From a virus, in IMG/VR virus record IMGVR_UViG_3300013137_000046, positions 1 through 38,339 of that record: a stretch of 38,339 bases of DNA; one strand, given 5' to 3'. A program made the position numbers and the translations under genes. Every line of letters starts with the position of its first letter. Positions within the stretch are counted from its first letter, which is position 1. Below, piece after piece: positions 1 through 38,339 of the stretch. The notes beneath the pieces are model-generated. The model was given only the letters and a program-made list of their open reading frames with translations, made no database searches and was not told the origin of the DNA.

Positions 1-1001
1 AATGAGGTTTTATGACGTGTACTTAATTTTTCTTTACCAAATATTTCATCATACTTTGCTTGATACTTTATAGTCATAATAGGATTATCTATATAGTATC
101 TAATACTCTTTATCATATTCTTGTATTCTATAATAACTGGTTCTAATAATTCAGTTATCTCTGGTTTGTGGAAATCTTCTTGTAACTCTCCATCAAATCT
201 TATTGCTAAGAATCTGTCTGCAATATGATCTTTGAATACATTATCAAAGTATTTCTTTTCCATACCTTTAGATACAAAATATTCATATGTATTAAAGTAC
301 AATAAAATACTTAGTTTAGAAATATCAAAAACATCTTTTGTCTTCATTGCATTAATACCTCTTTTAGGATTCTCATAGTTATTATTAAAAGCACCAGCAG
401 TAGATAAAAATAGTTGTAGTAATTGAATATCATCTGGTTTTAAATCTGTTATTTCATTTATTATTAATAATCTATTCTCTACTCTATACATCAATGCAGC
501 CATAGATGTTGGAGTTATCTTAGATACTTCGGGAATAAAGTATCCTAATATATCTGCCACAGAATCTTTGCCAAATCCTGCTGGAGTAGATATAATTAAA
601 TTACATCTATCTATTAAAGATGCTAATGCTATTATTTTAAATAATTTGAAGTCAACTCTAGCAGAATGTTGAAATGGTACCAAGTTATCTATTATATCTC
701 TAAACTCTAATATCTTTTCTCCTTGTACTTGTATTGGAGTAAATTCTTCTACTACTTTATATAAATCATTTCTTATTGGAAGTTCTTTTATTTTATCAAA
801 CTTCATAGGAAAATAATTAATAGTATTATCTCCATCTTTTGTTTTTACATTTAATAAATATGTTTCATACCCTTTAGGTATTTGGTAATAAGGATCTCTT
901 TTATATACCATATATTTTTGTATGTCTGATACTTTAAAACAATCTTTATATAACTGTAAATGTAATCTTTTTAATGTATTATAATGATATATTCCTAACA
1001 T
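1..1001 (-). CDS. AAA+-like P-loop ATPase, C-terminus cut by window edge
   Basis: An open frame of 333 codons reads from an ATG at 1001 to the left edge without a stop, so the C-terminus is missing. The middle holds a P-loop-like segment STPAGFGKDS (about residue 138), a hydrophobic strand ending in an acidic pair LLIINE (Walker B-like, about residue 177), a later strand LLYFNT that fits sensor 1, and DRFLAIRF that could supply an arginine finger. This order fits AAA+ or SF3-helicase-like ATPases of virus replication modules. The P-loop is unusual in having Asp where Ser/Thr normally follows GK. It lies just downstream of the exonuclease gene in the same minus-strand operon, which supports a DNA replication or repair role. 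The exact family is not recognised. Confidence 0.6.
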   Translation of the reverse strand, partial: MLGIYHYNTLKRLHLQLYKDCFKVSDIQKYMVYKRDPYYQIPKGYETYLLNVKTKDGDNTINYFPMKFDKIKELPIRNDLYKVVEEFTPIQVQGEKILEFRDIIDNLVPFQHSARVDFKLFKIIALASLIDRCNLIISTPAGFGKDSVADILGYFIPEVSKITPTSMAALMYRVENRLLIINEITDLKPDDIQLLQLFLSTAGAFNNNYENPKRGINAMKTKDVFDISKLSILLYFNTYEYFVSKGMEKKYFDNVFKDHIADRFLAIRFDGELQEDFHKPEITELLEPVIIEYKNMIKSIRYYIDNPIMTIKYQAKYDEIFGKEKLSTRHKTS

Positions 1002-1002
1002 A

Positions 1003-1500
1003 CTATACGCCTTTCTTCTTAAACAATTCTAATGTAGCTGTAATATCACTTGTTGAATCATGAGGTATATGTTCTATATTTAGTGCTTTAGCAACATATT
1101 CTAAACTATGTTTATCTATTCCTTTATCAAAGAAATACATTTGCATAACATCTATTGTTTTATAGAATCCACCAACAGGTAAATATTTTTTTAAGAAACC
1201 AACATCAAAGTTAACATTCCATCCAGCAATATAATTTATCTTATGATCTTTCATTAAAAATTCTAAATGAGTTTTAAATTCTAATGGACTCATTCCTTCT
1301 CTTATAGTATCTCGTAAATCAATATTGTTAACTTTCAATGCTGCAGGACATACAACTAATTCAGTATGTCTTAGATAACTTGTTTTAGTACATACTATTT
1401 CTTTTTTATCATAATCCCAAACAATATATGCAAACTTTATTATATCGTGTTTATTAGGAATAAATCCAGTTGTTTCTACATCTATAAATAATATATTCAA
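1003..1500 (-). CDS. DEDDh 3'-5' exonuclease (DnaQ-like)
   Basis: 165 aa. The three exonuclease motifs of the DnaQ/RNase T superfamily are all present: Exo I DVETTG (D7, E9), Exo II NVNFDVGFLKK (D99) and Exo III with H147 and D152 in HDSTSD. Such enzymes remove nucleotides from 3' ends using two metal ions. In viruses they proofread or process DNA ends. The start is a TTG at 1500 preceded by GGAAGTGATACA, a good GTGAT-type ribosome-binding site; no ATG fits better. The stop lies one base before the start of the ATPase gene, so the two are probably co-transcribed and translationally linked. Confidence 0.9.
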   Translation of the reverse strand: MNILFIDVETTGFIPNKHDIIKFAYIVWDYDKKEIVCTKTSYLRHTELVVCPAALKVNNIDLRDTIREGMSPLEFKTHLEFLMKDHKINYIAGWNVNFDVGFLKKYLPVGGFYKTIDVMQMYFFDKGIDKHSLEYVAKALNIEHIPHDSTSDITATLELFKKKGV

Positions 1501-1504
1501 TGTA

Positions 1505-1711
1505 TCACTTCCTTCTTTTCTTAGATTTTAATTTTTTAATATCTTGTTCTAATTTATCTATTTCGTAATATAATTCAAACATACGTTCTCGGTAATTACC
1601 ACAAGATATTTTATACATCTCAGATAAAAATACATACTCACTTAATTGTTGTTTGAGTTTATCATATTCTTTCTTACTAACAAAAAATTTATTTATCATA
1701 CTAACCCTCAT
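1505..1711 (-). CDS. small coiled-coil protein
   Basis: 68 aa with a Lys/Glu-rich heptad-like pattern over almost its whole length (KKEYDKLKQQL ... YEIDKLEQDIKKLKSKKRRK) and a very basic tail. The first ATG overlaps the stop of the upstream gene as ATGA. A second in-frame ATG at 1699 (MINKFF) is an equal candidate and would drop four residues. Function unknown. Position between the exonuclease and small unknown genes suggests an early accessory role. Confidence 0.6.
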   Translation of the reverse strand: MRVSMINKFFVSKKEYDKLKQQLSEYVFLSEMYKISCGNYRERMFELYYEIDKLEQDIKKLKSKKRRK

Positions 1712-1920
1712 ATCTTTAATGTCTTATTTAATTTAGGTTTAATATCTTTATCTAAACCCTTCATATTATCAATAACGCTAATAGTAACTAAATTATTTAT
1801 AGCCATAAATTTTAATTTAAATTTATAATCTGACTCTTTATCTTCAAGTTCTACTTCATAAGGATAACCTTTATTTAATGCACTAATAAAAGCATACTTA
1901 TTAAATGATCCTAGATTCAT
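1708..1920 (-). CDS. hypothetical small protein
   Basis: 70 aa, no recognised family. Predicted as two or three beta strands in the middle (DYKFKLKFMAINNLVTISVID). The start is certain: the minus strand reads GGTGATAATATG, an ideal GGTGAT site three bases before ATG. Its stop overlaps the next gene. It belongs to the minus-strand early operon. Confidence 0.65.
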   Translation of the reverse strand: MNLGSFNKYAFISALNKGYPYEVELEDKESDYKFKLKFMAINNLVTISVIDNMKGLDKDIKPKLNKTLKI

Positions 1921-1931
1921 ATTATCACCAT

Positions 1932-2144
1932 TTATTTAATTATTTTATATATACAATAGTATCCCAATATCATAGCAAATATAAAAATTATACTAACCAT
2001 AATAAACCATATAATTAAAGGTAAAAATACAAGAAAATAATTTATATTATTCCCAAAAAATATATTGGAAACCATCATAATTACGGTAATTACCAAACAT
2101 CCTAAGAATGTTAAAACTCCAATCAATCCACCACCCCATTTCAA
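1932..2144 (-). CDS. small integral membrane protein
   Basis: 70 aa and almost entirely hydrophobic, with two to three membrane segments: about residues 7-29, 36-58 and possibly a short one to 66. A Lys-rich end (YKIIK) suggests a cytoplasmic C-terminus. It is the first gene of the leftward operon. There is no good GGTGA site before its ATG, and the likely TATA box is only about 30 bases upstream, so the message may be nearly leaderless. Function unknown. A holin-like role cannot be excluded, but the early position argues against it. Confidence 0.6.
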   Translation of the reverse strand: MKWGGGLIGVLTFLGCLVITVIMMVSNIFFGNNINYFLVFLPLIIWFIMVSIIFIFAMILGYYCIYKIIK

Positions 2145-2166
2145 TTCATTAACTGAATTTAAATAG

Positions 2167-2184
2167 ATAAAAGTATATACTCTT
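2167..2184 (-). promoter_or_regulatory. putative archaeal-type promoter of the leftward operon
   Basis: Read on the minus strand, TTAAAAAGAGTATATACTTT carries an A-rich BRE-like stretch followed by a TATA-like GTATATAC. The box centre is about 32 bases before the ATG at 2144, the distance expected for an archaeal TATA box serving a short-leader transcript. The assignment is by motif and spacing only. Confidence 0.4.
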
Positions 2185-2296
2185 TTTAAATCATATGTAT
2201 TAGATTTAGAAATAGATAGATTTAAAAATTGTTTGGTATTTAATAATATATAGTCTTTGGCGATAAGTCAAACATAAATCCAAGCAAGTCTATAAA

Positions 2297-2312
2297 ATAA
2301 CCAGCTGGTTAT
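2297..2312. promoter_or_regulatory. 16-bp perfect palindrome, candidate operator
   Basis: ATAACCAGCTGGTTAT is a perfect inverted repeat lying directly between a TATAAA box (2291-2296) and the ATG at 2315. A dimeric repressor bound here would block initiation, and it sits in the divergent region between the leftward and rightward early genes. The half-site ATAACC/GGTTAT also occurs as a hairpin at 33925-33941. Confidence 0.5.
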
Positions 2313-2314
2313 CT

Positions 2315-2770
2315 ATGAGTATACCTATAATAAATCCTAGTTCAAAAACATTTTATAGATTTAGAGTAATCTCAAATATTTATTATGCTAATAATAGGTA
2401 TAGAATAAAAGTATTTGACATAGATTATAGAAATGAAATATATTTAGATTTCAATTTTTATAGTGGTTCTTATATGAGAACCACATTATCTAGACTAGAC
2501 TATCCTGAAAAATATATATTTACTGTACTATTTGTTAGTCCTAGTAAAATTATAGTAGACTATGTGTTAGATGAAAAACAGATAGCTGATTTGATATTAG
2601 ATTACTTCTTAGACAGTCCTGCTCAAATTAGAGATAAAGTATCTGAAATATCTAAGCAAAGTAAAATAGGATACGATCTTAATTATATTTATAAGAACCT
2701 ATTAAAGTACTATACTCCTTACGAATTAGATAAATATTGTCCTAAATTAATTAATGCTATTAAAAAATAA
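2315..2770 (+). CDS. hypothetical protein, possibly autoregulated
   Basis: 151 aa, not recognised. The first half is rich in alternating aromatic and charged residues typical of beta strands (FYRFRVISNIYY, RYRIKVFDIDYRNEIYLDFNFY). The second half is helical (KQIADLILDYFL, ISKQSKIGYDLNYIYKNLLKYY). An OB-like or SH3-like N-terminal barrel plus a helical C-domain is a guess. It stands alone, with a palindrome over its promoter and a hairpin terminator right after its stop, so it has its own transcription unit. The start ATG lacks a GGTGA site and may be leaderless. Position beside the divergent promoters would suit a regulator, but no DNA-binding motif can be pointed to. Confidence 0.65.
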   Translation: MSIPIINPSSKTFYRFRVISNIYYANNRYRIKVFDIDYRNEIYLDFNFYSGSYMRTTLSRLDYPEKYIFTVLFVSPSKIIVDYVLDEKQIADLILDYFLDSPAQIRDKVSEISKQSKIGYDLNYIYKNLLKYYTPYELDKYCPKLINAIKK

Positions 2771-2771
2771 G

Positions 2772-2800
2772 CATAGCCTATTACTCAGAATAGGTCTATG
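2772..2800 (+). terminator. hairpin after the 2315-2770 gene
   Basis: CATAGCCTATT pairs with AATAGG-T-CTATG across a 6-nt loop, giving 11 base pairs with one bulged T. It begins two bases after the stop codon. A T-tract does not follow at once, so it may define or protect a 3' end rather than end transcription. Confidence 0.5.
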
Positions 2801-3313
2801 TAGGACATTTATATTTTGTGTTTTCAATGACTAATTAGTGACAACCAATTAAATATATATTATATGTTTAGATATATTTATATATATTATTATTAATTAA
2901 AGTTTAAGTATAAATCCTTGTTATATTAGTTGTTCACTAAAACTAATATAAAAGTCTTTATACTTACGTATTTGTATAGACAAATACGTTATATATATAG
3001 AGTCTGTACTAACAGACTCTTATTATATTATTATATATATTATAATTATTAAAAGAAGAACTAACATAACTTTTTCTTGTTATATCAGTTGCCCACTTAA
3101 AACTAGCTACTTCGGGAGTCTTTACAACCTTGATAGCTTTAAAATGATAAAATATAACAAATACCAAAAAGTATTTAAATAGATGTTATATTTTTTTCTA
3201 ATACTACTATTTTATAAAGAGTTTTTTCTTACTTGGTATATGGAGATTGAAAAATACCCATTACCTATAAGTAAGCTAAATTTTCAATCTCCACAACTCC
3301 CTTTGGTGATTGT
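2801..3313 (+). ncRNA. gene-free region packed with strong hairpins, possible non-coding RNA(s)
   Basis: No credible coding frame. Instead there are consecutive stem-loops. 2906-2965 is a double stem: 9 bp outer AAGTATAAA/TTTATACTT and 11 bp inner TTATATTAGTT/AACTAATATAA with a 9-nt loop. 2966-2989 has ACGTATTTGT/ACAAATACGT with a 4-nt loop. 2999-3020 has AGAGTCTGT/ACAGACTCT with a 4-nt loop. 3059-3090 is a stem with an internal loop. 3149-3194 is an 11 bp outer plus 5 bp inner stem. 3241-3293 is a 13 bp stem just before the next gene. The stretch near 2918-2945 recurs in diverged form at 3077-3106 (CTTGTTATATtAGTTG then CTTGTTATATcAGTTG). Strand is assumed from flanking genes. Confidence 0.45.
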
Positions 3314-3661
3314 ATGAATAGAGAAGAAGTATTGATGGAAACACATAAGTTAATTGATGATAGATCAAAAAAATATGAAGAATACCTAGAACTAAGAACT
3401 AAATTAGAAACTAAAGAATACGAATTAGAACTAATGACTAATAGAAAGATGTTAGAAATATCTACTAACTTAGAAAAATCTAATGAACAAATAAGAAAAG
3501 CAAAACTACAAATTGAGTTAAATGAGCAACAGAGCTATCATTTATTAGTTTTGGATATAAATCTATTAAAGAATCAAAAAGATGCAACCATTAACGCATT
3601 AGACGGCTTAGAATTTAAAATAAAATCAAACATAGCATTTTTAAGAGAAAACAAGGAGTGA
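3314..3661 (+). CDS. coiled-coil protein
   Basis: 115 aa, almost entirely charged helix with heptad spacing (KYEEYLELRTKLETKEYELELMTNRK and on to the end), so probably an elongated coiled coil. The start has the ideal site GGTGATTGTATG. Its leader contains the 13-bp hairpin at 3241-3293, which may affect expression. First gene of the long early operon of small proteins. No family recognised. Confidence 0.7.
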   Translation: MNREEVLMETHKLIDDRSKKYEEYLELRTKLETKEYELELMTNRKMLEISTNLEKSNEQIRKAKLQIELNEQQSYHLLVLDINLLKNQKDATINALDGLEFKIKSNIAFLRENKE

Positions 3662-3665
3662 AAAT

Positions 3666-3935
3666 ATGGTAACTAAAGAAGTTAAGAAAGAAAGTAATGC
3701 TTATGGAATAACAAGTTTAATCTTAGGAGTATTAGGATTATTGTTATTCTTAGCACCTTACTTTGGTATTGCTTTGTCTATAACTGCAATGGCATTAGCA
3801 AGTAAACAAAAGAAGATAACTGAAACTGGTTTATCTACTGCAGGAAACATAGTTGGTATAATAGGCGTAGTAATTAACTCTATTGCATTATTTATATTTA
3901 TTATAGCTGTAATAATAGGGGCAGTGGTACTATGA
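3666..3935 (+). CDS. DUF4190-like small membrane protein
   Basis: 89 aa. After a short charged N-terminus come two hydrophobic hairpins (about residues 13-45 and 57-89). The pattern YGITSLILGVLGLL ... GIALSITAMALASKQKK ... TAGNIVGIIGVVINS is typical of the DUF4190 family of small two- to three-pass membrane proteins. Start is supported by GGAGTGAAAATATG. The molecular role of the family is not known. It overlaps the next gene by 4 nt. Confidence 0.7.
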   Translation: MVTKEVKKESNAYGITSLILGVLGLLLFLAPYFGIALSITAMALASKQKKITETGLSTAGNIVGIIGVVINSIALFIFIIAVIIGAVVL

Positions 3936-4087
3936 AAAAATGTGGTAAGTGTAATGGTAAAGGAGAATACTTTGTAAAACAATATGATACTGTTGTATTT
4001 TTTTGTGAGAAACATGCTAAGGAATACATAAAAGAAAATAACTTAGTATTTATTCCCAAAATTAAAGAAGGTGAATCATATGAGTGA
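3932..4087 (+). CDS. small zinc-finger protein (CxxC ... CxxH)
   Basis: 51 aa. The N-terminus has CGKCNGKG and the middle FFCEKHAKEY, giving two Cys pairs or a C-x2-C/C-x2-H zinc knuckle. The same C ... C ... CEKHA arrangement returns in the gene at 11377-11526, so these may be distant paralogues. ATGA overlap with the upstream gene. The last bases encode the GGTGA site of the next gene. Function unknown. Confidence 0.7.
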   Translation: MKKCGKCNGKGEYFVKQYDTVVFFCEKHAKEYIKENNLVFIPKIKEGESYE

Positions 4088-4496
4088 TAGAGCAGAAATA
4101 ACAGGATTAATTAAAGATGCATTTTCCAATAAGTTTGGTTGGGCATTCAAGATACAAGTAAATCAAGACTTAGAAGAAGTATGTTATCTAAATAAGAATA
4201 AAGACTTTGATCCATTAAAGTTTGATTATAAATTTTTAATTGGTAAAGCAGTATGGTTAAGTTATTGGATTACTAATTCAGGATACAAAGTAATCAATAC
4301 TTTAAAAGAAATTGAAGGTAAAGAGACTAAAGTAATACACGATAATGGTTTATCTAAGATAGAAGATAAAGAAACAGTTAAACAAGAAGAACCTAAGTTA
4401 ACTGAATATGATAAATTACATAGTTTAGAGTTAACTATAGATGAATTAAAAGAAGCAATAATAGAATTAACTAATGAATTAAAAAAGAAAGGTTAG
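4080..4496 (+). CDS. hypothetical protein with C-terminal coiled coil
   Basis: 138 aa starting at the ATG at 4080, chosen over an upstream GTG because GAAGGTGAATCAT precedes it. The N-terminal 75 residues look like a compact alpha/beta or OB-like domain (WAFKIQVNQDLEEVCYLNK, KAVWLSYWITNSGYKVINTLKEI). An acidic linker leads to a C-terminal coiled coil (LELTIDELKEAIIELTNELKKK). A ssDNA-binding role is conceivable from the strand pattern but no motif proves it. Confidence 0.65.
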   Translation: MSDRAEITGLIKDAFSNKFGWAFKIQVNQDLEEVCYLNKNKDFDPLKFDYKFLIGKAVWLSYWITNSGYKVINTLKEIEGKETKVIHDNGLSKIEDKETVKQEEPKLTEYDKLHSLELTIDELKEAIIELTNELKKKG

Positions 4497-4505
4497 GTGA
4501 TGTAA

Positions 4506-4691
4506 ATGTATGATAATGAATATGAAAGAAAATATATGAATATGAAGATAGCTTATGATTTATCTATGAGAGAATTAGACTTGCAATTACTTTTAACTAA
4601 TGGAGATAAAGAAAAAATAAAAGATATTGATATTAAAACAAATTTTACAAATATGTTAGATTTTGTAGAATCAAAAGTTAAGGGTGAATAA
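4506..4691 (+). CDS. hypothetical small protein
   Basis: 61 aa, mainly helical and charged, no family recognised. GGTTAGGTGATGTAAATG gives a clear start. Its end overlaps the ribosome-binding site of the following membrane-protein gene (GGGTGAATAAATG). Confidence 0.6.
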   Translation: MYDNEYERKYMNMKIAYDLSMRELDLQLLLTNGDKEKIKDIDIKTNFTNMLDFVESKVKGE

Positions 4692-4817
4692 ATGTTTTTA
4701 GAGATATACTCTTTGGTAATTACAGTAATTACCATTGCTTTGCTATTTGCATTAGCAGAAATGAAAAGGAGAATGAGAATTAGTAATTCTTTATTAGGTA
4801 AATTAAGTAGGAAGTAG
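4692..4817 (+). CDS. single-pass mini membrane protein
   Basis: 41 aa. Residues 3-22 (LEIYSLVITVITIALLFALA) form one membrane helix, followed by a basic stretch KRRMR and SRK that would stay in the cytoplasm. ATG follows the upstream stop at once, with GGGTGAATAA before it. Function unknown. Confidence 0.6.
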   Translation: MFLEIYSLVITVITIALLFALAEMKRRMRISNSLLGKLSRK

Positions 4818-4833
4818 GTTATTCTACTTCTTA
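4811..4833 (+). terminator. hairpin between small genes
   Basis: GAAGTAG (4811-4817, overlapping the stop codon) pairs with CTACTTC after a 6-nt loop and is followed by TTATATTT. Candidate intrinsic-like terminator or RNA-processing hairpin inside the early operon. Confidence 0.4.
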
Positions 4834-4855
4834 TATTTAGCTTGGATGGATTTAT

Positions 4856-5032
4856 ATGGTTGAATGTATTAAATGTAAAAAGACTATGTTAGATATACCA
4901 AATGAAAGTAGAGCAATATGTCCTCATTGTGGTACTAGTTTGTATATATATATGTCATCAGTTGATGCTATATGGGTTGCACAATGGTCTTATGGTTTGG
5001 CAAAAATAATTAGAAAGAAACAAAAGAAGTGA
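4856..5032 (+). CDS. zinc-ribbon mini-protein
   Basis: 58 aa with two Cys knuckles, CIKC near the N-terminus and CPHCG about 20 residues later, the usual layout of a rubredoxin-like zinc ribbon. The C-terminal half is an amphipathic helix rich in Trp and Lys. The ATG lies after TTTATATGG with no clear GGTGA, so a TATA-like box may overlap the start region. Function unknown; zinc ribbons of this kind often bind nucleic acid or proteins. Confidence 0.65.
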   Translation: MVECIKCKKTMLDIPNESRAICPHCGTSLYIYMSSVDAIWVAQWSYGLAKIIRKKQKK

Positions 5033-5036
5033 TATA

Positions 5037-5330
5037 ATGGTATATAGACAGACTTCTTTAGTATATTTAGGTAAGTTAAAATATATGATTAATGATAAGT
5101 TAGCTTACTTAGAATCTACTGTTAAATATATAAAAAATGATATAGAACATGAAAGTTTAATGTATGAAGAAAAGTCTAAATTATTGAAGTTATATGAACA
5201 AAACTTACATGACTATACACTACTAAAAGAGATTGTTACAAATTATGAAACAATGTTACATAAAGAAGAAAAGTACAAAGAAGTAGAGAAGTTTAAAAAT
5301 AAGGTAATTGATTTTGATAATGGTGATTAG
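5037..5330 (+). CDS. coiled-coil protein
   Basis: 97 aa, highly charged and helical (LESTVKYIKNDIEHESLMYEEKSKLLKLYEQ and onward), start supported by AAGTGATATAATG. No family recognised. It is packed between two zinc-ribbon genes with 4-nt and 2-nt gaps. Confidence 0.65.
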   Translation: MVYRQTSLVYLGKLKYMINDKLAYLESTVKYIKNDIEHESLMYEEKSKLLKLYEQNLHDYTLLKEIVTNYETMLHKEEKYKEVEKFKNKVIDFDNGD

Positions 5331-5332
5331 AT

Positions 5333-5509
5333 ATGAATTTAATTTGTAAGTTATTTGGTCATAAATTAAAAATTAAAAGTTTATTTGATAAAGAGACAAG
5401 AAAATTAGGGAAACATATATTAGAGTATAAAAAAGGTTCATTTTTAAAATGTTTAAAATGCGATAATGAAATCTCTCTTTATTGTTCAAGATGTAGTGAG
5501 AAATTATGA
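5333..5509 (+). CDS. zinc-ribbon mini-protein, cassette copy 1
   Basis: 58 aa. It opens with MNLICKLFGHKL and ends with CLKC ... CSRCSEKL, so two CxxC knuckles sit in the C-terminal half. The N-terminal C-x3-GH and C-terminal C-x-RC-x-EKL are shared with the gene at 6315-6521, and the first part with 7572-7748. The stop overlaps the start of a second conserved gene that begins MNEIPKLR. GGTGATTAGATATG gives the start. This is the first gene of a duplicated two-gene cassette. Confidence 0.7.
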   Translation: MNLICKLFGHKLKIKSLFDKETRKLGKHILEYKKGSFLKCLKCDNEISLYCSRCSEKL

Positions 5510-5832
5510 ATGAAATACCTAAATTAAGATATTGTGGAATGTTTGAATGTGATTTAGATGATATAGATATGGATGCAGAATATAAAGATAATATTGGATT
5601 AATAACCTGTATATCTAAAAATAGTTACAAAGAGTGTTTAGCATTTTGGGAAAAATACAAGGATAACTGTACTATGTTTTGGAATGATTTTGGAGATAAA
5701 TATATATTTGACAATTTTATAAAAGATATTCGTTATAATGACAAAGGTATTATGTTTGATTGTAAAATAAATGGTGTTGAATGGAGAGATTGGTTACACA
5801 ACCTAATATTTGGCAAGAGTAGTGATTATTAA
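5506..5832 (+). CDS. MNEIPKLR-family hypothetical protein, cassette copy 1
   Basis: 108 aa, acidic, not a known family. It shares with the gene at 6518-6784 the N-terminus MNEIPKLR, the central SYKECLAFWEKYKDN block (SYEEVLACWDKYKDN in the other copy) and the C-terminal WRDWLHNLIFG block (YRDWLHDKLFQ). ATGA overlap with the zinc-ribbon gene; the sequence GAGAAATTATGAATGAA around this junction is identical at the second copy, which shows recent tandem duplication. Confidence 0.7.
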   Translation: MNEIPKLRYCGMFECDLDDIDMDAEYKDNIGLITCISKNSYKECLAFWEKYKDNCTMFWNDFGDKYIFDNFIKDIRYNDKGIMFDCKINGVEWRDWLHNLIFGKSSDY

Positions 5833-6149
5833 TGAATTATGATATGCAAAGAGGATTTGGCAGAAGAGATGAAGAAGCTGAATATAGATATGATTTTTCT
5901 TGTGGGCAAGATAATGAAAAATATTCTGAATTAGAAGAGATACCTTTAATTGATTTGCCTAAAACAGAAAAAGAATTAAAAGATTTGTTTAGATCTCAAA
6001 AGGTTGATTTAGACAACAAAACATTAAAAATTTATGAATATATTGGTCATTATGAACCAAGTGAAGATTTTATTGATGGAGAACCATTTACTTATACATC
6101 ATTTCATATTGATGATAAAAAAGAAATAAAGGTGATATTTGATGTTTGA
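5832..6149 (+). CDS. hypothetical acidic protein
   Basis: 105 aa, acidic, with a short helix (TEKELKDLFRSQKVDL) and C-terminal strands (FTYTSFHIDDKKEIKVIFDV). TAATG overlap with the upstream stop implies translational coupling. No family recognised. Confidence 0.6.
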   Translation: MNYDMQRGFGRRDEEAEYRYDFSCGQDNEKYSELEEIPLIDLPKTEKELKDLFRSQKVDLDNKTLKIYEYIGHYEPSEDFIDGEPFTYTSFHIDDKKEIKVIFDV

Positions 6150-6318
6150 AGTAATTACATTAATGTTTCAAATCATAATATTAATTTGTTTATCTTTAAG
6201 TTTATATTTTAGATTTAAAAATGAAAAATTGCAAGATAAAATGAATTATAAATTTATTGATGAAATAATGATTTTGCAAATACAGATAAATGAATTAAAA
6301 AGAAAGGTGAAAAAATGA
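6142..6318 (+). CDS. small membrane-anchored coiled-coil protein
   Basis: 58 aa. An N-terminal membrane helix (VITLMFQIIILICLSLSLYF) is followed by a charged coiled coil ending KRKVKK, a layout similar to Rz-like or phage-accessory anchors but too short to assign. GGTGATATTTGATG provides the start, and the stop overlaps the next ATG. Confidence 0.6.
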   Translation: MFEVITLMFQIIILICLSLSLYFRFKNEKLQDKMNYKFIDEIMILQIQINELKRKVKK

Positions 6319-6521
6319 AATTAAAATGTATGGTAGTTGGTCATGATATTAGAGAAGTTCTTGTACTTAATGTTTTAGGAAAAGGAATTTTTAGAGAATT
6401 TATAGATAAAGAAAAGTTTACTGATAAAGATGAAAAATGGATTAAAAAATATGACGATGGAAAATACTCAATTATAACTTATAAATATAAAATTTGTAAA
6501 AGATGTGGTGAGAAATTATGA
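6315..6521 (+). CDS. zinc-knuckle mini-protein, cassette copy 2
   Basis: 68 aa. N-terminal MKLKCMVVGHDI matches the C-x3-GH start of copy 1, and it ends ICKRCGEKL, matching CSRCSEKL. Only one CxxC plus the N-terminal Cys/His remain, so zinc binding would use C5, H10 and the C-terminal pair. GGTGAAAAAATG gives the start. ATGA overlap with the MNELPKLR gene that follows. Confidence 0.7.
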   Translation: MKLKCMVVGHDIREVLVLNVLGKGIFREFIDKEKFTDKDEKWIKKYDDGKYSIITYKYKICKRCGEKL

Positions 6522-6784
6522 ATGAATTACCAAAATTAAGATTTATTAGACCTTTAACAGAAAGTACGACAAGATTTGAAGGTTTTGTTTATGAAGATAG
6601 TTACGAAGAAGTTCTTGCCTGTTGGGATAAATACAAAGATAATTTAGGTTTATTTATGATTGATTACACTGAATTATATAATCAATGGGAAATATATCGT
6701 AAAGAAAAAGGTATGTATGTTAGAGATAATTTTATTTTGTATAGAGATTGGTTACACGATAAATTATTCCAGTTGGAGGGATAA
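6518..6784 (+). CDS. MNEIPKLR-family hypothetical protein, cassette copy 2
   Basis: 88 aa, shorter than copy 1 (108 aa) but with the same three blocks: MNELPKLR, SYEEVLACWDKYKDN and YRDWLHDKLFQ. The middle has diverged. Preceded by the same junction sequence as copy 1. Function unknown. Confidence 0.7.
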   Translation: MNELPKLRFIRPLTESTTRFEGFVYEDSYEEVLACWDKYKDNLGLFMIDYTELYNQWEIYRKEKGMYVRDNFILYRDWLHDKLFQLEG

Positions 6785-6786
6785 AC

Positions 6787-7554
6787 ATGGTAGATGAAAA
6801 AGGTAATACAGGAGATAGGAACACAGGAGATGGGAACACAGGAGATTGGAACGTAGGAGATGGGAACTCAGGAAATAGGAACACAGGAGATTGGAACGTA
6901 GGAGATGGGAACTCAGGAAATAGGAACACAGGAGATGGGAACTCAGGAGATAGGAACACAGGATATACTAACGCAGGAGATTGGAATGCAGGAGATTATA
7001 ACGTAAGAGATAGGAACACAGGAGATAATAACGCAGGATATAATAATGCAGGATATGATAACGCAGGAAATAGGAACACAGGAGATAAGAACGTAGGAGA
7101 TGGGAACACAGGAGATTGGAATACAGGACATTTTAATACAGGTTATTTTAATACTAATGAACCTAAAGTAAGAATTTTCAACAAAGAAACAGAGATAAAA
7201 AGAGAAAATATATTATTTCCAGCTTATTTATATTTTCATTTAGTAGAATGGGTTTCAAGTAAAGATTTATCAGATAAACAGAAAGAAGAACACCCAGGTC
7301 ATAAAATATTAGGTGGTTGGTTAATATCTTATAATTACAAAGAAGCAGTGATTAAAAATTTTAATAAAATATGTGATAAAGAACAAGCAGAACAAACTAT
7401 TAAATTACCAAACTTTAATTATGAGATTTTTGAGGAAATAACTGGCATAACAAAAGAAATGTTAGATGCTAAAAGAGGTATTATAACTAATGAGACCAAT
7501 AATTACTCAAATATTGAAATAGTTATTAATGGGATTAAATATAAGCGAGTTTAA
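6787..7554 (+). CDS. N-x-G pentapeptide-repeat protein
   Basis: 255 aa. Residues 6-119 consist of about 22 tandem five-residue units of the form [ND]-x-G-[DNY]-x (GNTGD, WNVGD, YNNAG and so on), the pattern of the Pentapeptide_2 type, which folds as a right-handed quadrilateral beta-helix. The C-terminal 130 residues form a separate domain with FPAYLYFHLVEWVSS ... EEHPGHKILGGWL ... LPNFNYEIFEEITGI. I recall this arrangement from pentapeptide proteins of bacterial gut phages. The DNA itself is a 15-bp tandem repeat (ACAGGAGATrGGAAC), prone to gain and loss of units. Start GGAGGGATAAACATG. Function unknown; DNA mimicry is only a possibility. Confidence 0.85.
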   Translation: MVDEKGNTGDRNTGDGNTGDWNVGDGNSGNRNTGDWNVGDGNSGNRNTGDGNSGDRNTGYTNAGDWNAGDYNVRDRNTGDNNAGYNNAGYDNAGNRNTGDKNVGDGNTGDWNTGHFNTGYFNTNEPKVRIFNKETEIKRENILFPAYLYFHLVEWVSSKDLSDKQKEEHPGHKILGGWLISYNYKEAVIKNFNKICDKEQAEQTIKLPNFNYEIFEEITGITKEMLDAKRGIITNETNNYSNIEIVINGIKYKRV

Positions 7555-7571
7555 TTCAAAGAAGGGATATT

Positions 7572-7748
7572 ATGAGTATACTTTGTAAATTAGGATTACA
7601 TATAAATAAAAGATTTGTAGGCACTGACTATTCTTTTGTTGGAGATGTTTTGTCAATCACCGAAATTAAAAAATGTATATTTTGTGATAAAATTAATTTA
7701 GTTAAATCTAATACTTATTTTAATATTATAAAAAATGGAAAGAAGTGA
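7572..7748 (+). CDS. zinc-ribbon-like mini-protein, cassette copy 3
   Basis: 58 aa. Begins MSILCKLGLHI, matching the C-x3-G/GH opening of copies 1 and 2, and has one CIFC knuckle, but the terminal CxRCxEKL block is missing. GAAGGGATATTATG precedes it. It is followed by a truncated MNEIPK gene, so this is a decayed third copy of the cassette. Confidence 0.6.
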   Translation: MSILCKLGLHINKRFVGTDYSFVGDVLSITEIKKCIFCDKINLVKSNTYFNIIKNGKK

Positions 7749-7754
7749 TATTGT

Positions 7755-7838
7755 ATGAATGAAATACCAAAATTAGAAATAAAGAATATAAAAGTTATGA
7801 GTGAGTACGTTGATGATATTGATGTATTGGGTGAGTAA
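7755..7838 (+). pseudogene. truncated MNEIPKLR-family gene, cassette copy 3
   Basis: 27 codons starting MNEIPKLEI, after AGTGATATTGTATG. The first seven residues equal those of copy 1, then the central and C-terminal blocks are absent and a stop comes immediately before the methyltransferase ATG. Most likely a remnant cut off when the methyltransferase gene was inserted, though a functional micro-peptide is possible. Confidence 0.5.
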
Positions 7839-8270
7839 ATGATTAAGATATTAAATTTATACGCTGGAATTGGTGGAAATAGGAAATTGTGGTCTGGAGA
7901 TATAGAAGTAACTGCTATTGAATATAATCAAGAAATTGCAGATATATATAAACAATTTTTTCCTAATGATAAAATTATAGTATGTGATGCACACGAATAT
8001 TTATTAGAACATTATAAAGAATATGATTTTATTTGGGCGTCACCACCTTGCCCAAGTCATAGTAGAATAAGATTATATAGTGCTGTTGCAAGAGGACAAA
8101 ATGAGCCTATTTATCCAGATATGAGATTATATCAAGAAATAATATTTTTACAATATCATTTTAAAGGTAAATGGGTTGTTGAAAATGTTAAAAGTTATTA
8201 CGAACCTTTGATAAAACCTTTTGATTTTGGGAATCATTATTTTTGGGCTAATTTTAATATAGTTCTATGA
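7839..8270 (+). CDS. DNA cytosine-C5 methyltransferase, N-terminal (catalytic) part
   Basis: 143 aa. Motif I is LNLYAGIGGNR (cofactor S-adenosylmethionine), motif IV ASPPCPSHSR with catalytic C71, and motif VI VVENVKSYY. These identify a C5-methyltransferase of the small phage type. The frame ends after FWANFNIVL, and the missing C-terminal portion including motif X is encoded by the next gene in another frame, overlapping as ATGA. Either a two-subunit enzyme or one gene broken by an indel. It could mark virus DNA against restriction or compete with host enzymes; no matching endonuclease is adjacent. Confidence 0.85.
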   Translation: MIKILNLYAGIGGNRKLWSGDIEVTAIEYNQEIADIYKQFFPNDKIIVCDAHEYLLEHYKEYDFIWASPPCPSHSRIRLYSAVARGQNEPIYPDMRLYQEIIFLQYHFKGKWVVENVKSYYEPLIKPFDFGNHYFWANFNIVL

Positions 8271-8452
8271 AAACGCAAAGTAGAGAACATTTAGCTAAAA
8301 TAAAGGTTTTAGAAGAAAGAAAAGGTTTTGATTTGTCTAATATAAAATATAAAGGAGATAAAAAACTATTATTAAGAAATTGTGTTGAAAGTGAATTAGG
8401 ATTGCATATATTTAACGAAGCATTTAAAGGAAAACAAAATAAATTATATTAA
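8267..8452 (+). CDS. DNA cytosine-C5 methyltransferase, C-terminal part (motif X)
   Basis: 61 aa. KGFDLSNIKY followed by LLLRNCVESELGLHIFNEAF matches the C-terminal end of small phage C5-methyltransferases, where RNCV ... GLHI is the motif X region that completes the cofactor pocket. It is in the -1 frame relative to the N-terminal gene. The ATG overlaps the upstream TGA. Without it the upstream product lacks motif X, so the two chains would have to associate, as known for split enzymes such as M.AquI. Confidence 0.75.
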   Translation: MKTQSREHLAKIKVLEERKGFDLSNIKYKGDKKLLLRNCVESELGLHIFNEAFKGKQNKLY

Positions 8453-8478
8453 AGAATATGTTTAAAGGGGAATAGAAT

Positions 8479-8604
8479 ATGGTAGATGAGAGAAATAACA
8501 CGGGATATTATATTTGTTTGAATTGTGGTGCAGATTTAACTTTAAAAGGTGCTATGATAATAGATGATGGTAGATACGATTTATTTGAAGAGGATAGTGA
8601 TTAG
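8479..8604 (+). CDS. mini-protein with one CxxC
   Basis: 41 aa: an N-terminal stretch MVDERNNTGYY resembling the start of the N-x-G protein (MVDEKGNTGD), then ICLNCGADL, then an acidic end. It could be a fusion or remnant of a zinc-ribbon gene. The start follows GGGGAATAGAATATG, and 26 bases separate it from the methyltransferase. Confidence 0.5.
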   Translation: MVDERNNTGYYICLNCGADLTLKGAMIIDDGRYDLFEEDSD

Positions 8605-8606
8605 AT

Positions 8607-8864
8607 ATGGGTATAATTAATAAAATAATTAAAGAAAATAATTTGGTTTTAAAAAGTAAAGAGCAAATTAATAAAATAAAAGAAAATAAAGAAATGATTA
8701 AAAAAGATGGAAAAGGAAATATAATTAATTATAAAGATTCTGATGGTTTTGAATATTGGAAAGAATATGATAATAATGATAATGTAATTAATAAATTGGA
8801 ATTAGTTAGTGGGAGATATTATTTAAATAATAAATTAATGATTAAAAAAGATAGTGATTATTAA
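8607..8864 (+). CDS. hypothetical protein
   Basis: 85 aa, basic and Asn/Lys-rich. A helical N-terminus is followed by a strand-rich part with DGKGNIINYKDSDGFEYWKEYDNNDNVI, which resembles the repeated Asp/Asn/Tyr motifs of small phage proteins with beta-hairpin repeats (GNxxxYxDSDGxExxxxYD). GTGATTAGATATG before the start. TAATG overlap with the next gene. Confidence 0.6.
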   Translation: MGIINKIIKENNLVLKSKEQINKIKENKEMIKKDGKGNIINYKDSDGFEYWKEYDNNDNVINKLELVSGRYYLNNKLMIKKDSDY

Positions 8865-9193
8865 TGAAGCCAGAATTAGAAGAATATAGTATACTAAAAT
8901 TAATTAAAGATATAGATAATGATATGTTAATATGTGGTGAATCAACACGAGAAATACCTATTGTTTATAAAAAAGAACAAGTAAAAGCTTGTATTGATTG
9001 GTATTTTGAGTATTATGATATGCCTGATTTGTTTTGGCGTGAGAATAAAGAGTATCAAAGTGAGCTTAAAGAATTGGGTATGTGGGAAGAATTTGTAGAT
9101 GGTACTCTTAATAGGACTTGTAAGATAGATGTATATAATATGTGGTTAAAAGAAAAAGCATTTAATGAATTATACAAGGAAGATAATAAATGA
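8864..9193 (+). CDS. hypothetical acidic protein, distantly like the MNEIPKLR family
   Basis: 109 aa. The spacing of KACIDWYFEYYDMPDLFW and a later VYNMWLKEKAF recalls the CLAFWEKYKDN ... WRDWLH blocks of the 5506 and 6518 products, so it may be a further diverged paralogue. The identity is low and the call is tentative. TAATG start coupling and ATGA end overlap. Confidence 0.55.
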   Translation: MKPELEEYSILKLIKDIDNDMLICGESTREIPIVYKKEQVKACIDWYFEYYDMPDLFWRENKEYQSELKELGMWEEFVDGTLNRTCKIDVYNMWLKEKAFNELYKEDNK

Positions 9194-9426
9194 AGAAACT
9201 ATGTGGTAATTATGGAGGTACGACGCTTATAAGTAAATTATATCTTATGAAGTATGAATTAGAAAGTTATATTATAATAATAGAAGAATGTATGGAAGGA
9301 CATATTAATTATGAAACATTCGCAAGATATAAAGAAGATAAAATTAGATTAGATTTAATAAATGAATTAATAAAATATAATGAGGGTTTAGATAAAAGTA
9401 AAGCAGAAGAGTATAATAGGAAGTGA
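9190..9426 (+). CDS. hypothetical helical protein
   Basis: 78 aa, mostly alpha-helical with several charged segments (LISKLYLMKYELESYIIIIEE, ARYKEDKIRLDLINELIKY). No family recognised. ATGA overlap with the upstream gene supports the start. Confidence 0.6.
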   Translation: MKKLCGNYGGTTLISKLYLMKYELESYIIIIEECMEGHINYETFARYKEDKIRLDLINELIKYNEGLDKSKAEEYNRK

Positions 9427-9427
9427 G

Positions 9428-9655
9428 ATGTTGTCAGAAAGTGATTTATGGAAATATAATTGTTGTTTAGAAGAAGAAAACAAACAACTAAATAATGAAT
9501 TAAAAGAAACAGAAAAGCGATTAAGAGAACTTTATAGTAATTTTAATAAGAGAGTAAATATAAGTACAGACAGAGCTAGCGAATCAATATTTATATATTG
9601 TAGAGACCAGATTAAATCAAAGTTTCCAGAGTTTTTTAAGGAGAATGATAAATAA
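9428..9655 (+). CDS. hypothetical coiled-coil protein
   Basis: 75 aa. Residues 10-38 (CCLEEENKQLNNELKETEKR and on) form a coiled coil, followed by a short C-terminal part. GGAAGTGAGATG marks the start, though a TTG three bases later is in frame. No family recognised. Confidence 0.6.
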   Translation: MLSESDLWKYNCCLEEENKQLNNELKETEKRLRELYSNFNKRVNISTDRASESIFIYCRDQIKSKFPEFFKENDK

Positions 9656-9783
9656 TAGAACCTGAATTGTGCCATAAATGTAAAATACCTATGCAAACTG
9701 TTATTCAGTTTGATTATCATAAAGATGATGATAGAGTATTTTTAGTATGTGGCAAATGTAAGTATGAGGAGTTAGTGGGATAA
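9655..9783 (+). CDS. zinc-ribbon mini-protein with apparent ATA start
   Basis: 42 codons, IEPELCHKCKIPMQ ... VFLVCGKCKYEELVG. Two CxxC knuckles make a zinc ribbon, so the frame is clearly coding. It has no ATG, GTG or TTG at its beginning: the first codon after the in-frame stop is ATA at 9655, overlapping the upstream TAA and preceded by GGAGAATGATAA. The only normal alternative is a TTG at 9667, which would directly precede CHKC and has no ribosome-binding site. Confidence 0.55.
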   Translation: MEPELCHKCKIPMQTVIQFDYHKDDDRVFLVCGKCKYEELVG

Positions 9784-9932
9784 TGGTAAAATGTTATTAT
9801 TGTTCTAAAATAAAAAGAGATATGTATGAAATAATAGATAGAGGTAATAAAAATATAGTACCTATATGTAAGTCTTGTTTAAGTAAAACACATTGGATAC
9901 CCTTAAATAAAATAAAAGGTGAACCATTATGA
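9783..9932 (+). CDS. zinc-ribbon mini-protein
   Basis: 49 aa. CYYC at residues 4-7 and CKSC about 30 residues later form a classic two-knuckle zinc ribbon. TAATG overlap with the preceding stop and ATGA overlap with the next gene. Third zinc-ribbon type gene in this operon that is not part of the cassette duplication. Function unknown. Confidence 0.65.
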   Translation: MVKCYYCSKIKRDMYEIIDRGNKNIVPICKSCLSKTHWIPLNKIKGEPL

Positions 9933-10042
9933 AATATTCTAATTATTATATTATTGATAAAGAAACTAAAGAGTATGTAGTTTATTATAGAGATGAGAAT
10001 AAAACAGAATGGAAGTCTGGATATATTAAAGTGGTAATATGA
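9929..10042 (+). CDS. hypothetical mini-protein
   Basis: 37 aa, aromatic and charged (NYYIIDKETKEYVVYYRDENKTEWKSGY), likely a small beta-hairpin fold. GGTGAACCATTATG start, overlapping neighbours on both sides by 4 nt, which supports it being translated. No family recognised. Confidence 0.55.
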   Translation: MKYSNYYIIDKETKEYVVYYRDENKTEWKSGYIKVVI

Positions 10043-10542
10043 TTACTTTACCTATATTTGAATCTGAAAAGCAGTATGCAATAGATTGTACTGTTAAGTT
10101 TGATAAACAAAAAGTACATAATAAATTTTATTGTAGTACTAACTGGATAGGTTTTTTAGGTGAATTGATCTTTGATAAGTATCTAACAAAGAAACAAGTA
10201 TATCATATATGGAATAAATTTATTAAAGAAGATTACAAACAACCTGACTTTGAGATTAATAATAAAACAATAGATATTAAGACTACATTTAATCAAGACT
10301 TATGGTTTCAAAATATAAATAATGATTATTATATATTAGCTAATGTATCAAAGAATGTAGATAAAATATCTTATGTAGGATATATATCTGGTTTTGAGTT
10401 ATTAGAATTATATATAAAAGGTAAATGTAAAGAAGTAATAAGAGACAATAGAAAAGACTATGTTTTATCTGGAGAATATCTAAAACCAGTGCATAATCTT
10501 GTTAATAATTTAAAATATATACAAGATAAGTACTCTAATTAA
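10039..10542 (+). CDS. PD-(D/E)XK nuclease-like protein
   Basis: 167 aa. A helix with GFLGELIFDKYL carries the conserved Glu. It is followed by QPDFEI (the PD) and DIKTT (D/E-x-K), spaced as in PD-(D/E)XK nucleases of the resolvase and restriction-enzyme superfamily. Such enzymes cut DNA with a metal ion; candidate roles are recombination intermediate cleavage, host DNA breakdown or restriction. It is the last gene of the early operon, overlaps the previous stop as ATGA and is followed by a GC-stem terminator. Confidence 0.75.
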   Translation: MITLPIFESEKQYAIDCTVKFDKQKVHNKFYCSTNWIGFLGELIFDKYLTKKQVYHIWNKFIKEDYKQPDFEINNKTIDIKTTFNQDLWFQNINNDYYILANVSKNVDKISYVGYISGFELLELYIKGKCKEVIRDNRKDYVLSGEYLKPVHNLVNNLKYIQDKYSN

Positions 10543-10564
10543 TACCCCAGGGGTATGTTTTTTA
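10542..10564 (+). terminator. terminator of the early operon
   Basis: ATACCCC-A-GGGGTAT is a tight inverted repeat starting at the last base of the stop codon and followed by GTTTTTTAATTT. It is the most GC-rich spot in the area and has the T-run expected for a terminator. Confidence 0.65.
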
Positions 10565-10566
10565 AT

Positions 10567-10936
10567 TTGCTTCCGCCCTCTTAACTGTATTTTTATAATA
10601 GTGGAATAAAGTAAAGTTTGTTTAGTTACCCTAATATTAGTAGAACAAACTAATACTAGCTTACTTCTACTATTAATAGTAGAATATACTTAAGTTTATT
10701 TAGTTCGTGTATTCTATAATATAATATATATATATAATAATATTATTCTATTATATTAAAGAATTAATCAATATTAATTTTAATTAGTTTAAATATACTT
10801 TTTATTTGAAAAAAATATATTTTTGTATATTCTTTATAAATTTTTCTCATTATTTAAAGATATATTTATAAATTGTTAGGTTTTTATATATAATATAAAT
10901 TAAGTCTAATTGATTTGATTTGTAGGAGTTGATTAA
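10567..10936 (+). ncRNA. gene-free hairpin region
   Basis: No coding frame. It holds a stem AGTTTGTT (10615)/AACAAACT (10644) with a nested CTAATATTAG palindrome, a perfect 20-bp palindrome TTCTACTATTAATAGTAGAA (10665-10684), and a 9-bp stem 10681-10689/10707-10715 with one G-T pair. The words AAGTTTGTTTAGTTAC (10614) and AAGTTTATTTAGTTCG (10692) are near repeats. From 10716 it is plain AT-rich DNA with TATA-like strings that probably include the promoter for 10937. Whether the hairpins are transcribed is not known. Confidence 0.35.
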
Positions 10937-11365
10937 ATGAACCAATATCAAATAAAAGAAGTTATAAAATATATAGAAGCAGAAGCAACAAAAAAACAAA
11001 GAGCATATAGTTTAAAATTGAGTGAAGAACAAGACAAAAAAGAAGAAAACAACGAAGATTTAAAGTTTTTGAATACAAAGAAGAATTATTTAAATAAAAA
11101 AATCCAAGAACTTAAAAACTATATTAATGAAATAAACGGATTAACTAAAGGAAATTATATAATATCTGTTGGTTATTGGAGCATACCAGACGCAACAACA
11201 GAAAAAACAAAAACTTATTATGGAGAACTTGAAGAATTAAAAAATTTAAAATGTTATGAATATAATCAAAAAATAGACAAAAAAATTCAAGATATAAAAG
11301 AAAAGTTAATTTTTAAAGATGACAAAGAGATTAAACAATTATTAGAAGAATTTAAAAAGTTGTAG
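10937..11365 (+). CDS. coiled-coil protein
   Basis: 142 aa. Two long charged helices (residues 5-70 and 95-142) flank a short strand-rich stretch NYIISVGYWSIPDATTEKTKTYYGE, suggesting a helical hairpin capped by a beta loop. TAGGAGTTGATTAAATG is the start. First gene of a nine-gene accessory block. No family recognised. Confidence 0.7.
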   Translation: MNQYQIKEVIKYIEAEATKKQRAYSLKLSEEQDKKEENNEDLKFLNTKKNYLNKKIQELKNYINEINGLTKGNYIISVGYWSIPDATTEKTKTYYGELEELKNLKCYEYNQKIDKKIQDIKEKLIFKDDKEIKQLLEEFKKL

Positions 11366-11376
11366 GGTGATTTATA

Positions 11377-11526
11377 TTGTCTAATTGTCAAATTGATATG
11401 TGTACTCAAAAAGCAAGATTTATTATTAAAAACAATAAAAGAAAACTCAATTGTTGCGAAAAACACGCAAATCATTTAATGGGTATAAAACGATTAAAAT
11501 TTAAAAAAGAGATGATTTTAGATTAA
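11377..11526 (+). CDS. small zinc-finger protein, TTG start
   Basis: 49 aa. CQIDMCTQKARF and later LNCCEKHANHL give the C ... C ... C-x2-H layout of small treble-clef-like knuckles, matching in order the 3932-4087 product (CGKC ... FFCEKHA). The start is TTG at 11377 after GGTGATTTATA, an excellent site. Ends with a basic stretch. Function unknown. Confidence 0.6.
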   Translation: MSNCQIDMCTQKARFIIKNNKRKLNCCEKHANHLMGIKRLKFKKEMILD

Positions 11527-11545
11527 ATAAGTAATGGGTGGTAAT

Positions 11546-11725
11546 ATGTTAAATAAACAAGATTTTGTAAAATTGTTAAATACTAAAATAATATTATATG
11601 TAGAGAATATCGGCAATGTATACGGAACAATTACAGAAGTTACAGACAATTATATAAAAATAGAAAATAAACCAACATATAAAGTTTATTCTTTAAATAG
11701 AGTAATAGGTTATGAATTAGAATAG
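11546..11725 (+). CDS. small Sm-like / SH3-like barrel candidate
   Basis: 59 aa from the ATG at 11546, chosen because GGGTGGTAAT precedes it (an in-frame ATG at 11534 lies inside that site). After a helix (KQDFVKLLNTKI) comes a run of five short strands ILYVENIGNVYGTITEVTDNYIKIEN ... YKVYSLNRVIGYELE, whose Gly placement and length resemble LSm/Hfq-type barrels. This is fold-pattern reasoning only; no RNA-binding signature can be confirmed. Confidence 0.5.
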   Translation: MLNKQDFVKLLNTKIILYVENIGNVYGTITEVTDNYIKIENKPTYKVYSLNRVIGYELE

Positions 11726-11736
11726 GGGATTTTGTT

Positions 11737-12090
11737 ATGAGAAATAAATTACTTTTAAAAGACTATATAAAATTATTAAAAGAAAATGGGTTTAAAGTTA
11801 TTTCTAGTTTAGACAATCCAGAATATATTTTTTTTGAAAAAAATAAAAATATTGGTTATTGTGAAATAAATAGATTTTTTGGTTTAGATTTTAATACTGT
11901 CCATAAACCTTGTAGAGAACACGGAACAGGATTTAACATTTATAAACATATTACTGAACCAAATATAACCCACGCTCTCAATACATTTATATTAGCTCCA
12001 CAATGGGCAATAAATACAAACAGGATTATAAAATATAAGTCTCTTGAAGAATTAATAAAAGAAAGCAACTTAAAATATATTTATTTATAA
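11737..12090 (+). CDS. conserved mobile-element hypothetical protein (TVHKP motif)
   Basis: 117 aa. The central part GYCEINRFFGLDFNTVHKPCREHGTGF is distinctive, and I recall similar TVHKP ... GTGF blocks in proteins of phages and conjugative elements of low-GC bacteria. No function is known to me. The preceding AGGGGATTTTGTTATG is a weaker site than usual here. Belongs to the 11-13.6 kb accessory block. Confidence 0.6.
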   Translation: MRNKLLLKDYIKLLKENGFKVISSLDNPEYIFFEKNKNIGYCEINRFFGLDFNTVHKPCREHGTGFNIYKHITEPNITHALNTFILAPQWAINTNRIIKYKSLEELIKESNLKYIYL

Positions 12091-12099
12091 GGTGGTATA

Positions 12100-12513
12100 A
12101 TGGAAGTAATAGGCAATATAAGAATATTTAATATAAATGAAATTAAAAACAAAGCAAAGTATTTTTATTCTGTGAAAATTAATAAATTAAATATTAAGGA
12201 AAAGCTAGAAAGACAAGATTTAAAAGAGAAATTAGCAAGAGCAGAGAAAGAGCCTTTACCATACGCTTTATTTAGATTAAATGAATTATTAGATTATAAA
12301 TTAAATGGTTTTGGTTGTGAAATTACAGAAGAACAATATTATAATAGATTAGAGGTATTACCCCCAAAACCATTTAAAAATGATATTTTGGAAGGTTATA
12401 TTGTACCTGAAATGATAACATTTGGAGAACACGGAAATATATACGAACATTTGTTTAAACATAATAATAAATATTATTGTGTTATTATGGAAACAGGTTT
12501 CAAGGTGGTTTAA
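12100..12513 (+). CDS. conserved accessory hypothetical protein
   Basis: 137 aa. The N-terminal half is a charged helix (KLNIKEKLERQDLKEKLARAEKE). The C-terminal half, RLEVLPPKPFKNDILEGYIVPEMITFGEHGNIYEHLF, resembles a small domain seen in mobile-element proteins with a LEVLPP motif. AAGGTGGTATAATG start. The C-terminus ends KVV because its last codons double as the GGTGGTTTAAATG start site of the next gene. Confidence 0.6.
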   Translation: MEVIGNIRIFNINEIKNKAKYFYSVKINKLNIKEKLERQDLKEKLARAEKEPLPYALFRLNELLDYKLNGFGCEITEEQYYNRLEVLPPKPFKNDILEGYIVPEMITFGEHGNIYEHLFKHNNKYYCVIMETGFKVV

Positions 12514-12705
12514 ATGGTCAAATATTATGCAATAAATATATATCAAAGCCAAGGGTTGGAAATTATTGGGACAATTAAAGCCAAAGACAAACAGACAGCA
12601 TACGAAAACTATTCCGATTGTTATGATGAATATATAATTCAAAGCGAAAAAGAATTAAAAGAGTTTTATTTAAAACTAAAAATAATATTTTCGGAAGTGG
12701 TTTAA
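12514..12705 (+). CDS. hypothetical small protein
   Basis: 63 aa: strand-helix-helix pattern with VKYYAINIYQSQGLEIIGTIKAKDKQTAYENY, as in small alpha/beta phage proteins whose first strand is YYAINIY. Starts directly after the upstream stop within GGTGGTTTAAATG, and itself ends EVV, whose codons form the next site. No function known. Confidence 0.6.
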   Translation: MVKYYAINIYQSQGLEIIGTIKAKDKQTAYENYSDCYDEYIIQSEKELKEFYLKLKIIFSEVV

Positions 12706-13074
12706 ATGGGAACAAGAAGCACAACAGAATTTATTTACAACGGAGAAAGTTTAATGAAAATATATAAACAATATGATGGCTACATTGAAGGTTGGGGAGC
12801 GGATTTAATTGATTTTTTTGGTAAATTAAAATATGTAAACGGTCTTTCATTAGATGTAACCAACGAAGCCAATGGGTTTTGCGATGCTGTTTTATTATTG
12901 ATTAAAGAATATAAAATAGACGCTGGGGGTATATATTTAACAAGTAAAGATGATTATCAAGAATATAATTATGTCGTAGATTGTAAAGAGGTATTTAAAG
13001 GATTAGAACGAAAAGGAAAAATAACAATAAAAGAAAAAGAGAACGGTTTTTTGAAAGTTATAGAATATAAATAA
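12706..13074 (+). CDS. MGTRS-family phage protein
   Basis: 122 aa. The opening MGTRSTTEFIYNGESL followed by IYKQYDGYIEGWGADLIDFF is the hallmark of a family common in phages and mobile elements (MGTRSLT ... QxDGYxxGxGxxL). The family's role is unknown. Preceded by GTGGTTTAA in the same spacing as the neighbours. Codons such as aac, acc and ggc are used more than in the 3-10 kb genes. Confidence 0.75.
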   Translation: MGTRSTTEFIYNGESLMKIYKQYDGYIEGWGADLIDFFGKLKYVNGLSLDVTNEANGFCDAVLLLIKEYKIDAGGIYLTSKDDYQEYNYVVDCKEVFKGLERKGKITIKEKENGFLKVIEYK

Positions 13075-13094
13075 ATTAAAAGGAGATGGTTTAA

Positions 13095-13409
13095 ATGATT
13101 GAGTATATTATCCCTTATAAGTTTACACCAAAAAATTTTGATGTAGATATTAAAGACCAAATAAAAATAAATAACCCAGAAGATTTTTTAATTAAATTAT
13201 ATTCCAATAAATTTAATTTTGGTTGTTGTGAGGTATATACAACAGGAGTTTATAAATTACTTGGTTGGGCTTATGATTTAAGACCATACCTTAAAAAGTA
13301 TATTGTTAAACAATACGATTATATACAGGAATATTTCGCACCAAATAAAACTATTTTGCGTAAATGTTTGAGGGGCAAAATAGTTTATATTCAAGAACTC
13401 CAAAGGTGA
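13095..13409 (+). CDS. hypothetical protein
   Basis: 104 aa. It contains FNFGCCEVYTTGVYKLLGWAYDLRPYLKKYIVKQYDYIQEYFAPNK, a pattern of a short strand region followed by amphipathic helices. GGAGATGGTTTAAATG precedes the ATG. No family recognised with certainty. Confidence 0.6.
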   Translation: MIEYIIPYKFTPKNFDVDIKDQIKINNPEDFLIKLYSNKFNFGCCEVYTTGVYKLLGWAYDLRPYLKKYIVKQYDYIQEYFAPNKTILRKCLRGKIVYIQELQR

Positions 13410-13413
13410 TATA

Positions 13414-13575
13414 ATGACTTTATATATAGACTCACAAAATGAAAAAGCTATAAAACAAATGCTGAAAGATTATTTTAATAATGAACTATCCTTCAACGAT
13501 TTTATAAAATTGATTAGATTAAAACATATTTTAATATATACCAACACAGATAAAAAAGAGGAGATTATTTTATAA
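13414..13575 (+). CDS. hypothetical mini-protein
   Basis: 53 aa, helical and charged (NEKAIKQMLKDYFNNELSFNDFIKLIRLKHI). GGTGATATAATG start. Its last codons and stop form one arm of the following terminator hairpin. Last gene of the accessory block. Confidence 0.55.
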   Translation: MTLYIDSQNEKAIKQMLKDYFNNELSFNDFIKLIRLKHILIYTNTDKKEEIIL

Positions 13576-13579
13576 TCTC
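13561..13579 (+). terminator. hairpin overlapping the stop of 13414-13575
   Basis: GAGATTAT-TTT-ATAATCTC is an 8-bp stem that includes the TAA stop. It is followed by TTCACTTACTTTTTAAC, a T-rich tail. Candidate terminator of the accessory operon. Confidence 0.5.
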
Positions 13580-13707
13580 TTCACTTACTTTTTAACTTAA
13601 TAAATAAATTCTTTATTCTCTTTCTTTCTTATATATATATATTCTTTCTTTATATTATATATATATTATATGATATATACAGCCTCTACATAGTATATAT
13701 ATTATAT

Positions 13708-13732
13708 ACTACATACTACATACTACATACTA
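13708..13732. repeat. 7-bp tandem repeat ACTACAT x3.6
   Basis: Three full ACTACAT units (13708-13714, 13715-13721, 13722-13728) followed by ACTA. They lie in an AT-rich tract about 540 bases before the small-terminase candidate, a typical place for iteron-like or packaging-recognition repeats, but the array is short. Confidence 0.5.
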
Positions 13733-14230
13733 TATATTATATACTATATGTTAATATAATATATATTATATATTCACTACCTAGATACTATGGATTAGTG
13801 GAACTAAACAAGCTCTCTTAACTTCTTCTATTAAGAAGTTAAGTATAGTATATACTTTATTGAATAGTAGAAGTATAGGGTATAAACTAGCATATCTACA
13901 CGAAGACAAATATATGTCTTCGTAATATTACGGCATAATGTAAGTTATGCCGTATCTTATAGGTATATACCTACTACTATATAAAAGAATTCTTATAATG
14001 CTTTCCTTTTGTGGTATGTAAAACATATGACATGAGTAGTACATATCCCAAATCATTTTTCAAAAGAAAAATGAAAATATGTTAGTATGTAAACTACAGA
14101 TAGGAAATATGAAATTATTTTTAGAATAGAATTAGTATAATAGATATTAATTATATTTTATAGATATTAGATTAGATATATACACAAATTATATATATAA
14201 GTTAATATATATAATATAGTATGTTAGAGG

Positions 14231-14241
14231 AATTATATTAT
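14231..14241 (+). promoter_or_regulatory. possible TATA box for the packaging genes
   Basis: ATTATATTATAG lies about 35-45 bases before the ATG at 14276, the spacing seen for other first genes here. The surrounding DNA is rich in similar strings, so the choice is uncertain. Confidence 0.25.
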
Positions 14242-14275
14242 AGTGTAATACTTCTACTAATCTTAGTGTTTGTTT

Positions 14276-14713
14276 ATGGTTGAAGCAGAAGTAGTTACTG
14301 ATAAAGAATTATTGAAGAAGCAAGATTTTCTTTCTAGTTTTGGTGTAGTAGATAAAGAGAGTGTAAGCAAATTGAATGATATACTATTAAAGATTGAGAG
14401 TTACAATGCTTTATTAGAAGACATATTAAAAAGGTTAAAGGAAAAGGTAGATAATGATGAAGTAGTTGATGTTAAAATAGTTAAGTTGATTAATGAGACT
14501 ATGGCTCAGTTGAGACCGTTGATAGAATTGTATGGTAGGTATACTGGTGATTTAAAGAATCAGAGTATTAACTTAAGTGTTAATTTAGATTACAAAGATG
14601 CATTGATGGCTCACATAAGTTTGTTTAATGAGATTTCGGATAAGAGTACTAAGGAGAAGTATTTAAATTTAGCAAAAGAGAAAGGATTGATTAGTTATAG
14701 GAAGATGGAGTGA
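14276..14713 (+). CDS. terS: small terminase subunit candidate
   Basis: 145 aa from ATG 14276 (a TTG six bases earlier is in frame). Entirely helical: a predicted long coiled region (VSKLNDILLKIESYNALLEDILKRLKEK) for oligomerisation and a C-terminal helical segment ending YLNLAKEKGLISYRK. The call rests on position directly ahead of the large terminase and on size and helical content; a DNA-binding HTH is not obvious. The small subunit recognises virus DNA and forms a ring on the packaging motor. Confidence 0.5.
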   Translation: MVEAEVVTDKELLKKQDFLSSFGVVDKESVSKLNDILLKIESYNALLEDILKRLKEKVDNDEVVDVKIVKLINETMAQLRPLIELYGRYTGDLKNQSINLSVNLDYKDALMAHISLFNEISDKSTKEKYLNLAKEKGLISYRKME

Positions 14714-14718
14714 TATGT

Positions 14719-14985
14719 ATGTCTGTTGGGAATGAGAGTAATACTTTGTATTATTATCCTAGTAATGTAGTAACTAGATTGGTATTAGAAGGTGATTATG
14801 AACCTGTTACTGAGATTGATTTTGATAAGTTAGTTATTACCGAAGACAAGGATAATCATATTAGAAGTATAGCTTATGATAGCATTAATGTATTACAGTA
14901 TGATTTGACTACTAGTTATTCATTACCTGATGGATTAGGTACTGTTACAAGAACAGTTACGCATGATGCATCAGAGTGGATTTAA
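14719..14985 (+). CDS. hypothetical beta-rich protein between terminase genes
   Basis: 88 aa from ATG 14719, preceded by GGAGTGATATGT; a GTG at 14710 is also in frame. Strand-rich: LYYYPSNVVTRLVLEGDY, HIRSIAYDSINVLQYDLTTSYSL, GTVTRTVTHDASEW. It could be a head decoration or an accessory packaging factor; no family recognised. Its stop overlaps the terminase ATG (TAATG). Confidence 0.6.
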   Translation: MSVGNESNTLYYYPSNVVTRLVLEGDYEPVTEIDFDKLVITEDKDNHIRSIAYDSINVLQYDLTTSYSLPDGLGTVTRTVTHDASEWI

Positions 14986-16508
14986 TGACATTTCAAGATA
15001 TATTATTACAGCATATAAGTATATTAGACTATGAGAGTTTTTGTATAGAGCATTTAGGTGCTAAACCTTTTCCTGAGCAGTTGACTATTGCTAATTCTTT
15101 TGATAAGGAAACTTTCTTATTAGTGTTAATGTCTAGACAGGCTGGTAAGTCTTGGACTATTTCTTCTAAGACTTTGCAATGGGCAATAACTCATCCTGGA
15201 AAAAAGATATTGATATTTGCTCCTGCAAAGCATCAGGCTATTGATATTATATTTGGTAACATTAAGAATTGGATTGAACGTTCAGAGTTTTTAATGAGTT
15301 TAGTTGCTGATGCACCTAATGGTCAGAAGAAGTTATATACTGATCATCTTATTTTAAAGAATGATACTACAGTTTGGTGTTTGTCTGCTAGTGAGAAATC
15401 TAACATAGTAGGATTTACTGGAGATTTAATTATACTAGATGAAGCACAGAGTATTAGTGATATGGTTGTATATAGGAATATTGAACCTATGTTAGGTTCA
15501 ATTAAGAATCCTAAGTATATTAAGATAGGAACACCACGTGGCAAGAATCATTTTTATGAATCTTGGAGAATGGGGAAGAATGATAAGGTGTGGAAAGTTA
15601 TAGAGTATCCTTGGAATAGATGTTCTAGATTAAATAAAGATATGGTTGATTTATATAGAAAGACTAATCCACATTTCAATACGGAGTATGAGTTACAATG
15701 GATGAATAATGTATCTGCTTATTTTTCAAGACAAGAGTTAGATGATACATTTAGAGAATATCCTATTAGAGATTATGAGTTAATGTTTGAAGAAGGTAGA
15801 GGTAATAAAGTATATAGAGAAGTTTACTGTGGTATTGATTGGGGTAAAGTTCAAGATAGTACTGTAGTTAGTTTCTTAGTTAATGAGTCAGGATTGATTA
15901 GATGTGTAGGGATATATACTTTAGATGGAGATTATAGACAACAGATAAAAGATATTATTAAATTATTGAGAACATTTAATCCTATGGTAACATACATGGA
16001 TGCTACAGGATCTACATCTGAATCATTAAGTGATTTATTACAAGGCATAGGTAGTATAATAGAACCTATAAAGATGACTAATAAATTTAAGGCTACTGTA
16101 ATGTATGATAATTTAAAAAGAATAATTAATTATAGAATGTTGGCTTTGCCAAAGATGGAAGAACTAGAGAAACAGTTTTACGAATTAGAATTAACTATTA
16201 GAACTTCTGCTCAGTTCTACGATAGTATTGCTCATCCAGATAATGGTCATGATGATATGCCAGATAGTTTAGCACTAGCTTGTTTAGGTTTTAAGGAATT
16301 GATAGATGAACAAACAGGTAGTATGGCATACAAAGATAATAATATGGATATTAAATTTAGACTTGAAGAAATATTAGATACTGTTAAAAAGAATGATAGA
16401 GATGGGAATCCTAGAGAAAGAAATTTCTTTAAATCTGGATTTGTAGATATGCTTGGTGATGATTATGATTCAGGAGAGAGTGACTCTACTAGAGAATCTG
16501 ATGAGTAG
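14985..16508 (+). CDS. terL: terminase large subunit
   Basis: 507 aa from ATG 14985 (TAATG overlap; a GTG nine bases upstream is in frame but the GAGTGGAT site suits the ATG). ATPase domain: Walker A SRQAGKS (50-56), Walker B LIILDEAQ (148-155), coupling motif around IGTPRG (181-186). Nuclease domain: GIDWG (D285), YMDATGS (D339) and HDDMPDS (422-428) supply the RNase H-like acidic residues. It pumps DNA into the prohead and cuts it. Length and all motifs are intact. Confidence 0.97.
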   Translation: MTFQDILLQHISILDYESFCIEHLGAKPFPEQLTIANSFDKETFLLVLMSRQAGKSWTISSKTLQWAITHPGKKILIFAPAKHQAIDIIFGNIKNWIERSEFLMSLVADAPNGQKKLYTDHLILKNDTTVWCLSASEKSNIVGFTGDLIILDEAQSISDMVVYRNIEPMLGSIKNPKYIKIGTPRGKNHFYESWRMGKNDKVWKVIEYPWNRCSRLNKDMVDLYRKTNPHFNTEYELQWMNNVSAYFSRQELDDTFREYPIRDYELMFEEGRGNKVYREVYCGIDWGKVQDSTVVSFLVNESGLIRCVGIYTLDGDYRQQIKDIIKLLRTFNPMVTYMDATGSTSESLSDLLQGIGSIIEPIKMTNKFKATVMYDNLKRIINYRMLALPKMEELEKQFYELELTIRTSAQFYDSIAHPDNGHDDMPDSLALACLGFKELIDEQTGSMAYKDNNMDIKFRLEEILDTVKKNDRDGNPRERNFFKSGFVDMLGDDYDSGESDSTRESDE

Positions 16509-16752
16509 AGATAGGAATATAAAATCTAGAATGGTTGCTAAGACTTTATTCTTAGAACTGTATATATTAGATAGAGGATCAGTAAGTACATCTGGTCTTG
16601 CTAGTGATTTAAATAAAATATACAAAAAGAATAATTGGTCATTTAAAGTTAAATTTATTGGTCAGTCTTTGAGATTATATAAATCATTATTTGATAAGAA
16701 AGATTATTTTTCTTACGGTAGTCATTTTATGGTTTATTTCAAATCAAAATAA
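16501..16752 (+). CDS. small basic protein, possible winged-helix fold
   Basis: 83 aa from ATG 16501, which overlaps the terminase stop by 8 bases; a longer frame from 16453 would sit inside terL and is less likely. Pattern AKTLFLELYILDRGSVSTSGLASDLNKIYKKNNWSFKVKFIGQSLRLY fits a helix-turn-helix with a wing: helix, SVSTSGLASDL turn-helix, then a recognition helix. It could bind DNA, but this is inference. Confidence 0.55.
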   Translation: MSRDRNIKSRMVAKTLFLELYILDRGSVSTSGLASDLNKIYKKNNWSFKVKFIGQSLRLYKSLFDKKDYFSYGSHFMVYFKSK

Positions 16753-16769
16753 TTTATATACCTGTGTAT
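16753..16769 (+). promoter_or_regulatory. late promoter-like element, copy 1 (before portal)
   Basis: TTTATATACCTGTGTAT, 32 bases before the portal ATG. It combines a TATA-like box with the word CCTGTGTA that is conserved in four late intergenic gaps (also 21020, 27377, 31741). Box-to-start spacing suits an archaeal promoter with a very short leader containing GTGAT. Confidence 0.6.
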
Positions 16770-16784
16770 TTGTAGTGATTTAAT

Positions 16785-18014
16785 ATGTGGAACAAATTTG
16801 ATAATAATGTTGATATATTTTACCCTAGTCTCAAAGTTGGAGTAACTAATTCTAATACCAAAGTGGAAGTATTTAAGAAAGGAGATGCTATAGAACCTGA
16901 GTACTTTGGAATATCTAGTGTTGGTGGATATAGTAAAGGAGCATCAAAATCAAATAAGAATACTAATTCAATTAATCCATTTGACAAATATGATGTTGAT
17001 ATAGACCAAGTAGAATATTGGTATTGTAATGATCCAGTAGTATTTGGTACTACTAATAGAACTGCTGACTTTGTAAGTTCAACAGGTTATGAAGTAAGAA
17101 ATGATGATAATGGAGAAGTTGGTGGTTTTTTTAATAGAATGTCATTTCCATTTTTTATTAGAAATGCTGCAATGAATGTATTATTATATGATAATTCATT
17201 CATGGATTTAAGAGAAGATTATCCAAAAGTTATAAGTTCAAAAGGAATGAGTATTAATTTTGATGAATGGGGAAATATAGTTTCATATACCCAAGTAATA
17301 CCTACATCAAATAAGAAAATAGAATTACCTAAAGAACAAATTGTTTATACTAAGATGAATGCTGTAGACTCAGGGTTAGTTGGAGTAAGTTATGTTATTC
17401 CGTTGAAATCATATTTAGAAGCTAAGTCTTCAGTTGAGAATTATACTTCTGAGTTCTTTAATAGAAATGGAAGTCCAAGATTACATTATATTATTAAAAC
17501 AAAGAATACTGAATTAGCAAAGAGAATGAGAGAAAAACTAAAGAAGATGAAACCTCACGAAGATATAATTAGTAATGAAGATTTAGAAATTAAATCTACT
17601 AGTCAACCAATTACTGATATGATGTTCAAAGAATGGTTATCTTACTTGAATAGATTAGTTATTATAGGTATTGGAACTCCAGAAATTATTGCTGGATTCT
17701 CTGAAGATAGTAATAAAGCTAATTCAAGAATACAATTACAAGGATTCAAATATAGAATAAAGGCTATACAGACATTATTAGCAAATGTAATTAATACACA
17801 AATTATACCTAAATACTTTCCTAAAAGTAAAGCATATATAGTATTTAAAGATTTAGATAAAGAAGATTCAAACTTAAGTGCAATAAATAGAAATAAGATT
17901 GCTCAGACATTAGCACAATATGTAAAGAATGGAATAATGTCACCAGAAGAAGCAAAACAAATTGCAGATTATGATTTGAAAAACATAACATCAGATATGG
18001 ATGTAGCGGAGTGA
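16785..18014 (+). CDS. portal protein
   Basis: 409 aa. After a Ser/Asn-rich N-terminal arm, it shows the portal core: the wing with SFMDLREDYPK and WGNIVSYTQVIP, the clip/stem region SYLEAKSSVENYTSEFFNRNGSPRLHYIIKT and the C-terminal crown helices with IGTPEIIAGFSEDSNKANSRIQLQGFKYRIKAIQ, typical of HK97/SPP1-type phage portals. Twelve copies form the ring at the head vertex through which DNA passes. GTGATTTAATATG start, late element just upstream, and 4-base relation to the protease gene. Confidence 0.92.
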   Translation: MWNKFDNNVDIFYPSLKVGVTNSNTKVEVFKKGDAIEPEYFGISSVGGYSKGASKSNKNTNSINPFDKYDVDIDQVEYWYCNDPVVFGTTNRTADFVSSTGYEVRNDDNGEVGGFFNRMSFPFFIRNAAMNVLLYDNSFMDLREDYPKVISSKGMSINFDEWGNIVSYTQVIPTSNKKIELPKEQIVYTKMNAVDSGLVGVSYVIPLKSYLEAKSSVENYTSEFFNRNGSPRLHYIIKTKNTELAKRMREKLKKMKPHEDIISNEDLEIKSTSQPITDMMFKEWLSYLNRLVIIGIGTPEIIAGFSEDSNKANSRIQLQGFKYRIKAIQTLLANVINTQIIPKYFPKSKAYIVFKDLDKEDSNLSAINRNKIAQTLAQYVKNGIMSPEEAKQIADYDLKNITSDMDVAE

Positions 18015-18019
18015 TAGCA

Positions 18020-19126
18020 ATGAAAACATTTGAAAGAATAATAGTAACTAACGATTTAACAGATCGTGGTTTCTATATGACTGATAAAGGGTTGAATGAC
18101 TTATGTACTGAGTACAATAAGAAATCATTTCCAGTATTTTATGGTCATAACTATGATGATATTAATCAATATATAGCACATAGTTGTAAGGGTACAGCTA
18201 AAAAAGAAAAAAATAAATTGATGATTCAATTTAATACATTAGATACTCCTAATGGACAAGTTTATGAAAAGATGTTAGATGATAAAGTACCTATGGGTTA
18301 TTCTGTTGGTATAGTTATTGATGAGTTTGAATTTGATGAAAGTTCAGGATTAGTTAATATATTATCAGCAGTACCATATGAATTTAGTGCTACTCCAATA
18401 CCTACTGATGAGAATACTTTTGAAGATAAATTTACAATATCATTAGATGAAATGTCTAATGAAATAATTGCTGCTTTTGTTAATTGGGATACAGCATATA
18501 TAAATAAATTACCTAATGAATCTTTTGCAGTTGTTGAAAAAGATTATACTGATGGTAAAATAACAAACAAAAGTGCAAGACATTTACCATTCAAAGATAA
18601 GAATGGTAAGGTTGATTTACCACACTTAAGAAATGCATTAGCAAGAATGAATCAAATAGAAGCTATTGGAGAATCTCAAACTAGTGATGAATTAAGAAAA
18701 ATTGCAAAGAAAATATTAGTTCCTTATGCTAAAGAATTTTTGCCTGACTCAAAGTGGGCAACACAGAATAATTTAGAAGGTGATGAAATGACTATAACAG
18801 AAAAAAGTATAGAAGCATTTGATGCTTTGTTAGACGCTAATCCAAGTTCTCCAACTAATACTTTAGAAGCTAGTAAAGTTGAAACCCCAGCTACAGAACC
18901 TATTGCTGTTGCACCAGTTTTAGAAGCAGCAAAAGTAGAAGAACAAATTGCTGAAGTTAAACCAACTGAATTAGAAATATTAAAAAAACAAGTTGAAGAA
19001 TTACAGTTAGCATTAAAACAAAAAGAAGAAAAGAAAGATACTTTCCAAGTTTCTTTTGAAACAAAAACAAAAGATACTAAAGAAACTCTTGATAAAAGCG
19101 AATGGGCAAATGTATGGAATTTATGA
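18020..19126 (+). CDS. prohead protease with fused DUF6582-like domain and scaffold tail
   Basis: 368 aa from ATG 18020 (GGAGTGATAGCA precedes; the GTG at 18011 is inside that site). N-terminal 150 residues look like the S78/HK97-type maturation protease, with FYGHNY (H43) and MGYSVGI (S95) as the likely catalytic His and Ser. Residues around 165-245 hold LPNESFAVVEKDYTDGKITNKSARHLPF ... LRNALARMNQI, a domain seen attached to viral proteases (DUF6582-like). The C-terminal 100 residues are Glu/Lys/Pro-rich and end in a coiled coil, as in protease-scaffold fusions. No separate scaffold gene is present. Confidence 0.85.
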   Translation: MKTFERIIVTNDLTDRGFYMTDKGLNDLCTEYNKKSFPVFYGHNYDDINQYIAHSCKGTAKKEKNKLMIQFNTLDTPNGQVYEKMLDDKVPMGYSVGIVIDEFEFDESSGLVNILSAVPYEFSATPIPTDENTFEDKFTISLDEMSNEIIAAFVNWDTAYINKLPNESFAVVEKDYTDGKITNKSARHLPFKDKNGKVDLPHLRNALARMNQIEAIGESQTSDELRKIAKKILVPYAKEFLPDSKWATQNNLEGDEMTITEKSIEAFDALLDANPSSPTNTLEASKVETPATEPIAVAPVLEAAKVEEQIAEVKPTELEILKKQVEELQLALKQKEEKKDTFQVSFETKTKDTKETLDKSEWANVWNL

Positions 19127-19136
19127 GGTGATGATT

Positions 19137-20036
19137 ATGCCTATTAATACAAATACAAATGGTGAAGGAAAATATGCAATTCCAGTAAAGTACATGGCAG
19201 AAGTACAAAGATTAATTGCTGAGTACGGAGTTGCAAGAAAAGTTTTTAAAACAGTAAATACTGATATGCAATCAGGATATATGGCACAAATTACAGCTTT
19301 GCCAACAATCTACTACCCTGATGAAGGAGACGCAGCAACAGCAAGTTTACCAACTTTTGGTCAAAAAACTTTTGCAGTAAAGAGATTTGCAGCATTAGTT
19401 GAAATGAACATTGATTGGTTAGAAGATACTTTTGCTACTGAAAAAGAAACTGTTATTGATACAATGTTAGAAGCATTAGCTAAAGATGAAGATAGATGTG
19501 TTTTCTTAGGTGATGGTACAGCCACATACAATTCAATTACAGGATTAACTAACATAGTATTAACTGCATACCCTAAAAATATAATTGATATGGGTCACTC
19601 AGATTTCTCTTACGAAAAATTATTAGAAGGACAAGCTGTTATCTCAGAACAAAAAGGTATGGCTTCAGCTTTAGTTGTTTCTCCAAGAGGATTAAAGAGT
19701 TTAGCATTAGTAACTGATGGTGCTGGTAGATATATGTTTAAACCATATGATAGTATGACAGCAGTTAATGGTGCAGCAGTAGGTTTAGTAAACGGAACTG
19801 TTCCAGTATACGTTTCTCAAGCATTAGTAGATTATGAAACAGCAAACTCAAACGGTATTGCTTTCATGGTAGATGGTGCAAAGATGGCTAATATTGTTTT
19901 AAGATACAATGAAGTTAAATTCAAAAAAGAAGAAGTTCAAAAGCAATGGAGATTTGCTTATAGTATTATGACTAGAATGGACTTTGTTTCATTATTCCCT
20001 CAATTATTAGTAAGATTTGAGAACTTGGCTATATAA
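19137..20036 (+). CDS. major capsid protein (HK97 fold)
   Basis: 299 aa from ATG 19137, placed by TGAGGTGATGATT; the frame extends upstream into the protease gene but that part is not used. It starts with a short N-arm, then MAEVQRLIAEYGVARKVFKT, the spine and E-loop region with ITALPTIYYPDEGDAATASLPTFGQKTFAVKRFAALVEMNIDWLEDT, and the A-domain segment EDRCVFLGDGTATYNSITGL, all typical of phage HK97-like capsid proteins. Codon choice is more uniform (aca, gca, tta), as expected for a highly expressed gene. Confidence 0.93.
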   Translation: MPINTNTNGEGKYAIPVKYMAEVQRLIAEYGVARKVFKTVNTDMQSGYMAQITALPTIYYPDEGDAATASLPTFGQKTFAVKRFAALVEMNIDWLEDTFATEKETVIDTMLEALAKDEDRCVFLGDGTATYNSITGLTNIVLTAYPKNIIDMGHSDFSYEKLLEGQAVISEQKGMASALVVSPRGLKSLALVTDGAGRYMFKPYDSMTAVNGAAVGLVNGTVPVYVSQALVDYETANSNGIAFMVDGAKMANIVLRYNEVKFKKEEVQKQWRFAYSIMTRMDFVSLFPQLLVRFENLAI

Positions 20037-20082
20037 ATAGCCAATTTATTCTCTATCCGAGAGATTCATTGGTGTGATTAGA

Positions 20083-20676
20083 ATGAGTTATATATCAGTT
20101 ACAGAATTAAGAAAGTACACAAATTTATCAGCAGATGTTATGTCAGATGGTGAACTACAAGATCATATTCAGGCAGCTGAAGAATTCATCAACATATATT
20201 GCGGAACTAAGTTCACAAGTGAAAGTGTTACTGAAGTAATTGATGGTAATGACTCAGATCTAATCATACCAAATCATCAACCAATAATTAATGTATCTAA
20301 TATTTATTATTCTTTTGATTATGGTACAACATGGAATCTACTAAATAATACTGACTATGTTGTTAAAGATTATGGTGTAGTATTGAAACCAACTAGTATA
20401 ATGGCTAGACAAACTAAAAATGTATCACAAATAAAAATGGTATTTACATATGGTCATGCAACTGTTCCTAAATTAATAAAAGAAGCTATGTATGATATAT
20501 CTGGAATGTATGCTTTAGGATTTGTATATGATAGAAATGTAACTAGTGATAGTTTGAAGTTAGGTGATGCTACAATATATAAGTCAGACTATGCTAAAAA
20601 GAAAGAAGGTATATTAAATATAGCTTACGAGAAATTAAATAAATATAAATATGATGAATTAATCTTGGTGAGATGA
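20083..20676 (+). CDS. head-tail connector (gp6-like adaptor)
   Basis: 197 aa from ATG 20083 (GGTGTGATTAGA before it). VTELRKYTNLSADVMSDGELQDHIQAAEEFINIYCGTKF is the helical start typical of HK97 gp6/SPP1 gp15-type adaptors. A strand domain with VIDGNDSDLIIPNHQPIINVSNIYYS follows, then the C-terminal helices with TVPKLIKEAMYDISGMYALG. It docks to the portal ring. It follows the capsid gene after a 46-base gap that holds a CTCT/AGAG mini-hairpin. Confidence 0.85.
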   Translation: MSYISVTELRKYTNLSADVMSDGELQDHIQAAEEFINIYCGTKFTSESVTEVIDGNDSDLIIPNHQPIINVSNIYYSFDYGTTWNLLNNTDYVVKDYGVVLKPTSIMARQTKNVSQIKMVFTYGHATVPKLIKEAMYDISGMYALGFVYDRNVTSDSLKLGDATIYKSDYAKKKEGILNIAYEKLNKYKYDELILVR

Positions 20677-20677
20677 A

Positions 20678-21019
20678 ATGGATTATACAGATTTACAACC
20701 AATTATTGATGAATTGGGTGTAGATGTTACAGTTAAAACAACTACATTATCAACAATAAATGAATATGGTGAAGAAACAAGAACATCAACTACATCAACA
20801 GTTAGGATGTTAATACAAAAATATAATAGAGAAACTCACAATCTTGATGGTTTACCAATAGAAACAGAACCAGAATTGATTGCTTATTTATTAGAATCAA
20901 TAGACAAAAATAGTATTGTTAATTATAATTCACAAGACTTTAAAATTATTGACATATATTATCAACCATTAGGTAGTACTTATTTATATTATAGATTAGG
21001 ATTAAAGAAGATTGTATAA
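20678..21019 (+). CDS. head closure / head-tail joining protein
   Basis: 113 aa. LGVDVTVKTTTLSTINEYGEETRTSTTSTVRMLIQKYNRETHNLDGLPIETEPELIAYLLESI and the ending STYLYYRLGLKKI match the small beta-barrel fold of head-closure proteins (SPP1 gp16/HK97 gp7-like). It closes the connector after packaging. The start sits in GGTGAGATGAAATG, overlapping the end of the adaptor gene region. Confidence 0.75.
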   Translation: MDYTDLQPIIDELGVDVTVKTTTLSTINEYGEETRTSTTSTVRMLIQKYNRETHNLDGLPIETEPELIAYLLESIDKNSIVNYNSQDFKIIDIYYQPLGSTYLYYRLGLKKIV

Positions 21020-21079
21020 TTTTTATACCTGTGTATTATTGTATATTTTATAGTTAAACTATACAACACAGGTGTATAT
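21020..21079 (+). promoter_or_regulatory. late promoter-like element, copy 2, with an inverted partner
   Basis: TTTTTATACCTGTGTAT at 21020-21036 carries the shared late element. Forty bases on, ACACAGGTGTATA (21066-21078) is its near-inverted copy, touching the ATG at 21080. The seven-base CCTGTGT/ACACAGG match plus TTGTATA/TATACAA inside allow one long stem-loop, so this gap could act as a promoter, a two-site operator or an RNA hairpin. Confidence 0.55.
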
Positions 21080-21505
21080 ATGCCAACTGATGCTCAGAAT
21101 ATAATTGCTTATTTAAAGAATACTCTAACAGACCCCTCTGGTAGAGGATACCCTACAATAAAAGGTTTACATTGGATATATGTAAGCAAACCTAATTTTG
21201 AATTTAGCTCTGTAGGGTATCCTATTATCTACACTAGTTTAAGTAATGATAGTAATATAGAGAAAAGAATGAATGGTTGGGTAGACAAACATTTATACAG
21301 TATTAACGTATTTTCAACAAAGATTAGTGATATTGATAATTTAAAAACACAATTAATAACTACATTCAAGAATATAACACAAAGTGATATTCCTGGATTG
21401 TATGATTTTAAAATAGAGAGTACACCAGTAACTGAAAATGTTATTGAAGATTTAGATGTTTATCAATTAATATTTAATATAAGTTTTAGGAGTTATGAGA
21501 TATAA
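21080..21505 (+). CDS. tail completion / neck protein candidate
   Basis: 141 aa, starting MPTDAQNIIAYLKNTLTDPSGRGYPTIKGLHWIYVSKPNFEFSSVGYPIIYTSLSNDS. Position between head closure and the gp10-like gene, size, and the pattern of strands followed by DNLKTQLITTFKNI suggest the tail-terminator family (lambda gpU/SPP1 gp17-like order may vary). Followed by TAATG overlap. Medium certainty. Confidence 0.6.
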   Translation: MPTDAQNIIAYLKNTLTDPSGRGYPTIKGLHWIYVSKPNFEFSSVGYPIIYTSLSNDSNIEKRMNGWVDKHLYSINVFSTKISDIDNLKTQLITTFKNITQSDIPGLYDFKIESTPVTENVIEDLDVYQLIFNISFRSYEI

Positions 21506-21885
21506 TGGCAAAACTTACTAAACTAAAGAATGATATTAACAAAGCAGTTTTAGCAAGTATGAAATTTGCTGTAGATTCAGCACAACAAACTGCATTACAA
21601 GTAATATATGCTAACTCAAAATATGGAAAAGGAATAACTAAAAGAAGTACCAAACAAAGTATAGAGTTAGGTAAGAATCAAATAGTTGGAAAAGTTATGA
21701 TAAGTCCATCTAATCCAAGAAGTAGAGCAAAGACAAGTTATGCAAGAGCATTAGATGAAGGACATAAATTAGTATTTTTTGGTAAACCTACTAATAGATT
21801 TGTTACAGGTAAACATTATACTGAACCAGCATTAAAAGCTGGAACAAATGCATTTGAAAATAATATGAGAGAATTAATGAGGTGA
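21505..21885 (+). CDS. HK97 gp10-like tail component
   Basis: 126 aa, basic. N-terminal helix AVLASMKFAVDSAQQTALQVIY, then SPSNPRSRAKTSYARALDEGHKLVFFGKPTNRFVTGKHYTEPALKAG, which matches the conserved Y-A-x-x-x-x-x-G ... HYTEPAL core of HK97-gp10-like proteins that join head and tail. TAATG coupling with the upstream gene. Confidence 0.8.
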   Translation: MAKLTKLKNDINKAVLASMKFAVDSAQQTALQVIYANSKYGKGITKRSTKQSIELGKNQIVGKVMISPSNPRSRAKTSYARALDEGHKLVFFGKPTNRFVTGKHYTEPALKAGTNAFENNMRELMR

Positions 21886-21890
21886 GCCGA

Positions 21891-22439
21891 ATGGCAGAAA
21901 GAAGATATGTTGATTTTGGGTCTAACTTAACTGGTAAGTTATACCTAGCAAAAAAAGGAAGTAGTGGATCAGGTACTGAAATACAAGCAACAATAAAAAG
22001 TTATGATGTCTCTGGTGGAGAAAAAGCAATGGAACAAAAGAATTATATTGCAAGTAATTATGCAATTATCCAAAAACCAGCATCATTCTTAACTTTAAAA
22101 TCAACTGTTGATTCTGATAAAAGTGCTATTGATTTCTATGAAATTTTAAATGGTACTAAAACAACAGATAGTGGGGTAGATACAGTAACTGGCGGAGGAA
22201 CACAAAGTTATTTCAGATTAGTATACGAAGTAGAAACTGAAAATGCTTCAACAAGTAAAACAGAAGTAAGAAGATGGACTTGGGTTAATGCATTAGGATC
22301 AGCACACGGTGTTAAATTCCCTAGTGAAGATGCAATAGAGTTTGATATAAGTTTGATTTGTGGATTAACTGATTTCACATTTAAACAAACATTAGATAAA
22401 ACATTAAGTCCATTACCTGCAATAGGAAATTATAGTTAG
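21891..22439 (+). CDS. major tail tube protein
   Basis: 182 aa from ATG 21891, placed by GAGGTGAGCCGA; a GTG at 21882 is also in frame. Beta-rich with FGSNLTGKLYLAKKGSSGSGTEIQATIKSYDVSGGEKAMEQKNY and an Ile/Phe-rich C-terminal strand EFDISLICGLTDFTFKQTL. Its place just before the chaperone G/GT genes and the tape measure, and its size, fit the tube subunit. Confidence 0.8.
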   Translation: MAERRYVDFGSNLTGKLYLAKKGSSGSGTEIQATIKSYDVSGGEKAMEQKNYIASNYAIIQKPASFLTLKSTVDSDKSAIDFYEILNGTKTTDSGVDTVTGGGTQSYFRLVYEVETENASTSKTEVRRWTWVNALGSAHGVKFPSEDAIEFDISLICGLTDFTFKQTLDKTLSPLPAIGNYS

Positions 22440-22463
22440 GTAAATTAAGGAGAGTGAATCTCA

Positions 22464-22823
22464 ATGAAGATAGAGTATAAACCAAAGGATAGAAGAACTA
22501 TAAAAGTTGGAGAATTGGAATTTAGGATTTCAACTCCAAAAACAAAAATACTTCCTAAGATAATTGAAGTTAAACAAATAGCTGATATGAGTAAGATGGG
22601 TGGTCGTGATCCTAAAGCTATGGAAAAGTATATTGAAATATTAATTGATATATTACAATATAACTATTCTGAAAATTCAAGAGAAGAAATAGAACTTATG
22701 ATTAACGATAACTTAGAAGCATTCATGGAAAAATATTTTGAATTTTTAGGTGTAAGTAAAGAAGAAGAAGAATCATTCCGTAGACAAGCAGAGTACTACG
22801 AGAAGCGTGGTCAAAAAAACTAA
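22464..22823 (+). CDS. tail assembly chaperone G
   Basis: 119 aa. After an N-terminal strand pair (RRTIKVGELEFRISTPK) it is helical and acidic, ending EEESFRRQAEYYEKRGQKN. Position between tube protein and tape measure is that of lambda gpG. The last codons CAA AAA AAC followed by TAA form a -1 slippery site, and a second frame continues as T. GGAGAGTGAATCTCAATG is the start. The chaperone coats the tape measure before tube assembly. Confidence 0.8.
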   Translation: MKIEYKPKDRRTIKVGELEFRISTPKTKILPKIIEVKQIADMSKMGGRDPKAMEKYIEILIDILQYNYSENSREEIELMINDNLEAFMEKYFEFLGVSKEEEESFRRQAEYYEKRGQKN

Positions 22824-22996
22824 TAATGGGTTCATCTTTTACAGGGAACCCGTATGAATGGTTTGCATGGTTTATTTTTACACTTGCAAAATCATTTAAT
22901 ATAAATCCACAAGAAATATTAGAGATGGATTTAGATTTATCTCTATGTATGTACAACTGTATGGTAGAACAAGCAAAGAAACAAGCTGAGAAGTGA
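22464..22996 (+). CDS. tail assembly chaperone GT (-1 frameshift fusion)
   Basis: A slip at 22814-22820 would join the G frame to the -1 frame from 22820 to a TGA at 22994-22996, giving about 177 aa. The T part is a 56-codon open frame (from an ATG at 22826) reading MGSSFTGNPYEWFAWFIFTL ... NINPQEILEMDLDLSLCMYNCMVEQ, the type of small helical T domain that binds the tape measure. Reading T alone from its own ATG is possible, but there is no GGTGA site there. Confidence 0.8.
22814..22853 (+). promoter_or_regulatory. programmed -1 ribosomal frameshift signal
   Basis: The heptamer A AAA AAC (22814-22820) is in the correct phase of the G frame, followed at once by the G stop TAA (22821-22823). 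A stem of ATGGGTTC (22826-22833) with GAACCCGT (22846-22853), including one G-T pair and a 12-nt loop, begins 5 bases after the heptamer. Heptamer, phase, spacer and stem all match classic frameshift sites. Confidence 0.85.
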
Positions 22997-23000
22997 AATT

Positions 23001-24446
23001 ATGGATCATCAAGTAAATATAGTATTCAATGCAAAAGTAGATAACTTAGATGCTAGTTTAAATAAGGTTGAACAGGGTATATCAAAAGTATCTGAATCTT
23101 CTCGTAAATTAATGGCAGATATGAATTACTTAGGTATTGGATTCTTTGGTATGCAAATACAACAAACATTTCAAGGTATATTAACTTCTGGTATAGAAAC
23201 TTTCTTAGGATTATCTGCAGGTACAGACTTAATGTCAGAAAACTTAGCAGCATTAACTGCTAATTTTAATTATTTTAAATTTGTTGTAGGATCTACTTTA
23301 TTAGAAGTATTTGATCCATTAATTGGTAAACTAGCTAATATGTTAGAGTGGTTTAATAATCTTGATTCTGATACACAAAAAGTAATTGTTACAGTAATGG
23401 CTGCAACAACTGCATTTGGTTTTATGCTAATGCAAATAGGGTTTATTGTTATTGGAATACAATCATTAGCTTCTGCATTTGGTGCTGCAGAAGGTGTAGG
23501 ATTAACAGGAGCTATAGGTATTGCAACAAAAGGATTAATACCATTTTTAGCTGCATTAGCAATATTATATGTTTTATTAGATGATAATTCTAAAAATACT
23601 TCTAAGTTAAGAGCAGAGTTTGGTAAAGATGTTCCTGGAGAAGGATTACTAAAGTATGTTGGATCTTTAGGAGATTTGTTATCTGGTATAATGAATATAT
23701 TTGCAGAAGTAATACGAGGTGTGCAAGTATTAGGTATTGCATTTGGATATGGTATAAGAGTATTAATGGATTATATAGTTACCTTTGGTGAAACTATGAG
23801 TGAATCATGGGGTAATATATGGGGTTCATTAAAGTATATTGTTATTAAAGCAATGAGTGGGGTACTTGATTGGTTTGCTAATAAACTACAAGGATTGATT
23901 AATATCTTAGATGCTTTAGGTATAGGAACAAAAAAGTTACAATCAGTTCTTAACATATTAAAAGGAATGAGCGAAGCTATTACTACAATAGATATGAAAA
24001 CAAATACATTCACAGCTAACTTTGAAAAGAACTTAACAGATAGATTAAATACAACAAGAGAAAGAGCTGCATTAACTTTATATAAGATATATGGTGATTA
24101 TGATAAAGTAGCAACAGTACTTGGTGGTCTAGGTGGATTTGGTGAAAATGTAACTGCTTCAACAGCTAGAGGATTTGTTGCTAGTGCAATGGGTGTTAAT
24201 ATGCAAACCGCAACTATGACAGGTAATCCATTAAGAGATGCTGCTATGAATGGTAATTGGATGTTTCCAAATCAAGGAAATACTAATATAACTACTATTA
24301 ATGTAAACGGATTAAATCAAAGTAATGAAAGTGCATTGACTGCTGCTTTAGGTGGAAATGCAGCATTAGCAAGATCTTATAATACATTCTTAGAGGATAT
24401 AAATAAATCAGTATATGGTTCTAACAATGTAAATACTAATAGGTGA
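23001..24446 (+). CDS. tape measure protein
   Basis: 481 aa. The N-terminus MDHQVNIVFNAKVDNLDASLNKVEQGISKVSESSRKL is the standard tape-measure opening. Membrane-like helices follow at about 130-160 (VIVTVMAATTAFGFMLMQIG) and 175-193, then more helices and a Gly/Asn-rich end. At about 0.15 nm per residue this gives a tail near 70 nm. It sets tail length and helps DNA entry. There is no lysozyme or peptidase domain. GAAGTGAAATTATG start. Confidence 0.9.
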   Translation: MDHQVNIVFNAKVDNLDASLNKVEQGISKVSESSRKLMADMNYLGIGFFGMQIQQTFQGILTSGIETFLGLSAGTDLMSENLAALTANFNYFKFVVGSTLLEVFDPLIGKLANMLEWFNNLDSDTQKVIVTVMAATTAFGFMLMQIGFIVIGIQSLASAFGAAEGVGLTGAIGIATKGLIPFLAALAILYVLLDDNSKNTSKLRAEFGKDVPGEGLLKYVGSLGDLLSGIMNIFAEVIRGVQVLGIAFGYGIRVLMDYIVTFGETMSESWGNIWGSLKYIVIKAMSGVLDWFANKLQGLINILDALGIGTKKLQSVLNILKGMSEAITTIDMKTNTFTANFEKNLTDRLNTTRERAALTLYKIYGDYDKVATVLGGLGGFGENVTASTARGFVASAMGVNMQTATMTGNPLRDAAMNGNWMFPNQGNTNITTINVNGLNQSNESALTAALGGNAALARSYNTFLEDINKSVYGSNNVNTNR

Positions 24447-24451
24447 ATATA

Positions 24452-25120
24452 ATGAAGGATACTATAATATATGTTTTAGGTAGTGATACACAATTATCAG
24501 GAACAGTTTCTGTTACTAATAATACTACAAGTATTAGTACTACATCTAACTTAACATCTCAATTAACTGATGGATCGGTAATAAAAATTGATTCATATGT
24601 TATGTCAGTTAAAGCAGTAACATCTGGTACCATAACTTTGTATTCACCATATGAAGGTACGACTGGTTCTGGCAAAACAATATACAAATTGACAGGATAT
24701 GAATTGTCTGCAGTTAATATGTTACAGCCAAGTTTTACATTTTCTAATACTGTTGAAGAAGGTATTAATGCTACTTATCCTATAACAGTTACACCTACAG
24801 GAGATACTACTCCAATAATGACTATTGGTGGAGATATGTTCATGAATGCTAATCAAAGATTAGTAGATCATTATGGTGTTCAGAAGAAACCAAATGATAT
24901 GTCATTATCTTGGTTTTTTGTTAATAATAGAAAATCTAAATTCATTATTTATCCTTATAAGTTAGCATTAAATAATCCAATAACTGTTTCTGATTCAACA
25001 AGAAATTATTTTGTTGGAGTATTAAATAGTTTACAATTTGCTCCTAGTGTTCAATATATGGGAGATATGGTTGGAGATGTAACATCATATAATGTAACAT
25101 TTAAATTAACTGGTGAGTAG
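24452..25120 (+). CDS. distal tail protein candidate
   Basis: 222 aa from ATG 24452 (AGGTGAATATA before it). An Ig-like or hub-like N-terminal portion rich in Thr/Ser strands (GTVSVTNNTTSISTTSN) precedes a conserved-looking core TPIMTIGGDMFMNANQRLVDHYGVQKKPNDMSLSWFFVNNRKSKFIIYPYKL and an ending VGDVTSYNVTFKLTGE. Directly after the tape measure is the usual place for the Dit-like protein. Family assignment is by position. Confidence 0.6.
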   Translation: MKDTIIYVLGSDTQLSGTVSVTNNTTSISTTSNLTSQLTDGSVIKIDSYVMSVKAVTSGTITLYSPYEGTTGSGKTIYKLTGYELSAVNMLQPSFTFSNTVEEGINATYPITVTPTGDTTPIMTIGGDMFMNANQRLVDHYGVQKKPNDMSLSWFFVNNRKSKFIIYPYKLALNNPITVSDSTRNYFVGVLNSLQFAPSVQYMGDMVGDVTSYNVTFKLTGE

Positions 25121-26248
25121 ATGAAAGTATTTGAATGGACTGCTCAAGTAACCAAAAAGAGAGGAACTACATTTGATCTTCCTATTGCACAAGGTAGTAT
25201 AGTATTAAGTCCAAATAATCAGGCATCCTCTATGCAAATAATGATTAGACCAAAAGATTATGAATCTACTGGTGGAGTAAGTATAGAAGATCAATTAAGT
25301 ATATACTATAGAACAGATGATTCACAACCAAAAAAGAATTATTTATTACAGAATTTTACATTAAGAAATATACAAAAAACATATAGTTTAGATAGATTAT
25401 ATTATGAAATATCAGGAGTAGATTATACTCACTTCTTCTTGTCTTATTTAGGTACTAAAAAGAATACAAACAAAACTTGGGTAAGTACAGTTCAAGTATA
25501 TCTTACAGAACTTAATGCTAGAAATTCAACAGCGGGTTTACCAACTATTACATTATCAAGCACTAATCCTAGCGTTAAATCAACTGGTGGTGCCTTTCCA
25601 ACAATAGAATATTTTGCATATCAAAAACCATTCAATGAAATATTAAATGAATTAACTACAAGTAAATATACTGGTGACGGGAAATATGATTGGAAAATAG
25701 GTAATGATTTTAAATTATATTTTTATAAATCTACAACTTACCCTGTAAGAAATTTATCTAATATTATAATAAAAGACTATGTTAAGAATGATGGTGTAGA
25801 TCAAATAATTAATCAATGTATTATTTATGCTGGTAATGATTTAAATGATTCTCCAATATATACACAAAGTGTCAATTTAAGTTCTATAGCTAAATATGGA
25901 TTACATGACAAATTAGAAGTTAAGAAATCTTTTAGAGAAGAAATATATGATTTACATAAGAATGATGCTCCACCTTTAGATAACACTCAATTTAGAAATT
26001 TAGTTATAGATAGAGCAAAAGAATATGCAGATAATATAGTTAATCAAGGTTGGGCAGAAGCAATACAGAGATTTGATATTACTACTTACGGTTTGGTTAT
26101 TGAACCATATGATAAATTAACTTTGCCAAGTTTAATTGGAGCAACAAAAACTATGTATGTTAAAACAGTAACACATACATTAACAAAAACAACAGGTTGG
26201 ACTACAAAGATAGTAGCAACTGAATTAGGGGGTCTTATACGTGGTTAA
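25121..26248 (+). CDS. tail hub / gp27-like baseplate protein
   Basis: 375 aa. Segments such as GSIVLSPNNQASSMQIMIRPKDYES, DQLSIYYRTDDSQPKKNYLLQNFTLRNIQKTYSLDRLYYEISGVDYTHFFLSYLG and the C-terminal YGLVIEPYDKLTLPSLIGATKTMYVKTVTHTLTKTTGWTTKIVAT are typical of gp27/gpD-like hub proteins with a final beta-barrel. It connects tube to fibre apparatus. ATG follows the previous stop after GGTGAGTAG. Confidence 0.75.
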   Translation: MKVFEWTAQVTKKRGTTFDLPIAQGSIVLSPNNQASSMQIMIRPKDYESTGGVSIEDQLSIYYRTDDSQPKKNYLLQNFTLRNIQKTYSLDRLYYEISGVDYTHFFLSYLGTKKNTNKTWVSTVQVYLTELNARNSTAGLPTITLSSTNPSVKSTGGAFPTIEYFAYQKPFNEILNELTTSKYTGDGKYDWKIGNDFKLYFYKSTTYPVRNLSNIIIKDYVKNDGVDQIINQCIIYAGNDLNDSPIYTQSVNLSSIAKYGLHDKLEVKKSFREEIYDLHKNDAPPLDNTQFRNLVIDRAKEYADNIVNQGWAEAIQRFDITTYGLVIEPYDKLTLPSLIGATKTMYVKTVTHTLTKTTGWTTKIVATELGGLIRG

Positions 26249-27380
26249 TCCTCAACAAATACAAAAGTTACAACCAGAGTTTATTGAACCAGGAGATTCA
26301 GTTGAAAAATCTTTATTAACTATTGAGAAAGTATTCCCTGTAGTTAGACAAGAGAAAGTAAATGTGTGGATAGTAGATGATCCTACCAAGTATGATACTT
26401 TAATATGGTCTAAAGGTTGCTGGAATTTAAAACAATGGGCTGGCAAAGGAAGTATAAATTTATCTAATGAAATAATGGTTGATGCTAGAACATATAGTCC
26501 TGAAAATATATTCTATGAGCTATTTGTAACAGATACACAAATAGAACATTATCCGTCACAAACTTTGTTTGGAATATTACAATTAGATTATAATGAGTAT
26601 GTACAAAGTAATACTATATACAAAGTAAATGATTATAGCGTATCATATACTTCTTCATCAGAAGTAATAGATGGCAATACATTTAACTTTGCTAATCCTA
26701 ATGTAACAAATAGTTATATTAAAATTAGTCAAGCAAAGATAACAGTCAAAGGATATATGGTTGAATGGCATGGTCAAGATTGGACTTACGAGAATGATTT
26801 TACTACAAGTAATCAATTATTAAAATGGTCTGTTGGTAAATGGACAAATAATGTTTATTCTGGTGGTAGTATAGGATTACCAGGAACATTTACAAATACT
26901 ACAATATCAAATGGATACTTAAAAGCAACAGCAGCAACAGGCAGTTTTGTATCTAATACTTTATTAACTTCAAGTAAGAATATTGAGAAGGTAAAATTTA
27001 GTAAGAAAGAAATACTTAATACAGGTTCAGTAGTATATTATATAAGTACTGATGAAGGTAATAATTATCAAGAAATAACTGTATTTGATGAGTTTATAGA
27101 TATTGCTAATGTAGGCAAGAAATTAAAGATTAAAATAGAAATAACAGGTAATGCATTAGTAGATTGGATATATATTGATACTGATGAATTTAGTTTAACT
27201 AGTACAATATCAAGTACAAATACCAAATTAGAATTAGGTAATAGTACAGAAGGATTCACAGAAGTAAATAATGATGTATTCAGTAATGTGTCAGTAGAAG
27301 ATTTAAGATATAAAATATCTTGTATTTATCCTGATAGTACATTATTTTTAAAATCAGTTAGAGTGGAGTATGTAGTTTAA
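26241..27380 (+). CDS. tail/baseplate protein with jelly-roll-like domain
   Basis: 379 aa starting from GTG at 26241, which overlaps the hub gene; no nearby ATG fits. The first 120 residues contain VNVWIVDDPTKYDTLIWSKGCWNLKQWAGKGSINL. The rest is strand-rich with FTTSNQLLKWSVGKW ... SGGSIGLPGTFTNT, reminiscent of carbohydrate-binding or fibre jelly-roll modules, ending in VSVEDLRYKISCIYPDSTLFLKSVRVEYVV. Probably part of the tail tip. No enzyme motif seen. Confidence 0.6.
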   Translation: MVNPQQIQKLQPEFIEPGDSVEKSLLTIEKVFPVVRQEKVNVWIVDDPTKYDTLIWSKGCWNLKQWAGKGSINLSNEIMVDARTYSPENIFYELFVTDTQIEHYPSQTLFGILQLDYNEYVQSNTIYKVNDYSVSYTSSSEVIDGNTFNFANPNVTNSYIKISQAKITVKGYMVEWHGQDWTYENDFTTSNQLLKWSVGKWTNNVYSGGSIGLPGTFTNTTISNGYLKATAATGSFVSNTLLTSSKNIEKVKFSKKEILNTGSVVYYISTDEGNNYQEITVFDEFIDIANVGKKLKIKIEITGNALVDWIYIDTDEFSLTSTISSTNTKLELGNSTEGFTEVNNDVFSNVSVEDLRYKISCIYPDSTLFLKSVRVEYVV

Positions 27381-27392
27381 ATACCTGTGTAG
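27377..27392 (+). promoter_or_regulatory. late promoter-like element, copy 3
   Basis: TTAAATACCTGTGTAG starts in the last codon of the upstream gene and ends 25 bases before the ATG at 27417. The TATA half is weaker (TTAAATA) than in the other copies, but ACCTGTGTA is identical. Confidence 0.55.
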
Positions 27393-27416
27393 TGATTAAG
27401 ATATTAGGTGTAGTGT

Positions 27417-27767
27417 ATGTTTAATATAAATGGTTGTGAAGACATTGCTAATTCATTAAGTACTAGAATTACTTTGGCTAATTGGGGTACTGGAACTACA
27501 ACTAAAGACTATACAGATACATCATTAGAAACACAGATACTTGAGAAGTCAGTTGATTCAACTGAATTAAAAGGTAATGGAGAATTATTAGTTATTGCTA
27601 ATATAGATTATTCAGAAGCTAATGGAAATACAATAAGTGAAACTGGATTAAAGGGTTCTGCTGGTCAGTACACTATATCTAGTCATTATGGTTTAGAAAA
27701 GAACTCTGGGGAAAAATATAATTATTTTTATGATATTTATGTAGTGCCAAAAGAGGCATTGTTATAG
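27417..27767 (+). CDS. tail-tip/fibre-associated hypothetical protein
   Basis: 116 aa, strand-rich with many Thr/Asn/Gly (LANWGTGTTTKDYTDTSLETQILEKSV, GNTISETGLKGSAGQYTISSHYGLEKN). The pattern resembles small receptor-binding or fibre-adaptor proteins that accompany tail fibres. AGGTGTAGTGTATG start. Followed after GGTGGTATTTA by the large fibre gene. Confidence 0.55.
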   Translation: MFNINGCEDIANSLSTRITLANWGTGTTTKDYTDTSLETQILEKSVDSTELKGNGELLVIANIDYSEANGNTISETGLKGSAGQYTISSHYGLEKNSGEKYNYFYDIYVVPKEALL

Positions 27768-27777
27768 GTGGTATTTA

Positions 27778-29148
27778 ATGGTATATCAAGCAGAAGGAAA
27801 TAAATTTGCATGGAGTCCAGCTGTAGATAATTTACTTAAGTCTACAAGAGGAACAGGAATTGTTGATTACAATGGTTTTAAAGTGGAAAACTCATACGAT
27901 TCAGATTTGGCAGTAAGAGTAACTAATGGTGGTGCTGCTGAAATACAAGGAGATAGTGTTTATCATAGTGATTTAACATTTAATATAGATACATTATATG
28001 AAATAAATGATACATATGACTTTCCTTCAGCAGGATACAATATAAATACTACTACATCAGGTAATGGTTCTGCAAGACAAACATTAGAAGCAGTTGGTGG
28101 TTGGGTAACTCAATTAAAGTTCTATGCTAAGAAGACAGGTACAATAGATGCTGATTTAAATGTAGAATTATTTAATGAAACGGATGATGTAATAGTAACA
28201 CAAGTAGATGTATTAGAATCTACATTGACTACTTCTTTCGCAGAAGTTACTTGGACTTTAGCAACACCAGTTTGTTTAGATGTAGATAAATCATATTCAA
28301 TTAGATTGTATAGAACTGATAATACTAGCTCAACAGATAATACTCATTATGATGTTTCAAACTATTATACTATAGGTTATTCATTTAATGCATATGATGG
28401 TGGAATAGCTTATTTATATAATTCTGGTGGTGTTTCTTGGAGTTCACAAACTTATGACTTTGCATTCTATTTAAAAAAATATGATTATAAATGGACATCA
28501 GAAGCAAGAAGCACAATTACATTAGAAAATACAACTTATGAATCTAGTCCTTATAGTATTAAATGGGTTTACAATGATGATGGTGTTACTCAATATAGTA
28601 ATAGAGTTATAAGATATATTGCTGAAAATAAAGGTGATTGGAATAAAGCAAATAAAATTAGATTTGCATTTTATCCTGTTGCTTCAGTAGAACATCCAAT
28701 AAATGTATATTTAACTAATAATGGTACAGAATATTCTATAGGTACAATACCTATCACAGTAAGTACTGGAACTTGGAACTATATAGAATTAGATTTACCT
28801 ACATATAGAGATGATGTAGAAAATATTATATTCTTTGTAGATGGTAATAATTGGAGTTCAGGAGACCATACATTCTATATAGATAGTATTGTAGTATATA
28901 AGAAATTAACATTTACTGCTCCTGCTAGTGCGGGATATGGTAGAATAGATTTAGTATATATTGATAGTACTGGTGAAATAGATGTTAAAGCAGGAACTGA
29001 AGTTGATTTAGGAACAGATAGTCCGGCACCAAAAGATTTAGAGTTAGATGAATTAGGTTTAGCATTAATAAGTATTCAACATGGAGATACATCATTTACA
29101 AGTGATGATATAGTTGATATTAGAAATCCATTAAATGAGGAACAGTGA
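27778..29148 (+). CDS. tail fibre / carbohydrate-binding-like protein
   Basis: 456 aa. Several beta-sandwich-like stretches: GGWVTQLKFYAKKTGTIDADLNVELFNETDDVIVTQVDVLEST and KSYSIRLYRTDNTSS form one, and STGTWNYIELDLPTYRDDVENIIFFVDGNNWSSGDHTFYIDSIVVYK forms a second typical of carbohydrate-binding jelly rolls. The C-terminal 75 residues (GYGRIDLVYIDSTGEIDVKAG ... LALISIQHGDTSFTSDDIVDIRNPL) are like a domain common at the end of phage baseplate and fibre proteins. Likely binds the host surface. Confidence 0.7.
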   Translation: MVYQAEGNKFAWSPAVDNLLKSTRGTGIVDYNGFKVENSYDSDLAVRVTNGGAAEIQGDSVYHSDLTFNIDTLYEINDTYDFPSAGYNINTTTSGNGSARQTLEAVGGWVTQLKFYAKKTGTIDADLNVELFNETDDVIVTQVDVLESTLTTSFAEVTWTLATPVCLDVDKSYSIRLYRTDNTSSTDNTHYDVSNYYTIGYSFNAYDGGIAYLYNSGGVSWSSQTYDFAFYLKKYDYKWTSEARSTITLENTTYESSPYSIKWVYNDDGVTQYSNRVIRYIAENKGDWNKANKIRFAFYPVASVEHPINVYLTNNGTEYSIGTIPITVSTGTWNYIELDLPTYRDDVENIIFFVDGNNWSSGDHTFYIDSIVVYKKLTFTAPASAGYGRIDLVYIDSTGEIDVKAGTEVDLGTDSPAPKDLELDELGLALISIQHGDTSFTSDDIVDIRNPLNEEQ

Positions 29149-29154
29149 TATTAC

Positions 29155-29604
29155 ATGGTAAAATACAATTACAGAATGCCAAATAAGTTATATCAAATTA
29201 AAGAAGGTAAGTATCCGATAGGATCTACTTTCTATGATTCTAATGGTAATGCTAAATATAATTATACTACTAATGGATTAGTATATGATGGTACTACAAC
29301 TAAAGTAGTGTATGAAGAAGTTGCTCTAGTTAAAGATAGCATTTGTCCTGAAGGATATGATGCAGTTACTGTTCCTAGTGATGGTTTATTATTTATTGGT
29401 AGTACTAAAAGTACAAGTGGTACTGATGGGCTAACAGGTATAAATCACACACACACTTGGCAAAATGATAGATATTTAGGTTCTTCAGGAATATCAGGAG
29501 TTGTTATAGGTACTACTGGAATGTCTACTGAAACAGACAGTTATAATTATATAAAATACAAATTGTGTGTTTCAAATAATAAACGTAGAGGATTTTGTGA
29601 GTGA
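29155..29604 (+). CDS. collar-like fibre-tip protein A1 (one Cys-HxH-Cys module)
   Basis: 149 aa. N-terminal strand region (KYPIGSTFYDSNGNAKYNYTTNGLVYDGTTTKVVYEE) followed by one module: ICPEGY (C64), HTH (98-100) and KLCVS (C138). His-x-His in a Gly/Thr-rich setting recalls the metal-binding HxH of phage collar/receptor-binding tips (T4 gp12 style). It is paired with B1 next door, and the pair is repeated downstream. Confidence 0.65.
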   Translation: MVKYNYRMPNKLYQIKEGKYPIGSTFYDSNGNAKYNYTTNGLVYDGTTTKVVYEEVALVKDSICPEGYDAVTVPSDGLLFIGSTKSTSGTDGLTGINHTHTWQNDRYLGSSGISGVVIGTTGMSTETDSYNYIKYKLCVSNNKRRGFCE

Positions 29605-29609
29605 TATTT

Positions 29610-30146
29610 ATGGTAGATTATTATTATGTTTTTTCTGATGGTAGTGATTGTCCTACAGGTTGGACTTTGGATACAACATATTCAGGTAAGGGAATAATGA
29701 CTGCAATAGCATCATTAAAGACTACTGGTGGAGTATTTACACATAGTCATGATGTTGGTACAGGTAATGTTGATAATGGCGCAGGATCAGCATACAGAAA
29801 AGCATTAGATAATTATACTATAAATCCAGTTAGATATAATAAAGTTATATGTAAGATAAACCAAACACTATTTAATCCTAATGGAGTTCATTCATTTTTT
29901 ATGGACGCAAATAATTGCCCTACAGGATATAGTACAGAAAATATAAGTTATTATGTTGTTGTTGGAAATACACCTGGAGTTAATGTTGCAACAACTCATA
30001 ATCATACTGCTACAGTGACTATAGGAACTACTGCTGATTCAGGATCAGGAGGAATATTAGCTAGTGGGGCAAGTAATCCTACAACATCTTCAAGTACAGC
30101 TATGTCAGCACCATATGTTAAATTAAAACTATGTATTAAGAAATGA
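29610..30146 (+). CDS. collar-like fibre-tip protein B1 (two modules)
   Basis: 178 aa from ATG 29610 (GAGTGATATTT before it; the GTG at 29601 belongs to that site). Module 1: CPTGW (C14), HSH (45-47), VIC (C81). Module 2: CPTGY (C103), HNH (130-132), KLC (C175). Opens MVDYYYVFSDGSDCP, close to the 30640 product's MTTYYYIFAQNGTCP, so these are paralogues. The regular Cys-HxH-Cys order suggests disulfides or metal sites holding a trimer tip. Confidence 0.7.
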   Translation: MVDYYYVFSDGSDCPTGWTLDTTYSGKGIMTAIASLKTTGGVFTHSHDVGTGNVDNGAGSAYRKALDNYTINPVRYNKVICKINQTLFNPNGVHSFFMDANNCPTGYSTENISYYVVVGNTPGVNVATTHNHTATVTIGTTADSGSGGILASGASNPTTSSSTAMSAPYVKLKLCIKK

Positions 30147-30151
30147 TATTT

Positions 30152-30643
30152 ATGACATACTATAATATACAAAAAGTACCTAGTGATAAACAAATACCAA
30201 ATATAGAATTAGAAGGTAAGTATCCTAATAATACTGTATTCATAGATGATGATGGTAATAGATTATATCATTATAAAAATAATACTTTATATTATTATGG
30301 TCAAACAGATAAAGTTTTAGGTTCAGTAGATATACCTTCAGTTGTAATGTGTAATGATTCTTCTTGTCCTACAGGATATACTGAATATACTCTAGATGAA
30401 GATAGAGTATTAATGTTAGGAACTCCAGGATATTCGGGTACTTATTCTTTAAATTATGGTTACCCGCATACACATAATATTGCTTATGGATATAATGCTA
30501 GAGCATCATCAGGTTTATGTGCTAGACGTGCAGCCGATATTGCATCAGAATCAGCAAATATATATTTAAATCAATATATAAAATTTAGATTGTGTATATC
30601 TACAGTTAAAACATATACTAAAAATAAAGGTGTATTAGAATGA
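30152..30643 (+). CDS. collar-like fibre-tip protein A2 (one module)
   Basis: 163 aa from ATG 30152 (an ATG nine bases upstream is in frame; the sequence before 30152 mirrors that before 29610). Same plan as A1: KYPNNTVFIDDDGNRLYHYKNNTLYYYGQTDKVLGSV, then CPTGY (C72), HTH (106-108), RLCIS (C148). Extra Cys at 67 and 123. Paralogue of the 29155 product; ends overlapping the next gene as ATGA. Confidence 0.65.
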   Translation: MTYYNIQKVPSDKQIPNIELEGKYPNNTVFIDDDGNRLYHYKNNTLYYYGQTDKVLGSVDIPSVVMCNDSSCPTGYTEYTLDEDRVLMLGTPGYSGTYSLNYGYPHTHNIAYGYNARASSGLCARRAADIASESANIYLNQYIKFRLCISTVKTYTKNKGVLE

Positions 30644-31227
30644 CTACTTACTATTATATATTTGCACAAAATGGAACTTGCCCTAAAGGATTTAGTTCTG
30701 ATTCAACTTATAATAATAAAACATTATCAATAAATGGTTCAACATTTGGATCTACTGGGGGAAACGCAACTGTAACTCATAATCATAATCTAAGTACTTT
30801 TCCTGTATTTAATGTTCATTCGTATAATGATATTGATGTAATGTATAATTATTTAGGTAATACTAATGTTATTTTAGATCCTAAAACAATAAAGTTTACA
30901 TTATGTAAAACAGATAAATTACATATAGTAAATACATTTACAAAAGGATCAATTATTATATTAAATGATACTACTAACATATGTCCTACAGGTTGGGAAA
31001 AGATAGTTAGTCAAATAAAAAATGTTGTTGCTACTAATGGAACAGTTGGCGAAGTAACTCAAAGTAATAATCATAAACATACTGTTAGTTATCCAGAATC
31101 TAATGCCACTGCGATATCAGGTACATACCCTAGATTGAGTTATGTTGCATATTCTGGTGATTCAGATTATACAGATGTAGATACTATTCTGCCTTATGTA
31201 ACAGTAACTTTATGTAAGAAATTATAA
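30640..31227 (+). CDS. collar-like fibre-tip protein B2 (two modules)
   Basis: 195 aa. Module 1: CPKGF (C14), HNH (47-49), TLC (C89). Module 2: CPTGW (C115), HKH (145-147), TLC (C192). Paralogue of B1. With A1, B1 and A2 it brings the cluster to six modules. The tandem A-B-A-B order shows a two-gene duplication followed by divergence, as expected for host-contact proteins. Confidence 0.7.
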   Translation: MTTYYYIFAQNGTCPKGFSSDSTYNNKTLSINGSTFGSTGGNATVTHNHNLSTFPVFNVHSYNDIDVMYNYLGNTNVILDPKTIKFTLCKTDKLHIVNTFTKGSIIILNDTTNICPTGWEKIVSQIKNVVATNGTVGEVTQSNNHKHTVSYPESNATAISGTYPRLSYVAYSGDSDYTDVDTILPYVTVTLCKKL

Positions 31228-31239
31228 TGGTGATAAATA

Positions 31240-31740
31240 ATGGAAGTAGAAAGAATAATATTATATAAGAATAAAGCTTGTCCTTTTTGTAATGAATTGA
31301 ATGCATATATACCAGAAATACTAAATGAATTAGGTACTGAAGGAGTTTTATTTGTAGTAATAGATATTACTGAAATAGAAAACGAAGCTGTTAAAGAAGC
31401 TATGGGAGAAAGAGGAGTCCCATTTGTAGAATTTAGAAATTCTAAAGATGAAATAATTTATACATTTGGTGGTAAACCAACAGTAGATTATGATAAACTT
31501 AAAGAAGGATTTCCAAATATAGATACAATAACTATAGAAGATAAAGCTGAATTTGAATTTATTACTGAAAAACAAATATTTATGGTAGAATTAATTAATG
31601 CAAATATAACTGAATTAGATAAGAAATATCATAATAAAGAAAATCTAAAAGAAATAATGCAAACTCAAACTGAAGAAATAATGGTTAAAGTAAGAGAACT
31701 AAATACTAATGCTATGGCTATATTAGATAAATATAAATGA
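31240..31740 (+). CDS. glutaredoxin/thioredoxin-like protein with helical extension
   Basis: 166 aa. The first 90 residues are a glutaredoxin fold: strand VERIILYKNKACPFC with active site C14-P-F-C17, strand VLFVVIDIT, the cis-proline segment RGVPF (P61), and FRNSKDEIIYTFGG. The C-terminal 75 residues are a charged helical extension (MVELINANITELDKKYHNKENLKEIM). Such proteins exchange thiols and disulfides. Its place right behind the Cys-rich fibre-tip genes, in the late operon, hints at a role in forming or breaking their disulfides. GGTGATAAATAATG start. Confidence 0.8.
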   Translation: MEVERIILYKNKACPFCNELNAYIPEILNELGTEGVLFVVIDITEIENEAVKEAMGERGVPFVEFRNSKDEIIYTFGGKPTVDYDKLKEGFPNIDTITIEDKAEFEFITEKQIFMVELINANITELDKKYHNKENLKEIMQTQTEEIMVKVRELNTNAMAILDKYK

Positions 31741-31756
31741 TTATATACCTGTGTAT
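31741..31756 (+). promoter_or_regulatory. late promoter-like element, copy 4
   Basis: TTATATACCTGTGTAT directly after the glutaredoxin-like gene and 30 bases before the ATG at 31771, with GTGATATATT between. Same element and spacing as the portal copy. Confidence 0.6.
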
Positions 31757-31770
31757 GATTGTGATATATT

Positions 31771-31923
31771 ATGGAAGTATATAAGAAAATAGATGGAAAA
31801 ATGCAAACTTTGGATGATAAAGTATTTATTGATTCTAATCATAAAACAGGACAAATTGATTTAACAGTTAATAAAGAAGATTGTAATTGTAAAAAACCAA
31901 AAAAGAAAGGTGGTAAGAAATGA
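31771..31923 (+). CDS. small Cys/Lys-rich protein
   Basis: 50 aa reading MEVYKKIDGKMQTLDDKV ... NKEDCNCKKPKKKGGKK. The tail has CNC followed by ten mostly Lys residues, which could bind DNA, metal or envelope. It follows the late element and GTGATATATTATG, and its stop overlaps the next ATG. No family recognised. Confidence 0.6.
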   Translation: MEVYKKIDGKMQTLDDKVFIDSNHKTGQIDLTVNKEDCNCKKPKKKGGKK

Positions 31924-32084
31924 TAAGAAATACTTTTCCTAGAGAAAAAAGAGAATTAAAAAGTAATGTATTTACAGCCAAAGGCAAAGAAAAGGTTGAA
32001 GAAGTTAAACCTGAAAAGGTAATTAAGAAAAAAGAAGAATCCTTAATTGATAAAATTAAGAAAGTTTTCAAAGGTAAAAAATAG
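31920..32084 (+). CDS. small basic protein
   Basis: 54 aa, very Lys-rich, ending SLIDKIKKVFKGKK, an amphipathic basic helix. ATGA overlap with the preceding small gene. Could be a membrane-active or DNA-binding peptide; no family recognised. Confidence 0.55.
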   Translation: MIRNTFPREKRELKSNVFTAKGKEKVEEVKPEKVIKKKEESLIDKIKKVFKGKK

Positions 32085-32104
32085 TTGAGATATAGGTGAG
32101 AGAT

Positions 32105-32482
32105 ATGGTAGAAGGTAAAGTAGTAAGATCACAAAAATTAGACTATAATGTATTAAAAGTTATAGATACAGAATTAGGTAATGCAGAAACTAAGACTTCA
32201 TACATTAACTTAGGTTCATGCATGAGTTGGGCTTTGTTAATTCCAGAAACATTTACAGCAGCAACAATTAAAGTATATGTATCATTAGGTTATGGTGAAG
32301 ATGGGGTTACTGAAAAATGGGTTGATTATACTGAAACAATTTTTGGTACTGGGGTAACAACTTTAAATGTAGCAGGATTATACCCTGAAGATTCATATAT
32401 TCCATACAGAATGAAGATAGTATATACTTCAAGTAATGCAACAAATCATGGTACAGTTCATTTATTAAGAAATGGATTGTAA
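32105..32482 (+). CDS. small beta-rich structural protein
   Basis: 125 aa from ATG 32105 (AGGTGAGAGAT before it; a GTG at 32096 is inside that site). KVVRSQKLDYNVLKVIDTELGNAETKTSYINLGSCMSWALLIPETFTAATIKVYVSLGYGEDG and LYPEDSYIPYRMKIVYTSSN look like a beta-sandwich found in phage minor structural or fibre proteins. Likely virion component. Confidence 0.55.
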   Translation: MVEGKVVRSQKLDYNVLKVIDTELGNAETKTSYINLGSCMSWALLIPETFTAATIKVYVSLGYGEDGVTEKWVDYTETIFGTGVTTLNVAGLYPEDSYIPYRMKIVYTSSNATNHGTVHLLRNGL

Positions 32483-32491
32483 ATAGTTTAT

Positions 32492-32508
32492 AGGGATCTT
32501 AGATCCCT
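32492..32508 (+). terminator. hairpin after the 32105-32482 gene
   Basis: AGGGATC-TTA-GATCCCT, a 7-bp stem with a 3-nt loop, followed by TATTTATATTTATC. A second small stem GCCTAATTAGGGC follows near 32550. The first may end the upstream transcript, and the T-rich stretch after it could serve the next promoter. Confidence 0.45.
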
Positions 32509-32589
32509 TATTTATATTTATCACAACGGACTCATGTCAATGTTGTTTATTGCCTAATTAGGGCATTGTACTAATTAATGGTGGTGGAT

Positions 32590-33924
32590 ATGGTAAAAGT
32601 AACAGGAAGTTCAGAAGACTTTGAAAAAAATTCTAAGTGGTATTTAGATAATAACGAATTATCAGGCTTATTTTACGATTTAAACAAACCATTACATAAA
32701 CTTACTGTTGAATCAGCTAGTTCTGAACCACATGCTTTAGAAACAGGAACTGCTTTAAACTATTTAGCATCAACAGCGGTTATAGACGGTAAGGTTTCAG
32801 ATGGTGATTATACATTAGCAAACGATACCGCTGATGTTCCAAGAGGGCTAACAATAACAGTTACTTCTTCTACTATTAGTGCAGGTGAAGTTATATTAAC
32901 TGCAATAGATAAAAACGGAAACACACAAACTTATACTTTAGATTTAAGCTCAGTATTAATATTAGATATTACAGATGAATTAACTAGTATAGTTGATTTA
33001 GAAGTTAAAGATCTTGCAGGCGTAGACCCAGCTGACAGAATTAAGATTGATGCTAACGATGCAGGTATTACAGGGATTATGTCTATTAGCAACGTAGCTG
33101 GAATACTAAACTCAACAGGACACGTGTTGGGACACTTTAACTCAGCTATTGATTACGATAGTTCTTTAACAGTTAACACTACTGCGTTAACAACACAAGC
33201 ACCACTAAGGAAAACTAATACAGTTACAGATATATTAAATAAATTATTACCTGGTGAGTTCTCAGTTGATTTCCCTAATGGTAGGATTTTTTATAAGAAG
33301 ATAGACGCTTCGGCAACAGCTGATTTAGATTATAAATTCTGGATTACACGTGTAGATACTGAGATTGACGTTGAAGCAGATAATGTAACTATAAATAACA
33401 TTAAAACTTTTGCTACAGATTTAACAGATCCGTTGACTACTAAATATGGATTAGTAAATGCGTTTGGTCATCAATACCATATTATTACTGATGGTACAAA
33501 TGAAGCAGTTATTAAAACTGGCAACACATTTGCTATAACTGATTTAGCAATGGGTGTTGCAGATGCTAACGTATTAGCCGAGTTAGTAACATTAAATACA
33601 GTTGATTTTGCAACAGAAACAACTCTTGGAGATATTAAAACAAATACTGCAATACCAACAACAATCACAGGTGGAACTAAGACTGTTACTACTGCTGGTG
33701 TTGCAGAATCGTTAGGTGCTTCAACAACAATAAAGAGTATTTATATAAGAGCAACTTCAACTAACACGGGTAATATCTATGTTGGTGGTTCAGGTGTAAG
33801 CTCAGCGAATGGGATTGCTTTAGCAGCTAACGATAGTGTTGAGATTGATATTGCTGACCTTGCTACTGTTTACATTGATTCAGATATTAATGGTGAGGGG
33901 GTAGGTTTCACATATTTTAATTAG
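32590..33924 (+). CDS. tail fibre/minor structural protein
   Basis: 444 aa from ATG 32590 (GGTGGTGGAT before it; ATG 32578 is in frame but lies in that site). Long stretches of strands rich in Thr/Ser/Asp, for example SAGEVILTAIDKNGNTQTYTLDLSS and DFPNGRIFYKKIDASATADLDYKFWI. The C-terminal 60 residues (IKSIYIRATSTNTGNIYVGGSGVSSANGIALAANDSVEIDIADLATVYIDSD) form a small beta-domain common in phage structural proteins. Base use is less AT-biased than neighbouring genes. Confidence 0.65.
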   Translation: MVKVTGSSEDFEKNSKWYLDNNELSGLFYDLNKPLHKLTVESASSEPHALETGTALNYLASTAVIDGKVSDGDYTLANDTADVPRGLTITVTSSTISAGEVILTAIDKNGNTQTYTLDLSSVLILDITDELTSIVDLEVKDLAGVDPADRIKIDANDAGITGIMSISNVAGILNSTGHVLGHFNSAIDYDSSLTVNTTALTTQAPLRKTNTVTDILNKLLPGEFSVDFPNGRIFYKKIDASATADLDYKFWITRVDTEIDVEADNVTINNIKTFATDLTDPLTTKYGLVNAFGHQYHIITDGTNEAVIKTGNTFAITDLAMGVADANVLAELVTLNTVDFATETTLGDIKTNTAIPTTITGGTKTVTTAGVAESLGASTTIKSIYIRATSTNTGNIYVGGSGVSSANGIALAANDSVEIDIADLATVYIDSDINGEGVGFTYFN

Positions 33925-33985
33925 ATAACCTAATCGGTTATACGCCCTACGGGGTGGTTATACTTCCTTTTCGGGAAGGTTATAC
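33925..33985 (+). repeat. triple GGTTATAC repeat with hairpins
   Basis: GGTTATAC occurs at 33936, 33956 and 33978, about 20-22 bases apart. ATAACC-TAATC-GGTTAT forms a hairpin at 33925-33940, and short GC stems CCC-TAC-GGG and CTTCC-TTTTC-GGAAG fill the spaces between repeats. Just before the large spike gene. Could be a regulator-binding array, an RNA element or an assembled terminator. Confidence 0.5.
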
Positions 33986-33998
33986 GAAGTGATTAATT

Positions 33999-36140
33999 AT
34001 GAGTAAAAATATAGAACAAAAATTATGGCCTCCTTTAAGAAGGGCTGGCACAGTTATTAAAGAAAGAATAAGTACAGACTTAACAAGTTTAGGGCAGTCA
34101 GAAGCTACGATTTATGTTAATGGCGGTACAGGATCTGATACTACTGGTGATGGTACTGTTTCTAAACCATATGCCACAATACAAAAAGGTGTTAATGAGG
34201 CATCAAAGTTAGTAAATATAACAAGTGGAGTTACAGTCAATATAGCTGACGGTACTTACACTGAAAATATAAGTACAATTTATAGGTCAAATAATATTAT
34301 ATTACAAGGTAATGATACTACTCCTTCTAATGTAGTCATTGCAGCATCTAGTGCAAGTAGTCCAGTTTTAGATGTTGAAACTGCAGGCGGAAAAGTAAAG
34401 GTGTCTGGAGTAAAATTACAGGGTGCAACCAGTTCATCTGCAATTTATGCTGATGATTATGCAGTTTTAGAATTAGGAAAAGTTGAAATGTATAATAACA
34501 AATATGGATTATATGTTAATAATTTCTCTCTAGTTACGTTTTTAACAGGATATTCTGGAACTTCTATTGATTGTAATAATATTTCTTTTTCAAATTCAAT
34601 GTTTATAACAAAGCGTTCAACAGTAGTTTGTTATCAAAGTATAACGATTACTAATGTTGATACAGGAATATTTTGTAATAATTTATCCTCTTTCACTTGT
34701 AGTGATGTAGTTACAATTAATATAACATTATCAACAACATCAGATCCTTATTTTTCAATTGTAGCAAGAAATTATTCATATTTGTATTTAAATGGTACAT
34801 TTAATTTGAATGGTGGTGTAATAGACTCAAACAATGGAGGAATTCAAGTTCAAATGAGCAAATGTGATTTTGTGGCTCACTCAACAATAAATATGAGTAA
34901 TTCCAAATATGGTATTTCAGGAGCTTTCTTTGCAGTCATACTAGAAGGTAATGCAACCGTAAGTTATAATTATACAAATATAACCACTAACATTTACTTG
35001 GAACATTCTTGTGAAACAAATACAGTATTTGACACGACCATTACTTGGTGGAGTTCATTTGAAGGAACAATAGACCATCAAATTGGTTTTGACGATAAAT
35101 ATTACCAATTAATTAAACAAAATGATGCAAGTTATACATTTGATTCTGATGTTGCCACAGATACAGTCATAAATAAATTAACAGTTACTGGATACACTGC
35201 AGGACATACTAATGACGTTGACAAAACAGGATTTCAAGTTGATTTAGTTGGCAATAATAATGATACATCAGGGGTATATATTGCTTATGATGCATTATAC
35301 GATGCAAATGGCGGGACATCAACAGGTACCGCTTATTTGTGCGGTTCAAATTTTAATCAATGTTTTTTGGCTGAAAGTGGAGATGTGGAATTTTATCAAT
35401 ATGATGCAACAATAAAAGGGACTAGGGACTCTGATGGAAACGGAGATAATTTAACAATACAAGCCGCAAATGGTTACGATTCTGCTGCAGTTGCTAGAAA
35501 TGGTGGAATATTAACATTCTATGGTGGTGCAAAAGCCAACGCAGGAAATGATGGTTATGTTAAAATAGGACAAGGAGCCTTTTCACCCACTCATACACTA
35601 ACCGATGATGATTTGGGAATAGTGGGACAATTAGAAGTAGACTCAATGATTTACGCAGACGGTGGATTAACTGGAAATGTTACAGGTAATTGCTCAGGTT
35701 CTTCAGGGTCTTGTACTGGAAATAGTGGAACTGTTACTAATGGGATTTATACAACAACATTAAATACACTAGCACCTTGTATTCTAGCAACAGTAACAGA
35801 AATAGACCTAAAAACTGAAGCTCAAACTACACTTTATACCGTTCCTGCAGGAAAAACATTAATTATACAAGAAGTATTATTAATCAACACGGCTGTTGAC
35901 AATGTTACAACTCCAGGAACTGTTGAAATAGGATTCAGCCCAGATTATGATAACTTTATAGATAACACAACACTAAATGCAGATTTTAATGTTCTAGGGG
36001 ATGTTTTACATCTAAAAAATAATAATAACGAAATTAACGACAATATGCCAGAATCTACTGTTATTAAATTAGATGTTACAACAGGCTCTACAGCTACTAC
36101 ACATACTGTCAAAGCTATTGTAATAGGTTTCCTTATATAA
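33999..36140 (+). CDS. large tail spike with right-handed beta-helix
   Basis: 713 aa. A short N-terminal anchor is followed by TIYVNGGTGSDTTGDGTVSKPYATIQKGVNEASK, the well-known start of parallel beta-helix (pectate-lyase-like) spikes, then about 250 residues of helix rungs (NIILQGNDTTPSNVVIAAS, VFKDT-like turns). The C-terminal 170 residues hold a Gly/Asn-rich part (SGTYPRL-like turns are absent) and a final beta-domain ending STVIKLDVTTGSTATTHTVKAIVIGFLI. Catalytic residues cannot be assigned. Probably the host-recognition spike. GAAGTGATTAATTATG start. Confidence 0.75.
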   Translation: MSKNIEQKLWPPLRRAGTVIKERISTDLTSLGQSEATIYVNGGTGSDTTGDGTVSKPYATIQKGVNEASKLVNITSGVTVNIADGTYTENISTIYRSNNIILQGNDTTPSNVVIAASSASSPVLDVETAGGKVKVSGVKLQGATSSSAIYADDYAVLELGKVEMYNNKYGLYVNNFSLVTFLTGYSGTSIDCNNISFSNSMFITKRSTVVCYQSITITNVDTGIFCNNLSSFTCSDVVTINITLSTTSDPYFSIVARNYSYLYLNGTFNLNGGVIDSNNGGIQVQMSKCDFVAHSTINMSNSKYGISGAFFAVILEGNATVSYNYTNITTNIYLEHSCETNTVFDTTITWWSSFEGTIDHQIGFDDKYYQLIKQNDASYTFDSDVATDTVINKLTVTGYTAGHTNDVDKTGFQVDLVGNNNDTSGVYIAYDALYDANGGTSTGTAYLCGSNFNQCFLAESGDVEFYQYDATIKGTRDSDGNGDNLTIQAANGYDSAAVARNGGILTFYGGAKANAGNDGYVKIGQGAFSPTHTLTDDDLGIVGQLEVDSMIYADGGLTGNVTGNCSGSSGSCTGNSGTVTNGIYTTTLNTLAPCILATVTEIDLKTEAQTTLYTVPAGKTLIIQEVLLINTAVDNVTTPGTVEIGFSPDYDNFIDNTTLNADFNVLGDVLHLKNNNNEINDNMPESTVIKLDVTTGSTATTHTVKAIVIGFLI

Positions 36141-36150
36141 GTGATTTTGA

Positions 36151-36279
36151 ATGATCAACAAATGCAAAAATAACATCATTTGCCCTAAGGTAGAATCAGG
36201 AATTATGTTAGATGTCACAACAGGAGCCACAGCAACAACAATGACTGCAACAGTAAGACTATATGGATATTTAGTGTAA
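36151..36279 (+). pseudogene. duplicated C-terminal fragment of the spike
   Basis: 42 codons from ATG 36151 after AAGTGATTTTGA. Its second half, ESGIMLDVTTGATATTMTATVRLYGYLV, repeats the spike's ending ESTVIKLDVTTGSTATTHTVKAIVIGFLI. It is either a remnant of a second fibre gene lost by deletion, leaving the last domain, or a small translated tip module. The start site is good, so expression is possible. Confidence 0.55.
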
Positions 36280-36280
36280 T

Positions 36281-36292
36281 GGGATACATCCC
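36281..36292. terminator. small GGGA-TACA-TCCC inverted repeat
   Basis: Begins right after the stop of the 36151 fragment and precedes TATTATAATATGAG. Weak terminator or operator candidate; low certainty. Confidence 0.3.
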
Positions 36293-36320
36293 TATTATAA
36301 TATGAGATTGGGGCGATAAA

Positions 36321-36674
36321 GTGGACAATGAAGGGTTTATGATGGCAATAGATCGGCTTGAGAAAGGACAAGATGAAATCAAAGTAGATGTTAAAGAAAT
36401 AAAAAATAAAGTTTCCAATATAGAACTAAATTTATATTCTACGACTCAAAAGGTTAAAATTCATGACGAAGAAATTAAAATATTAAAAAAGAAAGTAGAC
36501 GCTCCAAGAGAAGAAGTAAACGAAGTTAAATACCACGGTTATTTTTGGTTTGTTAAACAATGGTTCAAAATGAAACCTTTAGACAAAATAGTTACTTTAT
36601 TGGCAGTTATTGTTTTATTATTAGTGATATATTTCATACCAGACTTGTTTAGATTAATAGGTCAATTACTATGA
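36321..36674 (+). CDS. coiled-coil single-pass membrane protein (XhlA-like layout)
   Basis: 117 aa starting with GTG at 36321 (GGGCGATAAA before it; the ATG ATG pair at 36339 is an alternative). Residues 10-60 are a coiled coil (DRLEKGQDEIKVDVKEIKNKVSNIE), and residues 90-112 a membrane helix (IVTLLAVIVLLLVIYFIPDLF). This plan matches phage XhlA-type haemolysin/holin accessory proteins, which lie near lysis genes. A lysis role is possible but no endolysin is seen nearby. Confidence 0.6.
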   Translation: MDNEGFMMAIDRLEKGQDEIKVDVKEIKNKVSNIELNLYSTTQKVKIHDEEIKILKKKVDAPREEVNEVKYHGYFWFVKQWFKMKPLDKIVTLLAVIVLLLVIYFIPDLFRLIGQLL

Positions 36675-36850
36675 AAGTACTTATATTATCGGGAGAATAT
36701 AGAGATATGATTGGTGAATTAATCAAAGAAAAAGATTTTGGTTTTTGGTCTTCTGTTCACATTAAAGGTATAGGAATAATATTCATGGACAAAACTTATT
36801 TACAAAAAATAAATGAAGATGATAGTGATGACAAAAACAATACGAACTGA
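36671..36850 (+). CDS. hypothetical small protein
   Basis: 59 aa, MKVLILSGEYRDMIGELIKEKDFGFW ... IKGIGIIFMDKTYLQKI, with an acidic end. ATGA overlap with the preceding membrane-protein gene. No family recognised. Its 3' end overlaps the likely start of the phosphoesterase gene. Confidence 0.5.
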   Translation: MKVLILSGEYRDMIGELIKEKDFGFWSSVHIKGIGIIFMDKTYLQKINEDDSDDKNNTN

Positions 36851-37484
36851 AAATAAGAATAAAGATTATTTTGATTCTAAATGGTCAAGTTACTTTGATA
36901 ATTTAGGTACTTATGGTTATTTAGGTCATTTACATACTAATGATATTAGAACTAATTATAGATTATTAGGTTCATCAGGTTATGATGGATTCTATTTAAT
37001 ATTAAATATAAATAATATAAATACTTTAGTTATACCCGATTTACATCTAGGGCATCCTGATACAGAATCTAATTTTAATAAGCATATATTACCTGCATTA
37101 CTAGGAGATGATATTCAAAGAATAATATTCTTAGGAGATACATTTGAAATGGCATTAGAAGATGATGATGTTATTAGAGGAGAAACTGGATTTTGGAACT
37201 GGTTAAGTATTACATCTAAAGAAATAATATTTGTTATAGGTAATCATGATATTAATTTATCAAAAGAAAAAAATGCTATTAGAGTATATGCGAACTTACA
37301 CAATAACAAATTAAAATTTGTTAGAGAATATACAATAGGAAAATATACATTTGCTCATGGAGATAAATATGATCCGTTTGTACAGAAGTTTGGTTTGCTA
37401 TACTTGACAGCATTTAAATTATTTGATTATACGGGTAAATTTGGTTCTACTATATGGAATAAAATAAATACTTATTTTAGGTGA
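36828..37484 (+). CDS. calcineurin-like metallophosphoesterase
   Basis: About 218 aa from ATG 36828 (in-frame ATGs at 36813 and 36819 also exist; the GATAGTG near 36828 is the better site). Metal-binding motifs are all present: PDLHLG (D-x-H), LGDTFE (GD-x-x-E), GNHD and FAHGDKYDP (H-G-D). The order and the GNHD core are those of LpxH/YfcE-like phosphoesterases. It could cut phosphodiester or pyrophosphate bonds; the substrate is unknown. An extra 65-residue N-terminal part (DYFDSKWSSYFDNLGTYGYLGHLHTND) is not part of the domain. Position at the end of the late block is unusual for a metabolic enzyme. Confidence 0.85.
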   Translation: MTKTIRTENKNKDYFDSKWSSYFDNLGTYGYLGHLHTNDIRTNYRLLGSSGYDGFYLILNINNINTLVIPDLHLGHPDTESNFNKHILPALLGDDIQRIIFLGDTFEMALEDDDVIRGETGFWNWLSITSKEIIFVIGNHDINLSKEKNAIRVYANLHNNKLKFVREYTIGKYTFAHGDKYDPFVQKFGLLYLTAFKLFDYTGKFGSTIWNKINTYFR

Positions 37485-37488
37485 TAAT

Positions 37489-37605
37489 ATAGAAAAAGTA
37501 TATATTGCATTCATAGGTTGTATGTTAATCCTGTCAATAGTTGTTATTTGGATAATATACAAAATAGGAATGTTACACAATAAAATAGATAGAAAGAAGA
37601 AATAA
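37489..37605 (+). CDS. mini membrane protein with apparent ATA start
   Basis: 38 codons ending RKKK-stop. One membrane helix (VYIAFIGCMLILSIVVIWIIYKI) and a basic tail. An ideal GGTGATAAT stands directly before an ATA where ATG would be expected (GGTGATAATATA against GGTGATAATATG at 1920). An in-frame ATG at 37522 would cut the helix in half. The stop forms part of the following terminator hairpin. Confidence 0.45.
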   Translation: MEKVYIAFIGCMLILSIVVIWIIYKIGMLHNKIDRKKK

Positions 37606-37637
37606 TTTATTTGTTAGTTTTTAACAAATAAATTATT
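37601..37637. terminator. bidirectional terminator between convergent genes
   Basis: A perfect 16-bp stem, AATAATTTATTTGTTA pairing with TAACAAATAAATTATT over a 5-nt loop. It spans the TAA of the rightward gene and the TAA of the leftward gene, so both genes stop inside it, and both sides end in A/T runs suited to termination in either direction. Confidence 0.7.
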
Positions 37638-37972
37638 TTATTACCAGTATATGAAATCATCTGTCCTTTATTAAGTGTGATAGATTTCAAATCTTTTACT
37701 ATCATATTAGCTAATCTTCTAAGTAATAATAATTGATTTTCTTCTGGTTCTAATCTTATCAAATCAAATATATTTTGATATATTATAGTACATAGATTTA
37801 AGCCATTACTTAATGTCTCAACATCATCAGTTATTTGTAACTTCTTTCCTGAACTTCTATACACATTTATAATTAAACTATCTGTAGCATACTTGGTCAT
37901 ATTTCTTAATTCATCAAATATTTCTGGTGCAGATATATAATTATATTCTTTAGTTCTTATCCTCTGAGTCAT
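37607..37972 (-). CDS. hypothetical early protein
   Basis: 121 aa from ATG 37972 (minus strand reads GAAGGTGATGTATATG; an upstream GTG is part of that site). Helical with YNYISAPEIFDELRNMTKYATDSLIINVYRSSGKKLQI and a long helical stretch NLCTIIYQNIFDLIRLEPEENQLLLLRRLANMIVKDL. No family recognised. It overlaps the end of the gene upstream, so the two are one operon. Confidence 0.65.
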   Translation of the reverse strand: MTQRIRTKEYNYISAPEIFDELRNMTKYATDSLIINVYRSSGKKLQITDDVETLSNGLNLCTIIYQNIFDLIRLEPEENQLLLLRRLANMIVKDLKSITLNKGQMISYTGNKIIYLLKTNK

Positions 37973-38339
37973 ATACATCACCTTCAGACAATGCTTTCAT
38001 TAATACAATATGTTTCTTTGTTTCTTCATTCCATTTCAAGAATGCATCATTTGCATTTTGTATCTTACCTGATGTTATTAATGCAACAACAATATCTTTA
38101 GCATATGCACTATAATAATTCATTGTATCTTTAGTATTACTTTGCTGTGAAATATACTTAGATATTCTGTTTGGTTTATCACTTATTTGAGGATAATTAT
38201 TAACTACCTTACCAGTACTAGGTAAATGTTGAAATTCTGTTTTCTCATTTTTAGTTTTAATATACACACATGTATTTCCTTCTAATTTATATGAGTGTAT
38301 TTCTCCAATAACAAATCTATTAAAGTATCTATTTTGTGG
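37950..38339 (-). CDS. hypothetical early protein, N-terminus beyond the window
   Basis: The frame stays open to the right edge (about 129 codons visible), so the start lies outside; a GTG at 38267 is in frame but coding-like sequence RYFNRFVIGEIHSYKLEGNTCVYIK continues before it. The first part is strand-rich, and the second helical (NYYSAYAKDIVVALITSGKIQNANDAFLKWNEETKKHIVLMKAL). The pattern could fit a ssDNA-binding or replication accessory protein, but no motif proves it. Confidence 0.6.
   Translation of the reverse strand, partial: PQNRYFNRFVIGEIHSYKLEGNTCVYIKTKNEKTEFQHLPSTGKVVNNYPQISDKPNRISKYISQQSNTKDTMNYYSAYAKDIVVALITSGKIQNANDAFLKWNEETKKHIVLMKALSEGDVYDSEDKN

Follow-up and report, generated by a model that had tools for sequence, protein, structure and literature searches.

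In phage lambda, two tail assembly chaperones, G and GT, are made by −1 ribosomal slippage just before the tape measure gene. The slip occurs on a bacterial ribosome at the heptamer G GGA AAG and is experimentally proven (PMC5009743). Experimental −1 frameshifting in archaea is confined to one cellular gene, fucA1 of Saccharolobus solfataricus, which encodes an enzyme and uses A AAA AAT. The viral cases are predictions in a handful of viruses of halophiles (PMC8211752). They include archaeal G/GT frameshifting in HVTV-1 and in HCTV-1, -2 and -5 (PMC5009743; PMC8211752). A −1 site has also been predicted before the tape measure gene of the archaeal siphovirus Hardycor1 (HrrHc1_110/115; PMC7911831).

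We analysed a virus record of IMG/VR, 38 kb in length (38,339 nt) and very AT-rich; this whole stretch of DNA is referred to as the window. Like lambda, it has a putative pair of chaperones, connected by a predicted −1 slip, just before the tape measure gene. Its heptamer differs, being A AAA AAC. Hardycor1 shares the placement before the tape measure gene but has G GGA AAT, which does not lie directly at the stop codon. The site in the window is viral, whereas that of fucA1 is cellular. The arrangement in HCTV-2 (Haloarcula californiae tailed virus 2; HCTV2_40/41) is that of the window; A AAA AAC adjoins the stop codon of G and the −1 frame leads into T. Here, G ends CAG GAA GCA AAA AAC TGA (EAKN*), with the heptamer at 24643, and the chaperone is already annotated as joined. 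HCTV-2 is a GC-rich virus of halophiles and the likeness is one of site geometry. Because HCTV-2 has this geometry, the type of site is not new, and the window is one more predicted archaeal G/GT case. An earlier note on this DNA had proposed that it could extend documented −1 frameshifting in archaea. This holds only in part, since archaeal G/GT frameshifting had already been predicted in four viruses, and one of them, HCTV-2, has this heptamer in this position. What the window adds is a predicted case in a very AT-rich virus.

The junction between G and T

All features of the window given by coordinates in this section are on the + strand. G (22464–22823) is an ORF of 119 aa by standard decoding, ending GQKN*, with a strong GGAG/GTGA site at its start. 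It is a probable tail assembly chaperone. The match to chaperone families is weak (phrog_8595, E=0.002) and there is no match in Pfam. A single-sequence structure model of G had low confidence (mean 57); it was too poor to use and its matches are meaningless. The 3′ end of G reads GGT CAA AAA AAC TAA. Hence, the slippery heptamer A AAA AAC (22814–22820) is in the phase of G, with zero codons between it and TAA (22821–22823). Its codons in the zero frame are AAA (22815–22817) and AAC (22818–22820). The −1 frame is open from 22820 for 58 codons, up to TGA at 22994–22996, and encodes LIMGSSFTGNPYEWFAWF...AEK. We refer to this extension as T (22820–22996). A −1 slip would join G and T in a predicted GT fusion of 177 aa.

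The order of genes is tail protein region, G, T and tape measure, with T in the −1 frame relative to G. The gene before G (21891–22439) is where the major tail (tube) protein would be expected; this assignment is by position, and there is a weak match to the tail family phrog_33244 (E=0.007). The gene after T (23001–24446) encodes 481 aa and matches the tail length tape measure protein family phrog_1272 (E=1.8e-12). The heptamer, open frame and stem described in the earlier note are all correct. The same note called the sequence T-like; T had no match to any family model searched.

We assessed how much of this could arise by chance. In the 52 gene models of the window there are 79 in-phase XXXYYYZ heptamers (9,852 codons), six of them at most ten codons from a gene end. 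This is about the chance expectation. A heptamer of any kind near a gene end proves little, and we rejected it as evidence by itself. In the same 9,852 codons, A AAA AAC occurs in phase once, at the G/T junction. Its AAC is an unusual choice of Asn codon for this genome (AAC 13%, AAT 87%). The openness of the T frame alone is not significant because this compact genome has many long −1 extensions; in 12 genes they exceed 100 codons past the stop. The codon-usage score of T is +0.17 per codon in the −1 frame, equal to that of G (+0.17), compared with −0.64 and −0.54 in the other frames. Thus, only in the −1 frame does the codon usage of T look like that of a coding sequence.

An 8-bp stem (22826–22833/22846–22853), with one G-U pair, begins 5 nt past the heptamer. 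The stem-loop (22826–22853) covers an ATG in the T frame. The 40 nt 3′ of the heptamer fold at −11.7 kcal/mol. Only 1 of 200 shuffles folds as well (z −3.0), and 0.6% of 40-nt segments of the genome reach an equally good fold. The stem alone is modest evidence because 8-bp stems at the same spacing occur at 3.8% of codon positions.

Archaeal relatives and a chaperone family of Bathyarchaeia

The window has the head-tail hallmark genes for TerL, portal, HK97-type capsid, tail completion and tape measure. We used the portal gene (16785–18014, + strand; Pfam Phage_portal, E=1.8e-17) to trace relatives. It matches 11 of 50,697 phage records, all of them haloarchaeal viruses, with ~20% identity. 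For TerL, archaeal HGTV-1 has the lowest E-value among the phage matches listed (5e-24). Consistent with an archaeal reading, start sites are of the GTGA type, with GGTG or GTGA upstream of 34 of 53 starts. In archaeal genomes, portal relatives with 20–26% identity were detected in 27 of 398 Thermoproteota and 11 of 262 Nanoarchaeota. Weak relatives occur in 8 of 295 Halobacteriota, 6 of 194 Thermoplasmatota and 3 of 228 Asgard genomes, and none in 152 Methanobacteriota; rates across archaeal groups are not strictly comparable, a profile having been used in the later searches. None of the archaeal genomes searched has a close copy of the portal. The archaeal look that the earlier note saw in the start sites is supported by the GGTG/GTGA counts. 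On these similarities the host is likely archaeal, the portal search having covered phage records and archaeal genomes. Searches of viral contigs by G, TerL, tape measure, capsid and portal found no close relatives of the window; a degenerate TerL scan of such contigs gave relatives of 21–29% only.

Following the portal matches, we reached a Thermoproteota provirus (L245/L316) in which A AAA AAC TGT TAA precedes a T frame with a match to the tail assembly chaperone family phrog_9001 (E=3e-9). Searching the 398 Thermoproteota genomes with phrog_9001 identified 29 T domains in 14 genomes. All 29 are in the −1 register behind a homologous G, and each junction has a slippery heptamer in phase (23 T TTT TTA, 1 T TTT TTG, 4 A AAA AAC and 1 A AAA AAA). 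Where 16S was found in the carrier genomes, the nearest named relatives are Bathyarchaeota (86–92%). One genome (G235) has 16S and the chaperone locus on a single 2.15-Mb contig, so the locus is not contamination. Scanning viral contigs identified 377 relatives of the Bathyarchaeia G. We fetched 80, and all 80 have the heptamer (71 T TTT TTA, 1 T TTT TTG and 8 A AAA AAC). For these contigs we infer Bathyarchaeia hosts from similarity. Pooling both sets, the heptamer is present at 109/109 loci (L296–L324 and L338–L417), comprising 94 T TTT TTA, 2 T TTT TTG, 12 A AAA AAC and 1 A AAA AAA.

A tail tube gene (Phage_tube_2, E=1e-16) precedes the Bathyarchaeia G. The structure model of this G, of high confidence (91), resembles tail assembly chaperones (E 1e-4 to 4e-2), including the HCTV-1 and HHTV-2 proteins. 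Comparison of the model with PDB gave nothing significant. As in the window, this is an archaeal G–T pair in the −1 register with an in-phase heptamer, which is A AAA AAC at 12 of the 109 loci. Unlike the window, most loci have T TTT TTA, and the zero frame usually runs on for 34–46 codons. Profiles of the Bathyarchaeia G and T had best matches in the window at E=0.6 and 2.2, none of them at G or T. Hence, for want of detectable homology, conservation in this family is evidence for the use of such sites by archaeal tail chaperones and not for conservation of the site of the window.

The Bathyarchaeia loci bear a signature of selection on the heptamer itself. We compared 89 distinct T-type sequences, taking the synonymous difference among pairs with the same residue. 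The codon before TTT specifies varied residues (Arg, Ala, Ser, Asn and others) and always ends in T. Phe is TTT and never TTC; Leu is TTA in 87 sequences and TTG in 2. By comparison, TTT makes up 45% of Phe codons and TTA 16% of Leu codons in these loci. Synonymous difference is 0.00, 0.00 and 0.04 at the three heptamer codons, against 0.20–0.80 at 19 codons upstream. Constraint extends to some codons downstream of the heptamer, which is expected in a region coding in both frames. These loci share ancestry and do not represent independent events; at least one switch must have occurred, given that two heptamer types share a single phase. At 75 of the 109 loci, no ATG, GTG or TTG occurs in the T frame between its opening and the tenth codon beyond the site. 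The Bathyarchaeia T can therefore hardly be made alone. We found no conserved downstream RNA structure in this family, which weakens the case for the stem in the window. An internal Shine-Dalgarno stimulator upstream of the heptamer was also considered and rejected; it is present in some loci, is not general and is not clearly better than in synonymous shuffles.

Routes to a T product

Our preferred interpretation, which we consider highly probable, is that G is a tail assembly chaperone and that GT arises from a −1 slip by a minority of ribosomes. The virus would be siphovirus-like, most likely with an archaeal host. Most ribosomes would halt at TAA 22821 and release G. In the remainder, tRNA-Lys and tRNA-Asn on AAA AAC would slip back one base to AAA AAA, with help from the adjoining stop codon and perhaps also from the stem. 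These ribosomes would continue from CTA 22820 for 58 codons, giving the fusion. By analogy with lambda, G may form a coat on the tape measure protein, and GT may recruit tail tube subunits through its T part. The lambda-type reading of the earlier note is supported by gene order, the weak phrog_8595 match and the identity of the next gene. It is further supported by the in-phase heptamer adjoining the stop codon, the coding usage of T in the −1 frame and the state of the first ATG of T, described below.

Alternatively, T could be a separate protein, with ribosomes that finish G at TAA 22821 re-initiating at ATG 22826 (TAATAATG). The heptamer would then be a by-product of an A-rich C-terminus. 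This ATG (22826–22828) is in the T frame 2 nt past the stop codon of G, and starting there costs the T-frame product only 2 residues. Stop–start coupling needs no ribosome-binding site, and abutting ORFs without a heptamer do precede the tape measure gene in some archaeal proviruses (L433). However, the ATG has no GGTG, GTGA or GGAG upstream and is base-paired within the stem. Its pairing with the 16S tail is weak (duplex energy −3.8 kcal/mol compared with a median of −6.8 kcal/mol). The heptamer is also completed by AAC and not by the preferred AAT. Finally, T lacks a start codon at most Bathyarchaeia loci, as noted above. We regard re-initiation as unlikely.

Slippage by RNA polymerase is a still weaker candidate. 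The A7 run at 22813–22819 could gain one A in part of the mRNA, fusing the frames with no slip by the ribosome, and such an insertion gives an identical frame change. Runs known to slip in transcription are usually longer. Moreover, HCTV-2 and the L245 provirus have only A6, and the Bathyarchaeia family mostly T6. The Bathyarchaeia runs are always in the X XXY YYZ phase, though polymerase slippage needs none, and two different heptamer types share that phase. This makes a transcriptional origin very improbable. A lost base in the assembly (A7 for A8), with G and T really one unbroken gene, has in its favour a homopolymer at the junction of an IMG/VR contig but is scarcely credible, given that two frames with a slippery heptamer are the rule in tailed viruses (PMC5009743) and that the two-frame layout is found at 109/109 archaeal loci, with 0 fused.

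Slippery sequences in archaea and additional observations

The predicted slip at the G/T junction of the window stands beside a family with more than 100 candidate sites, in which the heptamer bears a signature of selection, its two types are interchangeable and no downstream structure is conserved. Two open-access papers on viruses and proviruses of Bathyarchaeia make no mention of frameshifting. The sites are apparently undescribed, and this is provisional because most subscription papers fell outside the search. The family offers a way to examine which slippery sequences are effective on archaeal ribosomes, and whether these are bacterial-like or eukaryotic-like. With so many sites available, slippage by archaeal ribosomes becomes far easier to test.

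Homologous T domains (~42% identity) are present in the Bacillus phages Riggi and Jayan, behind in-phase A AAA AAG (L442:644–650 and L443:650–656, respectively). The archaeal loci (n=109) have T TTT TTA or A AAA AAC, with the few variants counted above, and never A AAA AAG. A AAA AAC is also found in the archaeal chaperones of the window and HCTV-2, which stand apart from the Bathyarchaeia family. It is possible, if on balance somewhat doubtful, that the set of −1 slippery sites used by archaeal ribosomes is eukaryote-like. If so, the heptamer switch would be a consequence of how archaeal tRNAs are modified and of the properties of archaeal ribosomes. HCTV-5 has been reported with G GGA AAG, which counts against this reading. 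In Riggi and Jayan, the two reading frames are annotated as two separate genes without a frameshift.

Similar-looking sites at L238/L239 (A AAT TTC) and L232 (C CCT TTC) were set aside as only possible cases, the large gene after them matching ABC-type ATPases and not tape measures. This ATPase-like gene (phrog_293/phrog_11143; L238:6924–8276 and L232:4237–5652) follows directly on a G–T-like pair, in the place of the tape measure. The provirus-like Nanoarchaeota locus L433 (12579–13234) has two abutting small ORFs before a tape-measure-sized ORF of 1369 aa, and no slippery heptamer was found there. It is possibly an archaeal chaperone pair made without −1 slippage.

We also noted features elsewhere in the window. 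Four tandem, related-looking ORFs (29155–31227), with CPTGW/CPEGY and HTH-like stretches, lie in the tail-fibre region and are perhaps duplicated receptor-binding or fibre parts. The protein encoded at 6787–7554 has a long run of pentapeptide-type NTGD/NAGD repeats. At 7839–8270 there is an apparently truncated C5 cytosine methylase, represented by its N-terminal third (PF00145 positions 1–112 of 324). Three small ORFs (5506–5832, 6518–6784 and 8864–9193) resemble paralogues, sharing W-x-KYKDN-like stretches.
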